From Shewanella psychropiezotolerans (lineage in GTDB: Bacteria > Pseudomonadota > Gammaproteobacteria > Enterobacterales > Shewanellaceae), in assembly GCF_007197555.1 (NCBI RefSeq), contig NZ_CP041614.1, forward strand, positions 5,882,001 to 5,946,000: 64,000 bases of DNA, in the 5' to 3' direction. Both the position numbers and the translations under genes were made by a program. The notes under the pieces were generated by a model. That model made no database searches. It saw nothing but the letters and a program-made list of their open reading frames with translations, and was not told the DNA's origin. Below, in pieces: positions 1 through 64,000 of this stretch (position 1 is its first letter; every line of letters begins with the position of its first letter).

Positions 1-494
1 ATGCCTTTATCCATATACACACCCGAATGGGAAGAAGTCCCGTGTGACAGATAACCGGGAATAGGCTTGAGCTCAAATGACATCACGTCGTCATAGAGTG
101 GAGAAAATGGCTTTAGCTGCCCCTCATTGAGGTAGAAGAGGCTGAGATGCTCAGATATCCTGCTCGCTCGCCAGGCTTCATCTAAGGTAACTCTCTTAAT
201 TGGGCTTAGCTCCGACAGGGGCACAGCATAGATATTGGCGAGTAACTCCAGCTGCTTGATATCTTTATCCAGCTGAGATTGTATGGTGACTAACTCAGTG
301 TTATAAGTGCTTAGCTTTAAAGACTCGACCCTATGATCGAACCACATGCTTAAGCAGTAGGAAACAGAAATCATTGCAGGCATGCAGAAGCCTACAACAA
401 AGACGATCAGTTTTTTTCCTATATGCATCTTATCTCGCAGCGATAAACGTTGAAAATTAACGGCGGAAGCCACTAAATTGAATAGCGCTTCCAT
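1..494 (-). CDS. Membrane sensor-like protein, N-terminal part only
   Basis: An open reading frame runs from an ATG at 494 on the minus strand off the left edge, giving about 164 residues. There is a short cytoplasmic start, one strong hydrophobic segment at about residues 29-52, then a polar helical stretch without cysteines that looks like the start of a periplasmic or extracytoplasmic sensing region. This layout is common in histidine kinases and diguanylate cyclases, but the output domain lies outside the window. A second in-frame Met at residue 23 is an alternative start. The gene is divergent from the spondin cluster. The function is not recognised. Confidence 0.6.
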   Translation of the reverse strand, partial: MEALFNLVASAVNFQRLSLRDKMHIGKKLIVFVVGFCMPAMISVSYCLSMWFDHRVESLKLSTYNTELVTIQSQLDKDIKQLELLANIYAVPLSELSPIKRVTLDEAWRASRISEHLSLFYLNEGQLKPFSPLYDDVMSFELKPIPGYLSHGTSSHSGVYMDKG

Positions 495-780
495 AACTTC
501 GACATGCAAAATACCCCATTTACATCACGGATAAAACCCGTTTCGCTTTGCCCGTTGCTAAAGTAGGCAATAGAGTGCATTTTTTCCTAGCAACCTCTCT
601 TGATATAGCTCAGTAAGACGACCAATAAAGAAAGAAACAATCATAATTAATCCAAAAATGAGATGTGACACTTTCGTGATACTTTCTTATCTAACTTGTG
701 ATTAAGTCGCGACAACCCGGTGACATCACTTTGTAACAATCAAATGATACCTAATCGATTCGTCTACAAGGAGATCCACC

Positions 781-1482
781 ATGAATCTAAACCACGCCAC
801 TCGCCTGTTAATACTCGGCAGTATGATGAGCATTCCAGTCTCTGCCGCCGATTTAGAGATAAGCATCACCAACTTGACCCATGGCAACCACTTTACCCCT
901 ATCCTCATCACAGCCCACGGTGATGCCAGTCATCTTTTCCAATCCGGTGAGATGGCCAGTCCCGCACTGCAGAAGATGGCAGAGGGAGGAGACATTGCCG
1001 ACTTAGCCGCAGCAGCGATGGGCAACAATGAGATAACGGTGGAGAATCCGGCCATGGGACTCTTGGCAGCGGGTGCTAAAACCAGCGGCATAATGCTAGA
1101 TACCCAGACGATGACCCATCTGTCGATAGTCGCCATGGTGTTGCCGACAAACGATGCATTCATCGGCCTGGACGCATGGGAGATACCAACAGCAGCAGGC
1201 ACCTATACACTTAACCTCAATGCTTATGATGCCGGCACCGAAGCGAATGATGAAATTATCAATGGCGGCGGCATGCCAGGTACACCGGGGATCCCGGCAG
1301 CACCAGGAGGCGATGGCGGCACTAATGGCACCGGCTTAATGGACAGCAGCAGTAATACAAACGTCCATATCCATCCGGGAGTATTAGGTGATACCGATAC
1401 AGCAGGTGGCATGAGTGACGTCGATAGTCGCATCCACAGATGGCTGAACCCGGTCGCAAGAGTCGTCGTGGTCGTTAAATAA
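781..1482 (+). CDS. Secreted spondin-domain protein (first of pair)
   Basis: This 233-residue protein has an N-terminal signal peptide ending near SAA (about residues 1-22), followed by a Spondin_N-type domain: it starts with LEISITNLTHG, continues through the VLPTNDAFIGLD motif and the NAYDAGTEAND segment, and closes with HIHPGV and a beta-rich tail. An AGGAG ribosome site lies just upstream of the ATG. A glycine/proline-rich insert (about residues 160-180) is odd. The next gene encodes a paralogue with the same landmark motifs, 11 bp downstream, and a two-component system follows. Bacterial spondin-domain proteins are exported, but their role is not known. A role in adhesion or matrix binding would only be an inference from the animal domain. 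Confidence 0.8.
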   Translation: MNLNHATRLLILGSMMSIPVSAADLEISITNLTHGNHFTPILITAHGDASHLFQSGEMASPALQKMAEGGDIADLAAAAMGNNEITVENPAMGLLAAGAKTSGIMLDTQTMTHLSIVAMVLPTNDAFIGLDAWEIPTAAGTYTLNLNAYDAGTEANDEIINGGGMPGTPGIPAAPGGDGGTNGTGLMDSSSNTNVHIHPGVLGDTDTAGGMSDVDSRIHRWLNPVARVVVVVK

Positions 1483-1493
1483 GGGGCTAAATC

Positions 1494-2222
1494 ATGAGCA
1501 TAATCAAACAAATGACCCATAAGCGACTCACAGCATCTCTGGTGTTCGCCACCCTGTTTACTCTGAGTGCATGTTCAGATAATGACAATGACTCCATGGA
1601 GACACCCGAACCGCCACCAGTTCCTACACAAGATTACCGAGTCACAGTGACCAACTTGACTGCCAATCAACCCATGTCTCCCATTGCCTTAATACGACAC
1701 CAGGCAGACATGACAGCATGGCAAACAGGCGGGGCAGCGAGTCTTCCTCTGGAAACCTTAGCCGAGTCTGGTGATAGCACTGGCTTTGCCGATATGGAAG
1801 GTATCGATGCGCTCGTCAAGGGTCAGGGAATTTTACTCCCAGGAATGAAGGAGAGTATCGAGCTCAAGCTTAGCCCGGATGAGGTCGCCTCAATCTCGGT
1901 GCTAACCATGTTAGTTAATACCAATGACGCCTTCGCTGGACTAAATAGCGTGTCTCTGGTGGATCTAGCGGTTAACGCCACAGTGAAATTCAGCTCCATC
2001 GCCTACGATGCAGGCACCGAAGCCAACTCCGAAGCCAAGGGAACCATTCCCGGACCTGCGGACAGTGGAGAAGGATTTAATGCCATGCGAGACGATGTCG
2101 ACAGGGTCCATGCTCATCCAGGTGTCATCAGCGCCGATGATGGATTAACCGACTCGGTATTATCTGCCTCCCATAGGTTCGATAATCCTGTTCTGACTAT
2201 CTCAATCGAACGATTGAGATAA
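1494..2222 (+). CDS. Spondin-domain lipoprotein (second of pair)
   Basis: This 242-residue protein has a lipoprotein signal peptide whose lipobox LSAC places the lipidated Cys near residue 27, followed by an acidic linker and a proline-rich stretch. The spondin-type domain repeats the landmarks of the gene before it: VTVTNLTANQPMSP, LVNTNDAFAGLN, AYDAGTEANSE and VHAHPGV. It starts 11 bp after the preceding stop, with AAGGGG before the ATG, so the two are almost surely one transcript. One copy appears soluble or periplasmic and the other lipid-anchored, which suggests they act together at the cell surface. That last point is inference. Confidence 0.8.
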   Translation: MSIIKQMTHKRLTASLVFATLFTLSACSDNDNDSMETPEPPPVPTQDYRVTVTNLTANQPMSPIALIRHQADMTAWQTGGAASLPLETLAESGDSTGFADMEGIDALVKGQGILLPGMKESIELKLSPDEVASISVLTMLVNTNDAFAGLNSVSLVDLAVNATVKFSSIAYDAGTEANSEAKGTIPGPADSGEGFNAMRDDVDRVHAHPGVISADDGLTDSVLSASHRFDNPVLTISIERLR

Positions 2223-2302
2223 ACACGACGAGATAATTATTCGAAATAAATATCGCCCGAGTCAGGTCTATTGATTTACGGATCTGCTTTGGGTGACTCA
2301 AG

Positions 2303-3043
2303 ATGAATGGAACACAGAAGGTATTTGGTGAACACTACAGCCACCACATATTAATCGTGGAAGATGAGCCTGATCTGGCTAACTTGATCAAGCTCAATCT
2401 CAATACCTTAAGCTATGGCGTGTCCCATAGCACCACATTGAAACATGCCAGAGAAACATTAGAGGTAAAGCAATTTGATCTCATTCTCATCGATCGCATG
2501 CTTCCCGACGGAGATGGCATCATGTTGTGCCAGCAGCTCAGAGAGTCGGGCCAAACAGTGCCATGCATGATGTTGACGGCTAAAGATTCTGAGGCCGATA
2601 TCGTACTCGGATTAGAAGCGGGAGCAGATGACTACTTAGTTAAACCATTCAGCGTCTTAGAATTGAGGGCTAGGGTCAAAGCCTTGCTGCGCAGGAGCCA
2701 CCAGATAGAAGATCAGCAGGAATCACAGCTGGATTTTTATGGTATTACGATTAACTGTACCACACGAGAAGTGATTGCCTTCGATACCACTTTGGAGCTC
2801 ACGGCCAGAGAATTTGATCTCTTGCTGTTTATGGCTAAGCATCCCAAACAAGTTTTCAGCCGCATGCAGCTGCTTGAAGCCGTGTGGGGTTACTCATATA
2901 GCGGATATGAACATACGGTCAATAGCCATATTAACCGCCTAAGAGCCAAATTATCCCATTGTGCATCGACTGCCGATCTGGTGAAAACCGTTTGGGGAGT
3001 TGGATATAAATTCTCACCACCAACCCAAGCCATGAACCATTAA
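2303..3043 (+). CDS. OmpR/PhoB-family response regulator
   Basis: This 246-residue protein has a receiver domain at about residues 14-128 and a winged-helix DNA-binding domain at about 145-240. The phosphoacceptor Asp sits in LILIDRMLPDGDG, the acidic pair in VEDEPD, and the conserved Lys in LVKPFS. The C-terminal domain has the usual LTAREFDLL start and the TVWGVGYKF end. The histidine kinase follows 53 bp downstream on the same strand. Being directly downstream of two spondin genes, it probably controls them or responds to the same surface condition. The target is not shown by the sequence. Confidence 0.92.
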   Translation: MNGTQKVFGEHYSHHILIVEDEPDLANLIKLNLNTLSYGVSHSTTLKHARETLEVKQFDLILIDRMLPDGDGIMLCQQLRESGQTVPCMMLTAKDSEADIVLGLEAGADDYLVKPFSVLELRARVKALLRRSHQIEDQQESQLDFYGITINCTTREVIAFDTTLELTAREFDLLLFMAKHPKQVFSRMQLLEAVWGYSYSGYEHTVNSHINRLRAKLSHCASTADLVKTVWGVGYKFSPPTQAMNH

Positions 3044-3096
3044 TGAATCTGGATGATGAGCTCGATAAACTGGTGAATAGATCTAAGGGCTAAACC

Positions 3097-4572
3097 ATGA
3101 AGAGTTTATTTAGTCGACTGCTCTTGTCGGCGAGTATGATTGTTTTCATCTTAATAGTAGCGGTTTGGCAATGGTTTCAATTCAGCCAAGACTTTAGCCG
3201 TAATCAAGTACAGCAATCTCTGCACCAAGAGTTAGCCCTGCATATGGCGCACATCAATCCCTTACTGTCTCAAGGGATCACCTCAGATGCTGCATTAAAA
3301 GAAGCCTTTCATGACTTCATGCTTCTGGGACCAAGTTTCGAGATTTACACCTTAGACATTCAAGGCAACGTCATCGCCTATGATGCAAACAAAGAGAAAA
3401 TTAAACGCCCACAGGTATCGACTCAACCCATAGAAGCCTTTATCGGAGGTGGTGAGCTACCAATTAAAGGCATGGACCCTCGTTCACTCGATAGCAATAA
3501 GATATTCTCCGCCGCCCATCTGCAAGATGCCGCAGGCAAGATCACTGGTTACCTCTACGTCATCATAGGCGGCGAAGATTTTGATATGTGGCAATCCTTG
3601 GTCAGTGAACACCAGGCGCCGCGGATCTGGGGAGGCATGCTCATAGGTTCGAGTATCTTCGCCTTACTGTTATTCGCCCTACTGGCCAGATACTTAACCG
3701 CCCCTCTATCCAGGCTTGAACAAGACCTGCGTCTGGTAGAAACCCAAAGACTCGCCGATGGCTTAAGCCTATCTCACGATTACCGGGGTAGCATAGAGAT
3801 CCGTCAATTAAGCTTGCATATAAAACGCTTACTCAAGGAGATAAGTGAGCAGCACCTCGCCATCAATCGCCAGCAGCAAGCGAGGCATGATTTCATGCTG
3901 CATCTATCACATGATCTTAAGACCCCGCTGACTTCACTGCAGGGCTATATCGATACCTGGCTATTACTGCCTGCCAATGAACGCAGCAGTGACCTCATCG
4001 AAGTCGCCGCCAACTCAGGCAAATATATACAGCAACTTCTGAGTCAGATGTTGGAGCTAGCTGCACTGGAGAACGGCCAGATAACGCCTGATTTTAAAGA
4101 GACCAAGCTGAGCTTATTACTGGAAGAATTAAAGCAATACTTTGCCCCTCGTGCCATGACACAGAAGGTGCAGCTCGACTTCGAAGTAGACACGAACCTA
4201 TCAATTTTCACCGATCCTCAGATATTGATGCGAGTCCTGTCTAACCTGGTCGATAATGCGATTCGTTATACGCCATCGGGTGGCATCATAAGTATCAAGT
4301 TGATCGTCGCCAACTCCAGTCCGGAAGTTCAAAGCCACCAGCGTATCTGGCTCAGCGTATCCGATAACGGCTCTGGCATGCATAAACATGAGCTGCAGGC
4401 ACTGCAACAGATGCGTAATAAACCTAGCTTTAAACGTGATGATATCTTGCCTCAACTCGGAGTCGGGCTAGCGATAGTGAGACAATTGCTAGGCCTGCTC
4501 GAGTGCAATATCGATATTGATAGCACCCCGGGAGAGGGCAGCTGCTTCCAGATTGAGTTACAGAAAATTTAG
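3097..4572 (+). CDS. Membrane sensor histidine kinase, partner of the preceding regulator
   Basis: This 491-residue protein has two membrane segments (about residues 5-25 and 182-202) bracketing a periplasmic sensor region of about 155 residues, then a HAMP linker starting at RYLTAPLSRLEQ. The H-box is HLSHDLKTPLTSLQGY with the phospho-His near residue 270. The N-box NLVDNAIRYTPSGG, the G1 box DNGSGM and the G2 box LGVGLAIV are all present, so it should be an active kinase. AAGGG lies before the ATG. It pairs with the regulator upstream. The ligand is unknown. Confidence 0.92.
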   Translation: MKSLFSRLLLSASMIVFILIVAVWQWFQFSQDFSRNQVQQSLHQELALHMAHINPLLSQGITSDAALKEAFHDFMLLGPSFEIYTLDIQGNVIAYDANKEKIKRPQVSTQPIEAFIGGGELPIKGMDPRSLDSNKIFSAAHLQDAAGKITGYLYVIIGGEDFDMWQSLVSEHQAPRIWGGMLIGSSIFALLLFALLARYLTAPLSRLEQDLRLVETQRLADGLSLSHDYRGSIEIRQLSLHIKRLLKEISEQHLAINRQQQARHDFMLHLSHDLKTPLTSLQGYIDTWLLLPANERSSDLIEVAANSGKYIQQLLSQMLELAALENGQITPDFKETKLSLLLEELKQYFAPRAMTQKVQLDFEVDTNLSIFTDPQILMRVLSNLVDNAIRYTPSGGIISIKLIVANSSPEVQSHQRIWLSVSDNGSGMHKHELQALQQMRNKPSFKRDDILPQLGVGLAIVRQLLGLLECNIDIDSTPGEGSCFQIELQKI

Positions 4573-4610
4573 TTTGAATTTGAGTTATGCATATAAATGA
4601 GAGCAAAAAA

Positions 4611-4633
4611 AGACCCGCCTTGTAGGCGGGTCT
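4611..4633 (-). terminator. Rho-independent terminator of hemE
   Basis: A perfect 9-bp stem (AGACCCGCC / GGCGGGTCT) with a 5-base loop is followed, when read on the minus strand, by a run of seven T. It lies 36 bp past the hemE stop. It may also help end the kinase transcript coming from the other side. Confidence 0.88.
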
Positions 4634-4669
4634 TCTCGAATAACGTATCGCTACTGCTTTAGCTATAAG

Positions 4670-5734
4670 TTACTTATGGTATTGAGCCGACAGCTCATGC
4701 ACAGACTTGATGAATGCGCCAGCATGCTCAGGATCGACATGTTGATGGATACCATGGCCTAAGTTAAATACATGGCCGGCTCCTTCACCGTAGCTAGCAA
4801 GGATTTGATCCACCTCCTGATGAATACGCTCAGGTGAAGCATAGAGTACCGAAGGATCCATGTTGCCCTGAAGCGCGACTTTATGACCGACACGGCGGCG
4901 TGCGTCGCCAATATCTACTGTCCAATCCAGACCCAGTGCATCACAACCTGTCTCAGCCATAGACTCTAACCATAGACCGCCACCTTTAGTGAACAGGGTA
5001 ACAGGAACCTGACGACCGTCGGCATGACGAGTCAGGCCGTCGACGATCTTCTGCATATAACGCAGTGAAAATTCACGGTAGGCATGGTGAGACAGTGCGC
5101 CGCCCCAAGAATCGAAAATCATCAAAGATTGAGCACCGTTAGCGACTTGTGCATTCAGATACAGAATCACAGAATCGGCAAGCTTATCTAACAACATGTG
5201 CAGCGTGGCTGGTTCTTCGTAGGCCATTTTCTTGATCTTTTCGAACGTCTTGCTTGAACCACCCTCAACCATGTAAGTGGCAAGTGTCCAGGGAGAGCCA
5301 GAAAAACCAATCAGCGGGACTTCACCCTTAAGCTCACGACGAATAGTGCTTACGGCACGCATCACATAACCTAACTCATCTTCCGGATCCGGAATGGATA
5401 GCTTCTTGATGGCATCGATAGTGTCGGTCGGACGCTGGAAACGTGGGCCTTCGCCAGTTTCGAAATATAGACCTAAACCCATGGCATCTGGAATCGTCAG
5501 AATATCAGAGAATAAGATAGCGGCATCTAAATCATAACGACGTAGTGGCTGTAGCGTCACTTCACAAGCTAGATCCTGATCCCGACAAAGAGACATGAAG
5601 TCACCGGCCTGAGCGCGGATGGCTTTATACTCTGGCAGATAACGGCCAGCTTGACGCATCATCCAAACAGGAGTCCTGTCGACAGGTTGTTGCAATAACG
5701 CACGTAAATAACGATCATTCTTTAGTTCTGCCAT
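4670..5734 (-). CDS. hemE: Uroporphyrinogen decarboxylase
   Basis: HemE removes the four acetate carboxyl groups of uroporphyrinogen III to give coproporphyrinogen III in cytoplasmic haem synthesis. The 354-residue length is standard for the family. Both signatures are clear: [15 protein letters not shown] near the N terminus, with the substrate-binding Arg residues, and [16 protein letters not shown] in the middle. The catalytic Asp lies in [14 protein letters not shown], and the C-terminal [14 protein letters not shown] is present. Its neighbour on the other side of a 500-bp intergenic region is rsd, an order also seen close by in E. coli. Confidence 0.97.
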
Positions 5735-5947
5735 TTGGCTTGATTCCTAAACTTATAGTGATATCCGCTTGGGTCGCTAGTTTAGCATTTACGTTAATAA
5801 AGTAACCTTAATCTGAGTATTTATGTGACAAAGCCCCCCAGATACGAAATTTCCCCCTATGAGCCGCCTCAGTGCACTCTCCAGCATCATAAAGTAAAAT
5901 ATCCTGACAAAAAATAGTGTTAATGTTCTCAATTTGACAGAAAAAAG

Positions 5948-5976
5948 TTGCACACATCTCCAGCCTTTGGTATAAA
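5948..5976 (+). promoter_or_regulatory. Sigma-70 promoter of a short noncoding transcript
   Basis: A -35 hexamer TTGCAC and a -10 hexamer TATAAA are separated by exactly 17 bases. Both are close to consensus, and no reading frame starts within 100 bases downstream. The predicted start of transcription is about 5983. Confidence 0.7.
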
Positions 5977-5982
5977 AAGTCT

Positions 5983-6075
5983 GCGCTAGCAAGAACAATC
6001 AAGAAGCTCGTCGCATCGAGCCCGCAAAACCTTTACTCGCCCAGCGATAGATTTCTATCGCTGGGCATTTTATTT
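5983..6075 (+). ncRNA. Candidate small RNA between hemE and rsd
   Basis: A near-consensus promoter is followed about 90 bases later by a strong intrinsic terminator. The span holds no ATG-initiated frame. Two hairpins can form: GCTCG/CGAGC at 6006-6021, and the terminator stem at 6039-6066 (11-12 bp, loop about ATTT) followed by ATTTTATTTTC. It does not match Spot 42, RyhB or GcvB as I remember them. An alternative is that it is an attenuated leader of rsd, which starts 160 bases further on. Confidence 0.55.
6038..6075 (+). terminator. Rho-independent terminator of the candidate small RNA
   Basis: The stem GCCCAGCGATA / TATCGCTGGGC can extend by one more G-C pair around an ATTT loop, and a T-rich tail follows on the plus strand. 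It lies upstream of rsd, so rsd probably has its own promoter in 6076-6230. Confidence 0.85.
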
Positions 6076-6236
6076 TCTAGGGGATTCAACTCTCTATCCC
6101 ACTTCGTTTTCTGTATACAAAACAGCCATCTTAACTATTTACGAATATCTCACTTATATCAGCGAAAATGGTTGATCAATACCCTGTTTGTCACCTACAT
6201 TAGAAGTCAGGGAAGCACTTTAAAACGGGAACTATC

Positions 6237-6704
6237 ATGTTAAAACAACTCGAAAAAGCTGAAAGAAAATGGGGCGGCTCTAACACTCTTATCGATCATT
6301 GGCTTAATAACCGTCGCCAATTACTGATCAACTATTGCCAAATTGCCGGTATCCCGCCCTATGAATCGACTGAAAAGTCACTTCCTACCGTTAAGACAGT
6401 TAAAGAATTTTGTGACCTGTTAGTGGACTATGTCTCCGAAGGGCATTTCGAAGTTTATGATCGAGTTGTCACCGCATGTGAGAGAAATGGCACATCGAGT
6501 AAATCTCTTGCGCAGAACCTAGTCCCACGAATAAGTGAAACCACAGATTCGGCTCTAGATTTCAATGAAAAGTATACCGAATCAGTCGATGACCAAATCC
6601 TATATCAACTTGATAAAGATCTGTCATCACTGGGCCATGCAATGGAAACCCGTTTCGAATTAGAAGATGAGCTACTGGAAGTGCTGCACACTAAGCACTC
6701 ATAA
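6237..6704 (+). CDS. rsd: Rsd/AlgQ-family anti-sigma-70 regulator
   Basis: Rsd binds the housekeeping sigma factor and favours use of alternative sigma factors in stationary phase. The 155-residue protein matches E. coli Rsd along its length: MLKQLEKAERKWGGSN aligns with the N terminus, followed by LIDHWLNNRRQLLINYC, FCDLLVDYVSEGHFEVYDRV, and a C-terminal ALETRF-like segment (HAMETRFELEDELLEVL). GGGA precedes the ATG by about 8 bases. Location next to hemE agrees with the enteric arrangement. Confidence 0.9.
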   Translation: MLKQLEKAERKWGGSNTLIDHWLNNRRQLLINYCQIAGIPPYESTEKSLPTVKTVKEFCDLLVDYVSEGHFEVYDRVVTACERNGTSSKSLAQNLVPRISETTDSALDFNEKYTESVDDQILYQLDKDLSSLGHAMETRFELEDELLEVLHTKHS

Positions 6705-6790
6705 TTCTCGAAATAGATATCAGTTATAGCCCATAACTAATAAGAGTAAAGTAAGCACCAGCCAAGCTCCCCGTCTTTCTTGGCTTTCTT

Positions 6791-8113
6791 TTACCGCTCT
6801 TCAAGAATCGCAACTTTCACCATACGGTAAATGATTAATGCGTTGCCCTCACCCGAGGTCAAGATCACGAAATCATCATTTGGGGTAAGCATTACCGAAG
6901 AAGCCCCGGTTAGTTCGCTGTATTTATCCTGACCCTCACTCGAATCACCCGCCTGTAAACTGTGTTTGAAAACCAAATGACCATTCGGTTCTCTGCTGAA
7001 ATAATTCAATGCACCGTCCGCCTCCGCGGTAACAAACAGATGGTGACCGTCAGAGGTCAGTGCCAGGCTTCCGGCTCCAACCAAGGCTAAGCCTGAACCA
7101 AGCTCAGAACTAGAGTCATCAGTGTCCGTTAACGTCTGCATATGCAGATATTGCCCGCTATCCTCACGCTTAAAAACCATAAGCGAACCTGTGCCTGAAC
7201 AAGCTACATACAGCCAATTATTATCTTTAGAGACGAGCAAACTCTGTGGGTTTACTAATGCATCTAAGCCATGTTCTCCTTGATTTATGGTTTGTAGCCA
7301 TACCAAGTTGCCGCTGGAGTCTCTAGTGAAAATGCTTATTGAGTTATCTTCAAATGCCGAGGTAAATACCTGAGAACCGTCCGGAGATACCGTTACTCCC
7401 ACGGCTCCACTTAGCCCGTATTCATCTCCATCGAGTGACTTGTTGTGACTACTGAACACCTGTCTGAGCTTGGCCTTACCATCATCGGTAAGATCGAACA
7501 CGCTCAAGCTACTGCTCTTATAGCTAGTCACGAATACTTGCCTGGGATCGGATGTTATTGCCACATCCCAAGCGCCAAGTAACCCAAGGGTATCCAACTC
7601 TCCAATGGAGCGCTCATCTTTAAATATTCGCTCCGGTCTAAGGCCATCGCTGAGCAGTTGATGAAATGACCAAGTATTATCTTGCCCTCTTTTTAGCACA
7701 AGCAAAGAGCTGCCATAGAAGCTAACGATATAGGCATATTGCCCATCGCCTGAAAGCACCAAATTAGAGGCTCCGGCCAGTACATCCATTTCACTATTTA
7801 GATGTGCAAGACTCAAATCACCACTTCGAATCACTTGCCTTAGGGTCGGCTTGAGCAATTTATCCAGGTCGAAGATAGTCACGGAATCATCATCGGCGCT
7901 CACGATTAACAGCTGAGTCTTATCCGGCGTAATGACGGCGGCGCGCGCATTGTCTAGACCTTCGACCCCAGCTTCACCCTGTCTGAGTACATGCACGGGA
8001 TCCAAACGAATGTCGAAGAGGCTCAGATCTTTATAGTAAGCATCACGAGTGACGGAACTGCATGCCAATAGCAAGAGGCATAGTACGGCGAGTATCAGTT
8101 TTTGATTGAACAT
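6791..8113 (-). CDS. Beta-propeller lipoprotein (lactonase-like fold)
   Basis: The 440-residue protein begins with a lipoprotein signal peptide, LLLLACSS, with the lipidated Cys at about residue 18. The remainder repeats a roughly 50-residue motif (S.D...LYV.S..SGSL.VF.R and similar) about seven times, as in seven-bladed propellers of the 6-phosphogluconolactonase/YVTN type. No catalytic residues can be assigned, so enzyme activity is not claimed. Its ATG at 8113 directly abuts the stop of the restored nitrilase frame (8114-8116), so the two are cotranscribed with the nitrilase first. Confidence 0.75.
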   Translation of the reverse strand: MFNQKLILAVLCLLLLACSSVTRDAYYKDLSLFDIRLDPVHVLRQGEAGVEGLDNARAAVITPDKTQLLIVSADDDSVTIFDLDKLLKPTLRQVIRSGDLSLAHLNSEMDVLAGASNLVLSGDGQYAYIVSFYGSSLLVLKRGQDNTWSFHQLLSDGLRPERIFKDERSIGELDTLGLLGAWDVAITSDPRQVFVTSYKSSSLSVFDLTDDGKAKLRQVFSSHNKSLDGDEYGLSGAVGVTVSPDGSQVFTSAFEDNSISIFTRDSSGNLVWLQTINQGEHGLDALVNPQSLLVSKDNNWLYVACSGTGSLMVFKREDSGQYLHMQTLTDTDDSSSELGSGLALVGAGSLALTSDGHHLFVTAEADGALNYFSREPNGHLVFKHSLQAGDSSEGQDKYSELTGASSVMLTPNDDFVILTSGEGNALIIYRMVKVAILEER

Positions 8114-9048
8114 CTATTTAATCTTAATCGAGCTTTGTACTTGGGTATTAACACTTAAGGTAAATATATCTGGTCTCGAGTAATGTCCCACCACATCTAA
8201 TGCCCGTTTAGAGATTGCAGCCAACTTGATATCTACCTCGGCGTAGAGTATGCCTTTCTCTTTTCTGAGGGGCCTGCAATAATCTCACCGCCAGGGGCGA
8301 CAACAACAGAATCACCTGGGTTAATCCATTCATCACTGTCTGGATACAAGTTATCTTTATCGGGAAAATCATCGGGGAGATCCCTATGTTCCAGTACCAC
8401 TCCACAAGAGATCACCCAACAGCGTCCCTCCCGCGCTATATGTTGCATGGTGCCTAACCAGGCATCTCCGCTGTCATAAGTAGGAGCGATATAGATCTCA
8501 ACCCCCTGCGCATAGAGAGTGTACCTTGCCAGAGGCATATAGTTCTCCCAACAGAGTAAAGTGCTCAGCCTGCCTGCGGGTGATTCGACCACCTTAAGAC
8601 TCGAGCCGTCGCCAAACCCCCACACCATACGTTCGGGGTTGGTAGGCATCAGTTTTCTGTGTCGGTTGACTAGTTTGCCCTCCTCAGAAATGACGACTAC
8701 TGTGTTATACAGGGTCGCCCTGCTGCGCTCATTATCTCGCTCATTGAGACCGCAAACCACAGTCACCCGATTAGCTTTGGCCGCAACGCACAAGGGAGCC
8801 AGATCACCGCTCTCAATATTAACTGAGCTTTCAAGCAATAGCCCATGCAATGCCTCACTCGTCCCCCAGTCCATACCAGGCCTCAGCCGCCAGATCCATG
8901 CAGGATACCCGGAAATAAAGGCTTCAGGAAATACCACCAGGTCGGCACCTGACAAGGCCGCCTCTTGAATAAGCAGCACGGCTTTGTCTATGGTTTTATC
9001 ACGATTTAATACGATCGAAGACTCTTGAACTATGGCCACTCTAGACAT
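8114..9048 (-). pseudogene. Nitrilase-family C-N hydrolase, frameshifted as read
   Basis: Nitrilases convert nitriles to carboxylates and ammonia. Counting from the ATG at 9048, the catalytic triad is Glu42 (VFPEAFISGYPAW), Lys132 (RHRKLMPTNPERMVWG) and Cys166 (LLCWENYMPLARY), which are signatures of the true nitrilase branch. The frame stops early at about 8233, but adding one base at 8253-8257 restores the typical C terminus (RKGILYAEVDIKLAAISKR, then VVGHYSRPDIF) and carries it to a TAG at 8114-8116, giving 311 residues. In-frame ATGs lie further upstream at 9059 and near 9093. The break could be a real mutation or a base-call error; I favour an error. Confidence 0.85.
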
Positions 9049-9125
9049 ATAGATCCCATCCATCAGCAAAGCAGTAACAGGCAACTGGTACACCTTATTA
9101 AAGCTAGCCGAACAGGGCTATAACG

Positions 9126-9296
9126 CTAGTCTTTCTTCTCTATGGTGATCTCTAATATCTTACTGTCTGTGGCAAACCATTTCTGCACATAGAGGGTTCC
9201 AAGCACGGGGGCCTGACCCGGCTCCGGCATCTCCTGGTAGCGCACGCTATTTTTAGTCTCTTTCTCATATTCAAACTTAAGGGTTTTCTTAGTCAT
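9126..9296 (-). CDS. Small conserved-looking protein of 56 residues
   Basis: The frame from ATG 9296 encodes MTKKTLKFEYEKET and ends ILEITIEKKD. The composition is polar and well balanced, with a GTLYVQKWF core that looks like a small beta-sheet fold. A longer frame with an upstream Met is open, but the internal ATG fits better with the divergent DUF3859 gene's 5' region. I recognise it only as the type of small protein found in many Shewanella genomes. No function can be given. Confidence 0.55.
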   Translation of the reverse strand: MTKKTLKFEYEKETKNSVRYQEMPEPGQAPVLGTLYVQKWFATDSKILEITIEKKD

Positions 9297-9374
9297 ATTT
9301 TTTCTGATTGCCCGTACATACTTAGCTAAAGATTTTGATAAACTAACATGACAGGAATTCAAAAGCAGCTCACC

Positions 9375-9892
9375 ATGTCTAAACTAAAACCCGACGTCAC
9401 TATTATTCATAGCGGGATCTTCACCCAATGGGATGAGCATGATGGTGCCCTGCCCAGATTAACCAAATCTACCGTGCATGTACCCGCAAAGATCGATATC
9501 GAATTTGGTTTCATTACCCGGATAAAAAAAGCAAAGAACCAGACACTCAGGTATTGCATCTACCATCCCGATATCCCCGATGCTGACGGCAATATCAGGC
9601 CCCCTTTCGATGGCGAGGTCTACGTGTAAGAAAATGATTGGAAGTTCTATCTTGGCGATACCATCTGGGCACCGGAGCAAAACAAGCTAGGTAATACCAA
9701 TCGGTATAAGAAAGTGACCACACCTTTATACCGATTGGTATAAGCATGACCTTAGAGCTCAAAGGCAAGGTTATAGCCGAGAAGACCTTCAAGGTACATA
9801 TGCTTGATAACCCTCCACAAGATGGCACTCAAACCAAAGCTAACTCTGATATAGAAAAAGTGGCTTCATTCTGGAAGAAGCGTGGACTTTAG
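9375..9892 (+). pseudogene. DUF3859 gene, broken by a stop and a palindromic insertion
   Basis: The first 85 codons encode a DUF3859-like start (KPDVTIIHSGIFTQWDEH, DIEFGFI, RYCIYHPDIPD). An in-frame TAA at 9627-9629 interrupts it, yet the same frame continues with the expected NDWKFYLGDTIWAPEQNKLG. There a 48-bp palindromic element (9694-9741) is inserted. After it, a shifted frame resumes with MTLELKGKVIAEKTFKV and ends at TAG 9890-9892. Two independent lesions make this a real pseudogene, unlike the one-base breaks elsewhere in the window. The family's function is unknown. Confidence 0.82.
9694..9741. repeat. 48-bp palindromic element inside the DUF3859 gene
   Basis: Two perfect 16-bp inverted arms, ATACCAATCGGTATAA and its complement, flank a 16-base centre. 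A copy of one arm also occurs at 53824-53839 in an intergenic region, so this is a dispersed short repeat. Confidence 0.85.
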
Positions 9893-9932
9893 GGCTTTCC
9901 CCCCTATCAAGCTATTTCTTTCCTAAACGAAA

Positions 9933-9973
9933 AAAGGCTCATCACTGTCTCTAATAAGAAGTGATGAGCCTTT
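9933..9973. terminator. Hairpin terminator downstream of the DUF3859 pseudogene
   Basis: A 14-bp stem (AAAGGCTCATCACT and its complement) has a 13-base loop and short T-rich tails on both sides, so it may work in either direction. Confidence 0.7.
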
Positions 9974-9990
9974 CGTCTTTATGCACGAAA

Positions 9991-10018
9991 AAGCCCCTAG
10001 CATTTCTGCTAGGGGCTT
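9991..10018 (-). terminator. Rho-independent terminator of tRNA-Ser
   Basis: The stem AAGCCCCTAGC / GCTAGGGGCTT has a 6-base loop and continues into T residues on the minus strand. It starts 10 bases past the tRNA 3' end. Confidence 0.85.
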
Positions 10019-10028
10019 CATCTGAATG

Positions 10029-10119
10029 TGGCGGAGAGATAGGGATTTGAACCCTAGACGGGCTATAAACCCGTGCCGGTTTTCAAGACCGGTGCATTCG
10101 ACCACTCTGCCATCTCTCC
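10029..10119 (-). tRNA. tRNA-Ser (anticodon TGA)
   Basis: The minus strand folds as a 91-base class II tRNA. It has a 7-bp acceptor stem starting GGAGAGA, an anticodon loop CTTGAAA with anticodon TGA, a long variable arm CGGGTTTATAGCCCG, a T-loop GGTTCAAATCC and an encoded CCA end. TGA reads UCN serine codons. A terminator follows directly, so the tRNA is probably a single-gene transcript. Confidence 0.96.
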
Positions 10120-10256
10120 GAACGCCGCTGATAATAGGGATTGTTGACCTTGATGTAAAGGGGGAAAACGCACAACTGGGCAAGAAAACATCATAAATTG
10201 CAATTATTTTAAAAAAAGTCGTTAACTGATGCTTTTTTGTCGTTTATGCATCAATT

Positions 10257-10943
10257 TTAATCGCTAACATTATCTAGCAACAGGCTTTGTAACTCGGTTA
10301 ACGAGCCCACCTGATAGTGAGGAGTGATCCCGTCTGGCACATCTCGACCTTCACTGTTTAGCCAGCAGGTATCAAAACCGGCATTCAAACCACCTTGTAT
10401 ATCTGAATGTGGGTTATCGCCCACCATTAACACCTTATCTCTCGGTGGGTGTTGCATATGAGTGAGGGCATGCTCAAAAATCGCCACGTCGGGTTTTGCG
10501 ACGCCCACTTGCTCAGAAATCACCACAGGAGAAAAACTCTCTAATAAGCCTGTACGCTGTAAACGTATGGTCTGCAGTTCGGTGAAACCATTAGTGATGA
10601 TCCCCATCTCGACTCTGCCCGTTAATGCATCGATCAGCTCTCTCGCACCGGGTAACAGGCTACAGATATCCGCCATGGCAGCCAGGAAGCCACTATTGAG
10701 CTCTTGAGCAGTGACCGCTAATTTCGCCGCCCAAGGTTCAAAGCGGGTATTTTGTAACTCGAGGGCTGAGATATTACCATCTTGATACTCTACCCACAGC
10801 GGCTTATTCACCTCTTGATATATTTGAAAATCATTGAAGGTAAAGTCGACACCAAATTTCGAGAACATCAGCTGTAAGCCTTTGAAAGCATCGAAATGAA
10901 ACAAGGTTTCATCGGCATCAAATAAGATCCATTGGTACTTCAT
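10257..10943 (-). CDS. yjjG: HAD-family pyrimidine 5'-nucleotidase YjjG
   Basis: YjjG dephosphorylates dUMP, UMP and dTMP and helps remove non-canonical pyrimidine nucleotides. The 228-residue protein has the HAD motif I as FDADETLFHF (nucleophile Asp9, acid Asp11), motif II at IITNGF, motif III at GVAKPD and motif IV at MVGDNPHSDIQGG. The N terminus and the FEPWAAKL region align well with E. coli YjjG. It stands alone, with the tRNA on one side and an unlinked binding protein on the other. Confidence 0.92.
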   Translation of the reverse strand: MKYQWILFDADETLFHFDAFKGLQLMFSKFGVDFTFNDFQIYQEVNKPLWVEYQDGNISALELQNTRFEPWAAKLAVTAQELNSGFLAAMADICSLLPGARELIDALTGRVEMGIITNGFTELQTIRLQRTGLLESFSPVVISEQVGVAKPDVAIFEHALTHMQHPPRDKVLMVGDNPHSDIQGGLNAGFDTCWLNSEGRDVPDGITPHYQVGSLTELQSLLLDNVSD

Positions 10944-11127
10944 CGTTATAAACTCTCCGAATAAACCTAAATTCCGTTAATGCGCCTGAGTTGGCTAAAC
11001 CCTAAGATCGGGTGCATTCATTATCGGCCGACAATAATCACCTATCGGCCCCTTGTAAAGGGAAACCATGGCATAAGGATATACAATGCGCATATTTTAT
11101 TATTGGATGAAACAGACAGAATTCGAC

Positions 11128-12066
11128 TCAGATACAGGAGGCATGATCATGCCATTGTTCTACCCTTGCCTGATTAACATACAGCCATTGTTTTGCAGCC
11201 TGCTCAACACTCAAGTTATCTATATCCACTAAAGCTGCAGCCAAGGCGATATCTTGGTTAGACAGTGAAAAGCTCCGCACAATATCTAAGGCACATGCAG
11301 ACTTATCAGCCAAATATCGAGAGACGGCCTTTTTCAGCCAACTATTTTTAGGGTTACCACAATCCCAGAGATATTTTTCATTAACTCCCCATGCAGGATC
11401 AAATTCACATGCCTTGCTATATGGGGGAAACTCAATAAATTTACCTTTATAAACGGCTTCGACCCAGTTAGGCGTCCAATTAAAGATGACAAATATCTGT
11501 TTTGTTTCGATCAAGCGATCAAAAACCTCCCAAAGTGCATCTCCGGTCGGCATCTCCCTCACTCTAAAATCTAAATCCAAGGCTCTAATTCTGGCTCTGT
11601 CTGGCTTAACCCAAGGGCCAGAGATATAGACTCCTTGCGGATCTTCACCATCGGAGAAAAGAGCCGAGCAGGCTTTCAATGCCTTCCAATCGGGCAAACC
11701 TGGGCATAATGGTTCAATATAGTCCGGATACCACCAATCCTCTCTGGTTACCGCCATGTGGGTTCCAGCATCGATAATCTTGCCAACCTTGACCAGCTTA
11801 TCGAATTGAGTCGCCATACTTCCCTGCCAAACTTCAATCTGCACATCCGCATGGCCATAAACCAATTGATACCATTGACCATCAGCAGCAGAAGAGACAT
11901 AGTCCACCTCAATGCCTTTAGCTTGAAGGAGTTCACCAACCACATGAGTCAACACTTTCTGACTGGACCAGTCTAATTCCAACAAACCAATTTTAGCGCA
12001 AACACTCATACTCACTGAAGCCAATACGGCCACAAACAAACACAAGGGCCTGCTAAATTTATCCAT
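11128..12066 (-). CDS. Periplasmic glycine betaine/choline-type binding protein
   Basis: The 312-residue protein has a signal peptide (about residues 1-24) and the OpuAC/ProX substrate-binding fold: LDWSSQKVLTHVVGELLQ, GQWYQLVYGHADVQIEVWQGS and an aromatic-rich pocket (REDWWYPDYI, FNWTPNWVEAVY). Such proteins deliver quaternary ammonium compounds to an ABC importer. No permease or ATPase gene is next to it, so it is an orphan component that must work with transporter parts encoded elsewhere, or with another type of receptor. Six cysteines in the mature part are more than usual and suggest disulfides. Confidence 0.82.
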   Translation of the reverse strand: MDKFSRPLCLFVAVLASVSMSVCAKIGLLELDWSSQKVLTHVVGELLQAKGIEVDYVSSAADGQWYQLVYGHADVQIEVWQGSMATQFDKLVKVGKIIDAGTHMAVTREDWWYPDYIEPLCPGLPDWKALKACSALFSDGEDPQGVYISGPWVKPDRARIRALDLDFRVREMPTGDALWEVFDRLIETKQIFVIFNWTPNWVEAVYKGKFIEFPPYSKACEFDPAWGVNEKYLWDCGNPKNSWLKKAVSRYLADKSACALDIVRSFSLSNQDIALAAALVDIDNLSVEQAAKQWLYVNQARVEQWHDHASCI

Positions 12067-12263
12067 TATTAAGCCTAATTCACTGTCGCAGCTTTGAGCA
12101 TAGAATCTATGTTTACAAAGCGCAATGCCTCCACAGGGCTAGCCAGAATGGATAATACACATCTGCTTACTTTTAACTTCCCTCAGTTTCCTCACCTTTC
12201 GGAACTGTTCCAGACAAACATCTGTCAGAGCTAATACACTCATAATCGATCAGGGATCTCTTG

Positions 12264-12913
12264 ATGCTGAAGGGACTCGTTAAACTACTCAAACAAAACC
12301 GCTCTTTCTTACTGTTTATGGTATTGATGCTGGTATTTAGAAGCGCTGTTGCCGACTGGAATTCGGTACCTACTGGCTCGATGAAACCCACCATACTCGA
12401 AGGAGATAGGCTATTAGTCAATAAGATGGCCTATGATATACGTGTACCTTTCACTCATCTTTCTCTGGTAAAAATGGCCGATCCTGCTCGGGGGAGATAA
12501 TCATCTTCGACTCAGTCAAAGCAGATAAGAAACTCGTTAAACGTGTGATAGGTATACCCGGTGATATCATCGAAATGAAACAAAACAAACTAATCATAAA
12601 TGGGCAAAAGCTGGACTATGAAATTCAAAACAAACTTGCCTCAAACACAGATAGCATCGAAAAGCTCTTAGGCGTAGATCACATGATTCGAGTCCATGAT
12701 ACTCCCTCTCGACTTGCCAATTTCGGTCCGGTCACAGTGCCCGATAATTACTACCTGGCCTTGGGAGATAATCGAGATTCCAGTGCCGACTCACGCGTAA
12801 TAGGCTTTATAGCGCGAGACGAGATCACCGGCAGAGCAAAAACCGTGGCCTTCTCTAACGACTACGATAACTACTATCTATTTCGGCCTGAGCGATTCAT
12901 GCATACGTTATAA
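12264..12913 (+). pseudogene. Signal peptidase I, frameshifted as read
   Basis: Type I signal peptidases cut signal peptides at the outer face of the inner membrane. The frame from ATG 12264 has one membrane segment (about residues 15-30) and the catalytic Ser in PTGSMKPTILEGD. It then stops at 12500. One extra G in the five-G run at 12490-12494 joins it to the second part, RGEIIIFDSV, KLVKRVIGIPGD with the catalytic Lys, and box E GDNRDSSADSR, ending at 12913 with 216 residues. It is shorter than the usual LepB, so it is probably an accessory copy. The break is most likely a base-call error. Confidence 0.85.
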
Positions 12914-13035
12914 TAAGCTGCTAATTTCCAGGCTCTAGGAGAACAGATTTTTAGTAGCCTCAATTTGAGTAATTATCTACACAAAAAAGTCGATATTTGC
13001 TATTTTAAGCACACTTTCTATTAAATGGATTTGTG

Positions 13036-13533
13036 ATGAAACAGCTCATTTCGGCTTCTTTGCTTTCATTGGCCCTCTTTGTCTCTGGTTGTGCGACAAC
13101 AACTGATAATGAACAGATTGAATACCTAACCTATGTCAAAGTGGGACAAGTGGTTCCTGTGACTCAATTTACCGATATCCAAGGTAATAAGATTAATTTA
13201 GAAGAGTCAGCCAATGCCAAATTGCTGGTGCTATTTGCCACCTGGTGTCCAGATTCTCAGCGAGCCATGAAGGCGCTGGAAGCATCAGATCTCAACCTAG
13301 ACCCAAATGTCGACATAATAGCCATAGGCCGCGAAGAAAACATCGCTGCATTAGACAAATTTGCCAGCGAGTATGAGATAAACTTTCCTCTTATTGCCGA
13401 TACAGACAGAGCTATTTATGCCAAGTTTGCCAATGCTGGGGTCCCTAGGCTGATTCTACTCGATGCTCATAACATCGTAGTTAAGACCATAATAGCCGAA
13501 GGTGAAAACCCATTGGCCGAAGTGCAGTGGTAA
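13036..13533 (+). CDS. Thioredoxin-fold (TlpA/redoxin-like) lipoprotein
   Basis: The 165-residue protein has a lipoprotein signal, LALFVSGCAT, then a thioredoxin-like fold: VGQVVPVTQFTDIQGNKINL, the strand LLVLFATW, and the active-site region WCPDSQRAMKAL. The second active-site cysteine of the usual CxxC is a Ser (CPDS), as in peroxiredoxin-like or monothiol members. The cis-Pro region GVPRLILLD is present. It lies alone between a signal peptidase gene and a membrane protein gene. It probably acts in periplasmic thiol chemistry. The substrate is unknown. Confidence 0.8.
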   Translation: MKQLISASLLSLALFVSGCATTTDNEQIEYLTYVKVGQVVPVTQFTDIQGNKINLEESANAKLLVLFATWCPDSQRAMKALEASDLNLDPNVDIIAIGREENIAALDKFASEYEINFPLIADTDRAIYAKFANAGVPRLILLDAHNIVVKTIIAEGENPLAEVQW

Positions 13534-13605
13534 CTCCCAATCGGTAAAATCTGGCGATATCTGATGCAAGCGATATATTGAAAACTAAATTTTAAGGGAA
13601 TCAAA

Positions 13606-14031
13606 ATGAACGGTGCAGGCGGAACATCCGGCGGTATAGGCCAATTCTTCATTGGTTTAATAATGATGTGTGGCGGCTTCTATATGTTGCTCAATGCCAT
13701 CAAGATAACCAGCTCTTTTGGCATGGGTAACAGCCTTTATCACGTTTCAAACTTTGGTGGCCTTAATGTTACCAGTGGCATGATAATGATCCCGTTTATT
13801 TTTGGTGTCGGCATCATGTTTTACAATTACAAAAATATCCTCGGCTGGGTGCTCACTTTTGGTTCACTAGTCGCTCTTGTCTTTGGCGTTATCAGTTCGA
13901 TTCAATTCCGCTTTACCCATATGAGTGCCTTCGATCTTATCGTGATTTTGGTGCTTAGCGTAGGTGGACTTGGGCTTTTCCTACGCTCATTTCGAGCAAT
14001 TGAGCAAAGATATCCAGATAAAGCCAAATAG
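13606..14031 (+). CDS. Small four-helix membrane protein of unknown function
   Basis: The 141-residue protein starts with a glycine-rich segment (MNGAGGTSGG) and has four hydrophobic segments at about residues 13-31, 57-72, 80-97 and 105-122. It ends with a basic tail, RSFRAIEQRYPDKAK. AAGGGAA lies before the ATG. It is a plausible inner-membrane protein. I do not recognise the family, and the neighbours give no clear hint. Confidence 0.7.
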   Translation: MNGAGGTSGGIGQFFIGLIMMCGGFYMLLNAIKITSSFGMGNSLYHVSNFGGLNVTSGMIMIPFIFGVGIMFYNYKNILGWVLTFGSLVALVFGVISSIQFRFTHMSAFDLIVILVLSVGGLGLFLRSFRAIEQRYPDKAK

Positions 14032-14241
14032 TACAAAATAGGAGGTGGCTTAGTGCCCAACCTGCATCGATAATGGGCATACTTGATTAGTGAAAAGCAC
14101 CTGAAAGTGTACCTGTTTCATGGTGCGATATTGGCAGATAAGCACTGTGCCATCGGCTTCTGATTTAACGAGTAGTGCGGTAACCGCAGTTTGAGTCGAA
14201 GCAAATTCCAAGCTGAACCACGACTTAACAAACAGTTAGCT

Positions 14242-15672
14242 TTATTTCTCCTCGATATAATCTCTAATGACCTCAGCAAGCCGGATAACCCCAGAAGCCA
14301 TTTTGTCATTCCAAGGCAGGGCAAAGGTTATCCGAAAATAGCAGGTATAATTAGAGGTAAAAGAGAACATGGCTCCTGGCGCAATCGATAGTTTTTCCGA
14401 TATGACCCGTGACCACAGAGCCTCACTGGAATACCCCTTAGGTAACTTAAACCAGATACAGGGGCCGCCCGTTGGCTGACTCATGTAAACCGAACCTCCC
14501 AGCACTGGGCTCATCGAGCTTTCCATTTTAAGGTAATTGGTGTTCATCTGATTTCTGAGCTTCCCCGTCAGTGTATGATACTCACCAGAAGACATCAGGT
14601 TCGCCACCATATGTTGCAAGGCAATGCTTGGCTCCTCGGCAATAATTTGTTTTGCATACTGACAGCTGGTGAACGTATCAATACATATCAGATAACCTAA
14701 GCTGATAGCGGGTGAGATGGTGTCATAAAAATCACCTATACTAATCACCCTACAGGTGCGAGTTTGAGTCACTAGACTTGCAATCGTCACAGGGCGAGTT
14801 GCGCCAAAATATAGTTCACCACGGTCATATTCAATCAAGGTGACACCATGCTCGCTTGCCCACTCAATCAAGGCTTGCTTATCCTCTACAGATAAGACTC
14901 GCCCGGTAGGATCGGCAAAATTAGGATTGACCAGAAAAGTATCGAACTTCTGTTCTTTATGCGCCTTGGAGAGCAGCGCTAGTTCATCGGCATAACTTGC
15001 CTGCATAGGCACCTCAATCACATCGGTATTAAACTGCTTCAACATCGCCTGAAAATAGAATGATACCGGAGACTCCACTGCCACCGTTTTCCCTATGGCT
15101 TTGGCGGCAGTTAATGCCAGTAACAAGCCCTCTTGCCTGCCATTGGTCACCAGCACCTGCTCCTTGAAAAATACTTGCCCTGAGCGTAATAAGTGACGAC
15201 ATATCTCGTATCTTAGCTCAGGAATACCCTCGATAGGATCTTGCATCATAAGTTTGTAAGGGCGGTGCTTCAATACCTGCTTATGCAAACGGTTAAGCAG
15301 GAGTTCTTGATCGATAACCGTACAGGGAGCCGTGCAAGAGAGAGGTAAGATATCCGGGTCGTTAAACGAATACTGCACCGCATTAGCTAGATCTAATTCC
15401 GCAATAACTCGCTTGATACTAGAACCATAATCAGGTTGCTTAAGCGCTCTCCTTGAAGCGATAAAATAGCCCCGTTTAGGCTCTGAATAGATCCAACCTA
15501 GCCTTTCAAGCTCATAGTAAGCCTGAGTCACAGTCGATACTCCAACGCCTCTATCTTTAGCATAACGACGTACCGACTCGAGTTTATTACTCCCTAATTT
15601 ATCTGAAAATATACCTGACTCTATAGCACGAACGATCTCATCGACAATTTTCTGATACTTAAACTCGCTCAT
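14242..15672 (-). CDS. MocR-family regulator (GntR HTH plus aminotransferase domain)
   Basis: The 476-residue protein has a GntR-type winged helix at about residues 5-70 (YQKIVDEIVRAIESGIF, VGVSTVTQAYYELERLGWI) and a class I aminotransferase-like domain to the end. The region that should hold the PLP Lys (VISIGDFYDTISPAISLGY) has no Lys at the expected place after SIG, where catalytically competent MocR proteins have SF.K. PLP may therefore bind differently or not at all. It is divergent from a GNAT acetyltransferase, which is the likely target. Repeats in the shared intergenic region are candidate operators. Confidence 0.88.
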   Translation of the reverse strand: MSEFKYQKIVDEIVRAIESGIFSDKLGSNKLESVRRYAKDRGVGVSTVTQAYYELERLGWIYSEPKRGYFIASRRALKQPDYGSSIKRVIAELDLANAVQYSFNDPDILPLSCTAPCTVIDQELLLNRLHKQVLKHRPYKLMMQDPIEGIPELRYEICRHLLRSGQVFFKEQVLVTNGRQEGLLLALTAAKAIGKTVAVESPVSFYFQAMLKQFNTDVIEVPMQASYADELALLSKAHKEQKFDTFLVNPNFADPTGRVLSVEDKQALIEWASEHGVTLIEYDRGELYFGATRPVTIASLVTQTRTCRVISIGDFYDTISPAISLGYLICIDTFTSCQYAKQIIAEEPSIALQHMVANLMSSGEYHTLTGKLRNQMNTNYLKMESSMSPVLGGSVYMSQPTGGPCIWFKLPKGYSSEALWSRVISEKLSIAPGAMFSFTSNYTCYFRITFALPWNDKMASGVIRLAEVIRDYIEEK

Positions 15673-15687
15673 AATTAGGCCCTAGAC

Positions 15688-15811
15688 AACTGTATTGGGT
15701 TTTATTGAGTTTAACTGTATCTGTTTTGGTTTTACGACTCCAGTTAAAGTAAAAAACAACACAGTTATACTTATAGCGATTGAGATTGCTACTGAGATAG
15801 CTACTGAGATA
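15688..15811. promoter_or_regulatory. Candidate MocR operator region with repeats
   Basis: AACTGTAT occurs twice as a direct repeat (15688-15695 and 15713-15720), and a related ACAGTT half-site lies inverted near 15762. Further on, the 12-bp unit GCTACTGAGATA is repeated in tandem at 15788-15811. MocR regulators are known to bind direct repeats between divergent genes, which fits this placement. The assignment is inference. Confidence 0.4.
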
Positions 15812-15845
15812 GCTAAAGAAGCAAACAGAAACAAAGGTGGCCAAG

Positions 15846-16364
15846 ATGAGCAAGATAATTACCGAGACGCAGCGTCTTATTATCCGAGAATTTAATCACG
15901 ATGATGCCAAAGCGGTTTACCACTTTAATGCCCCTGAAGAGGTCAACCGCTTTACCGGAGATGCCGGCATGTGTAGCAGCATTGAAGATGCAGAGAAAAT
16001 CATTCGTGATATCTGGTTAAAAGAATACAGGCTGTTCGGCTATGGCCGCTGGGCCGTGGTGCTTAAAGAGACCGATGAAGTGATTGGCTTTTGCGGCTTC
16101 AAGAATGACAGCCGTATCGAAGCTATCGATATCGGCTACCGTTTCCACCCGACCCATTGGGGAAAAGGCTATGCCACCGAATCAAACCTTACCTGTATCG
16201 AATATGCAAAACAGCACTTGGACCTCAACCGAGTGCTCGGAGACGCCGTAGCCGAAAACCTAGGATCCATCAATGTACTGCTCAAGCTGGGCATGAGCTA
16301 TATCAGTCAGTATCAAGAAGATGGATTCACCATAAACCGCTATGAGACTTTTTTAAAAACTTAA
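15846..16364 (+). CDS. GNAT-family N-acetyltransferase (RimJ/RimL-like)
   Basis: The 172-residue protein starts with TETQRLIIREFNHDDAKAVY, has the acetyl-CoA-binding strand and loop GYRFHPTHWGKGYATES (an R/Q-x-x-G-x-G/A variant), and ends with the usual NxxSinxLxKlGm-type block: ENLGSINVLLKLGMSY. An AAAGG site lies before the ATG at 15846. It probably acetylates a protein N terminus or a small amine. The substrate cannot be told from the sequence. It is divergent from a MocR-type regulator. Confidence 0.88.
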   Translation: MSKIITETQRLIIREFNHDDAKAVYHFNAPEEVNRFTGDAGMCSSIEDAEKIIRDIWLKEYRLFGYGRWAVVLKETDEVIGFCGFKNDSRIEAIDIGYRFHPTHWGKGYATESNLTCIEYAKQHLDLNRVLGDAVAENLGSINVLLKLGMSYISQYQEDGFTINRYETFLKT

Positions 16365-16441
16365 GCTTATCAATAAAGTCAGGAGGTATTTATGCATACT
16401 TTGCTAAGAATTGAATTCAGATATTAACCAGAATTTAAAAA

Positions 16442-16468
16442 GGCCGTTAATTCCAAACGGCCATTTTT
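16442..16468. terminator. Bidirectional terminator between the acetyltransferase and cheV
   Basis: The stem GGCCGTT / AACGGCC has a 7-base loop. A T6 run follows on the plus strand, and an A-rich flank gives TTTTT on the minus strand. It separates two convergent genes. Confidence 0.85.
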
Positions 16469-16518
16469 TATTGATACATTGTCGGCAAACTAACGGGCTG
16501 CTCACGCTCAAGTGCCAA

Positions 16519-17502
16519 CTAGCTCTCACCCAGAACCAGACCATCAACCATAGCAACCATGCGGCCAATCTCAGGCTTAGTGATAGTGTCATCGGCACCT
16601 AGCTCCAGTGCCTTCAAACGATTACCTTCACTCATCAAAGATGAGAACATCACGATCGGGGTCTTGGCATAATGTGAGCTATCCCGTAATCGTTTCAGTA
16701 AATGCAGGCCATCCATGCGGGGCATCTCAACATCAGACACTATCGCATCGACAAAGTTAGTGACTGAGCCTCCCTCCTCTTCCGCGAGGCGAACAAAATC
16801 TTCTAAAATATCCAGTGCATCCTGACCATCTTTTGCATCCAAAATATTATAGCCAGATGACTGCAATGTCTTCTCGATCATCTTGCGGATAAAGGCAGAA
16901 TCATCGACAACCATTATCGTTTTAGCCTGACGCTTAGCTAGCATGCTGTCGTTGATAACGACATTCTTGTCTTGAGTCACGTCATACTTATCCATGCTCA
17001 GTTCTGGATTAATATCGGAAATTATTTTCTCAAAATCTAAGATCATAATCAGATAACCATCGCGCCTAACCACAGCAACCACACAGTCCTGCTCACCCGA
17101 TTCTAAAAACTGGCTCGGAGACTCTACATGCTCCCAGGAGACCCGATGAATACTCAGGACACTATCGACTAAGAAGCCATTAATCATCTTGTTAAAATCG
17201 GTGACTATCACAATTTTTTTTTCCATGTCTTCACATGTAGGTATCCCCAGCCAGCTAGCAAGGTCGACAAGTGGAATTAAGTTATCACGTAATGAGAATA
17301 CCCCAATCATATGAGCTTTGGCATTAGGATAATCTTCGGTATCCGGCACCCGGATCACTTCCCTGACTTTGGCTACATTGATACCGTAATGACAAATTTT
17401 GTAGCCACCATCAGACAAGGTTTTATGCAGATGAAACTCGATAATCTCAAGTTCATTTGTGCCACTTTCCGTGAGGATATCTATTTTTTTAATGTCATTC
17501 AT
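16519..17502 (-). CDS. cheV: Chemotaxis coupling protein CheV
   Basis: CheV links chemoreceptors to the CheA kinase and carries its own phosphorylatable receiver. The protein of about 327 residues has a CheW-like domain (HYGINVAKVREVIRVPD, GVFSLRDNLIPLVDLASWLG) and a C-terminal receiver with the phosphoacceptor Asp in AIVSDVEMPRMDG and the conserved Lys in TITKPEIG. The ATG at 17502 is chosen over a TTG two codons earlier. It is a stand-alone chemotaxis gene, as is common where several cheV copies are scattered. Confidence 0.93.
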   Translation of the reverse strand: MNDIKKIDILTESGTNELEIIEFHLHKTLSDGGYKICHYGINVAKVREVIRVPDTEDYPNAKAHMIGVFSLRDNLIPLVDLASWLGIPTCEDMEKKIVIVTDFNKMINGFLVDSVLSIHRVSWEHVESPSQFLESGEQDCVVAVVRRDGYLIMILDFEKIISDINPELSMDKYDVTQDKNVVINDSMLAKRQAKTIMVVDDSAFIRKMIEKTLQSSGYNILDAKDGQDALDILEDFVRLAEEEGGSVTNFVDAIVSDVEMPRMDGLHLLKRLRDSSHYAKTPIVMFSSLMSEGNRLKALELGADDTITKPEIGRMVAMVDGLVLGES

Positions 17503-17660
17503 ACTCAATACTCGAAGGTGCCATCTCGTAAAATTAGCGTTAAAGAGAAATCGCTCTCAATAAAAGTAACGCTAGCTATGAGTATAGGAAGGGATTTGCT
17601 CTAAGTGTATAAATCAGCAAAAGAGGAGGGAAAAGAAGCATCAATCGTGTTGCACTACAG

Positions 17661-18164
17661 CTATTTCAACTCTCTATAGGTCTCAGTGCTCCAATCGAAC
17701 ACATATTCGACACCTTGCCATTCATAGATGGTGCGGCCATCTCTTTGCATGACTCGGGCATTTTCAGGTAGGCTTTTCAAACCGGATGCATATTGCACAC
17801 TGGTAGTGACTCGCACAGGTGCAGAGATAGCTTTTGGTGGAGTGGGCTCTCTTTTTACAGCTCTGCGCTCATTATAATAGTAATTGTCATAACGATTATA
17901 ACGATAGGGGTAACGCCAACTGTTACGCCAATAAGGACGGTACCAGGTGTTATTCCAACCATGATTCCAAGAGTGATTGCTCCAGTAAGGTGAGCCTGTT
18001 CCTATGCCGACACCTATTCCCGTGCCCCAACTACTGCTCCATGTAGGCTGAACCCAGACATTACTGCTCCAATCGAAGCGATCACTGGCTTGCACGCTTA
18101 AGCTCGACAGAGACAGCAAACCAGACAGCATGATAGTCTGTCCAACACGAGTGATTATCCCCAT
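17661..18164 (-). CDS. Secreted Trp/Tyr-rich protein of unknown function
   Basis: The start at 18164 has a strong GGAGG site six bases upstream, and the 167-residue product has a signal peptide ending at VQA (about residue 26). The mature part is rich in Trp, Tyr, Ser and Asn, with WNHGWNNTWYRPYWRNSW-type repeats, and then a run of Tyr. The C-terminal third is a separate small domain (LPENARVMQRDGRTIYEWQG, VEYVFDWSTETY) similar in style to bacterial DUF domains that bind the envelope. I do not recognise the family. Confidence 0.65.
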   Translation of the reverse strand: MGIITRVGQTIMLSGLLSLSSLSVQASDRFDWSSNVWVQPTWSSSWGTGIGVGIGTGSPYWSNHSWNHGWNNTWYRPYWRNSWRYPYRYNRYDNYYYNERRAVKREPTPPKAISAPVRVTTSVQYASGLKSLPENARVMQRDGRTIYEWQGVEYVFDWSTETYRELK

Positions 18165-18373
18165 TACTGCCTCCAAAACTCACCCTTTGATAGAGTGAAA
18201 ACTTAGTTATCTCCCTATATTACGCTTATTGAACCGCTAATTAAACGTCAGCATAATTTGCCCCTTGCTTAACTAATTATTATCTTCCTGTATATAAAGT
18301 TAAGCAGTTAAACATGCGTACTAAAAATGCTATAGTGCGCGCCATATCACATTTTTTATGGCAGCAAGTATCA

Positions 18374-19842
18374 ATGAGTTTTAAGGATCTGCGCAGTTTT
18401 ATCGCACACCTGGAAAGCCAGGGTGAACTAAAGCGTATCAGCCATCCCGTCGACCCTCACCTTGAGATGACGGAGATTTGCGACCGAGTGCTCCGAGCTA
18501 AAGGTCCTGCTCTGCTGTTCGAGAACCCTGTCGGCAACGAGATGCCTGTGCTGGCTAACCTTTTCGGCACACCTAAGCGTGTCGCCATGGCACTGGGTAA
18601 AGATGATCCTCTGGCACTGCGTGAAGTCGGTGAACTGCTGGCTTTCCTTAAAGAGCCTGAGCCACCTCGCGGCTTCAAGGATGCGATATCTAAGATACCG
18701 AAATTTAAGCAAGCCTTGAATATGCCACCTAAGACAGTGCGTAACCCTCCTTGTCAGCAAGTGGTCAAAACAGGTGATGACGTTGACCTGACTAAACTGC
18801 CAATTCAACACTGTTGGCCAGGAGATGCTGCCCCCTAGTGACCTGGGGATTGACCATCACTAAAGGACCTCGCCAGAAACGTCAGAATCTGGGTATCTAC
18901 CGCCAGCAACTGCTAGGTAAAGATAAGCTGATCATGCGCTGGCTGGATCATCGCGGCGGCGCGTTAGACTTTAAAGATTTTAAAGAGAAACATCCGGGTG
19001 AACGCTACCCGGTTGTAGTGGCGCTAGGTGCCGATCCTGTCACTATCTTAGGCGCAGTCACACCAGTCCCCGACTCAATGAGTGAGTATGCCTTCGCAGG
19101 CCTGCTTCGTGGTGAACGCACCCAAGTCTGTAAAGCCTTAAGCTGTGACTTAGAAGTGCCCGCCACCAGCGAAATCATCTTAGAAGGCTATATCGACCCA
19201 GAAGAGATGGCCGAAGAAGGCCCCTATGGTGATCATACGGGATATTACAACGAGACAGACAAGTTCCCTGTCTTCACCGTGACCCATATCACCCACAGAA
19301 AAGATGCCATCTACCATAGCACCTACACAGGCCGTCCACCGGATGAGCCAGCTATGTTAGGTGTGGCACTCAACGAAATATTTGTGCCGATCCTGCGTAA
19401 ACAGTACCCGGAGATCATCGATTTCTATCTGCCACCCGAAGGTTGCTCCTATCGAATGGCAGTGATCTCTATTCGTAAAGAGTACCCGGGTCATGCTAAA
19501 CGCGTGATGATGGGCGCCTGGTCCTTCCTGCGTCAGTTTATGTATACCAAGTTCATCATAGTCGTGGACGAAGATGTTAACTGCCGTGATTGGAACGATG
19601 TGATCTGGGCGATAACGACTCGTATGGATCCAAAACGCGATACCGTGATGATAGAAAATACTCCTATCGACTATCTGGATTTTGCCTCTCCCGTTACAGG
19701 CCTAGGCTCTAAGATGGGCATGGATGCAACGAACAAGTGGCCAGGCGAAACCGATCGTGAATGGGGTACTCCAATCGTGATGGATGAAGCTGTAAAACAG
19801 AAAGTCGACGATATGTGGGCAGAGTTAGGTTTAGATACTTAG
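18374..19842 (+). pseudogene. ubiD: UbiD decarboxylase, frameshifted as read
   Basis: UbiD decarboxylates 3-octaprenyl-4-hydroxybenzoate in ubiquinone synthesis, using prenylated FMN. The first frame ([19 protein letters not shown] to HCWPGDAAP) stops at 18838, and the second continues with [12 protein letters not shown]. One extra C in the five-C run at 18831-18835 joins them into 489 residues, close to the E. coli length. The second part has [18 protein letters not shown], the catalytic-region Glu-containing [13 protein letters not shown] and [15 protein letters not shown]. The gene is expected to be needed for respiration, so an assembly error is far more likely than a real break. Confidence 0.9.
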
Positions 19843-20047
19843 GTGTAGAGACTTAAGTATAGGCTTGGTTTTAAAGACTTAGAACCAAGCTCTTAGCACG
19901 CTAGTAATTTCCCGCTTAACCTGCCGGGAATGACTATGATTAATGTATCTGTTTTAACTTGGTTCTAAAGCAAGTGCTCTGAATCATTTTATACTATTAA
20001 CTTTTAAATGGTAAAGCTCCCACAGAGGGGTTCGAAAAGGACGTTAG

Positions 20048-20758
20048 ATGAACACCATAAGCTGTAAAATCGAAACTGTTACCCCATTCAATGATGCGGT
20101 TTATCAAATCATTCTAAAACCTGAAACAGCGTTCGATTTCAACGCCGGTCAGTACCTCTGTGTGGTCATGGGTGAGAAAGATAAACGCCCATTCTCAATC
20201 GCTTCAGCACCCAATTCAGAACTTATCGAACTGCATATCGGCGCCGCTGTCAGCGAAAGCTACCCTATGCAAGTCGTCGAGCGCATGAAAGAGTGCCTGG
20301 CTAACGATGGTCAGATTGAAATTGAAGTACCAGGCGGCGAGGCTCACCTGCGCCACGAGAGCCAGCGTCCAAGATTACTGATAGCTGGCGGTACTGGATT
20401 CTCTTACATCAAGAGTATCGTCGAGCAACAGATAGCACTCGAACAAAAGATCGAAACCACCCTTTATTGGGGTTGTCGTAACGCCGATGCCATGTATTAC
20501 GAGACGATTGCCCGTGAATGGCACGATGCTCATCCTTGGTTGCATTTTGTTCCTGTACTCGAAGAAGCTGGCGGAGATTGGAAAGGCAAGAAGGCTAACC
20601 TGTTAGCCCAGATCAAAGCCGACTTCGTTAGCTTACATGGTTATGATATCTATATTGCTGGCCGTTTCGACATGGTAGGTGCAGCCAGAGAAGTCTTCCG
20701 CGCCATAGGTGTAGAGGAAGAGCATCTCTACGGCGATGCGTTTGCGTTTATAAAATAA
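20048..20758 (+). CDS. fre: NAD(P)H-flavin reductase Fre
   Basis: Fre reduces free flavins with NAD(P)H and can feed reduced flavin to UbiX/UbiD-type prenyl-FMN chemistry and other enzymes. The 236-residue protein has the flavin-binding RPFSIASAPN motif, the pyridine-nucleotide motif LLIAGGTGFSYIKSIVEQ, and the C-terminal YIAGRFDMV and GDAFAFIK end, all matching E. coli Fre. An AAGGACG site lies before the ATG. It follows ubiD by 205 bp, the same order as in enteric bacteria. Confidence 0.95.
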   Translation: MNTISCKIETVTPFNDAVYQIILKPETAFDFNAGQYLCVVMGEKDKRPFSIASAPNSELIELHIGAAVSESYPMQVVERMKECLANDGQIEIEVPGGEAHLRHESQRPRLLIAGGTGFSYIKSIVEQQIALEQKIETTLYWGCRNADAMYYETIAREWHDAHPWLHFVPVLEEAGGDWKGKKANLLAQIKADFVSLHGYDIYIAGRFDMVGAAREVFRAIGVEEEHLYGDAFAFIK

Positions 20759-20764
20759 GTCATC

Positions 20765-20799
20765 AGTTCCTAGGTGCTAAGTTCTAGAACCTAGGAACT
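20765..20799. repeat. CCTAGG-type inverted repeat after fre
   Basis: Arms AGTTCCTAGGT and ACCTAGGAACT (11 bp, perfect) flank a 13-base centre that itself contains TTCTAGAA. It lies in the 44-bp gap between convergent genes, so it may act as a two-way terminator. A related repeat is at 25356-25388. Confidence 0.75.
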
Positions 20800-20802
20800 C
20801 CT

Positions 20803-22116
20803 TTATAACTCAACTCTTTCGTATTTGGTCCAGGCCACAATACTTCCCATCAAGGGCACGATCCACACCGCAGTCTTATCATCCTTATAGATTCGATAAT
20901 AATAAAGCTCCTCGTCACGGATGTTGTGTTTCCTGATCTCACGATAGAAATGCATCGCCGATGAACTCACTGTATCGGGTTTAATCAGATCTTTCTGACT
21001 CACAATCACCTTAAACACATCGACACTCATATCGTTGATTGTCTGCTGGTAGAGTTTAAATTGACCGCGAACCTTGTACTTAATCGGCGTAGTCAAACAG
21101 TCTTCATCGGTAATACAGGTCGATGAGTAGAACTTACCCGTGCTATCTCCTTCAAAAACCAGAGAGATACTCAGATCGGCACGCACCAACAACTCGTTTG
21201 CCACCGGGAAATAGACATCTCCATGATAATTATGTTCTATCAACTGGGGAGTGACATCATCATCGGCCAAGGGATCCGGCTCATACACCTGATTATTAGG
21301 GATCAAGATACGGTTATAGCGAATACGACTCTCCATCTTATCGGTCAAGGGTATAAATTGACTCATATTTAAACTCGCAGGTTTAAGATCTATGGCAGTA
21401 ATATTGATTAAATGCTCACCGGGACAAGTGCCTTGCTCACCATAGGGACAAGCGGCAAAAGAGTAGTGGCTGCCATCGGTCAGCGCGAAGGCGTTAAACT
21501 TGTCCACTCCATCGACCAAATTGGTTTCCGGGGCGATATGCTTTTGCCACATGTCTGACTGCAGCTCATTAACCCCGTCAGGATAGATGAGCCTTGCACT
21601 CGCTAAGGTGCCACCAATGTTGAGGGGGATGTGTTTGTCCGCATGCCATTGACTCGTCTCCTCAATCACACTGTAATGATCGCTGTTAAACCAACCTATG
21701 CCTATGACCAGTAACAGCATCAGGACCCCGGCGACTTTCACCACCAGAGACACATGCCAGCGCGCCGTTTCTATCGAATCGCTATCCTTGACCTGAGACA
21801 CCTTGGTATCGGGTCTTGCTGATACGTGTACCTGATAACCCCGCCTTGCTATGGTTTTCAGTTGAACTTCGGGATAGGGCTCCAGCTTCTTCCTCAATGT
21901 GCTGATACACTGGGTCAGCGATGTTGCTGCCACCACGCGATCGGGCCAGCCCTGCTCTAGCAGGACCTCTTTACCGCAGATAACATCCGGAGTAGAAAGA
22001 AGATAGGTTAATATAGCCGACTCAGAAAAAGTCAGGCCTATGGTTTTGCCACTGGTGTGATCGATTAGATGTTTTGCTTCACTATCTAACTCCAAATATG
22101 GAGTAACTTTTAACAA
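20803..22116 (-). CDS. ToxR/CadC-like membrane-anchored transcription regulator
   Basis: The 437-residue protein has a winged-helix DNA-binding domain at about residues 10-98 (LTFSESAILTYLLS, TSLTQCISTLRKKLEP, TIARRGYQVH), a linker, one membrane segment at about 122-142 (VKVAGVLMLLLVIGIGWF), and a periplasmic domain of about 290 residues with paired cysteines (AACPYGEQGTCPG, STCITDEDCLT). This is the layout of one-component membrane regulators. The chosen start is a TTG with an AGAGGTG site; no ATG fits better. The signal and targets are unknown. Confidence 0.85.
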   Translation of the reverse strand: MLKVTPYLELDSEAKHLIDHTSGKTIGLTFSESAILTYLLSTPDVICGKEVLLEQGWPDRVVAATSLTQCISTLRKKLEPYPEVQLKTIARRGYQVHVSARPDTKVSQVKDSDSIETARWHVSLVVKVAGVLMLLLVIGIGWFNSDHYSVIEETSQWHADKHIPLNIGGTLASARLIYPDGVNELQSDMWQKHIAPETNLVDGVDKFNAFALTDGSHYSFAACPYGEQGTCPGEHLINITAIDLKPASLNMSQFIPLTDKMESRIRYNRILIPNNQVYEPDPLADDDVTPQLIEHNYHGDVYFPVANELLVRADLSISLVFEGDSTGKFYSSTCITDEDCLTTPIKYKVRGQFKLYQQTINDMSVDVFKVIVSQKDLIKPDTVSSSAMHFYREIRKHNIRDEELYYYRIYKDDKTAVWIVPLMGSIVAWTKYERVEL

Positions 22117-22334
22117 CTCACACCTCTTTAAATCCCAAGCCTTCCTCGAAAAACATGCGAATACATGTCTCTGAGGTCACCTAGGTGATCTATCTATTAT
22201 TATTCTAGGTTCAGGCTTTGAAAGATACTGGGATTACCAGTTCAGATCAAACACTATATCCAGCCCAACTCGATGGAGCTAATCCCTGCTTGCAAGAGGA
22301 AAACAATACCCTCCAGCCTCTGAGCCTTCAGCGT

Positions 22335-22547
22335 TTATACTTCGGCTCCTCGGAACTCAAGAATATCCCCGGGCTGACAATTGAGGTATGCACAGATATT
22401 GGCTAAGGTCTCGAAACGTACCCCTTTCACCTTGCCTCTTTTAAGCAGGGAAAGGTTGGCCTCAGTGATGCCGATAGCCTTTGCCAGTTCCTTAGAACTC
22501 ACCTTACGCACCGCCATCATGACATCTAAATTAACGACTATTTCCAT
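22335..22547 (-). CDS. XRE-family helix-turn-helix regulator, partner of DUF2975
   Basis: The 70-residue protein from ATG 22547 is a single Cro/C1-type helix-turn-helix (VSSKELAKAIGITEANLSLLKRGK) ending with CAYLNCQPGDILEF, as in small XRE regulators of the YozG type. It starts 32 bp after the DUF2975 gene, and the two are cotranscribed. This pairing of a DUF2975 membrane protein with a small XRE regulator is very common, although its purpose is not established. Confidence 0.85.
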   Translation of the reverse strand: MEIVVNLDVMMAVRKVSSKELAKAIGITEANLSLLKRGKVKGVRFETLANICAYLNCQPGDILEFRGAEV

Positions 22548-22579
22548 AATTTTGGGGCCCAACACGCTAGAAGTAACAT

Positions 22580-23095
22580 TTAGATAAACTCTTTGTTTTC
22601 GGCTTCGATCTCTTTCGCCGCCTTCAATAAGTAAACAATCAACAGCATCAGCAAAAGGGTGGTCATGTTACCGAATTCAAGCCCAAGCTCTATGCTGGTA
22701 TGTTCAAAAAATTGCTTATGATAGTAGCCAGTCGCCAGATGTTGAACGATCTCTAGCACGATATCCAACACTTTCAGCCATATTAACCAGAGGTAACAAC
22801 GCATCGCCTCATTACCAAAAAACTGTCCCTGCTGAAAGTGACTCAACAGACGTTGCAACCAATAAATTCCCACAAATAAGGTGATTAGTAGCGGCGCCTG
22901 AATAGCCATCAGTACAGCACGGCTTGCACCATCATGATGCCAAAGATCGAGAAACAACATATTGGTCTCGAAACGTATTTCATCCAGCACCAAGTAGCTA
23001 TAGCCCAGATAAACCACCACAGCTGCCGTAGCCACTAATACCAATACCCTGAAAAAACCGCTGATCTTCATCAACTTCTGCATGCTCGCGTTCAT
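22580..23095 (-). CDS. DUF2975 four-helix membrane protein
   Basis: The 171-residue protein from ATG 23095 has four hydrophobic segments, at about residues 15-33, 57-80, 100-120 and 137-156, with the family's middle LLSHFQQGQFFGNEAMRCY block (LF..G..F). An alternative ATG lies at 23107 but sits directly on the GGGA ribosome site, so the inner one is preferred. The XRE regulator gene follows. The pair may form a simple membrane-linked regulatory switch. That is inference. Confidence 0.82.
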   Translation of the reverse strand: MNASMQKLMKISGFFRVLVLVATAAVVVYLGYSYLVLDEIRFETNMLFLDLWHHDGASRAVLMAIQAPLLITLFVGIYWLQRLLSHFQQGQFFGNEAMRCYLWLIWLKVLDIVLEIVQHLATGYYHKQFFEHTSIELGLEFGNMTTLLLMLLIVYLLKAAKEIEAENKEFI

Positions 23096-23282
23096 TGCCA
23101 CAATCATTCCCTTATCTCGATTTCCACAGATTATACCAGACAGAAACATTTTATCATAAAAAAACATTTAATTATCGTTTTACAATAATTATTTTATGTA
23201 TTACTTTAATTGGGAATTCATGGATAACTGATTTGTTGATAAAGCAGATAGGCATCTGAGCTGTTATTTAAAGGAATGAACG

Positions 23283-25349
23283 ATGAAGACACATAAGATT
23301 TTACCTAGCGTACTCTCGACAGCGCTCGCCGCTAGCTTATTTATAACTGGCTGTTCCCAGACTCCATCACCAACTAGCTTGCCAGCTCAGGTCGCCGACC
23401 AAGAGCAAAGTCAGCAAGTTCAACTGCTACCTGTCGAAGCCTTCTTCAACGAGCAAGGGATCAGCGGGCTCAAGAGCTCTAGTGACGGAAAATGGTTAGC
23501 CTTTTTCAAAGAGTATCAAGGTGCGAAAAACCTCTATCTGATGGCGGCAGGTGCAGACTTAGATGCAGCTTTCCCTATAACTACTTCAAAAGAACCGATT
23601 CAGAGTTTTCGATGGTCAAGCCAAAACAATGAACTCTTCTACCTCAAAGACAGTGGCGGTAATGAGAACACGCAAATTTATAAGCTGACTCTGGATGTTA
23701 CCCAAGCCAAGCCAACTGCCAGCGCCATAGCACTAACAAATAATAGCGATATAAGATACGACCTGCTCAAGCAGCCAAAAGACAAGCCCAACACCTTAGT
23801 GGTCATGTCTAATCAAGATAACCCTCAGCAGATGGATCTGTACCGTATAGATATTAATTCCGCCGAAATAACCAATATTTTCTCTAACACCTACGGCTTC
23901 TCTTCTATAGAGACAAACCAACAGGGAGAGCCAGTACTTGGCACCAGCAGTAACCCGGACAATACTTCCGATCTTTACGCCAAAATTGATGGCAAATGGA
24001 CCAGTTTGATTAAGACCCAATTTGGTGAAGACATCGATATTCTTAGCTTTGATGAAGATAACAACTTAGCCTACCTCAGAGCCAATATCCAAGGTCGTGA
24101 CAAGCAGCAGCTATTACGCCTCAATATAACCACAGGAAAACTGCTCACCCTACATCAAGACCCCATGAATGAATCTGATGTCTATGATGTGCTCTTTAAC
24201 GATGAAGGCACACCACTTGCCGTCTCCTATTATGGCGGTCGCCTGCGCACTTATCCGCTGGATAAGACCTTTGCCAGCAACTGGAAAAAAATTAACGACC
24301 ACTTCACTCAAGATATCGAGATAACCATCACCGACAGAAACGAGAAAACCGGCCTGTGGCAGATACATGTCGCCAGTGATGTCGATATGGGTAGCGACTA
24401 TCGCTTTAATGCCAAAACTGGACTGGTGAGCCTGTTACTCGAACAAGAGGTATCGATTAAACCTGAGCTGCTCTCAAAACGTCAATCCATCACTTACCAG
24501 GCGCGAGACGGCGTCAACGTACAAGCCTACCTGACCCTGCCAAAGGGTCAGAGTAAAAACCTGCCAACGATTATTCTTCCCCATGGCGGCCCCTGGGCCC
24601 GTGATTACTGGACCTTAAGTTCAGGCTATTTCAATCCTATCGCTCAATTATTAGCGAACCGAGGTTATGCCGTATTGCAGCCAAATTTCCGCGCATCGAC
24701 GGGCTTTGGTAAACGTTTCCTCAACTTAGGCAATAAGAACTGGGGCACAGGTAGCATGCAGGACGATTTAACCGATGGTGCACACTACCTTATCGACCAA
24801 GGCATTGCCGATAAACAAAGGTTAGGCATCATGGGGGCATCTTACGGTGGCTATGCGGCCCTTGCTGGCGCGACCTTTACCCCTGATCTTTATCAGGCAG
24901 TGATCTCCTATGTTGGGCCTTCGAGTCTTATCACCCTACTCGAATCATTCCCGCCACGCTTTCGTCCATACCTTGGACAGTTTTACAGCGCGGTAGGCGA
25001 CCCAGAAATAGCAGCCGATAGAGAAGATATGCTGGCACGGTCACCCATCAAGTTCGTCGATCGCATCAAGGCACCGCTAATGCTAGTGCAAGGTGCTAAT
25101 GACCCCAGAGTCACCCAGCTTGAATCCGATAATATTGCTCGAGTGATGTATAAGCAAAATCTACCCGTTGAATATATTCTGGCAAAAGATGAAGGCCATG
25201 GATTTAGGAAGCGTGAAAATAAGCTGGCCTATATCGTCGCCATGGAGCAGTTCTTCGCTGAGCACTTGGGCGGACGAGTGGATAACAAGGTCACCCCCTC
25301 ACTCGCCACTCACCTGAACACGCTAAAAGTCGATGTGAGCCGGTTATAA
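23283..25349 (+). CDS. S9-family prolyl oligopeptidase / dipeptidyl aminopeptidase lipoprotein
   Basis: The 688-residue protein has a lipoprotein signal (SLFITGCSQ), an N-terminal beta-propeller (about residues 50-400), and a C-terminal alpha/beta-hydrolase domain. The catalytic triad is Ser near 522 in MGASYGGYAAL, Asp near 606 in GANDPRVTQ and His near 639 in DEGHGFRK. S9 enzymes cut peptides after proline or release dipeptides. Here it should act on the periplasmic or surface side. A GGAATGAACG site precedes the ATG. Its nearness to a putative hydroxylysine pathway could suggest peptide scavenging, but this is a weak inference. Confidence 0.9.
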   Translation: MKTHKILPSVLSTALAASLFITGCSQTPSPTSLPAQVADQEQSQQVQLLPVEAFFNEQGISGLKSSSDGKWLAFFKEYQGAKNLYLMAAGADLDAAFPITTSKEPIQSFRWSSQNNELFYLKDSGGNENTQIYKLTLDVTQAKPTASAIALTNNSDIRYDLLKQPKDKPNTLVVMSNQDNPQQMDLYRIDINSAEITNIFSNTYGFSSIETNQQGEPVLGTSSNPDNTSDLYAKIDGKWTSLIKTQFGEDIDILSFDEDNNLAYLRANIQGRDKQQLLRLNITTGKLLTLHQDPMNESDVYDVLFNDEGTPLAVSYYGGRLRTYPLDKTFASNWKKINDHFTQDIEITITDRNEKTGLWQIHVASDVDMGSDYRFNAKTGLVSLLLEQEVSIKPELLSKRQSITYQARDGVNVQAYLTLPKGQSKNLPTIILPHGGPWARDYWTLSSGYFNPIAQLLANRGYAVLQPNFRASTGFGKRFLNLGNKNWGTGSMQDDLTDGAHYLIDQGIADKQRLGIMGASYGGYAALAGATFTPDLYQAVISYVGPSSLITLLESFPPRFRPYLGQFYSAVGDPEIAADREDMLARSPIKFVDRIKAPLMLVQGANDPRVTQLESDNIARVMYKQNLPVEYILAKDEGHGFRKRENKLAYIVAMEQFFAEHLGGRVDNKVTPSLATHLNTLKVDVSRL

Positions 25350-25355
25350 TACTCG

Positions 25356-25388
25356 TTAGGTCCTAGATCCCTAGGTTCTAGGACCTAA
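25356..25388. repeat. CCTAGG-type inverted repeat after the S9 peptidase
   Basis: The 12-bp arms TTAGGTCCTAGA and TCTAGGACCTAA flank a 9-base centre (25368-25376) between two convergent genes. Like the repeat after fre, it is built from CTAGG words and probably serves as a two-way terminator. Confidence 0.75.
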
Positions 25389-25397
25389 ACACCTTGT

Positions 25398-26891
25398 TTA
25401 CGCACTCACCTCTTCGAGATCAGGCATATCTTCAAGTTTCTCTATCTTAAAGTTGAAGTAGGCATAAGTGCCACTCACTAAGGGGCAGACTAAATTAAAG
25501 AAGGCGTAAGGTAGGTAAGCTATGGTGGCGACACCTAATGTACTGGCCATGTATGCACCACAGGTATTCCATGGCACCAGTGGGCTGGTGATGGTAGCCG
25601 AATCTTCCAAGGCACGGCTCAGATTTACCGCAGCCAGACCGCGCTTAGTGTACTCCACCTTCAACATACGCCCCGGCAAGATGATGGCGATAAACTGATC
25701 TGCGGTGATCAGGTTAGCGCCGATACAAGTCGCCAGGGTGGTGATAATCAAACTTCCGCTGGATGTTACTAAGCCAAGGATACTCTGCAAGATACGCTTA
25801 AGCAGGCCCGTGACCTCCATGATCCCGCCAAATGCCATGGCACAGAGGATCAACCACACGGTATTAGTCATCTGGCTCATGCCACCTCGGCTAAGCAGGC
25901 TATCGAGCACTTCATCACCCGTGTTAGCCACATAGCCATCGAACATGGCTGTCCAAATTCCCTTAACCATGGCCACAATCGGAGGCAAGCTATCATCATT
26001 GGCAAACGCTATGATGCTATCGAACTGGAATAGGGCCGCGCAGATTGCGCCTGCGATGGTGCCGAGAATGACAGTGGGAAATGCCGGCATCTTCTTATAG
26101 GCCAAGATTAATACCACCAACAGGGGTAACAAGAGGTGCACGCCGGGATTAAATTGAGCTTGCAATAAATCCATGGTCAATTGCAGATCACCTGCCTGTC
26201 CGCTGGCCTCACTGGTGAAACCTAAGATCAGGAAACCTATCATGGCGATGATGATGCTCGGTACCGTGGTCCATACCATGTGGCGAATATGGCTAAATAT
26301 ATCGGTTCCCGCTACCGCAGGTGCCAGGTTAGTGGTATCGGACATGGGCGACATTTTATCGCCAAAATAGGCACCACTGATAATGGCACCGGCGGTGATC
26401 TCCACACTCAGTCCCATAGCTGCTGCAACACCAACCAAAGCAATACCCAGAGTACCCGCCACAGTCCAAGAACTACCGATACTTAAGGCAACTACGGCAC
26501 ACAAGAGACAGGATGCGGCATAGAAATATTCAGGGTTGAGCACCAACATGCCGTAATAGATCATGGTCGGCACTGTGCCTGCGAGTATCCAGGTGCCGAT
26601 CAGTGAGCCCACGGCAAATAAGATCAACAAGGCGCCGGTAGCCACGCCAACACTCTTGACGATACCCGCTTCCATCTCCTTCCAGCTATAACCATTCTTC
26701 ACCCCTATCACCAGGGCGATACAAGCGGCCATGATGAGAGCGATCTGGTTTGCACCGTAAGAGCTATCAGACGAATACAGATAGACGGCCGCCGCCAGCA
26801 TAAGCACCAGGGCAAAGATGGGAATGAGGGCGTCGAGCAGGCTAGGCAGCTTGTGTTTGTTTAACTGGGGATCTGATGTCGAGGTCATCAT
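25398..26891 (-). CDS. NhaC-family Na+/H+ antiporter
   Basis: The 497-residue protein has about 11-12 hydrophobic segments and NhaC-family marks: GTWILAGTVPTMIYYGM, IGSSWTVAGTLGIALVGVA, ISGAYFGDKMSPMSDTTNLAP and EDSATITSPLVPWNTCGAY. Members exchange Na+ for H+, and some relatives carry organic acids or amino acids. It lies 219 bp downstream of the kinase-phospholyase fusion on the same strand. It could supply a substrate to that pathway or simply be a neighbour. AGGAATAA precedes the first of two ATGs. Confidence 0.88.
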   Translation of the reverse strand: MMTSTSDPQLNKHKLPSLLDALIPIFALVLMLAAAVYLYSSDSSYGANQIALIMAACIALVIGVKNGYSWKEMEAGIVKSVGVATGALLILFAVGSLIGTWILAGTVPTMIYYGMLVLNPEYFYAASCLLCAVVALSIGSSWTVAGTLGIALVGVAAAMGLSVEITAGAIISGAYFGDKMSPMSDTTNLAPAVAGTDIFSHIRHMVWTTVPSIIIAMIGFLILGFTSEASGQAGDLQLTMDLLQAQFNPGVHLLLPLLVVLILAYKKMPAFPTVILGTIAGAICAALFQFDSIIAFANDDSLPPIVAMVKGIWTAMFDGYVANTGDEVLDSLLSRGGMSQMTNTVWLILCAMAFGGIMEVTGLLKRILQSILGLVTSSGSLIITTLATCIGANLITADQFIAIILPGRMLKVEYTKRGLAAVNLSRALEDSATITSPLVPWNTCGAYMASTLGVATIAYLPYAFFNLVCPLVSGTYAYFNFKIEKLEDMPDLEEVSA

Positions 26892-27110
26892 TTATTCCTT
26901 GTGGTTATGTGTTCTCAGGCCCAGCCAATTCGATAAACGAATACCATTCATCCGATGGCTTATTCTTAGCTAGGGCCGAACATCCTTACATAAAATTAAC
27001 AATGAGATCTAGGTCACATTAGAGCGAGTGTGAATCTAAGCCTGTCTGCCCAGACCGAACTCCCTAGGTAACAGACTATAAATTCAACTCTGAGGTGATA
27101 TCTCCACTAG

Positions 27111-29504
27111 TTATGCATTTATTCGGGATAATCCCTGGAGTAACTGCTCGATAAAATAATCGACATTATCTTTGTTAAAAACCATTGGCGGCTTAATCTT
27201 CAGCACATTATTGAAGGGACCATCGAGACTGAGCAAGATGTTGCGCGACTTAAACCACTCGATTAAGGCTTGCGCCTCTTGGGTCGCCGGGGTCAAACTT
27301 GCATCCTTCACCAGCTCCACGCCGATAAATAAACCTAGGCCCCTGACGTCGCCTATGATGTCGAATGTCTCTTGTAATTTGACCAGACGCATCCGCATAT
27401 AATCGCCGCTATCGCGGGCATTGTGCATCAGGTTTTCAGTATCTATGGTGTCGAGTACCGCCTTGCCGATAGCACATGAGACCGGATTACCGCCGAAGGT
27501 ATTGAAGTACTCCATGCCAGTCACGAAGGCAGCGGCGATCTCCTTAGTGGTGACGACAGCCGCCATGGGATGACCGTTACCGATGGGCTTACCTAAGGTG
27601 ACAATATCCGGCACCACACCTTGGGTCTCAAACCCCCACCAATGAGTGCCGACACGACCGAAGCCCACCTGCACTTCATCGGCAATACAGACACCACCCG
27701 CGGCGCGCACCGCTTGATAAACGGCGTCGAGATAGCCGTTTGGCATGACTAGGTTGCCGCCAACCCCCTGCAGAGACTCACAGATGTAACCGCCTAACTG
27801 CTTACCCTCTTGTTGTAACTGACGAATCGCCTGCTGCACCGGCTCGGCATAGGCAAGGCCCGTCTCAACAGACATGCCTTTATACGGTCCGCGGTAGGGA
27901 TCGGGCACAGGCACGATATGGATATGCTCCGCCGCCCCTTCGCCCCCAGGGCCATTAAACTTATAGGGACTGATCTCAATCGCCTTGTTGGTATTGCCGT
28001 GATAGGCACCATCGACCACCAGCAACTCATCGGATTGTGTCTTGCAGCGCATCAAGCGCATGGCGAGTTCGTTAGCCTCACTACCTGAGTTGACGAACAT
28101 CACCACAGAAAGTGACTCGGGGAAGGTGTCCAGCAAAGCCCGGCTATAATCGAGAATATTGTCATTGAGATAACGGGTATTTGTGTTGAGTTTAGCCATC
28201 TGCGCCTGACCCGCAGCGACCACAGATGGATGACAGTGCCCCACATGACAGACATTATTGACCATGTCTAAGTAAGCGATATTGTTTTCATCTAGCAGAA
28301 ACTGTCCCTGGCCGCGCTCGATAATTAACGGCTGCTCATAGGAGACACTCAAGGTCTTGAATAAGCGTTCACCTCTCTGGCTGATAATGTCTCTGCGTCG
28401 CTCAGATGAGATGTTATCGGTGCCTTGGTCTAATGGCCCGCTCTGTTTTTCCCCTTCGTTTGCTGTCAGGCACAGGCGCTGCAACCCAAAGCCAACACTC
28501 TTAGCATCTAGTTTTAGCAAGGTAGTGATGGCTGCCCAGGCAGGTTTAGCGGTCACCAACAGGTATTCATTATCTGGCTCGGATAAAATCGCTTCACAGG
28601 AGTTGCACACGCTAACCGCTAAACGTGCGGCAATAAGAGGCAGCAAGGCCCACAGCTCGGCGCCATTGAGCGGACGCTCCTGGTGATAGGCCAAGGTGAT
28701 GGCCTCTATGATCGCCAGTGGCGAGTCAGCTCCTAAGATGGCGTAGGCACAAGCGATAGCCAGCTCATTGATCTGATGGCTATATACCATGTCACCAAAA
28801 TCTATCAAGCCTATCACCTCGGCGTCCAAGCTAGCGCTGCTGAGTAACAGGTTATAGTCATTCACATCGTTGTGGATCACCCCTTGTGGCAGCTCAGCCA
28901 TAAAGGGGATCACCTGCTGTTCGAAGCCGGATAGAATCTTTAGTACCTGCTGACGCAGGCTCTGGTCGCTGATTAAACCTACCTTTGATTCGATGACAGC
29001 GTTCGCATGCTTGAGATCCCAGTCGAAATGCCGTGAAGCAGCCCTGTGGGAGAAGCCTTGCAGACTAAGATCCAGCCTGCCCAACAAGGTGCCAAGTTGG
29101 CTGTGATGATGACCAGCCAGCGCCTTATGGTCACAGTAGAACACGCCGGGCACATAGCTAAGCAGGCGCATGGGTCTCGGCCTGCCATGTCCGTCCTTTA
29201 GAGACGTGATCTCATGACCTGCCAGGTTTTTGATCACCTCAGGTAACAGATAGGGCTGCAAGTCTTGCCCGTTAAGATAATTCATCACAGCATTTTGCAT
29301 ATCCAACTCGGCCAGTGGCTCATCCGCATTAGCAATCTTGAGGATAAAACGTTTCCCCTGTGTATCTGTAAGCAGAAAATTTAGATCCACATAACCGGGC
29401 AATGATTTCACCTCTACAGCCATCCGGAAATGCTCCTGCACCAACGCCTTCACTGTGGATGGTGAATATTCAACGACCTTAGTTTTCAACTCTTGCATTG
29501 CCAT
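27111..29504 (-). CDS. Kinase-phospholyase fusion (APH domain + class III PLP enzyme)
   Basis: The 797-residue protein joins two enzymes. Residues about 1-345 are an APH-type kinase with the catalytic loop HNDVNDYN (His211, Asp213, Asn218) and the metal motif DFG at Asp235, resembling hydroxylysine kinase (HYKK/AGPHD1). Residues about 365-797 are a class III aminotransferase fold with NSGSEANELA, IADEVQ (Asp609) and the PLP Lys639 in LGKPIGNGHP. It closely resembles the phospholyases ETNPPL/PHYKPL, including MEYFNTFGGNPVSCA and VLKIKPPM. The fusion could phosphorylate 5-hydroxylysine and eliminate phosphate and ammonia to give aminoadipate semialdehyde. Ethanolamine is an alternative substrate. 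Saccharopine enzymes lie divergent to it. Confidence 0.88.
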   Translation of the reverse strand: MAMQELKTKVVEYSPSTVKALVQEHFRMAVEVKSLPGYVDLNFLLTDTQGKRFILKIANADEPLAELDMQNAVMNYLNGQDLQPYLLPEVIKNLAGHEITSLKDGHGRPRPMRLLSYVPGVFYCDHKALAGHHHSQLGTLLGRLDLSLQGFSHRAASRHFDWDLKHANAVIESKVGLISDQSLRQQVLKILSGFEQQVIPFMAELPQGVIHNDVNDYNLLLSSASLDAEVIGLIDFGDMVYSHQINELAIACAYAILGADSPLAIIEAITLAYHQERPLNGAELWALLPLIAARLAVSVCNSCEAILSEPDNEYLLVTAKPAWAAITTLLKLDAKSVGFGLQRLCLTANEGEKQSGPLDQGTDNISSERRRDIISQRGERLFKTLSVSYEQPLIIERGQGQFLLDENNIAYLDMVNNVCHVGHCHPSVVAAGQAQMAKLNTNTRYLNDNILDYSRALLDTFPESLSVVMFVNSGSEANELAMRLMRCKTQSDELLVVDGAYHGNTNKAIEISPYKFNGPGGEGAAEHIHIVPVPDPYRGPYKGMSVETGLAYAEPVQQAIRQLQQEGKQLGGYICESLQGVGGNLVMPNGYLDAVYQAVRAAGGVCIADEVQVGFGRVGTHWWGFETQGVVPDIVTLGKPIGNGHPMAAVVTTKEIAAAFVTGMEYFNTFGGNPVSCAIGKAVLDTIDTENLMHNARDSGDYMRMRLVKLQETFDIIGDVRGLGLFIGVELVKDASLTPATQEAQALIEWFKSRNILLSLDGPFNNVLKIKPPMVFNKDNVDYFIEQLLQGLSRINA

Positions 29505-29636
29505 TCTGCCTCTGGTTTCTTCACTTAAGCTGTGATGTTAATCTTGTGTAAATAGGGATATTGTATACACTAACTGTTTTTCAATAGCAATTTATCGAGT
29601 AGTCTCTAACGAGAGACTTGTAGGAGAGCTTGCGGT

Positions 29637-30733
29637 ATGACAAAAGCCCATATTTGGTTACGCGCGGAATCTAAACCCTTAGAAGAACGCATTGCCCTTA
29701 CACCCGATGTCGCCCGGAAACTCTTGGAGGCGGGGTTCAAGATCACTGTCGAAGAGTCCCCCTTGAGTGCCATCCCAGCCCAAGAATACCAAGGGATAGG
29801 TTGCGACATTGTGCCAGCCCACAGCTGGCAGCAAGCCCCACAAGACACCATCATCTTGGGCCTCAAAGAACTCAGTGAAGATAATTGGCCTCTGGTTCAT
29901 CGTCATATTCATTTCGCTCATGTGTATAAAGAGCAGCAAGGCTGGCAAGATGTGCTGCGCCGCTTCAAGACCGGCAAAGGCGAGCTATACGATCTAGAAT
30001 ATCTGGTGGATAATAATAATCGCCGTGTGGCCGCCTTCGGCTACTGGGCCGGATTTGCCGGCGCTGCCGTGGCGCTTAAGGCGTTCGGCAAACGTCAGCA
30101 GCTAGATTCCACAGCACAAACAGACCAGCCAGTATTGGATAAGTTAGCTTCGATGCCAAGCAAGCAGGCGCTGGTCGATGATGTGGCCGAGTCACTGAGT
30201 CCGCTAGCACGACCACCCAAGGTATTAGTGATTGGCGCTAAGGGCCGAAGCGGACGCGGCGCCGTGGAGATGGCTAAGAGCGTAGGCGCTGAGGTTACGC
30301 AGTGGGACATGGCAGAGACTCAAGTAGGCGGCCCCTTCGAAGATATTTTAGACTTTGATGTACTGGTCAACTGCGTGTTCGTACAAGAAGCTCTGCCGCC
30401 GTTTATTACCTTGCCCATGCTCGAGACCAATGGCATAGAGCCACGACGCCTGGCCATTATCTGTGACGTCAGTTGCGACCCATATGGTACTTACAACCCC
30501 TTGCCTATCTACGCAAGCTGTACCACATTTGATAAGCCGTGCCTGCGTATCATAGAGGGGGCAATCCCGTCGACTTGATCGCCATAGACCACTTACCCTC
30601 GCTGCTGCCGGTCGAGAGCAGTGAAGATTTCTGCCAGCAACTCTTGCCACATCTACTGCAACTGGACAATCTCAATCTAGGCGTGTGGCAAAAAGCGAAT
30701 AAAATTTTTACCGATAAGCTCAGTCAGGTATAA
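29637..30733 (+). pseudogene. Saccharopine dehydrogenase (lysine-forming type), frameshifted as read
   Basis: This enzyme type interconverts saccharopine + NAD+ with lysine + 2-oxoglutarate. The first frame has the AlaDH/PNT-like N-terminal domain (IWLRAESKPLEERIALTPD), the YDLEYLVDNNNRRVAAFGYWAG block and the nucleotide-binding VLVIGAKGRSGRGAVEMA, and it stops at 30578. One extra G in the five-G run 30557-30561 restores EGGNPVDLIAIDHLPSLLP and leads to 30733, 365 residues in all, near the yeast Lys1 length. The break is probably a base-call error. It lies 132 bp from the divergent kinase-phospholyase start. Confidence 0.88.
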
Positions 30734-30757
30734 CAACTAAATTAAGAGATAATCAAC

Positions 30758-31932
30758 ATGCAAACAGTTCATTGGTTAGGTGCAGGACTCTCGTCACTGC
30801 CGGGAATACGCAAGGTCGCACAATCGGGTCAACAGCTGATCCTCTGGAACCGCACCTTAGCTAAGGCCGAGCAAGCGGTTGCCAGCTTAGGCATTAAGGT
30901 TCCGACCAAGCAGTTAAATTGGCTTGCTCTGGAAGCCGAAGTTAACCCAGGCGATCAGGTGATCTCCATGTTGCCAGCCACCTTGCATCTGCAGGTTGCC
31001 GAGTTATGTCTTGGGCTCAAAGCCCATTTCATCTCCAGCAGCTATGTGTCACCGGAAATGCAGGCCTTGCATGATAAGGCCAAGAGCCTAAACCTCTGCT
31101 TCGTCAATGAAGTGGGGCTAGATCCCGGGCTAGATCACCTGCTGGCCCACGCCTTGATCGCCGAATATCAGGCATCGGATAAATTCGACAAGCAAAACCA
31201 GCATAGCTTCCGCTCATACTGCGGCGGCTTCCCTAAAGTCGCCAACGATTTCAGATATAAGTTCTCCTGGTCACCACTGGGGTACTAAAAGCCCTCAAGT
31301 CTCCGGCGCAATGGACCCAAGACGGCGAAATACAGCGTACCGAGAAACCTTGGTTGGCCCTATCAGATTTCGATATGCGCATGAGTGATGCCAGTCTGGA
31401 GACGTTCCAGGCTTATCCAAACCGAGACTCTATTCCTTTCCAGCAGCAATATGGTTTTGCAAGCGACTGGAACATTCAGGAATTTGTTCGCGGCACGCTG
31501 CGCCTCAATGGTTGGTCAGACGCCTGGAGTGAGCTGTTTACCGAGGTAGACAATTTCGAAATAGATAGTGCAGTAGGTGATGCGGGACTGGCCCGTTTAG
31601 CCGAGCTCAGTGACGGACTCTGGGACAAGCACCAATACGACAAGGGTGAAGCCGACCGCGTGGTGCTATCGGTTGAGCTGGAAGTCAAAGATCCTCAAGG
31701 TAAGCAGACAGTCTGGCATTCAAGTTACGGCGTAGATGAAGCCGGTGACGAGCGCGGCTCAGCCATGGCCCGTCTGGTTTCTCTCACAGTGGCTATCGCC
31801 ATCGAATCTTTAGTCGCCGGTGAGCTGGCTATCGGTGTCTCTCCGGCTCCACACGATGAGAAGACAGTGACCAAGTGGCTTAATGAGCTGGATAAGATGA
31901 ATGAGAAGGTGTTCCGTCATCAGCTGGTCTAG
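30758..31932 (+). pseudogene. Saccharopine reductase (Lys9-like), frameshifted as read
   Basis: This enzyme type joins aminoadipate semialdehyde and glutamate to form saccharopine, or runs the reverse. The first frame has a Rossmann start (VHWLGAGLSSLPG), FISSSYVSPEMQAL and the hallmark NEVGLDPGLDHLLAH, and it stops at 31288. One extra G in the four-G run at 31279-31282 gives KFSWSPLGVLKALKSPAQW and continues through FVRGTLRLNGW to 31932, 391 residues. It starts 24 bp after the lysine-forming enzyme, so the two form an operon. The break is probably a base-call error. Confidence 0.88.
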
Positions 31933-31990
31933 CTAACTGCCACAGAAATTAGCCAACTAGAGTTCATTGTCGAAATATATCCACGACAAA

Positions 31991-32012
31991 AGGAAGCATA
32001 TTTATGCTTCCT
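31991..32012. terminator. Hairpin after the saccharopine operon
   Basis: The perfect palindrome AGGAAGCAT / ATGCTTCCT has a 4-base loop. The T-tract is weak, so the termination strength is uncertain. Confidence 0.55.
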
Positions 32013-32076
32013 TGAACAACTCAACTAAATAATCTAATGTTGAATTATATTGAATCGTTTAAAGGGAATTGACGCA

Positions 32077-32325
32077 ATGGTATCGACTAGAAATCTCCAT
32101 CACTTACAAATCAAATCAACGAGTCTCACATTAATTTCAATTGTGTTCTCTTTCTTCATCACTGGCTGTTCGAGTCATCATGCCCAGTCAACCTCTATGG
32201 ATTTAAGCACAGAGATTTTCAAGGCTCAACAACGAAGAGAGTCCAGTACCCCACCTCCATTGCGGGATGGTAAAGTCACCCATCAGGATGTCGCTAGCGG
32301 AGTGCTCAGCAGCATAATCAATTAA
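32077..32325 (+). CDS. Small lipoprotein of unknown function
   Basis: From ATG 32077 the 82-residue product has a hydrophobic signal (LISIVFSFFITGC) with a lipobox FITGC, then a polar mature part of about 50 residues ending VASGVLSSIIN. AAAGGG lies about 9 bases before the ATG. I do not recognise it. Similar small lipoproteins are frequent in Shewanella. It appears to be a single-gene unit. Confidence 0.6.
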   Translation: MVSTRNLHHLQIKSTSLTLISIVFSFFITGCSSHHAQSTSMDLSTEIFKAQQRRESSTPPPLRDGKVTHQDVASGVLSSIIN

Positions 32326-32501
32326 GTTTGCCAAAAAAATATATGGCTAACTACTCGTCGAGTATCAATTTTCATTTGTTATGCAAGCGAGCCCTCTTCA
32401 GTTCGCTTTATTTTGCTCTGCCATTAACTTAGAATCACCGCCATTCGAGTTATCTCAACTCAACCCTAATGACAGAAAGCTCAGGCTTCAAGGCAGAATC
32501 A

Positions 32502-33080
32502 ATGAAACTTACCGCACTCACTCAGCCTCTCTACGATCACCTTTATCGTGACATCCTCCAGTTTCGCTCTACTTTCGATTTACCAAGCGAAGATGAGAGC
32601 ACATTGGATGATAAAGCCGATACACTGCACACTTCATTGGCCATCGAAGAGCTGACCGAGCTTGCCGAAGCCGACAGCCGCATGGAGCAGGCCGATGCTA
32701 TCGTCGATTCTGTCTATGTCTTGATGGGCCGCCTGGTTCACTTAGGTGCAACTCAAGTCAGTGACCGCATGGAAATCAGCTACGTCATCGACCTACTGTT
32801 ACATGTGGCCAAGAACCGCGAGATCGACTTCATCACCTGTTGGGACGAAGTTCATTCGAGCAACATGAGCAAGGTGTGTCGCAACGAGAAAGAACTTGAA
32901 GAGACTATCGAGTTTTACGCCAAGCAAGGCGTCGAGATCGTCGGCAGCACCAAGGGCGACTTCATTATCGCTAAGTGCGCTAATGATGTAGATATGGCAG
33001 GTAAAATCGTACGCCAGGGCAAGGTGCTAAAGTCGGTTTACTATCGTCCGGCAGATCTAGCAAAGCTCGTTAAAGCTTAA
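32502..33080 (+). CDS. PRA-PH/MazG-superfamily nucleotide pyrophosphohydrolase-like protein
   Basis: From ATG 32502 the product is 192 residues (an ATG 11 codons earlier is also possible). The first part has the all-alpha NTP pyrophosphohydrolase pattern: LAIEELTELAEADSRMEQADAIVDSVYVLMG holds the metal-binding E..E...(12-28)E..D arrangement. The C-terminal part (FYAKQGVEIVGSTKGDFIIAKC, KIVRQGKVLKSVYYRPADL) is an added small domain seen in HisE-like proteins of this group. It probably hydrolyses a nucleotide triphosphate or a phosphoribosyl compound. The substrate is not known. Confidence 0.78.
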   Translation: MKLTALTQPLYDHLYRDILQFRSTFDLPSEDESTLDDKADTLHTSLAIEELTELAEADSRMEQADAIVDSVYVLMGRLVHLGATQVSDRMEISYVIDLLLHVAKNREIDFITCWDEVHSSNMSKVCRNEKELEETIEFYAKQGVEIVGSTKGDFIIAKCANDVDMAGKIVRQGKVLKSVYYRPADLAKLVKA

Positions 33081-33163
33081 TCGTTAATTTTTTTTGGTTC
33101 GTTGATGTCTGGTGGATTATCTCTTCGTAGATAGGTCATTGCACATCGTCAGCCCTAGACTTT

Positions 33164-33192
33164 AAAGCACTTCATTTGGAGTGCTTTTTTGC
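33164..33192 (+). terminator. Rho-independent terminator of the pyrophosphohydrolase gene
   Basis: The stem AAAGCACT / AGTGCTTT with an 8-base loop runs into a T6 tract on the plus strand. Confidence 0.85.
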
Positions 33193-33940
33193 TTTCTTAC
33201 GGTTTAAATTTTCATATTGGGTTATTGAATTGAAAACCATAGCTTCATTGTGATCTATTGCCTGCCGCAGGCTAATGTGCAAACACTTCTGCGACACGGT
33301 GAATTTGGCGTAGCCATGTGCTTATGAGCGAGAGGCAAGGATGCCGAGCTGGCCTTTAGATAGGATATCATTCAAGCACGCTCCCTGTGGGCTCTGCGAC
33401 AGCATCCCTGCTGTCGAAGGTCACAGCCGCGTTCACACCAGATTATTCACTTCTTTGAATTATCGACATGTGATACCTTTCTATTCAATATCGGGTCCAG
33501 TGGAAGAACCCTCGAAAATGACGAGTCAGGGACAATACACTCCTTTTTATCAATCAATTGTCAGCTGACTGCTCGTCTGAAAGTTGGCCTCATCAATTTA
33601 GCTATACCAGATACTAACGCGGTGCTCCTTCATGCTAAGCAGCAATAAAATCCTGCTCAATTAAGCTATAGCCTTTGCTGCGTAAGCTTATGTGGATTCC
33701 CCGTTGTCAACAATAAACCTAAATAAACAAAAGAAATAAATGCGTGCTTATGTACGAGCTCTACTTTGAGTAGCTAACTCTGGCTCTATGATATTTACAC
33801 GGACAAGCTGTCAAATCTCACAAGCGAGCTTGCCAAGTATTTTGGTGGCTCTATGCTTACGACTGACTTAACTTACTGATTTTTATCTTCGTTTATGCAT
33901 TTTTATTGTGTGAACTCTTTTATCTGTCGTATGGACCTTT
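33193..33940. other. Gene-free stretch at the border of the accessory region
   Basis: I see no convincing reading frame here. A 41-base segment at 33326-33366 matches 40163-40203 at most positions and looks like a dispersed Shewanella-type repeat. The rest is AT-rich, without clear promoters, and ends at the IS110 relic. Confidence 0.5.
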
Positions 33941-35160
33941 TTACACTGTCAGTAATTCGGCTTTATACTCTGTCCCTTTCGTTAACATGGCAAAAGCCGT
34001 TCTTACCGTTTTATTCGCCAATGCGACGGCTGCGCACTTATTCCCGCGCCGATCAATCAGTGATTTTAGCCACTGCTCTTTCTTTGTTTTTGCTTCTTTG
34101 TTTTTAATATGCCGCACTTCCGCCATAGCCCCTGTAATTAATTGGCTTCGAAGTATATTATTTTTAGACCCTTTGCCTATTGTGCCTAATTTTGTTTTTC
34201 CACCTGAAGAATGCTGAATGGGGGTAACACCTATGCAAGCTGATGCATCTCGACCTCGGCTAAATGTGCCTATATCAGCACAACCAAGAGCAATATAGAG
34301 ATTAATCGCGTTTATTGGCCCTACACTACACCTTCAAGTTTTAATAACTTCTGACACTCAGGATGATCCTGAATTGACATCTCTAAACAACGGTCATAGG
34401 TTGAGACTGTTTCGGCTAATGAGGTTAATTGATTCATGGCCTCATTAAGGGCCTCTCTAAATTGAAATGACAACTTATTAGTAGCGTCCTCTAATATATC
34501 TTCAATTGAATTTTCCATACCAGAAATGCTATTTGGCACTCTAAAGTTTAATTCATGCAATAGGGATGCGACTTCAGGGCAAGAGCGTGAGTTGATTTTA
34601 TGTTAAAAATAAACTGACGCGCCTAAACATTGATTAGTTACGAGAGTGAAAACTGAGCATTGTTATAGTTTCTCTGCAGCCTGCTGTACAAGTTTTGTAC
34701 AGATTGATAAGTTGGATAATCTTTTGTTGAGAATGTATATCCACACTCTCGGATTGTTTAATAAACATTCTAAATTGCCATCTGTTACAGCCTATTGGAT
34801 ATAAATAAACAGTACTTACCATTCTTCTATAGCTCAAAAACGTTCACGCTCTCACCCTGGATGCGACTTGCTTGTGAGAGGCATCCCTTTGTTTTATAGT
34901 CAACTCTCTCAATCGCTTAATTGATTGTAATTGTTGTTCAACACTTTTACCCGTTATAAAGTTCACATCTGGCAGCATTGTGGCTTGAATGACTGCTAAC
35001 GCGTCATTTTTATCTGTTTTTTGATTTTTCCTGACTGCCGATACTAATTTCGCTGAAATTAGGCGACCATCATGCCCTGACTCTATTGCTTTTTGTTTCT
35101 ATAAACACAAACTTGGATAACATTTTTAGCTAAATCAACGCCAACGATAGTATTGCGCAT
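33941..35160 (-). mobile_element. IS110-family transposase relic
   Basis: Read on the minus strand from ATG 35160, the pieces form an IS110/IS1111-type transposase. The start RNTIVGVDLAKNVIQVCVY holds the first DEDD Asp. After an internal deletion comes IESGHDGRLISAKLV and KTDKNDA. Then come HELNFRVPNSISGMENSI and the C-terminal LEGV, GPINAINLYIALG, ACIGVTPIQHSSGGKTKLG. Three lesions break it: the N-terminal deletion (near 35100), a 285-bp insertion (34575-34859) and a 5-bp tandem duplication GTGTA near 34321. The last C-terminal piece ends at 33941. It cannot move on its own. Confidence 0.88.
34575..34859. mobile_element. 285-bp MITE-like element nested in the IS110 relic
   Basis: The ends are inverted repeats: CAGGGCAAGAGCGTGA on the left and CAGGGTGAGAGCGTGA read from the right (14 of 16 match). 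Both sides are flanked by the same 10-bp sequence GATGCGACTT (34565-34574 and 34860-34869), a target-site duplication. Removing the element and one copy restores the transposase frame HKQVASLLHELNF exactly. The element has no intact transposase; a 67-codon frame inside it is probably chance. A 10-bp duplication fits IS4-type enzymes. Confidence 0.85.
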
Positions 35161-35263
35161 GATAATACCCCTGATTATATTTTCATTTTGATAATCATAT
35201 TAACTTACTTTATTAGTGTGGGGAGTCCAATTATCTCACATTCAGTCTTGTTTTCTTATTTAT

Positions 35264-35980
35264 TCAACAACGTCGATTTTTCACCAGATCAATCATTTTT
35301 GAAATTGTCGTAACTTTCCAGTCACTACCGTATGTCTTACTCGATGTATAAGTCTCCCAAGCTGGATTATTAAACACATCGCGATAAAGAACTTCTTTAT
35401 CTGCCACATAAAATTTTACATGACCAATAACATCTTGCACGTTCTTATGCCTATATAACCAACGCAATTCTGCACTGGTTATACTTTCACCATACCCTAC
35501 CTTTGATACGACTGCATCGATCTGTAAATTTGTTATGATAAAATGCACGGTACCCTTAGATTTCACATGGAATTCCAGCCCAGATTTACTTGTACGTTGC
35601 CATGCATTTTTAGATCTTTTTACTAAGTCAATTTCTAGATCAAGCCGAGAAGCAACATTATAATTGGGGTGATTTCCCAAGAAGTTTTTAAAAGCAATTC
35701 CTCGCTGACCGTCAACTAACTCACTATTAATGCTTTTATTACTAGAATACCTCCCGGGCAAGCTCGGATTCCAGACTGCATTAGTAAGATCATTTTGAAT
35801 TATGATGTGCCTTTTAGTGGTAGTTGAGCTAAACAATCCACAGCAATAGACGTTTATGATTGGCTGAGTTCGATTTACATATCGGCTTTTAAGCATTTGT
35901 AATGCTACGGCTCGAGGAACATCTAAACCGTAAATTACATCTCCGTCTTGAAAATTATCTGCTAGAGCTTCGTAAGCCAT
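35264..35980 (-). CDS. Protein of unknown function in the accessory region
   Basis: The 238-residue soluble protein has no signal peptide or membrane segment. It has motifs INVYCCGLFSSTTTKRHIII, YNVASRLDLEIDLVKRSKNAW, VHFIITNLQIDAVVSKVGYG and ITSAELRWLYRHKNVQDVIGHVKFY. I recall ELRWLYR-type segments in uncharacterised proteins of mobile regions in other gammaproteobacteria, but can give no function. It lies 46 bp downstream of a truncated Cas3-like gene on the same strand. The region is more AT-rich than its surroundings, which suggests transfer. Confidence 0.65.
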   Translation of the reverse strand: MAYEALADNFQDGDVIYGLDVPRAVALQMLKSRYVNRTQPIINVYCCGLFSSTTTKRHIIIQNDLTNAVWNPSLPGRYSSNKSINSELVDGQRGIAFKNFLGNHPNYNVASRLDLEIDLVKRSKNAWQRTSKSGLEFHVKSKGTVHFIITNLQIDAVVSKVGYGESITSAELRWLYRHKNVQDVIGHVKFYVADKEVLYRDVFNNPAWETYTSSKTYGSDWKVTTISKMIDLVKNRRC

Positions 35981-36026
35981 TTCACACCTCTATTAATCGG
36001 TTCTGTCATAAACTGAGATCGAGCCG

Positions 36027-36536
36027 TCATTCGTTTCTTAAACATAAGCAACTCTGACCTATAGTAATTTCTGGTGTATGAAGGATGTCCAGAGGGAAAT
36101 CAGGTTGAATCAATGCGTAGGCATTATTGATAAATGAATTGGCAGCCTCAAAAAAGCTCAACTCTATATTTTGCCAAAAGTACAACCCCATACGGTCGTG
36201 CCTGTACTGCGAACCATCATAGTCAAACCGACTACTTGCACTGATAAGAGGGTTATCCCGGTCCGCCACATGAAATGCGGAAGCGAACTTACCTAAATCA
36301 TGTAATGCTAAGCTAAACACAAATAATGCATTGAGCTGCTGTGGTGATAATTCGAGAAAATCGGCGAGAGCTTTGGTAAGGGGTTTATTAGAACAGAGCA
36401 ATTGTTGGCCGACGGCTGTCACATCTAAACAATGATAAGGTAATAAATGATACGCATCATCACTACCACCTTCGTTTTTTACTGCCTTCCCCCAATATTT
36501 AAAATATCTTGGTAATGGCTTATTTGATGTACCCAT
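36027..36536 (-). pseudogene. cas3: Cas3 HD-nuclease fragment (CRISPR type I remnant)
   Basis: The 169-residue frame matches only the N-terminal HD domain of Cas3. It starts with RYFKYWGKA, then LLPYHCLDVTAVGQQLL with the first metal-binding His, LALHDLGKFASAFH with the HD pair, and YRHDRMGLYFW further on. The YWGK...YHCLDV style resembles type I-E Cas3. The SF2 helicase part (about 600 residues) is absent. After residue ~150 the sequence ends in a short unrelated tail. No other cas genes or CRISPR array lie in the window, so this is a remnant unless the fragment has found a new use. Confidence 0.78.
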
Positions 36537-36915
36537 TTACCTATCGCCTAAAAATAACAAAGCTTTATTTGATATTATCAGTTTTACTATGTACAAAAAG
36601 ATTAAAAAACCAGCTTTCGTTCACACTTCTCATATTAAATAGCTTTCCTGCCTTCACCGTTTTATTAGTGCTCTACACGCTGTTACTCCCTGATAACAGT
36701 TACCGCACATCAAGGGGTGTATTTCTATACAGTCAAGCAAAGTGAAACGATGGTAGCGAAACAAATCGTCGAGATAGGTTACAAGGCACGGGGTTTTCAT
36801 GAACCTTTTATAACCACTTAATATATCATTAGGTTTAAATTTTTGAGTTCTTTACATTGTAATCAGTCATAAGCCACCTAAATCAATTCCACGACCCTCG
36901 TGATCCAAAAATAAC
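36537..36915. other. Gene-free stretch upstream of the cas3 fragment
   Basis: The sequence is AT-rich and holds no convincing gene. A 78-codon hydrophobic frame on the plus strand has no ribosome site and looks like chance. A promoter for the cas3 fragment could lie here but none is clear. Confidence 0.4.
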
Positions 36916-37006
36916 AATAATAAATCGTGCAATAATAAATCGTGCCAATAATAAATCGTGCCACCCATGGCTAATCACAATAAATCGTGCCACCCATGGC
37001 TAATCA
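36916..37006. repeat. REP-like tandem repeats on the left side of the RAYT gene
   Basis: Three copies of AATAATAAATCGTGC in near-tandem (36916-36961) are followed by two copies of about 30 bp containing AATAAATCGTGCCACCCATG and GCTAATCA, ending at 37006. The core GTGCCACCCA recurs inverted on the right side of the transposase gene. There are no spacers, so it is not a CRISPR array. Confidence 0.8.
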
Positions 37007-37198
37007 ATAACATAGTGAGTATAGCTGGTTATCAATGCTCTACTTGGCGATAAAACCAATCGAATGGGTCTATACATTATTCGAAGCTTAAAAAGTACTG
37101 GGAGTGGGTATTTAGAGGCGATAATGATGAAATTCAGATAGCAGGTTTTGACTCAATTCATAATGAGCCTACTTTAACAGGAGGAGTGATTGAAACGC

Positions 37199-38176
37199 TT
37201 AGCCAGCTTGAAAATACTGGCAGTTTTGAGAAAAGTGCCGTCGTCGTTTACCCAAATGTTCACAGTAACTCGTCAGCTCTTGTAATGTCCCCACTGGACC
37301 ATGAAATAACTTGCCAAAATCAGCGGTGATTTTTAACCAATTCTCACAAGGAATATTTAACCTTGCCAGAATTTTTTCAGCATTGGCTGATATGGCTCCT
37401 CGCTTATCATCTCGAATCATTCGGCCTGTTTCATCAACCAATTCAAGGTAGTCTTTCAGTGTGAAGTTTATCCCTTTAGGTTGATTTAAGCGCTCATTAC
37501 CAATAAAAGAGAGGAGTTTGGCTGGTTGTTTGCCATTGAGGGCGGATTGGATTCTAAGCTGAATACTCGTGTAGTCTGATTGCTCTGGCGTATCGGCCAT
37601 TTTTGCTCTGATAGGATTAAGGTCTACGTAAGTCATGCAGGCAAGTACAGCTGCTTCATCTAATAATGCTTGGCTTTTAAAGCGTCCTTCCCAAAAACGA
37701 CCTGTACACTTATCTTCTTTGTTTGCCATGCGGGCAATGGGTTCATTGAGCGACCGCATAAACCAGCTGATATCACTTAATCGACTTCGATATAGAGCAA
37801 TCGAATGCTTTAAACTGTTAACTTCGAAGCTTTCTATCACTTCACCTTTAGCAAATTTTTGAGTGACTTCAGTTCCCAAAAATATTTGATGCCAGTGCTT
37901 AACCACTTCTTTGTCAGTCCAACGATTTGACTCATAAATATCAACACTAAGAACAACATGTAGATGATTAGACATCACTGCATAGGCTGCAATATCTATA
38001 GCAAACACACCCGATAATTTCAGTAACTGAGATTCAACCCAGCCACGCCTATGGTCATAGTTCTTACCAGTAAGCTCATCATATCCAAAAAGGAAGGCTC
38101 TTCTGGTTACCCTACTACAGCAATGGTACATTGGCGTGTCTTCAATACTGACTTGAGTTCTTCTTGGACGCGGCAT
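37199..38176 (-). CDS. REP-associated tyrosine transposase (RAYT, Y1/IS200-like)
   Basis: From ATG 38176, with GGGAG seven bases upstream, the product is 325 residues. The N terminus MPRPRRTQVSIEDTPMYHC is typical, as are the HUH motif in VMSNHLHVVLSV, the CTGRFWEGRFKSQALLDE block and TYVDLNPIRA. RAYTs are domesticated-looking single-strand transposases that act on REP sequences. Inverted REP-like repeats flank this gene on both sides (36916-37006 and 38227-38286), so it is a complete RAYT unit. The frame extends upstream, but the family start is at MPRPRR. Confidence 0.92.
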   Translation of the reverse strand: MPRPRRTQVSIEDTPMYHCCSRVTRRAFLFGYDELTGKNYDHRRGWVESQLLKLSGVFAIDIAAYAVMSNHLHVVLSVDIYESNRWTDKEVVKHWHQIFLGTEVTQKFAKGEVIESFEVNSLKHSIALYRSRLSDISWFMRSLNEPIARMANKEDKCTGRFWEGRFKSQALLDEAAVLACMTYVDLNPIRAKMADTPEQSDYTSIQLRIQSALNGKQPAKLLSFIGNERLNQPKGINFTLKDYLELVDETGRMIRDDKRGAISANAEKILARLNIPCENWLKITADFGKLFHGPVGTLQELTSYCEHLGKRRRHFSQNCQYFQAG

Positions 38177-38226
38177 AACAATCTCCCACTTAAGCTCTTC
38201 ATTAAAGCTTAGTAAGAGGGGTGAAA

Positions 38227-38286
38227 ATACGCCATTAAGTCTGGGTGGCACTGTTTATACGCCATTAAGTCTGGGTGGCACTGTTT
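38227..38286. repeat. Two 30-bp REP-like repeats on the right side of the RAYT gene
   Basis: An exact 30-bp unit, starting ATACGCCATTAAGTCTGGGT, occurs twice in tandem (38227-38256, 38257-38286) and is followed by a third ATAC start. Read in reverse it has the core GTGCCACCCA also found on the left side, so the two flanks are inverted relative to each other. Confidence 0.85.
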
Positions 38287-38366
38287 ATACTTATCGCTTT
38301 ATCTGTGAGCGCAGCGTTCCGTATTCGGTGAACCGTTAACTCGCAGCTAAGCGTTCTAGCAGTGAG

Positions 38367-39656
38367 TTACTTCATCACCGCTTGCTGGAAACGGTTGCCT
38401 GCGATAGCACCACCAATCATTACCAGTAAATACACCCATCCAGATAATGAGAAGTTAGCGATAGGGGTGAACAATGCTCCCACATTACAGCCATTGGCAA
38501 AACGAGTACCAAATCCCATTAATAATCCACCTAAAGCAAAAAGCGCCAGCTGTTTAGCTGAGTGGTTTAGGGTAAATGAAAACTTAAACTTACCCATAAA
38601 CAACACCGCTATTAAGGTGCCTAATAAAATAGCCAAGTTTTGCACTGACACGCCATGTTCAAAAAACGGCGTGGTAAACATAGCTTCAGGTCGCTGGCTT
38701 ATCTCGGTAATGGTGCTTAATTCGACCCCAAAGAACATCAATCCCTTTGCGAACCAGATACCAAAGGGTGTCGACGCTCCCCAGCCTGAGCCGGTACTTG
38801 CCATCATGATGCCAAAAATAACCGCTATGACTAACGCGGTGGTGCGCATTTGCCAGAGATTAGCGAACCAGTTTTGATATGTTTCACGGCTGAATAATCT
38901 AAACGATTTATCTTCGCCGTTTTGATTGCTTTGATGTTGAATATTCTGCCGCTCAATTTCACTCGACACACCTAAATATGAGCCATTGCGGCGGCGATAA
39001 TTTTCATACTTTTTGGCAATAACCACTACGCTTAACGCTAAAAATAGGGTCACTAATATAGACATAAAATAACCATTCAGCGGTGTACCAGCAAACAAGT
39101 CAGGCAAAAAGACGCCTTTACCTTGATAGCTTGCTGATGAAAACCACGAATCAGTTATCCAGCTTTGGCTGCTTTGTAATGGAAAGCCAAAGAAGACCCC
39201 AGCGCCAAAAAACACCAATGTCGTTGCAGCTCTTGGGACATCACTGACAAGCTCCACCATCACGCCGGTTGCGCAGCAGCTTGATAAGCTCATGCCTGCG
39301 CCAAACATGATGCCGCCAATGAGCAGCCCTGCATTGATAGGATTAATCCATAAATTATAGTTCTGGCTGTCAGCATTAAGCAGTAAACCGGCATTGATGA
39401 TTGCAGTGATCACAAACATAAACATCAGGGTTTGCAATAACTGCGTTGAACCTCGGCGGTAAGCTCGGTTAATACTACCGGCAAAACCAACGGCTCCCTT
39501 GACTAAAGCAAAGCCTAAGCTGAGCCCTAATAACAAACGTAAAAAGAGCCCGTCATTGGCTAACTGAGTTGCGCCAACCACTAACGTCAACAGTAAAATT
39601 GTTACGGCCATCACCGCTTGATTCTTATTTATAACCACAGGACTAACCAACCACAC
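38367..39656 (-). CDS. YeeE/YedE-family sulfur-compound transporter
   Basis: The 429-residue protein has about ten hydrophobic segments and the paired signature of the family: GAGMSLSSCCATGVMVELV in the first half and GFGTRFANGCNVGALFTPI in the second, both with conserved Cys that may relay thiosulfate-type substrates. Members of this family (TsuA-like) import thiosulfate or related sulfur species. No TusA-like gene is adjacent. The start used is a GTG without a clear ribosome site. An in-frame ATG at about residue 16 is an alternative. Confidence 0.85.
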   Translation of the reverse strand: MWLVSPVVINKNQAVMAVTILLLTLVVGATQLANDGLFLRLLLGLSLGFALVKGAVGFAGSINRAYRRGSTQLLQTLMFMFVITAIINAGLLLNADSQNYNLWINPINAGLLIGGIMFGAGMSLSSCCATGVMVELVSDVPRAATTLVFFGAGVFFGFPLQSSQSWITDSWFSSASYQGKGVFLPDLFAGTPLNGYFMSILVTLFLALSVVVIAKKYENYRRRNGSYLGVSSEIERQNIQHQSNQNGEDKSFRLFSRETYQNWFANLWQMRTTALVIAVIFGIMMASTGSGWGASTPFGIWFAKGLMFFGVELSTITEISQRPEAMFTTPFFEHGVSVQNLAILLGTLIAVLFMGKFKFSFTLNHSAKQLALFALGGLLMGFGTRFANGCNVGALFTPIANFSLSGWVYLLVMIGGAIAGNRFQQAVMK

Positions 39657-40277
39657 TCAATAACAAATACCAAACAAAAAACAAACAAAACGTTATGCTT
39701 TTCAAACGCTTTGCCGTTCCTGTCATTTAGGTTGCAGATTGTGGTGAATCTAGCTGTTTCTGTCTATCGCTATAGCGTGTTTTAGATAGACCCCTTTGTA
39801 ATAACTCATACGCTTGTATTAAGAGCACCAAACAAAGGAGTCAGAACGAATTGGCTTCTACTCCATTCAAGTTTTGCCACCAATGACAGCACTCCCTGCA
39901 ATGAAACCTGCCAATTCATATACGCTAGAATCTCTCTGATAGCCTGCTGGTTCAATAATTCCCCGTTGGAAGTTACCGAAATATGCAGATGAAAATGCTG
40001 TAGAACCATCATGGATGATGGTTCAGGCTCGGGGCTACATGGATGTAGCATCTGAGCCGTTAGGCAATTTTTATTGGAGTATGAGGCCCGTACTCAATGC
40101 ATGTAACTTCGCCGGGGCGTTATGGTGGATGCAGGGGCGAAGGTCATGATAATGGCCTCTTTGAGCGAGAGCCATGGATGGCGAACTGGCCCTTAGACAG
40201 GATGTTGTTGATGAGGACAGTCCTCCTTGGTCGACTCTTAACAACGGAAAGGGGTTGAAGACCCACGACTTTAGTTA
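39657..40277. other. Gene-poor stretch with a hairpin and a dispersed repeat
   Basis: No convincing gene is seen. A minus-strand frame of 81 codons (39806-40051) contains HFHLHISVTSNGEL but lacks a ribosome site and matches nothing I recognise. The hairpin GCTACAT/ATGTAGC lies at about 40035-40050. Positions 40163-40203 match the repeat at 33326-33366. Confidence 0.45.
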
Positions 40278-40392
40278 TTAGACGAAGTCTAATTATAAAG
40301 CTCAAGCGCAGCTTGGTTATCTAATACATTTGCCAACTTTGGGTAAATCAAAGTAGCTACACCCATGACTTTCATTGTTAGACGAAGTCTAA
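40278..40392. repeat. Pair of identical 15-bp palindromes exactly 100 bp apart
   Basis: TTAGACGAAGTCTAA occurs at 40278-40292 and again at 40378-40392, the second ending right at the stop codon of the nitronate monooxygenase gene. The pair may act as termination or processing signals or be short dispersed repeats. Confidence 0.8.
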
Positions 40393-41439
40393 CTATACTT
40401 CCACACCTCTGGCTAACTCCAAAGTTAGCTCAGCTGCCGAGATCTCTTTGCAGCCTGTGGTGTTTTGGCCGCACCAGAGTGGAGAGAAGTCACTGCAGCC
40501 TTGGGCTTCGGCTTGCTGTCTGATAGCTGTTATCGCAGTGGCGGCATGGGGAAATTCTGGGGCGAGCTCGCTTATGGGACCAAGCTCATGTATGACCCGG
40601 TTGACGATGCCACGGGCCGGTTTGCCGGAGAACAGGTTGGTGATAACCGTTTTATGTGAGCGATTACTCTTGATGGCTTGCCTGTGTAGCGTGCTGGTGT
40701 TGGTTTCATCACACAACAAATAAGCGGTGCCGACTTGTACCGCCGCCGCGCCGAGTGAGAGAGCTGCGCTTACGCCTTTGGCGTCAACAATGCCGCCTGT
40801 CGCTATTACGGGCAAGCTGACCCGTGCCAGAATTTGTTGTAGCAGTGAGTAGGTACTCACCTGCAGACCAAGCTCCTCTGACAGGAACATGCCCCTGTGA
40901 CCACCAGCCTCTAAACCTTGAGCTATGATGGCGTCGGCGCCATTGGCTTCGAGCCAGAGGGCCTCCTCCAGCGTCGTCGCCGTACTCAATACTGTCGCGC
41001 CCCAGGCTTTTACCCGTGCAAGCAGGGCTTTTTCAGGCAGACCAAAGTGGAAACTCACCACTCGAGGTCGAAACTCCTCCAGGATATCTGCGACGGTATT
41101 GCTGAACGGTTGGCGGCTAGGCCCCTCGGGTAATGCGTCGCTGTCGATGGAATATTCTCTAAAATAGGGGGCTAAGGTCCTGCGCCATATAGCATCACGT
41201 TCGACGTTTAATTCGGCTTGATGATGACTGAAAAAATTCACATTGATGGGAGCTTGGGTTTGCGACTGAATATGGCTCAACTCTGCCCTCAAGGCATCGT
41301 GACTGAGCATGGCGCAGGGAATAGAGCCCAGAGCGCCGACGGAAGAGACCGCCAATGCCAGTTTACTGTTCTGAACCCCGGCCATCGGGGCCTGAATAAT
41401 AGGTAAATCTACACCTAAGAGCTCTTGTATACGCATCAT
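40393..41439 (-). CDS. Nitronate monooxygenase-family flavoprotein
   Basis: NMO enzymes oxidise alkyl nitronates with FMN. The 348-residue product has the start MRIQELLGVDLPIIQAPMAGV, the FMN-phosphate-binding loops PVIATGGIVDAKGVSAAL and LGAAAVQVGTAYLL, and the AIIAQGLEAGGHRGMF block with the conserved His. A GGAG site seven bases before the ATG at 41439 decides the start over an upstream TTG. It is in the same direction as the CYTH gene 36 bp away, so the two may be cotranscribed. Confidence 0.9.
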   Translation of the reverse strand: MMRIQELLGVDLPIIQAPMAGVQNSKLALAVSSVGALGSIPCAMLSHDALRAELSHIQSQTQAPINVNFFSHHQAELNVERDAIWRRTLAPYFREYSIDSDALPEGPSRQPFSNTVADILEEFRPRVVSFHFGLPEKALLARVKAWGATVLSTATTLEEALWLEANGADAIIAQGLEAGGHRGMFLSEELGLQVSTYSLLQQILARVSLPVIATGGIVDAKGVSAALSLGAAAVQVGTAYLLCDETNTSTLHRQAIKSNRSHKTVITNLFSGKPARGIVNRVIHELGPISELAPEFPHAATAITAIRQQAEAQGCSDFSPLWCGQNTTGCKEISAAELTLELARGVEV

Positions 41440-41475
41440 GTTGCTACTCCATTTCAATCATATATATGAATTAAC

Positions 41476-42024
41476 TTAAGTCACAAGTTCCGTTTGAAGC
41501 TCTCGGTATGAACGCACTTCCAGCTGCTCAGAAGACAAGCCCAGCTCCCCGGCCAGAGATAGGAGCTGCAATCGATAGCTCTCCAACTTGGATTCATCTT
41601 CGGTCATGATGGCAAGCTCGGCAAAATTCCCAAGGCCTTCGAGCCTGTCTACAGTGACGTGAAACTTTCCGAGAAAATAGATGCTACGCAGCTTCTTCAC
41701 TTCCAGAACCTGGCGATAGCCCATGGTACTGAGCATGCTTCTGGCTTTGGTAGCATTATTGATATTTACCGCTTCACAGCGATCAGCTTCCGGTCCCTTT
41801 ACTATCCAAAGCATGATGCCGGAGGGTTGAATATCACGGATACAAACAGATTTGTTTTGGCTCTCCAGACTTAAATCCGGCAGATCGAAGTAAGTATCCT
41901 GCTCCAGATTATCTTCGTGCATCACTTCAGGCGCCATAGCGGCTAATGCCTTAATAAACCCCTCTCTGTTACTCAATCGATACTTGAGTTCAACTTCAAA
42001 TCTACCTTCGAAATGCTTGTTCAT
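41476..42024 (-). CDS. CYTH-domain protein (class IV adenylate cyclase / triphosphatase type)
   Basis: The 182-residue protein starts FEGRFEVELKYRL, which holds the ExExK metal and triphosphate-binding motif of the CYTH superfamily. Further charged strands follow (DTYFDLPDLSL, VCIRDIQ, LWIVKGPEA, VTVDRLEGLGNFAELAI). This form resembles CyaB-type class IV adenylate cyclases, but many members act on thiamine triphosphate or inorganic triphosphate. Activity cannot be chosen from sequence alone. It is followed by the nitronate monooxygenase gene. Confidence 0.85.
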   Translation of the reverse strand: MNKHFEGRFEVELKYRLSNREGFIKALAAMAPEVMHEDNLEQDTYFDLPDLSLESQNKSVCIRDIQPSGIMLWIVKGPEADRCEAVNINNATKARSMLSTMGYRQVLEVKKLRSIYFLGKFHVTVDRLEGLGNFAELAIMTEDESKLESYRLQLLSLAGELGLSSEQLEVRSYRELQTELVT

Positions 42025-42295
42025 AGAATGCTACTTCTTATATTCCTGAGAGGCTGAAATATTACTCCCTTAGATAACAAAAAGCATCAGTCAAATCAGA
42101 GATAGAAAAACGACCATATGGTACATTTCTGGCGTTAATAACTGGCTCGTCAGACTTGTGCCTCCACGTCATTTACTTGGTTAATTTATAATTAAAACAA
42201 AATAGATTTCAGCTATATATTTTGCTAATAGCTTGGGTTATCTAGTTTTATATAAGTGAATTTAGAGGTTTTGATGAAAGGCTAATTCTAAAATT

Positions 42296-42323
42296 AAACA
42301 AGCTCAACCTAATGAGCTTGTTT
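42296..42323 (-). terminator. Terminator of the nemR-regulated operon
   Basis: The stem AAACAAGCTCA / TGAGCTTGTTT has a 6-base loop and is followed on the minus strand by TTTAATTTT-like sequence, 25 bp past the glutathione transferase stop. Confidence 0.82.
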
Positions 42324-42347
42324 ACTCTGCTTTAAGACACCAGGTTA

Positions 42348-42974
42348 TTAAGCCGACGCATCAAGCTTGGCTTCGATCTCAACCGACTTTAACCAATGAG
42401 GATGCTGACTTAATAACGCCCCATAGCGTTCGATATGAGGGTACTGGCCTAACTCACCATTGTTTTGCACTATCTCAACGATAAAGGACATCATGATATC
42501 CGCACCGCTGAGTTTACCACCGACTAAATAGGTTTTATCTTCGAGCATAGCGTTGAAATAATTCAGCACCTTCTCGACTTCCACCTTAGCATAGCCTTCG
42601 AGGAAGTTAGTGGTGCAGCCATCTTTTTCGACGAACATACGCAATAACAACGGCAATATTGCCGAGCTTTCGGCGAAGTGGAGCCATTGTAGATAATCGA
42701 TATAATCTTGGCTGTCACGAGCGGGCGCTAAGCTATCGGCCGCGAATCGCTCGATCAGATACTCGGTTATCGCACCTGACTCGGCGATAACCTGACCGTC
42801 GAACTCGATAACAGGAGACTTACCCAGAGCATGGATCTGCTTAAGCTCTGGTGGCGCCAAAAATGTCTGGCTATCACGTTGATAGCTCTTGATCTCATAA
42901 GCCTGACCCAGCTCTTCGAGTAACCAGATAATACGTTTAGAACGCGACTTATTCAGATGGTGCAAGGTGATCAT
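42348..42974 (-). CDS. Glutathione S-transferase
   Basis: The 208-residue protein has the thioredoxin-like N-terminal domain (MITLHHLNKSRSKRIIWLLEEL, SPVIEFDGQVIAESGAITEYL with the glutathione-binding E-S) and the helical C-terminal domain (KLSGADIMMSF with the conserved N-cap Asp). The Ser at about position 11 is a possible activating residue. It is the last gene of the operon yqhD-pfpI-gst, starting 11 bp after the DJ-1-like gene. It probably conjugates or reduces electrophiles with glutathione. Confidence 0.92.
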   Translation of the reverse strand: MITLHHLNKSRSKRIIWLLEELGQAYEIKSYQRDSQTFLAPPELKQIHALGKSPVIEFDGQVIAESGAITEYLIERFAADSLAPARDSQDYIDYLQWLHFAESSAILPLLLRMFVEKDGCTTNFLEGYAKVEVEKVLNYFNAMLEDKTYLVGGKLSGADIMMSFIVEIVQNNGELGQYPHIERYGALLSQHPHWLKSVEIEAKLDASA

Positions 42975-42985
42975 AACTGTCTTCC

Positions 42986-43666
42986 TTAGCGGTTAAGTTG
43001 CGCCATCATGGCATGGGCTACCGCATCCGATGATGCCGGGTTTTGACCCGTGATCAAGTTGCCGTCGGTGACAATAAAGCTTGCCCAATCATCGCCTTTC
43101 ACATATGTGCCACCCTGCTGTTGCAGCATATCTTCCACTAAGAAAGGCACTATATCGGTCAGCTGCACTGCATCTTCTTCTGAGTTACTAAACCCTGTGA
43201 CTTGCTTGCCATCGACTAACGGCTTGCCATCGGTCCCTTTGGGATGCAGTAGCGCCGCTGGTGCATGACATACTAGCCCAAGCGTCTTGCCTGCCTGATG
43301 GACCGCTTCAATCAGTGCGATAGAATCTTTATCTTCGGCCAGATCCCATAATGGGCCATGACCACCGGGATAAAATACCGCGTCATAATCCTCGGCATTG
43401 ATAGTATTTAATATCTGGGTGTTAGCCAGTAGCGCCTGAGATGCTGAGTCTTTGGCGAATCTATGTGTCGCCGCCGTTTGAAAATCGACTTCATCACTCT
43501 TAGGGTCCAGTGGTGGCTGGCCACCTAAGGGGGATGCCAATGTAATGCTGTGGCCTTTATCTTTAAATGCATAGAAAGGCGCGGCAAACTCTTCTAACCA
43601 AAAGCCTGTCTTAAGGCCAGTATCGCCGAGTTTATCGTGAGAGGTCAGTACCATAAGAATGTTCAT
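42986..43666 (-). CDS. DJ-1/PfpI-family protein (Hsp31/glyoxalase-III type)
   Basis: The 226-residue protein has the class I glutamine-amidotransferase-like fold, with the nucleophile Cys133 in LVCHAPAALL preceded by FYPGGHGPLWDL, and an acidic residue near the start (WLEEFAAPFYAF). This form acts as a glutathione-independent glyoxalase or a carbonyl-repair chaperone in related bacteria. In the operon it lies between an aldehyde reductase and a glutathione transferase, which supports a reactive-carbonyl role. Confidence 0.9.
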   Translation of the reverse strand: MNILMVLTSHDKLGDTGLKTGFWLEEFAAPFYAFKDKGHSITLASPLGGQPPLDPKSDEVDFQTAATHRFAKDSASQALLANTQILNTINAEDYDAVFYPGGHGPLWDLAEDKDSIALIEAVHQAGKTLGLVCHAPAALLHPKGTDGKPLVDGKQVTGFSNSEEDAVQLTDIVPFLVEDMLQQQGGTYVKGDDWASFIVTDGNLITGQNPASSDAVAHAMMAQLNR

Positions 43667-43771
43667 TTTCGATCCTTAATATTCAAAAGTAATTTCATAC
43701 CGAAAGGTATTAGTCGTTAGCCGAACTAACAAGCCGTACCCACGGCTTGTGTTGAAATTCATGCAAACAAG

Positions 43772-44929
43772 TTATAGCGCTAAGGTTAAAATATCGCGAC
43801 TCATGGCTAGGTCAATATTTTCATGTTCACCGAGTGCCACCATGCCGTGCGCTTCTAATTGCGCGACGACGGCATCGACATCTTTTTTACCTAAGTCATA
43901 GTCAGAGAGTCGAGTCGGGATCCCCATGGCCTCGAAGAAGTCGCGGGTCTTAGTGATCGCGAGTTCAATTTTTTCATCATCGCTACCTTGCTGCAGATGC
44001 CACACACGATGAGCAAATTGCAGTAACTTTTCACGCTTAGCGTCTTTAGTCAGCGCCAGTAAGGATGGCAGAATGACCGCCAAGGTACGGGCATGGTCCA
44101 TGTTATACAGAGCCGTGAGCTCGTGACCGATCATATGTGTCGCCCAATCATGGGGAACACCGCTACCTATGGTGCCATTGAGCGCCGTCGTAGCGACCCA
44201 CATCAAGTTGGCACGTATGTCATAGTCATCAGGATTAACGAGTACCTGAGGACCTAACTCTATAAGCGTCTGGAGTAGGCCTTCGGCTATTCTGTCTTGA
44301 ACCGCAGCATTCACCGGGTATGTCAGATATTGCTCGGTGATATGCACGAAAGCATCGACGACGCCGTTAGCTACCTGACGCTCAGGTAAGGTATAGGTCT
44401 TAGTCGGATCCAATACCGAAAACTGCGGATACACAAGATCGTTACGGAATGGCAGTTTGGCCTTGATGGATTTACGGGTCACCACGCTGGCATTATTCAT
44501 CTCGCTGCCAGTAGCCGGCAACGTTAACACTGTGCCAAAAGGCATGGCCTGAGTGACATTCGCGCCCCAATTAAGCAAGATATCCCAAGGTTCACCCTCA
44601 AAAACAGCCGCCGCAGCGACAAACTTAGTGCCATCAATCACAGACCCGCCGCCCACAGCCAATAAGAAGTCGATCTTCTCTGCTTTGACGACCTCGACCG
44701 CCTGCATCAAGGTCTCATAGGTTGGGTTAGGCTCTATCCCACCGAACTCAATGAGTTCACGTTGACCCAGGGCCTGTTTAACTTCGTCTAAAGTACCGGT
44801 TTTTCGGGCACTGTTACCGCCAAATAACACTAAGACTTTGGCACCCTGTGGGACTAACTTATCTAGTTCACTAATTTTCCCCTCACCAAAGCTGATGCGG
44901 GTAGGGTTGTAGTAATCGAAATTTAACAT
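43772..44929 (-). CDS. yqhD: NADPH-dependent aldehyde reductase YqhD
   Basis: YqhD is a metal-dependent alcohol dehydrogenase that reduces toxic aldehydes. The 385-residue protein has the NADPH-binding LLAVGGGSVIDGTKF and TLPATGSEMNN loops and the metal ligands in GVVDAFVHITEQYL and HMIGHELTALYNMDHAR, and it aligns closely with E. coli YqhD (387 residues). A copy of the NemR-type operator lies 60 bp upstream of its ATG. It is the first enzyme gene in the operon yqhD-pfpI-gst. Confidence 0.92.
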   Translation of the reverse strand: MLNFDYYNPTRISFGEGKISELDKLVPQGAKVLVLFGGNSARKTGTLDEVKQALGQRELIEFGGIEPNPTYETLMQAVEVVKAEKIDFLLAVGGGSVIDGTKFVAAAAVFEGEPWDILLNWGANVTQAMPFGTVLTLPATGSEMNNASVVTRKSIKAKLPFRNDLVYPQFSVLDPTKTYTLPERQVANGVVDAFVHITEQYLTYPVNAAVQDRIAEGLLQTLIELGPQVLVNPDDYDIRANLMWVATTALNGTIGSGVPHDWATHMIGHELTALYNMDHARTLAVILPSLLALTKDAKREKLLQFAHRVWHLQQGSDDEKIELAITKTRDFFEAMGIPTRLSDYDLGKKDVDAVVAQLEAHGMVALGEHENIDLAMSRDILTLAL

Positions 44930-44988
44930 GGCATTGCCTCACATAAATGATCTTATTTGAAACCAATCTATTGTCTAATCAGACGAAA

Positions 44989-45003
44989 TAGACCAGTCGT
45001 CTA
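44989..45003. promoter_or_regulatory. NemR-type operator upstream of yqhD
   Basis: The near-palindrome TAGACCAGTCGTCTA is identical to the one upstream of nemR, and the match extends to 17 bases (44989-45005). A second palindrome, GTCTAATCAGAC, lies just before it. The site is well placed to repress yqhD-pfpI-gst. Confidence 0.8.
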
Positions 45004-45022
45004 GTATTTATTGAAAAAAATC

Positions 45023-45049
45023 CCCGCGCACCTTAACCAGGCACGCGGG
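45023..45049 (-). terminator. Terminator between nemR and yqhD
   Basis: On the minus strand the stem CCCGCG / CGCGGG, extended by inner G-C and G-T pairs around a 7-base loop, is followed by ATTTTTTTC. It separates the regulator from the enzyme genes, which have their own operator. Confidence 0.85.
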
Positions 45050-45076
45050 AGTCTAATAATTTATTCGTGTACGAAC

Positions 45077-45667
45077 TTAAGGTTGCAGGACTGATTGAGT
45101 CGTTTGTATGGCCCTATCGAGTGCATCCGGGCTATGGCCCAATTTGTTCATCAAACTGGCACCTAACCACATGTGATACAGCATTTCGGCTGTAGATTGT
45201 GGATCTTGCTCCGCGATGGACCCATCTTCGATACCTGCGGTAATGCAATCGGTCAGGCGCTGAATCACGCCGGCGGAGCCTTTGAGAAGCGCTAAACGCA
45301 TAGCCTCAGACAAGTCGGCCACTTCAGCGCTGAGCTTAACCACCAAACACTTCTGGTCGATACAACCTTGGGTCTGTGCAGTCAGCCATCTCAGCCAATA
45401 CGTCATCAGACGTTCATAACCGCTCAAGCTAGTATTGCCAAACAGGCTATCGAGCTCAGCTTTATAACCTTCGAAGTAACCTTGGATAAGCGCTTCACCA
45501 AATTGCTCTTTCGATTTGAAATAATGGTAAAAGGAGCCCTTTGGCACTTCTGCCGCTTGCAGTAGTTGCGATAGTCCCATACAGGAAAATCCCTTGGCGA
45601 CAATAAGCTTGTAGCCTACGTCGAGGATATGCTGACGAGTGGATTGTGTCGGTGATTCTGTTTTCAT
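45077..45667 (-). CDS. nemR: NemR-like TetR-family electrophile/hypochlorite sensor
   Basis: The 196-residue protein has a TetR helix-turn-helix (GLSQLLQAAEVPKGSFYHYFKSKE) and aligns with E. coli NemR through CLVVKLSAEVADLSEAMR. The redox pair that senses HOCl and electrophiles in E. coli (Cys106-Lys175) is kept as Cys107 and Lys175. Identical 17-base operators lie in front of this gene and in front of yqhD, so it should repress itself and the operon until modified. Confidence 0.92.
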   Translation of the reverse strand: MKTESPTQSTRQHILDVGYKLIVAKGFSCMGLSQLLQAAEVPKGSFYHYFKSKEQFGEALIQGYFEGYKAELDSLFGNTSLSGYERLMTYWLRWLTAQTQGCIDQKCLVVKLSAEVADLSEAMRLALLKGSAGVIQRLTDCITAGIEDGSIAEQDPQSTAEMLYHMWLGASLMNKLGHSPDALDRAIQTTQSVLQP

Positions 45668-45689
45668 AGGAAGCGATTCTACGACAAAT

Positions 45690-45704
45690 TAGACCAGTCG
45701 TCTA
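45690..45704. promoter_or_regulatory. NemR-type operator upstream of nemR
   Basis: The site TAGACCAGTCGTCTA lies 23 bp before the nemR start, placed for autoregulation, and the 17-base match with the yqhD operator extends to 45706. Confidence 0.8.
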
Positions 45705-45706
45705 GT

Positions 45707-46365
45707 GGTTCTTTTTTATCCTATCAGACCTGTGAGTCGAGCATGTACCGCAAGTCATTCGCTTGCTTGATTTTAACTCGGATATTAGAGCCACAATATT
45801 ATCGACGAATAAGGAGGTAAGCTATTAAATTTAGTCCGGACTTATTCACGTATATGACTCATATTATATATGTCTGTTTGCACTAAATATCTTTTAATTA
45901 ATTGACATCAGCCAAATAAATCACGTTAAGAATATTAATCACCACAAGTGTTACTTTTGTAATTAATAGATTAAAAATACAGATTAAAGATATAAAAACA
46001 GATAAGAGATAATAAATAAACACAACTATTTATTACATATCAAAATATTTACATTGTTTTTTGAATTAGAATTTCAAACAAGACGATCAAATAACAAAAC
46101 GCTTCAACGCTAGATACATTGCGAGTTCCTTAACAAGTACTGCCAATGTTTTAAATCAAATCATCAATATCATGTTAACAAATATATTCAACGAGTTAAA
46201 TTAAGTAATGACATTGTCATTTTTGCTTGTCAGTATCGGCAACGTAAGCAATTCAAACAATTGTTTAACGTTTTTGTTTTTACAACTTGTTTGGATATCG
46301 CTTATTACACGGGATGTCGGCTAATGGGCCAAAGACAAAGTAGATTAACAGTGGAGATAAAAGCG
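45707..46365. other. Long AT-rich region before the polyhydroxyalkanoate genes
   Basis: No gene is seen in about 660 bp. Possible regulatory signs are a TTGACA hexamer near 45902, without a well-spaced -10, and the palindrome ATGACATTGTCAT at about 46208-46220. Such a region could hold the promoter and regulator sites of the phasin gene. I cannot decide which signals are real. Confidence 0.4.
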
Positions 46366-46716
46366 ATGAATCAGGAAATGTTTAAATCTTTTAATGACCA
46401 GCTACAACAAGTGTTTGCCCCTTTAAACCAATTTAACCAACTAGTCGCAGAGAATATCGAGCAGCTTTCACGCATTCAGCTTGAAAGCCTGAAGGCCTAC
46501 AGCACGCTAGGAAATGAGCAGGTCAAGAGTGCTACATCGATTAGCGATGGACAGAGCCTGGCGACTCACGGTTCTAAACAACTCGAGTTGATCACTAAGG
46601 TGAGCCAGCAACTGATGGAAGACAGTCAGAAGTTCACTCAAATCGGCCAGTCCTTCAAACAGGCAGCCGATCAGTATGTGAATGAAAGTACTAAAGCGGC
46701 TAAACCTGCAAAGTAA
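46366..46716 (+). CDS. Phasin-family polyhydroxyalkanoate granule protein
   Basis: Phasins coat PHA granules. From ATG 46366 (GGAG upstream) the protein is 116 residues, strongly helical and amphipathic, starting MNQEMFKSFNDQLQQVFAP and continuing NQLVAENIEQLSRIQLESLKAY, the usual phasin_2-type pattern, with an Ala/Lys-rich tail. An upstream frame of 35 codons is open, but its composition does not match the family. PHA synthase follows 54 bp downstream after a partial terminator. Confidence 0.85.
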   Translation: MNQEMFKSFNDQLQQVFAPLNQFNQLVAENIEQLSRIQLESLKAYSTLGNEQVKSATSISDGQSLATHGSKQLELITKVSQQLMEDSQKFTQIGQSFKQAADQYVNESTKAAKPAK

Positions 46717-46722
46717 TTTCGT

Positions 46723-46743
46723 GCGGCCTCAGGGGCCGCTTTT
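46723..46743 (+). terminator. Intrinsic hairpin between phasin gene and phaC
   Basis: The stem GCGGCC / GGCCGC with a 5-base loop is followed by TTTT. The T-run is short, so it probably lets part of the transcripts continue into phaC and keeps the phasin more abundant than the synthase. Confidence 0.75.
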
Positions 46744-46770
46744 GCTGGTATCCCATTGAGGAAAATACTC

Positions 46771-48549
46771 ATGACTAATCAATCCCCCTTTCACCATGTA
46801 TTCGATCAACTCCTTAAAATGAACCAGCAGTTTCTACAACCGCTGCAATCCCAATCTCCGACTCAAAAAGCCCTGCTGGAGAATCAGACTCAAGATTTTG
46901 CCTCTCTGATGCAATCTTTCAGTAATCAGCCGATGACACACCTTGAGCAACAGATGCAGTGGTGGCAGCAGCAGATGGAACTGTTTAATACCTGTGTGAC
47001 AGGTGCCTGCTCAGATCAAACGGATACAGATAAAAAAGCCGATCGACGCTTCAGCGATCCAGCCTGGAGCGAGAATGCCTTTCACAATTACATTAAACAA
47101 AGTTACCTGCTGACCTGTAAAAATATAGAAGCTTCAATCGCTTCTGCCGATGATCTCGATGACCCAACCCGACATCGACTCGAATTTTTTACACGTCAGT
47201 TTCTCAATGCCATGGCACCAACAAATTTCGTCATGACCAATCCAGAAATACTCAAGCTGACTCTGGAAACGAATGGGGAAAATCTTGCTCGTGGCTTTGA
47301 ACAACTGGCCAAAGACTTATCTCAAAGCGCCGACACCCTGAACATTAGAATGACAGATGAGAAGGCCTTCATATTAGGAGAGAATATCGCAGCCACTCCA
47401 GGCAAGGTCGTATTTCAAAATGAGTTATTCGAACTGATCCAATATCAGCCGACCACAGACACGGTTTATAAACGTCCCTTGCTCATAGTCCCGCCATTCG
47501 TCAACAAGTACTACATCATGGATCTACGAGAGTCACGCTCCTATATCCGTTGGCTCGCTGCCCAGGGCCATACCGTATTTTGTATGTCCTGGACTAACCC
47601 TAATGCCGAGATGGCTGCAACGGGTTTTGAGAATTATGTGCTACAAGGTGTGATCCCAGCACTGGATGCCATTGAAAAGCAGACAGGCGAGCGTGAGGTC
47701 AACGGTATCGGCTACTGCATTGGCGGCACATTACTGACCACGACGATGGCTTATATGGCGGCTAAGCGCACTAAACAGAGGATTAAGTCTGCAACCTTGC
47801 TAACGACTATGCTCGACTTCTCTCATCCCGGTGAGTTAGGCGTGTTTATCAGTGACCAGATGATCAGTGCCATCGAGGCTCAAAATAATATTAAAGGCTA
47901 TATGGACGGCCGACAGATGGCGGTATCTTTTAGCCTGCTACGAGAAAATGCCCTGTATTGGAACTACTACATCACCAATTATCTTAAGGGTGAAAGCCCG
48001 ATGGCTTTCGACTTACTCTTCTGGAATAGCGATAACACCAATATCACAGCGGCCTGTCATAACCAGATGTTGAGGCAGTTCTATCTCAATAATGAGCTCT
48101 GTGAGAAGGGAAAATTCAAGGTAGGCAATGTCGCTATAGATCTGCAAAAGGTCAATGCTCCTGTGTATTTCATGTCGGCTATCGAAGATCACATCGCATT
48201 ATGGCAAGGCACATACCAAGGTAATCATCTGCTCGGTGGCGATAGCACCTTCGTCCTGGGCGAGAGTGGCCATATCGCCGGACCTATGAATCACCCGGAT
48301 GCTCAGAAATACGGTTTCTGGACAAATGCCGATACCAAGCTGGATGCCAGAGATTGGCTGAGTACCGCCGATAAACATGACGGCTCCTGGTGGCAGCACT
48401 GGCAAACCTGGGCCGATGAACGCAACTTCGGCGAGCGCATTGAACCACGTACTCTTCAAGGTGAATTGGACGCCCCGGGCACTTATGTAAAACAACGTAT
48501 TGCAGACGTCATCCAGGCAACTAAAGAGGAAGTATCACATGAAGATTAA
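46771..48549 (+). CDS. phaC: Class I poly(3-hydroxyalkanoate) synthase
   Basis: PhaC polymerises (R)-3-hydroxyacyl-CoA into PHA. From ATG 46771 (GAGGAAA upstream) the protein has about 592 residues, the usual class I length. The lipase-like box GYCIGG carries the nucleophile Cys (near residue 316). The catalytic Asp (near 473) is in MSAIEDHIALW, and the His (near 501) in ESGHIAGPMNHP. The N-terminal part (FFTRQFLNAMAPTNFVMTNPE) is typical. The stop overlaps the phaJ start by 11 bases, which suggests translational coupling. Confidence 0.95.
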   Translation: MTNQSPFHHVFDQLLKMNQQFLQPLQSQSPTQKALLENQTQDFASLMQSFSNQPMTHLEQQMQWWQQQMELFNTCVTGACSDQTDTDKKADRRFSDPAWSENAFHNYIKQSYLLTCKNIEASIASADDLDDPTRHRLEFFTRQFLNAMAPTNFVMTNPEILKLTLETNGENLARGFEQLAKDLSQSADTLNIRMTDEKAFILGENIAATPGKVVFQNELFELIQYQPTTDTVYKRPLLIVPPFVNKYYIMDLRESRSYIRWLAAQGHTVFCMSWTNPNAEMAATGFENYVLQGVIPALDAIEKQTGEREVNGIGYCIGGTLLTTTMAYMAAKRTKQRIKSATLLTTMLDFSHPGELGVFISDQMISAIEAQNNIKGYMDGRQMAVSFSLLRENALYWNYYITNYLKGESPMAFDLLFWNSDNTNITAACHNQMLRQFYLNNELCEKGKFKVGNVAIDLQKVNAPVYFMSAIEDHIALWQGTYQGNHLLGGDSTFVLGESGHIAGPMNHPDAQKYGFWTNADTKLDARDWLSTADKHDGSWWQHWQTWADERNFGERIEPRTLQGELDAPGTYVKQRIADVIQATKEEVSHED

Positions 48550-48943
48550 AATTGGCGATACCGAGACGATTGAAAAAACCATCGATGCCGAAACCGTGGC
48601 GGCTTTCGCCAAGATTGCCGAAGACTTTAATCCGGTGCATCTCGATGAGGAATATGCGGCAACCACGCAATTTGGCAAGCCTATCGTTCATGGCATGCTG
48701 GCATCCAGCCTGATCTCGGGTCTGTTAGCCAGTAAGCTTCCGGGAAAAGGGTGTATCTATTTGGGTCAGACAATCAAGTTCACTAAGCCTATTTATGTCG
48801 GTGAATCAGTCACAGCCAAAGTGACCGTGACCCAGATTCGAGAAGACAAGCCCATAGTGACCTTGCTCACTGAAGTGTTTAACCAGCAAATGGAGTTGAC
48901 CATATCTGGTGAAGCAACCGTTAAGCTGGCTCAAGCCGTTTAA
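48539..48943 (+). CDS. phaJ: (R)-specific enoyl-CoA hydratase PhaJ
   Basis: PhaJ hydrates trans-2-enoyl-CoA from fatty-acid oxidation to (R)-3-hydroxyacyl-CoA, the substrate of PhaC. The 134-residue MaoC-type protein has the hydratase motif with catalytic Asp and His in AEDFNPVHLDEEYA, followed by KPIVHGMLASSLIS and LGQTIKFTKPIYVG. GAGGAAG lies before the ATG. It overlaps phaC by 11 bases and so links PHA formation to fatty-acid degradation. Confidence 0.93.
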   Translation: MKIKIGDTETIEKTIDAETVAAFAKIAEDFNPVHLDEEYAATTQFGKPIVHGMLASSLISGLLASKLPGKGCIYLGQTIKFTKPIYVGESVTAKVTVTQIREDKPIVTLLTEVFNQQMELTISGEATVKLAQAV

Positions 48944-48966
48944 AACTTAGGAATATGTCAGCTAGA

Positions 48967-48994
48967 TAGCAATGCTCAGGCATTGCTATTTTAT
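48967..48994 (+). terminator. Rho-independent terminator of the pha operon
   Basis: The stem TAGCAATGC / GCATTGCTA with the tetraloop TCAG is followed by TTTTATC. Confidence 0.85.
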
Positions 48995-49091
48995 CAAGCG
49001 ACCAAGTTACCCTCTCCATATCACTTGCCCTATTTTACCTGCTACACTCATTACAGCAGCTAAAATACAGATTAAACACTTAAACCCAAAT

Positions 49092-49189
49092 CATTTAGAA
49101 TAGGTCACTTAACATAAATCACTTAGAATAGGTCACTTAACATAAATCACTTAGAATAGGTCACTTAACATAAATCACTCAGATTAGAT
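49092..49189. repeat. Seven tandem 14-bp units upstream of comM
   Basis: Alternating units CACTTAGAATAGGT and CACTTAACATAAAT (with small changes in the first and last) make a 28-bp higher-order repeat over 98 bp, ending 53 bp before the comM ATG. No other gene shares the place. Confidence 0.9.
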
Positions 49190-49242
49190 CACTGAAGCAG
49201 TGACTTAAAATAAGCAGTTTAGCTAGACAAAAGGATTTGTTT

Positions 49243-50765
49243 ATGGCCATCGCCTGTGTCGCTACCAGAGCTAATAAGGGAGTCGATGCCCCTCCGGTTA
49301 CCGTCGAAGTTCATCTCAGCAATGGTTTACCCGCATTCAATCTGGTCGGTTTACCGGAGACTTCAGTCAAGGAAGCCAAAGAGCGTGTTCGCAGCGCGAT
49401 TATTAATGCCGGATTCGAATTCCCCATGCGCCGCATCACAGTAAACCTAGCACCTGCCGATCTTCCCAAGCAAGGTGGTCGTTACGATCTACCCATTGCC
49501 ATCGGCATTCTGGCGGCATCGAAACAAATCCCCAAGAACGCACTAAAAGATCATGAGTTTGTTGGCGAGTTAGCCCTGTCTGGCCATATAAAGCATTGCC
49601 AGGGTCTGCTACCTGTCATTGTTGAGGCGCGAAAACTAGGTACCCGCCTGGTGATCCCCTGGATAATCGAGCCGATGCCGAATTAGTCGGTTTCAATAAG
49701 GTTTTTTTTGCCACTCACCTGCAAGGTTTAAGCGAATACCTGCACGGACAGACGAGGTTGCCTGGCATAGAGCCAGGGCTGGAGTGGATAGAAGCGGAAG
49801 ATATCGACACTAATCTCTGCTTCAGCGATGTCATCGGTCAATATCAGGCCAAGCTGGGGTTGGAAATTGCCGCGGCTGGCAATCATAACGTAATGCTTCT
49901 AGGACCTCCAGGAACCGGCAAGAGTATGCTTGCCAGTCGCTTAATGCAGCTATTACCGCCACTGAACTACGATGAGGCTCTGGAGGTCGCCACCTTACAT
50001 TCGGTGGCGGGTCAGGCTATCGAGCCCAAATCCTTTTACAAACGCCCCTTTCGCAACCCCCACCACACAAGTTCTGCGGTCTCTTTGGTTGGCGGCGGCA
50101 CTCATCCCAAACCTGGCGAAATATCTTTGGCTCACAGAGGCGTACTCTTCCTCGACGAGGTGGTCGAATTTCCTCGCAAAGTTCTGGACTGTCTGCGTGA
50201 GCCCATGGAAAGTGGCGAGGTGGTCATCTCCCGCGCTGCGGCTAAGCTTAAATTTTCCAGCCGCTTTCAACTGATAGCGGCAATGAACCCGAGTCCATGT
50301 GGTGATATCGATAATGCCAGAGCTACGCCAGATCAGATACAAAGATACCTATCTCGCTTATCTGGCCCCTTCTTAGACAGGTTCGATCTCACCATTGAGG
50401 TCCCTCGTCTCCCGCCCGGAGCCTTGACCAAAATCGAGCCCTCGACTGAAACCAGTGCATCAATAGCACTGCGAGTAAAAATGGCCAGAGAATCACAACT
50501 GGCGCGGGCAGGAGTGCTCAACAGTGACTTAACCGGGAAGCAGCTTAAACAATTAGGACAATTCAAACAGGCCGACCTGCTTTTTCTGGAGATGAGCGTC
50601 AACAAGTTAGGCTTATCGGTAAGAAGCTATCATCGCTTACAAAGAGTCGCACGCACCATCGCCGACTTACAGCAGAGTGTAGCTGTCGAACGCAGACACA
50701 TAGCTCAAGCCTTGGGCTACAGAGCCATGGATCGACTGTTAAATAACTTAAAGGCGCAATATTAA
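49243..50765 (+). pseudogene. comM: ComM-family AAA+ helicase, frameshifted as read
   Basis: ComM is a hexameric helicase that promotes branch migration in natural transformation. The first frame, MAIACVATRANKGVDAPPVT to ARKLGTRLVIP, stops at 49686. The second begins near ADAELVGFNKVFF and carries the Walker A GPPGTGKSM, the Walker B LFLDEVVEF, and the C-terminal domain. One extra C in the four-C run at 49656-49659 (giving VIPLDNRADAE) joins them as 507 residues, the usual length. The ATG 49243 follows an AAGGA site. The break is probably a base-call error. Confidence 0.9.
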
Positions 50766-50857
50766 CCTTAGCCACACGGCGTGAATCCCTCAGGATTAAT
50801 TACATATCTAATGCAATTGGTATATTATAAGTCTCCAATTTTGTCGGGGGATACTAG

Positions 50858-51763
50858 GTGGGTAGAGTTTTGTCATTAATCAGAGGCAGTCTGGCGTTCG
50901 TGTGTTGGCTAGTGAATACTATTTTATGGGTACTTCCTATCATCATATTTAGCCCAATTAAACTCATACCTATCCCAGCGGTCAGAACCACCTGCTCTAG
51001 CTTATTAGACAGTTGTGCCACCAGCTGGATCACCATTAACGGTGTAATAGAACGTATCTTTCACCCGGTAAATGTGCACATCCATAGCGATGCAGAACTC
51101 TCGACAAAAGAGTGGTACATGGTCATAGCCAATCACCAATCTTGGGTCGATATTTTAATTTTGCAACGAGTGCTGAACCGTAAGATTCCTTTCCTGAAGT
51201 TCTTCCTCAAGAAGGAGCTGATCTTTGTGCCATTCTTGGGATTAGCCTGGTGGGCATTAGATTTTCCTTTCATGCGTCGCTACAGCACGGCCCAACTGAG
51301 AAAGAACCCTAAGCTAAGGGGCAAAGACATTGAGATCACCCGCAAGGCCTGCGCTAAGTTTAAGTCTAAGCCTGTCAGCGTGATGAATTTTGTCGAAGGC
51401 ACACGCTTTAAAGCCGACAAACATAGAAAACAAAACTCACAGTTTAAACACCTGCTAAAGCCTAAGGCCGGCGGCCTGGCATTCGCCCTCTCGGCTATGG
51501 GTGAGCATATTCACAAGTTGGTCGATGTCTCCATCTACTATCCTGAGAAAGTGCCAACTTACTGGGAATACATCAGTGGCCAGGTAAAAGAAGTGCATGT
51601 GCATATCAGCGTGTCAGAGATCCCAACGGCGATGCGTGGTGATTATATGAAAGACCGTGAGTTTAAAATTGCTTTTCAGGAGCAACTAAATCAACTTTGG
51701 CTAGAGAAAGATAAGACCCTTGATTTGTTGGCCCAAGAAAAAGCCGTAAACCAGAAGGTGTGA
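50858..51763 (+). CDS. PlsC-type acyltransferase (YihG-like), first of pair
   Basis: The 301-residue membrane-associated protein starts at a GTG seven bases after a GGGGG site. It has a hydrophobic N terminus, the acyltransferase motif NHQSWVD (His and Asp four residues apart), FVEGTRF for glycerol-phosphate binding, and FPFMRRYS between. These acylate lysophosphatidic acid or related lipids. E. coli YihG is the nearest relative I recognise. A paralogue follows 7 bp downstream with the same blocks, so the two are a tandem duplication in one operon. Confidence 0.88.
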   Translation: MGRVLSLIRGSLAFVCWLVNTILWVLPIIIFSPIKLIPIPAVRTTCSSLLDSCATSWITINGVIERIFHPVNVHIHSDAELSTKEWYMVIANHQSWVDILILQRVLNRKIPFLKFFLKKELIFVPFLGLAWWALDFPFMRRYSTAQLRKNPKLRGKDIEITRKACAKFKSKPVSVMNFVEGTRFKADKHRKQNSQFKHLLKPKAGGLAFALSAMGEHIHKLVDVSIYYPEKVPTYWEYISGQVKEVHVHISVSEIPTAMRGDYMKDREFKIAFQEQLNQLWLEKDKTLDLLAQEKAVNQKV

Positions 51764-51770
51764 CCTCAAG

Positions 51771-52715
51771 ATGCTAAATTTTTTACCTGGTTCAGTGCTC
51801 TTTTTTATGAGCTCACTCCTATTAATCATCAATACCACCATTTGGGCTGGGTTGATTAGTCTTGGTGGAATAATTAAGTTGTTTGTTCCTTTTACTGCGG
51901 GACGCGACTTGCTCACTAAGCTTATGAATCGCTTTATGTGGGCTTGGGCTACCGGTAATGGAGGCATTCTCCACCTGCTTGCCGACATAGAGTGGGACAT
52001 CGAAGGGCTGGAGAACTTGGATAAAAAATCCTGGTATCTACTCATCAGTAACCACCTCAGTGGTTTGGATATCGCAGTACAAACTTATGTACTGCGAAAT
52101 AATATCCCTATGCTTAAGTTTTTCCTCAAGCGTGAATTGATGTACATTCCATTTATCGGACTGGGCTGCTGGGCCTTAGACATGCCATTCATGAGCCGAA
52201 CCAGCCCGGCAAAACTAAAGAAGAATCCCAAGCTTAAAGGTAAAGACCTTATCTCTACCAGACGCGCCTGTGAGAAGTTTAAAACCATGCCCACCTCTAT
52301 CATCAACTATGTCGAGGGCAGTCGCTTCACCAAAGAGAAGCATAGACGTCAAGACTCTCCCTACCGATATCTATTACGCCCCAAGGCGGGCGGCATAGCC
52401 TTCACGCTATCGGCCATGGGCGAACAATTTACCAATTTGCTTAATGTCACTGTGGTCTATCCTGAGGCGAAAGACGATCCTCTATCGGAAGTCATGCACG
52501 GTAAAATTAAGAAGGTAGTCATCAGAGTTCAGATACTTCCGGTTCCTGAAGTCGATAACAAACGCTACTTTTCTGAGCCTCAGTGCCGAGTCGATTTCCA
52601 GCGTTGGTTAAATCAAGTCTGGGAAGAGAAAGATGAGCAGATCCATCAGTTGATGATAAAACATGGTGCAGTAGAGGCTGATTCAACAAACGCAAAGCAA
52701 AGCCTTAACCAATAG
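51771..52715 (+). CDS. PlsC-type acyltransferase (YihG-like), second of pair
   Basis: The 314-residue protein has two hydrophobic segments near its start, the HX4D motif in NHLSGLD, YVEGSRF, and the same KFFLKRELMYIPFIGLG-style block as its neighbour. The pair probably modifies phospholipid chains. Two different copies may prefer different fatty acids, such as the unusual unsaturated ones of cold marine bacteria. That preference is inference. A possible ribosome site (CCTCAAG region) is weak, and coupling to the preceding gene is likely. Confidence 0.87.
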   Translation: MLNFLPGSVLFFMSSLLLIINTTIWAGLISLGGIIKLFVPFTAGRDLLTKLMNRFMWAWATGNGGILHLLADIEWDIEGLENLDKKSWYLLISNHLSGLDIAVQTYVLRNNIPMLKFFLKRELMYIPFIGLGCWALDMPFMSRTSPAKLKKNPKLKGKDLISTRRACEKFKTMPTSIINYVEGSRFTKEKHRRQDSPYRYLLRPKAGGIAFTLSAMGEQFTNLLNVTVVYPEAKDDPLSEVMHGKIKKVVIRVQILPVPEVDNKRYFSEPQCRVDFQRWLNQVWEEKDEQIHQLMIKHGAVEADSTNAKQSLNQ

Positions 52716-52758
52716 ATTAATCCGGTTTAGCCGAACATGACCTAGATTGTTCGGCTTA

Positions 52759-53024
52759 ATACCATTCCGAGTAAGTATCTGATCATTCAGCGGGAGTTCA
52801 AGGCACTGTAGGCAAGACGAATGTTTGAAGCTAATAGTTATTCTATATCGAGAACATTCAACGCAGCATAAAGGGCTTTGAAACCCGCACTGCGTGAGGC
52901 TCTCAGCGTTTCCACTTCTGTGTTACATTGACTTAAAAGGGAATAACCATTTCCTCATCAATGTGCCTTGAATTGAAAAATCTGAGAGTCTCTGAACTGA
53001 CCAGATACTTATATGGAATGGTAT
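52759..53024. repeat. 266-bp palindromic intergenic element
   Basis: The ends are inverted copies: ATACCATTCC followed by AAGTATCTGATCATTCAG on the left, and (read in reverse) ATACCATTCC then AAGTATCTGGTCAGTTCAG on the right, with AATTCAAGGCAC-type words further in on both sides. No gene lies within. It resembles the non-coding MITE-like repeats common in Shewanella genomes. Confidence 0.8.
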
Positions 53025-53398
53025 AACATCTCCTATCCACCAATTTCATCCATCCGAAAGACATCCAAATCACAGCAGCCGGCACAATTGACCAAATACT
53101 TTTGCCATCAAACCCAATAATTTATGTACTGTGATCCCATAAATTCAAATTTAGTATAAAAATCTTCTGTTTAAGGAAGTTTCTAAACGTTATAATTAAG
53201 AAGCGATCAATTAACAGACGTAACAGCTACGCGCGGTAAAATTGATACATTTAGTGACTAAGCTAATCCTCTATAACATGCCGACAAACCACCCAAGGTC
53301 ATTTCTTGACTGGTTATGTTGATGAAAAGTTATTATTTGATGCTTATGTCTACTGAAATCCTTCAACCAGACAAATAAATCTTAAAGATGTAAAAATA

Positions 53399-53809
53399 AT
53401 GAGAAATTTAATGTTTTCAGGGAAAAAGTTATCACCTTGGCTCAACGGCATCATTATAATGATTTCGTTAACGATAACGGGTTGCACCAGCATATTGGCA
53501 CCAACCACTCACTCCCAGCAAGTACTGCATGTTAGTGTATCCGAGCTCGGCCAATATTGGATTGTGAAAGATGGCGTGATGGACTGGTCAGTATTATTTC
53601 AGGATCAAGTAATTACAGGCGACTTTACCGCTAACTTTGCCATTAACTCTCAGGGAGAGATACAGCTCATGGAGCTCACCCAGATCTCAGGCAGCTTGAA
53701 AACCGATGAGCTTAAACTCGAAAGCTTTTCTCGTCAGAGCTTTATCGCAACCAAGGGAAACTATTCAAATCAACCAGTATCTGTGACCGCAAGAGTCATA
53801 CTGAACTAG
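53399..53809 (+). CDS. Small lipoprotein of unknown function
   Basis: The 136-residue protein has a signal with lipobox ITGCTS (lipidated Cys near residue 29). The mature part is beta-rich (VLHVSVSELGQYWIVKDGVMDW, GDFTANFAINSQGEIQLMELTQ). The family is not recognised. It lies between a repeat element and the ilvE terminator, as a single-gene unit. Confidence 0.65.
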   Translation: MRNLMFSGKKLSPWLNGIIIMISLTITGCTSILAPTTHSQQVLHVSVSELGQYWIVKDGVMDWSVLFQDQVITGDFTANFAINSQGEIQLMELTQISGSLKTDELKLESFSRQSFIATKGNYSNQPVSVTARVILN

Positions 53810-53823
53810 CTGGTTAGCGATGA

Positions 53824-53839
53824 ATACCAATCGGTATAA
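53824..53839. repeat. Single arm of the dispersed ACCAATCGGTAT repeat
   Basis: ATACCAATCGGTATAA at this place equals one arm of the inverted element at 9694-9741. The second arm is absent. It is intergenic. Confidence 0.8.
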
Positions 53840-53862
53840 TATCGAACGGTAAATCCAGGCAC

Positions 53863-53890
53863 AATAAAGGCGCTTTACAGCGCCTTTATT
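53863..53890. terminator. Bidirectional terminator between the lipoprotein gene and ilvE
   Basis: A perfect 12-bp stem AATAAAGGCGCT / AGCGCCTTTATT with a 4-base loop has T-rich sequence on both sides. Confidence 0.88.
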
Positions 53891-53920
53891 AATTTTGTCG
53901 ATTTGTCAGTGAACAAATGA

Positions 53921-55009
53921 CTAAGTAATTCGATTTACCAGCTGCATCCAACCTTGAGGGCCTTCGATCTTGCCCTTCTGGATATCCGTCAATACCTGGT
54001 AGATACGGCGAGTATTCTTACCCACGTGACCATCACCCACAGTCACGACACGGTTATCTTCGAAGATGTAAGAACCGACAGGCGATACCACAGCCGCAGT
54101 ACCAAAACCTCCAGCCTCGATAATCTCACCTGACTCGATATCTGCGATAAACTTATCCAGCATCACAGTCTCTTGACGAACGACGCAACCTAGCAAGTCA
54201 CCGAGTTCCAAAATCGACTCTGAGGTGATCGATTTAAGAATCGTATCGGTAAACGTAGGGATGATCACAGTGCCATCTTTCAGCACGTGAAAGTGATTCA
54301 TTGCGCCGACTTCTTCGATCTGTTTGTTGTTAGCATCAAGATACAAGACCTGAGCCGCACCGTATTCGGCAGCAGCCTTACCCGCTTTCAATGAGGCAGC
54401 ATAGTTACCCGCAGCCTTCGACGCACCGGTTCCACCGGACACGGCGCGATGGAAACGCTCGCTGATCAGTAAACGAATCGCCTTATCGAAACCATCTGAA
54501 TAATAAGGGCCACTCGGGCTCAAGATCACACAGAAGGTGTACTCTTCACTCGGGCTCACCGACAATCTGTCTTCGGTAGCGAAGATAAACGGCCTGATAT
54601 AGAGGCAGGCATCTTCCTGCATCGGGAACCAGAGTCTGTCGACATCTATGAGGGCATTAATCGCCTTGAGTTGCATCGATTCATCCAAGGCTGGAATACA
54701 GAGAATATCGGCAGAACGATTGAGACGTTCGGCATTCTTATTCAAACGAAAGGTATAGATCTCATCGTCATCGTGCTTGAATGCCTTAGCACCTTCGAAC
54801 ACTGATTGACCGTAGTGCAGGGCGATGGCACCAGGTGCAATTTGAAAAGGCCCATAAGGTACAACTCTAGGATCACGCCACTCTCCGTCGCGATAATCCA
54901 TTAAAAACATATGATCGGTTCTGAGGTTACCGAAGCCCACATTTTCTTTAGGCTCGAACTGTTCAGTACGGCGCTCAGACGCAGGTTTTAAATTATAGTT
55001 TATTTGCAT
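53921..55009 (-). CDS. ilvE: Branched-chain amino acid aminotransferase
   Basis: This enzyme transfers the amino group for leucine, isoleucine and valine. The 362-residue protein is the larger class-IV form: HYGQSVFEGAKAF, the PLP Lys in GGTGASKAAGNYAASLKAG, QVLYLDANNKQIEEVG, and TITSESIL-type and GGFGTAAVVSPV near the end. It stands alone with its own terminator. AAGGTGGT lies just before the ATG. Confidence 0.94.
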   Translation of the reverse strand: MQINYNLKPASERRTEQFEPKENVGFGNLRTDHMFLMDYRDGEWRDPRVVPYGPFQIAPGAIALHYGQSVFEGAKAFKHDDDEIYTFRLNKNAERLNRSADILCIPALDESMQLKAINALIDVDRLWFPMQEDACLYIRPFIFATEDRLSVSPSEEYTFCVILSPSGPYYSDGFDKAIRLLISERFHRAVSGGTGASKAAGNYAASLKAGKAAAEYGAAQVLYLDANNKQIEEVGAMNHFHVLKDGTVIIPTFTDTILKSITSESILELGDLLGCVVRQETVMLDKFIADIESGEIIEAGGFGTAAVVSPVGSYIFEDNRVVTVGDGHVGKNTRRIYQVLTDIQKGKIEGPQGWMQLVNRIT

Positions 55010-55114
55010 TGCATACCACCTTGATTACTGAATAAGCAGACTATGGATGGACGGCGGTAAAGTCAAGCAGAATGGGGACTGCGATTAAAATCATACCTTG
55101 GCAAGCTTGCAAGT

Positions 55115-56476
55115 TTACTCTTTCTGCATCCCAGCAAGAGATGCAAAACTGCCAGCCTCATCAGTGCTAACTAAGGTGAAGGTCTCAGAATGAATATGGC
55201 GTTTCAACACGATATCAACGAGTGTCGTCTGATCAGGCTTAATTAACTGACTCACCTGCTTGGGCTCGCAATGATATTCGGCGGTTCGATAATAGCTGAA
55301 CCCAGAATCTGGCCTGGGAACAATTTTAAACCCCATTTTCCCCTCGGCCACAGATAGTAGCTTATTAGTATCCAGATACAGGGTAATGCAATTACAATTT
55401 TGGCTATTTTTTTGCTTATCCAGCATAAAGCCTTTAGGTAACTTGCCAGGATTAAAATCAGCTCCACTGAGTAGATATAAATCGAAATCCGTCACCTTAT
55501 GTCCAAGGTCATCCGTGACTCGCACCACTAACATGCTATGACGCAGCTTTTTCTTTACCTTGTCCGAACGCAACACCATAGCCTCAGATACAGCAGCATA
55601 TTGACTGCTAATTCCAACAGATAAACACTCGAGTATCGAAGAGACCACCCTCTTCTTACTGGCATTTTTTCGCGTCACTGAAGCCATGATACCCATAGCA
55701 CCCTGACTATGACAGGCTCTCGGGATGATCTCGAATGCGCACTCCTGCAGCGGTACTTTATACTCGGCCAGAGTCAACCGACTCACACAGTCACCTTCAA
55801 ATCCCGTACAAGTCAGCTCGGCTTCTTGGGCTAGGCGTATATATGAGAAATTCATATTCGCTGCGGCGCTTCTCACCACACCGTCAGAGCCAGGCTCAGC
55901 AGTATAACTATTCATATAGTCATACAAGCTAGTGTCTATCTTCTCACCAGTGAGCACAAAGGGGAAAATACCTGCCTCACTAAAACTGTAACTTAACCAG
56001 TGTAGATTCAATACATGTTGGCCATCACTGCCTAATTCCAGCCAATCGAGCACCCTCTGGCCAGGCTCAACACCGTCGAACCAAGCCTTGAGCCTGCTGA
56101 CTCTGGATTTTCCTATCTGAGCTAATGCCGAACCGTGATTAGCAGGAGCTAACATGATCAAGTGATTGAGGGGCGCTTGGATTAAGCTTTTGCCATAGTA
56201 ACGTTCAAGCCAGGCACGGATCACGGGGCCACCCGTAGAGTGAGTGATAACAGAAAATGTCTCATCACCCAGCTCTCTAAGGCGCGCCGCTTCGAAGGCA
56301 ATTGAAATATCCTCTAACGTCACCTCATCGTTGAAACTGATATAGCGACCAAGATGAATATGTTGGATATCTAGCTTAAGTTCAGGATCCGCTAGCTTAG
56401 TTAAGGCTTGGGGTAACTCACCATAGGTATCAGTACTAGTCACGCTCCAACCATGAACAAAAACCAGCTTCATCAC
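55115..56476 (-). CDS. Alpha/beta-hydrolase (lipase-like) with C-terminal extension
   Basis: The 453-residue protein starts with VFVHGWSVTSTDTYG, has the nucleophile elbow THSTGG (Ser near residue 79), the likely acid in GSDGVVR and His in ACHSQGAMG. These form a credible triad of a lipase or phospholipase type. Residues after about 285 form a separate beta-rich domain (LVVRVTDDLGHKV, CNCITLYLDTNKL). No signal peptide is seen, so it is cytoplasmic or exported by another route. A role as a lipase effector is possible but there is no secretion gene nearby. Confidence 0.75.
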   Translation of the reverse strand: MMKLVFVHGWSVTSTDTYGELPQALTKLADPELKLDIQHIHLGRYISFNDEVTLEDISIAFEAARLRELGDETFSVITHSTGGPVIRAWLERYYGKSLIQAPLNHLIMLAPANHGSALAQIGKSRVSRLKAWFDGVEPGQRVLDWLELGSDGQHVLNLHWLSYSFSEAGIFPFVLTGEKIDTSLYDYMNSYTAEPGSDGVVRSAAANMNFSYIRLAQEAELTCTGFEGDCVSRLTLAEYKVPLQECAFEIIPRACHSQGAMGIMASVTRKNASKKRVVSSILECLSVGISSQYAAVSEAMVLRSDKVKKKLRHSMLVVRVTDDLGHKVTDFDLYLLSGADFNPGKLPKGFMLDKQKNSQNCNCITLYLDTNKLLSVAEGKMGFKIVPRPDSGFSYYRTAEYHCEPKQVSQLIKPDQTTLVDIVLKRHIHSETFTLVSTDEAGSFASLAGMQKE

Positions 56477-56623
56477 AACCTCAATTAAGTTTATATTTCA
56501 GATAGTTAATATATCAATCATGGGAGTAAAAACAAGCTGATATATTTTCCTTTGAGCTTTATAAAAAGTACAGATTTCCCACAAGCCACACGGGAACACA
56601 AGCCAGTTAATACTAATTTAATA

Positions 56624-56656
56624 TTCAGTTAAGGTTCAGCCCGGTTCACTTACTAT
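56624..56656 (+). promoter_or_regulatory. Direct-repeat promoter of the truncated barrel gene
   Basis: TTCAG half-sites at 56624 and 56635 are 11 bp apart, with a third related one (TTCAC) at 56645, and a -10-like TACTAT at 56651-56656. The same layout precedes two other barrel genes, which suggests an OmpR-type activator. Confidence 0.6.
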
Positions 56657-56697
56657 GCCCCCACAACAAGACCCGTACCCACAATAAGAGCACTTTT

Positions 56698-56868
56698 ATG
56701 AACAACAAGATGAATAAGAAAACCTTAGTTTTAGCGGCTGTGATCACATCCGCATTTGCAATGCCTTCTATGGCCGCCGATTGGTTTGTTGGTGGTGGTG
56801 GTGTTGGTGCACAACAAAATGGTTATAAACAGGAACTCACTCCTTCACTTGGACCAACTTTAAACTGA
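56698..56868 (+). pseudogene. Truncated outer-membrane barrel gene
   Basis: The frame of 56 codons has a signal peptide (LVLAAVITSAFAMPSMAA) and the first strand DWFVGGGGVGAQQNGYK of the barrel family that follows. It then ends after GPTLN at a TGA. The rest of the barrel is missing and the following 250 bp are gene-free and AT-rich. It still has the family promoter upstream. It is either a decayed member or a source of a short signal-peptide product. Confidence 0.8.
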
Positions 56869-57044
56869 CTTGATGAATACTTAATCACTATTTATTTACG
56901 CTTCTCATTATTCATTTTAAAACATGAAAATTATTACAAACAACACACTTTAGATTAAATACTCTAAAATCAAATCCATACAAAAATATAATTAAGGAAC
57001 AAGCCCTTATACTTGTTCATTATTAACTCAACCCTCTTATTCCA

Positions 57045-57077
57045 TTCAGTTAATGTTCAGACTAACCAAACTAGTAT
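57045..57077 (+). promoter_or_regulatory. Direct-repeat promoter of the second barrel gene
   Basis: TTCAG at 57045 and 57056 (11 bp apart) and TAGTAT at 57072-57077 match the layout seen before the other barrel genes. The identical spacing argues for a shared OmpR-family regulator. Confidence 0.65.
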
Positions 57078-57125
57078 GCGCCCGTCGAAAATCGAAACAT
57101 ATTAATTTCTGAGTGAGAGTAATTT

Positions 57126-57701
57126 ATGAAAACCCAATCTTTAGTGTTAGCAGCAGCAATCGCAACAATTATGTCAGCCCCAACGATGGCAACCGAATGG
57201 TTTGTCGGTGGCGGGCTTGGTGCACAACAAAATACCCATAAAAGTACAGCTCCATCTGTAACCGGAAATGGCACTACAAGCTCTCGAGATACTGAAAACA
57301 ATATCACCTATGAACTACGTGGTGGCGCTTTCTTGAATGAAAACAATCGAGTTTATGGAACTTATTCCATCAACTCTGATCATTTCTCCAGACAGCAAAG
57401 CCTATTAATATCATATGATTACTTAGTTAGTTTAGGTGAAAGTAACAAGCTGAACTGGTTTATCGGCGCAACAGCTGGTGTTAACCACTTTAGCCCTAAG
57501 ACTGATGAACTAAGCTCAAAAAATCGATTCGTCTGGGGTGGGCAAACAGGTCTTATGTATAAGTTCACCGACAACATAAGTACTGAGTTTGGCTATCGTT
57601 ACCTAAAGCAAGATCATGAATTTAAAGCAAGCGAAGACACTCATGCATTCAACCTAGACAATAGCCAGCAAGTCTATCTTGCCGTCGACTACCGTTTCTA
57701 A
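57126..57701 (+). CDS. Outer-membrane beta-barrel protein A
   Basis: The 191-residue protein has a signal peptide ending MATEWF (about residues 1-22) and an eight-strand-type barrel with alternating aromatic strands: ITYELRGGAFLNENNRVYGTY, NWFIGATAGVNHF, FVWGGQTGLMYKF, FGYRYLKQDHEF, and a final YLAVDYRF. The terminal Phe is the usual outer-membrane assembly signal. Three close paralogues are adjacent. Function unknown; small barrels of this kind often act in stress or surface defence. Confidence 0.88.
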   Translation: MKTQSLVLAAAIATIMSAPTMATEWFVGGGLGAQQNTHKSTAPSVTGNGTTSSRDTENNITYELRGGAFLNENNRVYGTYSINSDHFSRQQSLLISYDYLVSLGESNKLNWFIGATAGVNHFSPKTDELSSKNRFVWGGQTGLMYKFTDNISTEFGYRYLKQDHEFKASEDTHAFNLDNSQQVYLAVDYRF

Positions 57702-57719
57702 CTCTGAAAGCACATTGTT

Positions 57720-57739
57720 AAAGCCCCTTATGGGGCTTT
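57720..57739 (+). terminator. Terminator after barrel gene A
   Basis: The stem AAAGCCCC / GGGGCTTT has the loop TTAT. The T-tract is interrupted (CGTC), so read-through into the next gene, which has no promoter motif of its own, is likely. Confidence 0.8.
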
Positions 57740-57770
57740 CGTCTATTTAATTTCTGAATGAGAGTAATTT

Positions 57771-58358
57771 ATGAAAACCCAATCTTTAGTGTTAGCAGCA
57801 GCAATCGCAACAATTATGTCAGCTCCAACAATGGCAACCGAATGGTTTGTCGGTGGCGGTATAGCAGAACATCAGACCAACTATAAGACTGGTTCTTCTT
57901 TGCAAATACAAGGTGATACTCCCGACAATAGCATGTCTAGGAACTCATCTGAGGAAGGTATAGCATATGAACTACGTGGTGGTGCTTACCTGAACGATCA
58001 CTCTCGTGTCTACGGTACTTATTCCTATTTCTCTGAATATCTATCAAAGCAGCAGAGCTTCTTAGTTTCTTATGATTATTTGATCGGTCTAAATGCTAGC
58101 AAAAGCCTAAACTGGTTTGTCGGCGCAACAGCGGGGGTTACCCACTTAAACCCAAAACAAGATGGACGTAGCTCTAAAAACGGCTTCGCCTGGGGTGGTC
58201 AAACAGGTCTTATGTATAAGATCACCGACAGCATTAGCACAGAGGTAGGTTACCGTTACTTGACACAAGATATAAAGTTTGCAGCGACAGAGACTGAAGG
58301 CGCAATGAATACAGACCACAACCATCATATCTATCTTGCCGTCGACTACCGCTTCTAA
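57771..58358 (+). CDS. Outer-membrane beta-barrel protein B
   Basis: The 195-residue protein is a paralogue of the preceding one, with a near-identical signal peptide and first strand. The sequence then diverges in the loops (SSLQIQGDTPDN, LTQDIKFAATETEG) but keeps ELRGGAYLNDHSRVYGTY, NWFVGATAGVTHL, FAWGGQTGLMYKI and the last strand YLAVDYRF. The nearly identical 5' and 3' ends with variable loops suggest duplication followed by change in the exposed parts. It lacks the direct-repeat promoter of its neighbours. Confidence 0.88.
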   Translation: MKTQSLVLAAAIATIMSAPTMATEWFVGGGIAEHQTNYKTGSSLQIQGDTPDNSMSRNSSEEGIAYELRGGAYLNDHSRVYGTYSYFSEYLSKQQSFLVSYDYLIGLNASKSLNWFVGATAGVTHLNPKQDGRSSKNGFAWGGQTGLMYKITDSISTEVGYRYLTQDIKFAATETEGAMNTDHNHHIYLAVDYRF

Positions 58359-58376
58359 TTCTGAAAGCACATTGTT

Positions 58377-58399
58377 AAAGCCCCTTATGGGGCTTTTTT
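58377..58399 (+). terminator. Terminator after barrel gene B
   Basis: The stem AAAGCCCC / GGGGCTTT with loop TTAT is followed by T6. It is a near-copy of the one after gene A. Confidence 0.85.
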
Positions 58400-58589
58400 C
58401 GTTTATCAGTAATCCAAAAAATCAATGTGATATAAAGTTTAATTAAAGTTCTTAATAAAAAGAAAAACATTTAAAACAAAAAACCATAACGACAACTAAA
58501 AAAACAAAGATAATCAGCAACATAGAGCAGTACGACTAAAGAATAACTCCTTATTCTAATCCCTCATAAAACAGCGTTCTATTATTCCA

Positions 58590-58622
58590 TTCAGTTATCG
58601 TTCAGACTGATCCGACTAGTAT
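58590..58622 (+). promoter_or_regulatory. Direct-repeat promoter of barrel gene C
   Basis: TTCAG at 58590 and 58601 and TAGTAT at 58617-58622 match the layout before the other barrel genes. About 15 bp further on there are additional imperfect repeats of CTTAAATCTAAGT type (58640-58700). Confidence 0.65.
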
Positions 58623-58731
58623 GCCCTCAACGAAAAACAAATGACTTAAATTTAAGTCGCTTAAATCTAAGTAACTGAACATAAGTTACTTAAATTTGAG
58701 TCACAATAATTCCAAAGAGTGAGAACATATT

Positions 58732-59298
58732 ATGAAAACCAAATCTTTAGCATTAGCAGCAGTAATCGCCACAGCAATGTCAGCCCCAACGATGGCTGCA
58801 GACTGGTTCATCGGTGGTGCAGTAGGTTACCAACAAGACACCTACAAAACAGATTCTTTGCTAGAAGGAAAAGATAAAGACAAGCAAAAGGATATGACAT
58901 ACCAAGTACGCGGTGGTGCTTACTTAAATGATAATAACCGTGTTTACGGTACTTACTCGTACAACTCAGATGATATTGCAAAGCAACAAGGTTTCTTAAT
59001 GTCATATGACTACCTAATCGGTCTGGATGCTAGTAACAAACTTAACTGGTTTGTCGGTGCTACAGCTGGTATGAATCACACTAGCCCTGACTCTAAAGAC
59101 TTCAGCTCTAAGAATACCTTCGTTTGGGGTGGCCAGACAGGTTTCATGTACAAGATCAATGACAAACTAAGCACTGAAATAGGCTACCGTTACCTGAAGC
59201 AAGATTATGATCTAGATATATCTAATGGTGCCAATAAGGGAACTTTCTCTCTTAACGATACTCAGCAAGTTTATCTAGGTGTTGATTACCGCTTCTAA
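58732..59298 (+). CDS. Outer-membrane beta-barrel protein C
   Basis: The 188-residue protein has a signal peptide (LALAAVIATAMSAPTMAA), then DWFIGGAVGYQQDTYK, MTYQVRGGAYLNDNNRVYGTY, NWFVGATAGMNH, FVWGGQTGFMYKIND, IGYRYLKQDYDL and the terminal YLGVDYRF. It is the most different of the three intact copies. GAGTGAG lies before the ATG. A direct-repeat promoter upstream and a terminator downstream make it a single unit. Confidence 0.88.
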   Translation: MKTKSLALAAVIATAMSAPTMAADWFIGGAVGYQQDTYKTDSLLEGKDKDKQKDMTYQVRGGAYLNDNNRVYGTYSYNSDDIAKQQGFLMSYDYLIGLDASNKLNWFVGATAGMNHTSPDSKDFSSKNTFVWGGQTGFMYKINDKLSTEIGYRYLKQDYDLDISNGANKGTFSLNDTQQVYLGVDYRF

Positions 59299-59315
59299 AC
59301 AATAATTTTAAGAAG

Positions 59316-59336
59316 AGCCCCGCGAGGGGCTTTTTT
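59316..59336 (+). terminator. Terminator after barrel gene C
   Basis: The stem AGCCCC / GGGGCT with loop GCGA is followed by a T-run. Confidence 0.85.
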
Positions 59337-59469
59337 ACGTCTGTATTTCTGGAACAACCTGTATTTGTTTACTCAAATGCCTCATTAAGTCCCCTAGAAA
59401 TAACAAACACTATTCATCCCGATAAATTCAATCTAATCTGTTCTACTCCCTTTGTTACATGAAAACACT

Positions 59470-59754
59470 ATGAGCACTTACAAGATATTAGATTGCGGAA
59501 TTCATGATTACCTAGAACTAGCTTGCATGAGATCTTATTCTCTGGTTATTGAGTTAACAGGCAAGAAAACTATAACAGGCACTGCATTAAATATAGAAAC
59601 TCGCCGGGATAAATCGGAATACCTGATGATCAAGCTGAAACAGGATCAGGGGCAAGAGCTGAAAACAATCTCTATTAGACTCGATCAGATAGTCGCTTTC
59701 ACTCCTATCTCTAAAGATGCCAGCTTTGAAAAAATAGAAGTCCAGATAACATAA
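59470..59754 (+). CDS. rof: Rof-family Rho-binding antiterminator
   Basis: Rof (YaeO) binds Rho and blocks its loading on RNA. From ATG 59470 the 94-residue protein matches the family: YKILDCGIHDYLELACMRSYSLVIEL aligns with the E. coli INCDDYDNLELACQHHLMLTLEL region, followed by EYLMIKLKQDQG and IRLDQIVAFTPI. It is Sm-like beta-barrel in form. The upstream frame to a TTG is open, but the ATG fits the family start. It stands alone. Confidence 0.85.
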   Translation: MSTYKILDCGIHDYLELACMRSYSLVIELTGKKTITGTALNIETRRDKSEYLMIKLKQDQGQELKTISIRLDQIVAFTPISKDASFEKIEVQIT

Positions 59755-59990
59755 TTAAATTATGTTACTGACTGTCCACAGTAAGACACCTGTAAGTAAA
59801 TACCCAATAAGGGTCGCAATTTTCTAGTTAAAAAATGACTCTTTTACTAACCCTTAAGCAACAAGCACAGAAAAAAGCCATTTCCTTTCAGTTTTCAACG
59901 AATTTTTTCATCATTGAGCATAATTAACTATTCACTAGAGTCCCTGCGCTGATAGAATAATCACACCATCCAGAAACTATTAGGACTCCC

Positions 59991-60194
59991 ATGAGCCTTG
60001 AACTACTGTCCAAGCTGGAAACAAAAATCCAAGCAACACTCGAAACTATTGAGCTATTGAAAATGGAGCTTGAAGAAGAGAAGCAGAAAGGCATTAGCCT
60101 TATTGAGCAAAACCAACAGCTGAGCCAAGATCTTAATTCTTGGAACGAAAAAGTCACCGGACTCGTTGGCTTGCTCAATGAAGAAGTGAGCTAG
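59991..60194 (+). CDS. zapB: Cell division factor ZapB
   Basis: ZapB is an abundant coiled-coil protein that supports the Z-ring through ZapA. The 67-residue protein starts [23 protein letters not shown] and continues with a heptad-patterned coiled coil ([21 protein letters not shown]) and [14 protein letters not shown], matching E. coli ZapB without its central stretch. The shorter length (67 against about 80) is common in Shewanella. Confidence 0.88.
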
Positions 60195-60243
60195 TACAGA
60201 GAGTCAGACTCTCTGTACTGCCTTTTATAGCATGAGCGAAGAC

Positions 60244-60456
60244 TTAAGCCATCTTCGCTTCGCTAGTTTGAGCCTCGATCAATTCATTAAGTTCTATAAT
60301 GGCTTGTTTTACTTGCGGTAAGCTCTTCCTTGGTAATAAAAATCTCCCTTTCTCAAACTCTAAACGACCTAGATCTTTTACCCAGATCACTCCAGATAAA
60401 AAAATACGCGCATGTTTCACGATAAGCTTTGGTGCATAGACAGGAAAAACTCTCAC
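60244..60456 (-). CDS. Small protein of unknown function next to zapB
   Basis: The 70-residue protein MRVFPVYAPKLIVKHARIFLSG is followed by VIWVKDLGRLEFEKGRFLLP, a run of beta strands, and a helical tail LPQVKQAIIELNELIEAQ. GGAGG lies near the ATG (read in reverse as CAAGGAGGCC), which supports it as a real gene. It has no signal peptide. I do not recognise the family. Confidence 0.7.
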   Translation of the reverse strand: MRVFPVYAPKLIVKHARIFLSGVIWVKDLGRLEFEKGRFLLPRKSLPQVKQAIIELNELIEAQTSEAKMA

Positions 60457-60657
60457 ATGGCCTCCTTGTTATAACTGTTTACTAACTACTAAACCGCTTT
60501 ATTATTTTTTGAACTCGACTCTGAGTTGGACACATGTTTTACCATGAGAGTTTCATTAATAAATGTTTTTTTTGTAAATAATTGAAACAGTATCCGCAAC
60601 GGTAAAACTTTTTCTTGTCAATCAGACCTATAACCAATAAATATTTTTAATTGTCGC

Positions 60658-60686
60658 TTGCCAATAAATTGACACCCTGCTAGATT
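60658..60686 (+). promoter_or_regulatory. Candidate promoter of a short transcript
   Basis: TTGCCA at 60658-60663 and TAGATT at 60681-60686 are 17 bases apart. A TTGACA at 60669 has no well-spaced -10 and is probably unused. Confidence 0.45.
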
Positions 60687-60692
60687 AGAATG

Positions 60693-60765
60693 GTTACTCA
60701 GGGTAAAACTGAGCCCTATGGCTCGATGACCGTATTTCTTGCGACCAGGAAATACGGTTTTTTTT
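60693..60765 (+). ncRNA. Candidate small RNA upstream of the dsbA region
   Basis: After a possible promoter, about 70 bases end in a strong terminator: the stem ACCGTATTTC / GAAATACGGT (60729-60758), loop of ten, then a T-run. In front of it two alternative hairpins overlap: CTCAG/CTGAG (60697-60713) and GAGCC/GGCTC (60711-60724). The overlap means they cannot form together, as in switching RNAs. No reading frame is present. The family is not recognised. Confidence 0.45.
60729..60765 (+). terminator. Strong Rho-independent terminator
   Basis: A 10-bp perfect stem with a 10-base loop and a run of eight T. No protein gene ends upstream on this strand, which points to a short RNA. Confidence 0.85.
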
Positions 60766-60891
60766 ATGCTTTTAAAATAAGTATAAGACCCTAAGGCAAG
60801 TCTTGCTTAACGCATTCAAGCATCCAATAGCTAAACTCTTCATAAAATTATGTGTCATTCAGGCAGAGAAAGCCCTCAAGCAAAGCATCAA

Positions 60892-61132
60892 CGGCCCGTG
60901 GGCAATCGACACCGCTCTTTATTACGACTCTTGATTACAAGCAGTCCAGACACAAAGCCGATTGTTCACCTTGACCCTCACGGTCTTAAATGTTCCATAC
61001 ATTCCGAAGACATTTCCCATATCCATATGGGGCAGACAAGGGAATGCCGCAATGATGTCGGGAACATCATCGGCCCATGGGCAATCGACACCGCTCTTTA
61101 TTACGACTCTTGATTACAAGCAGTCCAGACAC
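60892..61132. repeat. 62-bp direct repeat, two copies 179 bp apart
   Basis: Copies at 60892-60953 and 61071-61132 differ at one base (CGGCCCGTGG versus CGGCCCATGG). Both contain CAATCGACACCGCTCTTTAT and TGATTACAAGCAGTCCAGAC. They flank about 117 bases without a clear gene. A small hypothetical frame covering them looks accidental. Confidence 0.88.
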
Positions 61133-61140
61133 GACACAAA

Positions 61141-61162
61141 AAAGGAGCCGATAGGCTCCTTT
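61141..61162 (-). terminator. Rho-independent terminator of dsbA
   Basis: The stem AAAGGAGCC / GGCTCCTTT with loop GATA is followed on the minus strand by a run of T. Confidence 0.87.
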
Positions 61163-61191
61163 AGGATAAACTCATTATGGCTGAAATAAGC

Positions 61192-61803
61192 TTATTTCAT
61201 TGAAGTCAGGTAGTAGGCGATGTCGAGAAGCTCGTCATAAGACTTGATAGCACCAGTCTCGACACGATACTTACCATTGACCACCAGCGTTGGTACGCCT
61301 GAGATCTTGGCATTAGTCGTGGCACGCTTCATCTGTGACATCTGTGCACTGACCATAAATGAATCTGCTGCAGCATCGAACGTCTTACCTTCTACACCGT
61401 TAGCGATAAATAGCTTACGCACGTCATCACGACTAGTGAAGTGTTGCTTCTTATCATGAATCGCTGCAAAAATTGCCTTCTCTATCTTATCTTCGACTTT
61501 TAACTGGTGAGCAACGGCGAATGCCCGAGACATCTCGACGCCCATCTCTCTACCGATGAAGTCCACATGATTCTGCTTAAAAACGACACCTTCAGGAAGG
61601 TTAGCCTTAATTTTTGGCACTTCGGTCTTAGAAAAATTGTAGCAATGACCACAGTAGAATGAGAAAAATTCGGTAATCTCAGGTTTCGCCGTCGCAGGCC
61701 CCTGATTGATCACTGTGTAGTGAACTCCCTCTTTATAATCTACAGCCATGGCAGCCATAGGGGCCATAAATAGAGCCAGGGCAATCAATAATGCTTTTTT
61801 CAT
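61192..61803 (-). CDS. dsbA: Periplasmic thiol:disulfide oxidase DsbA
   Basis: DsbA introduces disulfides into exported proteins. From ATG 61803, with AGGAATC upstream, the product is 203 residues with a signal peptide of 20 residues (MKKALLIALALFMAPMAAMA). The active site is CGHC at Cys51-Cys54 in FSFYCGHCYNF, the canonical form, and cis-Pro is in SGVPTLVVNG. An upstream frame is open but has no signal-peptide logic. It follows srkA on the same strand, as in E. coli, where the two are cotranscribed. Confidence 0.95.
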   Translation of the reverse strand: MKKALLIALALFMAPMAAMAVDYKEGVHYTVINQGPATAKPEITEFFSFYCGHCYNFSKTEVPKIKANLPEGVVFKQNHVDFIGREMGVEMSRAFAVAHQLKVEDKIEKAIFAAIHDKKQHFTSRDDVRKLFIANGVEGKTFDAAADSFMVSAQMSQMKRATTNAKISGVPTLVVNGKYRVETGAIKSYDELLDIAYYLTSMK

Positions 61804-61938
61804 GATGATTCCTTTTTCGCGCGTTACGCAGCGTGATCTTAATAATTTGGAGAATAACATAATGTTCTTTCGAGTGTACCTCAAGAGCATTAGTTCATTT
61901 TTCTGTTACAAAATGAGAGTTCAAACAAGTCACTAGCC

Positions 61939-62943
61939 TCAATAGCCTGGAATCAAACTCAGTGCAGGCTCATTCAGGATTGCCAATTGCTCCTTAAACG
62001 AGAGGATCTGCTGCTCCCAATATCTCTCCTCTGCATACCAGGGAAAATTCATCGGGAATGCCGGATCTTCCCAGCGACGACTGAGCCAAGCATTGTAATG
62101 CAACATGCGCATAGCTCTTAATGGCTCAATCAGCCTTAGCTCTTTAGCATCAAACTCACAAAACTCTTCGTAAGCTTCCAGCAAGATCTCTAACTGAAGT
62201 TGCCTCTGTGAGCTATCACCGGTGATCATCATCCACAGATCTTGAATTGCCGGCCCTGTGCGCGCATCATCCAGATCGACGAATCCAGGGCCATCGGGAG
62301 TCCACAAGATATTGCCCGGATGAAGATCCCCATGTAAACGTATATGCTTGGGATTCTGCTGATTCCAGATCTCCTTCGATTTATCCAATACCTGTTCGAC
62401 AATAGTGAAATAGGGTAACACCAAGGATGATGGTACATGTCCCGATTCCTTCAACCAAAGCAGAGACTCATCCCCCAAGACCTGTGGGTTCACGAGATCC
62501 CTATGGGCAAACTGCCCCTGCTTCGAATATTGATGGATACGACCAATGAAGCGCCCTGTTGCCTCTAACTGCTCTAAGTTATCTACCTCAAACGCACGAC
62601 CGCCTATGGAGGGAAACAGGGCGAATCTGAAACCTTTATACTCATGCAATGAGCGGTCATTAATGATCAGCGGCGTTGCAATCGGTATCTCTTCATCGAA
62701 TAACGCCTGGGAAAAGTCATGCTCTTCCTGGATCTGGGCATTACTCCAACGCTCAGGGCGATAAAACTTCACCACATAACGCACACCGTTATCACAACGA
62801 AACTGATAAACGCGATTCTCATAACTATTGAGTGCTAATAATCCTGTCTCTGGAAATATATCTAAGCTTTCAATTGCATCTAAGATAAGATCTGGAGTTA
62901 ATGCCTGATAATGTAATCCAGATCCTGTTTGACCTAGACTCAT
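61939..62943 (-). CDS. srkA: Stress-response Ser/Thr kinase SrkA (YihE)
   Basis: SrkA protects cells from programmed death under stress. The 334-residue protein has the Lys-containing strand RYVVKFYRPERWS, the catalytic loop LHGDLHPGNILW and the metal motif FVDLDDAR, in the YihE-type kinase fold. It overlaps the preceding DUF3630 gene by four bases (ATGA), so the two are translationally coupled. dsbA follows 135 bp on. The order matches the enteric srkA-dsbA unit. Confidence 0.94.
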   Translation of the reverse strand: MSLGQTGSGLHYQALTPDLILDAIESLDIFPETGLLALNSYENRVYQFRCDNGVRYVVKFYRPERWSNAQIQEEHDFSQALFDEEIPIATPLIINDRSLHEYKGFRFALFPSIGGRAFEVDNLEQLEATGRFIGRIHQYSKQGQFAHRDLVNPQVLGDESLLWLKESGHVPSSLVLPYFTIVEQVLDKSKEIWNQQNPKHIRLHGDLHPGNILWTPDGPGFVDLDDARTGPAIQDLWMMITGDSSQRQLQLEILLEAYEEFCEFDAKELRLIEPLRAMRMLHYNAWLSRRWEDPAFPMNFPWYAEERYWEQQILSFKEQLAILNEPALSLIPGY

Positions 62944-63233
62944 AATAACCTCCTCAACAAGCTCGCTAAATACTCTAGCACCTCAAACTCGGCTTCACTC
63001 TCAACACTGAGCCAGCAGATATCGGCATAAAACTCATAATTGAGTTGCATATGGGTACCTTCAAATATGAGCAACCATTGATGCCTATCGGCTCCATCAT
63101 GGCGCTCTATGACTCTGGCATCCATGGCAGCCGCTAGCGGATCTGCAAAAAGATGAAACTGTTCAAAGTCGATTTTGGCTTGTATAGACAAGCTGTTTGC
63201 AACTGGATCTAGTTGTAATGATTCTAACTTCAT
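62940..63233 (-). CDS. DUF3630-like small protein
   Basis: The 97-residue protein MKLESLQLDPVANSLSIQAKIDFEQF continues with VIERHDGADRHQWLLIFEGTHMQLNYEFYADICWLSVESE. It matches my memory of DUF3630, a family found in front of srkA in Shewanella and Vibrio. Its stop overlaps the srkA start, which indicates coupling. No function is known. Confidence 0.75.
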   Translation of the reverse strand: MKLESLQLDPVANSLSIQAKIDFEQFHLFADPLAAAMDARVIERHDGADRHQWLLIFEGTHMQLNYEFYADICWLSVESEAEFEVLEYLASLLRRLL

Positions 63234-63365
63234 TAATATTGTCTCTGTAAAATCAGATGAAGAGCGACTCGGTAAATAGACGATGAGGATTAGGCAGCAT
63301 ATAAGATTTCGACCTCAAAATAGCAACCAGGTAACACTTCTCTGCACTGTCATGCGTTAACTTGA

Positions 63366-63664
63366 TTAGAATACCTGTTTATCAACAAATTCCTTGCAAC
63401 TTAAGCCCTTATCTTGGGTTGTAACACATTGCAGACCGCACTGATAACGGCCTTGTCCTGAATCACTGACCTTTACCATGCCAGCCCCCTTCATCAGGCA
63501 CTGGTCTACTTCGGCATAATAACCTGAGATATTTTTACTTTGCACGGCTCCCTGAGGGATCTCTGTAGCGTCGGCATAATAGAATAAGGTCCACTCGGGG
63601 CTTTGTGTGCAAGCGGTCAAAGATGAAGACAACAACCCCAAAAAAACTAACTTACGAAATCCCA
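63366..63664 (-). CDS. Small cysteine-rich lipoprotein of unknown function
   Basis: From ATG 63664 (GGAG five bases upstream) the 98-residue product has a lipobox LTACTQ and a mature part with several cysteines (VDQCLMKGAG, YQCGLQCVTTQDKGLSCKEF) that could form disulfides, consistent with nearby dsbA. The start WTLFYYADATEIPQGA is distinctive. The family is not recognised. Confidence 0.68.
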
Positions 63665-63711
63665 TAATAACTCCATAAATGCTCTTAAAAGTTAACAAGA
63701 GCCAATAAAAA

Positions 63712-63731
63712 AGGCGAAACTCAGTTCGCCT
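63712..63731 (-). terminator. Terminator of the right-edge gene
   Basis: The stem AGGCGAA / TTCGCCT has a 6-base loop and is followed by TTTTTT on the minus strand. Confidence 0.85.
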
Positions 63732-63766
63732 ATTTTACACTTGTTATACCCCTTTAAGTAAAAGAG

Positions 63767-64000
63767 TTACTTCAATGATTTCGCCTTCGCTTTCTCGATA
63801 CGTATAACACGCCCTTCGAAACCCGTTACTGTGCCATCGCTCAAACCATACTCTATAGCTTTACGACAAACATCCATAGCACTATCAAACTCACCACAAT
63901 CATTGAGTAGAGTAGCTAGGTGCATGAAACCTATGCCCTTGTAAGATGATGGAGACTCGAGCACGGCAAACAATGACAAATAATATGGCGATAATGCCGC
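63767..64000 (-). CDS. TPR-like protein, C-terminal part only
   Basis: The frame is open through the right edge of the window, so only the last 77 codons are seen. The segment HLATLLNDCGEFDSAMDVCRKAIEYGL has the helical spacing of a tetratricopeptide repeat, and the tail is basic (EKAKAKSLK). An apparent start inside (TTG codon near 63979) is probably only an internal Leu. The full gene lies beyond the window. Confidence 0.6.
   Translation of the reverse strand, partial: AALSPYYLSLFAVLESPSSYKGIGFMHLATLLNDCGEFDSAMDVCRKAIEYGLSDGTVTGFEGRVIRIEKAKAKSLK

Follow-up and report, generated by a model that had tools for sequence, protein, structure and literature searches.

A kinase-lyase fusion divergent from saccharopine genes in Shewanella psychropiezotolerans: probable core of a hydroxylysine utilization pathway

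What might a bacterium gain from a kinase and a class III PLP enzyme joined in one protein and placed next to two saccharopine genes? The question is raised by a stretch of 64,000 nucleotides from the deep-sea-type bacterium Shewanella psychropiezotolerans (here called the window), in which the initial annotation saw a full gene set for turning 5-hydroxylysine into lysine. The best-known source of hydroxylysine, a modified amino acid, is animal collagen, which stores a great deal of organic nitrogen in the sea and in soil. We postulate that the locus is probably the core of a hydroxylysine utilization pathway supplied by this collagen, its substrates and direction being predictions from sequence. 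The fusion gene was confirmed, by ORFs and domain matches, to be divergent from both saccharopine genes, and a gene for an NhaC-family transporter lies downstream of it on the same strand. The parts of the locus are as follows.

25398..26891, minus strand: NhaC-family transporter (TIGR00931, 424.3 bits; cut-off, 370)
27111..29504, minus strand: fusion of an APH-type kinase (N-terminal) and a class III PLP enzyme (C-terminal); 797-aa ORF
29637..30578, plus strand: broken L-lysine-forming saccharopine dehydrogenase (LYS1-like), with its last ~58 residues off-frame, to about 30730
30758..31288, plus strand: LYS9-like saccharopine reductase, piece 1 (Sacchrp_dh_NADP, 48.8 bits; Sacchrp_dh_C positions 1-55)
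31354..31932, plus strand: LYS9-like saccharopine reductase, piece 2, in another frame (Sacchrp_dh_C positions 93-263, 84 bits)

Both halves of the fusion lie in one intact ORF, as had been proposed, with an APH domain at residues 37 to 274 (77.9 bits; cut-off, 23.2) and an Aminotran_3 domain at residues 390 to 789 (258.8 bits). The kinase half has the APH fold and an intact catalytic motif, whose residues we take to be D213, N218, and D235, invariant in 27 of 27 aligned fusions. The lyase half has a class III PLP fold nearest to that of phospholyases and contains the PLP lysine. The closest solved relatives are an ethanolamine-phosphate phospho-lyase (6tor; 461 bits, 51% identity across 395 residues) and a bacterial phospholyase (5g4i; 316 bits), and A1RDF1 also carries a phosphoethanolamine name. 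Matches to the PLP half filled a fold search of the whole fusion. The name of 6tor is a counterpoint to a hydroxylysine pathway. A closer tie of the kinase half to animal HYKK than to other APH kinases is no more than possible: this half had no PDB relatives at E 0.1, and its homologs were mostly unnamed (one, P0166 at 38% identity, is called hydroxylysine kinase among the 120 listed of 419).

The LYS1-like ORF matches the lysine-forming saccharopine dehydrogenase 3ugk over residues 5 to 306 (285 bits) and AlaDh_PNT_N at 89.9 bits, and an intact relative aligns over its residues 1 to 314 in the frame of this ORF and over 311 to 368 in another frame. The LYS9-like gene has both Pfam domains (NADP-binding and C-terminal), spread over two ORFs in different frames that cover the separate parts of one Sacchrp_dh_C profile listed above; an intact relative matches 1e5l (159 bits). 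In relatives, the two saccharopine genes are single ORFs of 355 to 387 and 382 to 425 aa (387 aa for the LYS9-like gene of S. benthica DSM 8812), except for a 316-aa LYS1-like copy that runs off its contig and two weak Flavobacterium LYS9-like matches (455 and 463 aa). Since neither gene has a single intact frame in the window strain, the complete functional gene set that was first annotated is not supported there. The steps as far as aminoadipate semialdehyde (AASA) are intact in sequence, and either a true interruption or an assembly error affects the step to lysine.

Gene neighborhoods were compared across 77 related loci, which are the best 80 of 591 candidates minus three and are biased to close relatives. 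The three dropped were L038 and L054, Shewanella loci near others that were kept, and one locus where ORF calling and clustering gave no fusion ORF. Families were labeled by applying curated models to one or a few representatives per annotated cluster, and all other members were assigned with our own profiles. Six further Shewanella genomes, as well as Endozoicomonas, Colwellia, and Thalassotalea, have the saccharopine pair close to the fusion, so the clustering is not accidental; the gene order is divergent in Shewanella and Endozoicomonas and different in the other two genera. Chance clustering was rejected on this recurrence and on the co-occurrence of the families across genomes.

Beta-galactosidases were found at 37 of the 77 loci and YgjK-like alpha-glucosidases at 22, the two together at 22; AASA dehydrogenase occurred at 13, a LYS1-like gene at 10, an NhaC-type ORF (own profile) at 9, and HglS at 5. 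Within the retrieved loci, LYS9-like genes occurred at 12, including weak matches in two Flavobacterium loci (L061 and L099; 35 to 36% identity). Neither glycosidases nor AASA dehydrogenase or LYS1-like genes were present at 36 of the 77 loci in the DNA covered, which extends less than 4 kb upstream of the fusion at 10 of the 77. AASA dehydrogenase and HglS lie near the fusion in Chitinophaga and Pedobacter loci, and an FAD/Fe-S protein resembling D-2-hydroxyglutarate dehydrogenase was detected at one Pedobacter and four Flavobacterium loci. Judging from record titles, the kinase-lyase fusion is found across many phyla. The recurrence beside it of AASA-consuming enzymes and of glycosidases that fit collagen supports the proposal that the fusion produces AASA, most likely from 5-hydroxylysine, which we prefer to ethanolamine as the predicted substrate because of these neighbors. 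They likewise favor phosphohydroxylysine as the phosphate ester used by the lyase half.

The fate of AASA appears to differ among lineages. As initially annotated, AASA dehydrogenase is absent beside the locus (0 of 8 ORFs scanned at 22580-33080). No protein in the same genome exceeded the cut-off of 730 for this family (P6CDH, NF050084), the best scoring 305.6 bits, and 19 other aldehyde dehydrogenase matches, some of them pieces, were found; another aldehyde dehydrogenase could oxidize AASA, a counterpoint to the pathway proposed here. A search of 97 Shewanella genomes, run without its own positive control, found no AASA dehydrogenase, and saccharopine is therefore the sole exit seen there. 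Some Colwellia and Thalassotalea genomes likewise gave none.

For a broader survey, 50 of the 80 loci were chosen and 49 genomes searched (L046 was left out), among them three Shewanella genomes, one of which (G113) has a broken fusion. AASA dehydrogenase alone was present in 24, a LYS1-like gene alone in 12, both in 7, and neither in 6; at the strict family cut-off the counts were 23, 13, 6, and 7. Of the 31 genomes counted for the dehydrogenase, 29 exceed the family cut-off, and the 19 counted as LYS1-like include one (G124) with only a partial match at 46%. In a sample of the order, AASA dehydrogenase alone was weakly enriched with the fusion (4/8 versus 44/287, p = 0.03), by Fisher tests that ignore kinship and the tendency of linked genes to move together; two lyase-only proteins (G215 and G267) and one 33% match (G173) were left out of the fusion count. 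Co-occurrence of the families, set beforehand as a test, was found. The 24 genomes with the dehydrogenase alone imply breakdown, so the fusion does not serve lysine formation in general. The annotated route from hydroxylysine to lysine is favored for Shewanella and for some Colwellia and Thalassotalea, since searches of those genomes gave no AASA dehydrogenase, and salvage of hydroxylysine as lysine is our best reading for the Shewanella lineage.

In the pathway that we propose, free 5-hydroxylysine would be imported, perhaps by the NhaC-family protein, a candidate importer or exchanger of hydroxylysine or lysine. The APH half would then phosphorylate the 5-hydroxyl, and the PLP half would strip phosphate and ammonia to give AASA, which equilibrates with piperideine-6-carboxylate. 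In the form of the pathway that Shewanella shares with some relatives, the LYS9-like reductase would couple AASA to glutamate, forming saccharopine, from which the LYS1-like dehydrogenase would free lysine. In other fusion-bearing bacteria, AASA dehydrogenase may replace or join this last step, leading to breakdown via 2-oxoadipate.

Other explanations must be weighed against this scheme. The window strain may hold a decaying remnant, which we consider possible though somewhat doubtful: its saccharopine genes would be true pseudogenes with only the fusion and transporter in use, a state compatible with a hydroxylysine pathway at the lineage level. Frame breaks in both saccharopine genes point this way, as does a related Shewanella genome (G026, locus L123) in which the fusion is broken and the saccharopine genes persist only as remnants. 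The dN/dS values of the saccharopine pieces relative to S. benthica DSM 8812 argue against decay, being still low (0.09; 0.16 and 0.02) like that of the fusion (0.13), and any gene loss would therefore be recent. Splits also affect other genes (3 of the 21 in common with one S. benthica DSM 8812 contig are split in the window and 0 of 21 in reverse, and two aldehyde dehydrogenases elsewhere in the genome look split), and a sequencing or assembly cause is possible.

An unlikely alternative concerns direction, with the fusion yielding AASA from hydroxylysine and the saccharopine pair running in reverse, from lysine through saccharopine to AASA, so that both amino acids are broken down together and an unrecognized aldehyde dehydrogenase oxidizes the AASA. 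Both saccharopine reactions are reversible, 7 of 49 fusion genomes have both AASA enzymes, one locus (L045) has both beside the fusion, and the other aldehyde dehydrogenases of the window strain could supply the oxidation. This reading is opposed by the search of 97 Shewanella genomes that found no AASA dehydrogenase, by the best score in the window strain (305.6 bits) lying far under the cut-off of 730, by the 12 of 49 fusion genomes with a LYS1-like gene alone, and by the LYS1-like enzyme itself, which scores 45 bits against aminoadipic semialdehyde synthase and 285 bits against lysine-forming chains. Less probable still is a fusion that phosphorylates ethanolamine and then acts as a phosphoethanolamine phospho-lyase, with unrelated saccharopine neighbors. 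The name of 6tor speaks for that role, whereas the kinase half matches APH but, at E 0.001, none of the choline/ethanolamine kinase families, and the acetaldehyde product would need none of the enzymes that recur nearby (AASA dehydrogenase, saccharopine enzymes, HglS, beta-galactosidase, and YgjK-like glucosidase). On this neighborhood evidence, ethanolamine use was rejected as the main role.

Returning to hydroxylysine, its collagen form bears Glc-alpha1,2-Gal, and PMC8626586 ties a vertebrate alpha-glucosidase, PGGHG (GH65), to that sugar. Escherichia coli YgjK (GH63) is linked to the same disaccharide by the title of structure 3w7w. Neither a beta-galactosidase nor a YgjK-like alpha-glucosidase was seen beside the fusion at the mapped Shewanella loci; the window strain has relatives of both away from the locus. 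Its genome also has a GH2/SSF/GalK group fairly near an M9 collagenase, which could be an ordinary galactoside operon. The presence of collagenase and YgjK_N in Shewanella is supportive and nonspecific, as they also occur in 51 and 31, respectively, of the 90 genomes without an intact fusion (in this tally, G026 with its broken fusion is among the 90, and the 36% match in G065 is not counted as LYS1-like). The wider finding is a probable system for using collagen glycosyl-hydroxylysine with two exits. We lean toward the view that bacteria of several phyla carry it as a dedicated set for uptake, deglycosylation (first glucose, next galactose), phosphorylation, and elimination of phosphate and ammonia to AASA, followed by either exit (oxidation towards 2-oxoglutarate or lysine salvage via saccharopine), and that Shewanella has a lysine-salvage form without local glycosidases.

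The enzyme kinds are individually known; in the open-licence literature searched, we found no description of their combination as a bacterial gene set for using hydroxylysine and its attached Glc-Gal. If the proposal is true, it provides testable genes for the entire hydroxylysine route and a genomic marker of collagen feeding, adds hydroxylysine to the possible sources of lysine, and suggests what a fusion present in many phyla may do.

Among known systems, the nearest is that of animals, whose hydroxylysine kinase (HYKK/AGPHD1) and phosphohydroxylysine phospho-lyase (PHYKPL) were reportedly identified by Veiga-da-Cunha in 2012, in work that is also said to have noted bacterial kinase-lyase fusions. 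The likeness extends to the two predicted reactions, an APH-type kinase, and a class III PLP ammoniophospholyase, whereas the bacterial form is one fused protein with nearby exits to lysine or towards 2-oxoglutarate. Databases already name an S. psychrophila relative 5-phosphonooxy-L-lysine phospho-lyase, and UniRef gives the name hydroxylysine kinase to a kinase from Pseudomonas that also has an M23 domain. In fungal lysine biosynthesis through aminoadipate, LYS9 and LYS1 carry out the last two steps; the enzymes that take AASA through saccharopine to lysine are alike (the 1e5l match of the intact relative and the 3ugk match above), whereas AASA here would derive from hydroxylysine and in fungi derives from homocitrate and aminoadipate. 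Lysine breakdown via 2-oxoadipate uses HglS, according to PMC7286885, and the same AASA dehydrogenase and HglS occur at Chitinophaga and Pedobacter fusion loci; the entry there would be hydroxylysine by way of the kinase-lyase, and the HglS route is absent at the Shewanella locus. Like PGGHG and YgjK, the alpha-glucosidases at bacterial loci would act on Glc-alpha1,2-Gal, a predicted substrate, and these loci differ in pairing a YgjK-type GH63 enzyme with a beta-galactosidase (GH2 or GH42) next to the fusion.

The fusion lies in the single-contig, 6,449,204-base genome of Shewanella psychropiezotolerans, of which the window is part, and we identified the following genes at its locus.

27111-29504, minus strand: fusion, one unbroken 797-aa ORF with APH and Aminotran_3 domains
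Opposite strand to the fusion: LYS1-like saccharopine gene (similarity search)
Opposite strand to the fusion: LYS9-like saccharopine gene (domain match)
Behind the fusion, on its strand (minus): NhaC-family transporter (family match)

The fusion of S. benthica DSM 8812 is 93% identical to that in the window. Sequence and fold searches both placed the lyase half closest to 6tor, an ethanolamine-phosphate phospho-lyase titled human, and to A1RDF1, a bacterial phospholyase. The residues that we take to be the PLP lysine and the kinase motif are invariant in 27 aligned fusions. An M23 peptidase domain was also detected on relatives of the kinase half (P0150, P0155, and P0166) and of the lyase half (P0256 and P0259). 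Genes of the S9 prolyl oligopeptidase family flank the locus in several Shewanella (window 23283-25349; loci L037, L117, L118, and L122), possibly a link to peptide use.

To survey related loci, we fetched the best 80 of 591 candidates, called ORFs, and clustered them. Among the 77 loci retained, 13 had an ORF of the L-piperidine-6-carboxylate (aminoadipate semialdehyde [AASA]) dehydrogenase group near the fusion; its cluster representative scored 824 bits, versus a family cut-off of 730, and among its solved relatives are chains that bear the name alpha-aminoadipic semialdehyde dehydrogenase (4x0t, 542 bits). LYS1-like genes occurred in 10 of the 77 loci, LYS9-like genes in 12 (two of them weak), HglS (2-oxoadipate dioxygenase/decarboxylase) in 5, and an FAD/Fe-S protein, which we read from the domains of one representative as resembling D-2-hydroxyglutarate dehydrogenase, in 5. 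The substrates of all these enzymes are AASA or its products, and none is acetaldehyde; ethanolamine is therefore unlikely to be the main substrate of the fusion. Three loci from Pedobacter and Chitinophaga (L080, L087, and L093) combine the fusion with HglS, AASA dehydrogenase, a beta-galactosidase, and a YgjK-like alpha-glucosidase. L080 additionally encodes the D-2-hydroxyglutarate dehydrogenase-like protein; judged by gene content, this single locus would provide a nearly complete route to 2-oxoglutarate.

The initial annotation proposed a 5-hydroxylysine-to-lysine salvage locus whose enzyme families should co-occur in other genomes, and this co-occurrence was borne out. In an order-level sample of 295 genomes, at least one AASA enzyme (AASA dehydrogenase or LYS1-like) was found in 8/8 fusion genomes versus 46/287 others (Fisher p = 8e-7, with no correction for kinship). 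Genes of the LYS1-like type were found in 5/8 versus 5/287 at E 1e-60 and in 5/8 versus 0/287 at ≥59% identity, while AASA dehydrogenase alone was weakly enriched (4/8 versus 44/287, p = 0.03). Of 97 Shewanella genomes, 7 carry the intact fusion, and it is these 7 that have the LYS1-like gene; one further match, in addition, is distant.

Lysine salvage would be one exit for the fusion's predicted product but not the sole exit across bacteria. Fifty of the 80 loci were submitted to a genome survey and 49 genomes were searched: 24 had AASA dehydrogenase without a LYS1-like gene, 12 showed the reverse, 7 had both, and 6 had neither (23, 13, 6, and 7, respectively, when only dehydrogenases above the family cut-off were counted). 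No AASA dehydrogenase was found in any of the 97 Shewanella with one protein query at E 1e-120, a search that lacked a dedicated positive control. The family profile gave the same picture: it did not detect the enzyme in S. psychropiezotolerans or in the three other Shewanella among the 49 (G097, G098, and G113), and none of its 48 positives in the order sample was a Shewanella. LYS1-like genes and a glycosidase occur together in 7 loci, and 5 of these genomes (L040, L043, L050, L101, and L115), including two MAGs, gave no AASA dehydrogenase match. In genomes without the dehydrogenase, the simplest flux would run from hydroxylysine through AASA and saccharopine to lysine.

The pathway idea of the initial annotation is a good one, with more support than that annotation could have known of; in this strain, however, the pathway is either interrupted or wrongly assembled. 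The LYS1-like frame ends ~58 residues early, its remaining end being readable in another frame, and the LYS9-like gene is split across two frames; unbroken copies are present in the 6 remaining intact-fusion Shewanella as well as in Endozoicomonas, Colwellia, and Thalassotalea. Of 21 genes common to the window and one S. benthica DSM 8812 contig, 15 matched at full length and 6 did not, 3 of the latter (the saccharopine pair and a gene of 509 aa) being split over two window frames; in the reverse comparison, from the S. benthica side, all 21 matched fully. The low dN/dS of the saccharopine gene pieces and the other splits in the window and genome indicate that the breaks are either recent or assembly errors. 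At other sites in this genome, two aldehyde dehydrogenases seem to fall into two pieces each, and another match has an internal stop (G000:C1:838662-839965, 1984456-1985606, and 1864218-1865588), so frame breaks in the strain or assembly are not confined to the fusion locus. A decayed version of the locus, with a fragmented fusion and saccharopine remnants (the start of one gene and the end of the other), occurs in the MAG Shewanella sp. DT_112 (L123/L054, about 4700-7040). Values of dS to S. benthica DSM 8812 range from 0.06 to 0.70 among adjoining genes (window 23283-31932 versus L037), which suggests recombination in this region.

A link to collagen in Shewanella is supported by gene content. 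All 7 genomes with an intact fusion had M9 collagenase matches, versus 51/90 others (p = 0.02), with 5 or 6 each (average 5.3 versus 1.6); at least 4 matches were found in 7/7 versus 11/90. YgjK_N was similarly enriched (7/7 versus 31/90, p = 0.001), and a YgjK-like protein of S. psychropiezotolerans shares 39% identity with that of a fusion locus (L048) across 777 aligned residues. A GH2 enzyme of this genome, 52% identical to fusion-adjacent GH2 enzymes, is grouped with genes for a symporter and for a galactokinase; about 3 kb separate the galactokinase from an M9 collagenase ORF.

G000:C1:5510119-5522837 (L155:8120-11428 to L153:6776-9838): relatives of GH2 beta-galactosidase, sodium:solute symporter, and galactokinase, near an M9 collagenase ORF (~1020 aa)

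These findings on collagen may be taken as support rather than proof, because intact-fusion genomes may be large and peptide feeding for other reasons.

In animals, hydroxylysine kinase and the phospho-lyase are separate proteins. A 2012 paper on these animal enzymes is cited in PMC8154272. The S. psychrophila relative of the fusion is named 5-phosphonooxy-L-lysine phospho-lyase in the database; database names already reach the fusion's family, and each kind of enzyme is therefore known. Searches of open-licence papers yielded no account of these genes combined in one bacterial locus. The wider system looks like one for the utilisation of collagen glycosyl-hydroxylysine, with lysine salvage as one of its two exits.
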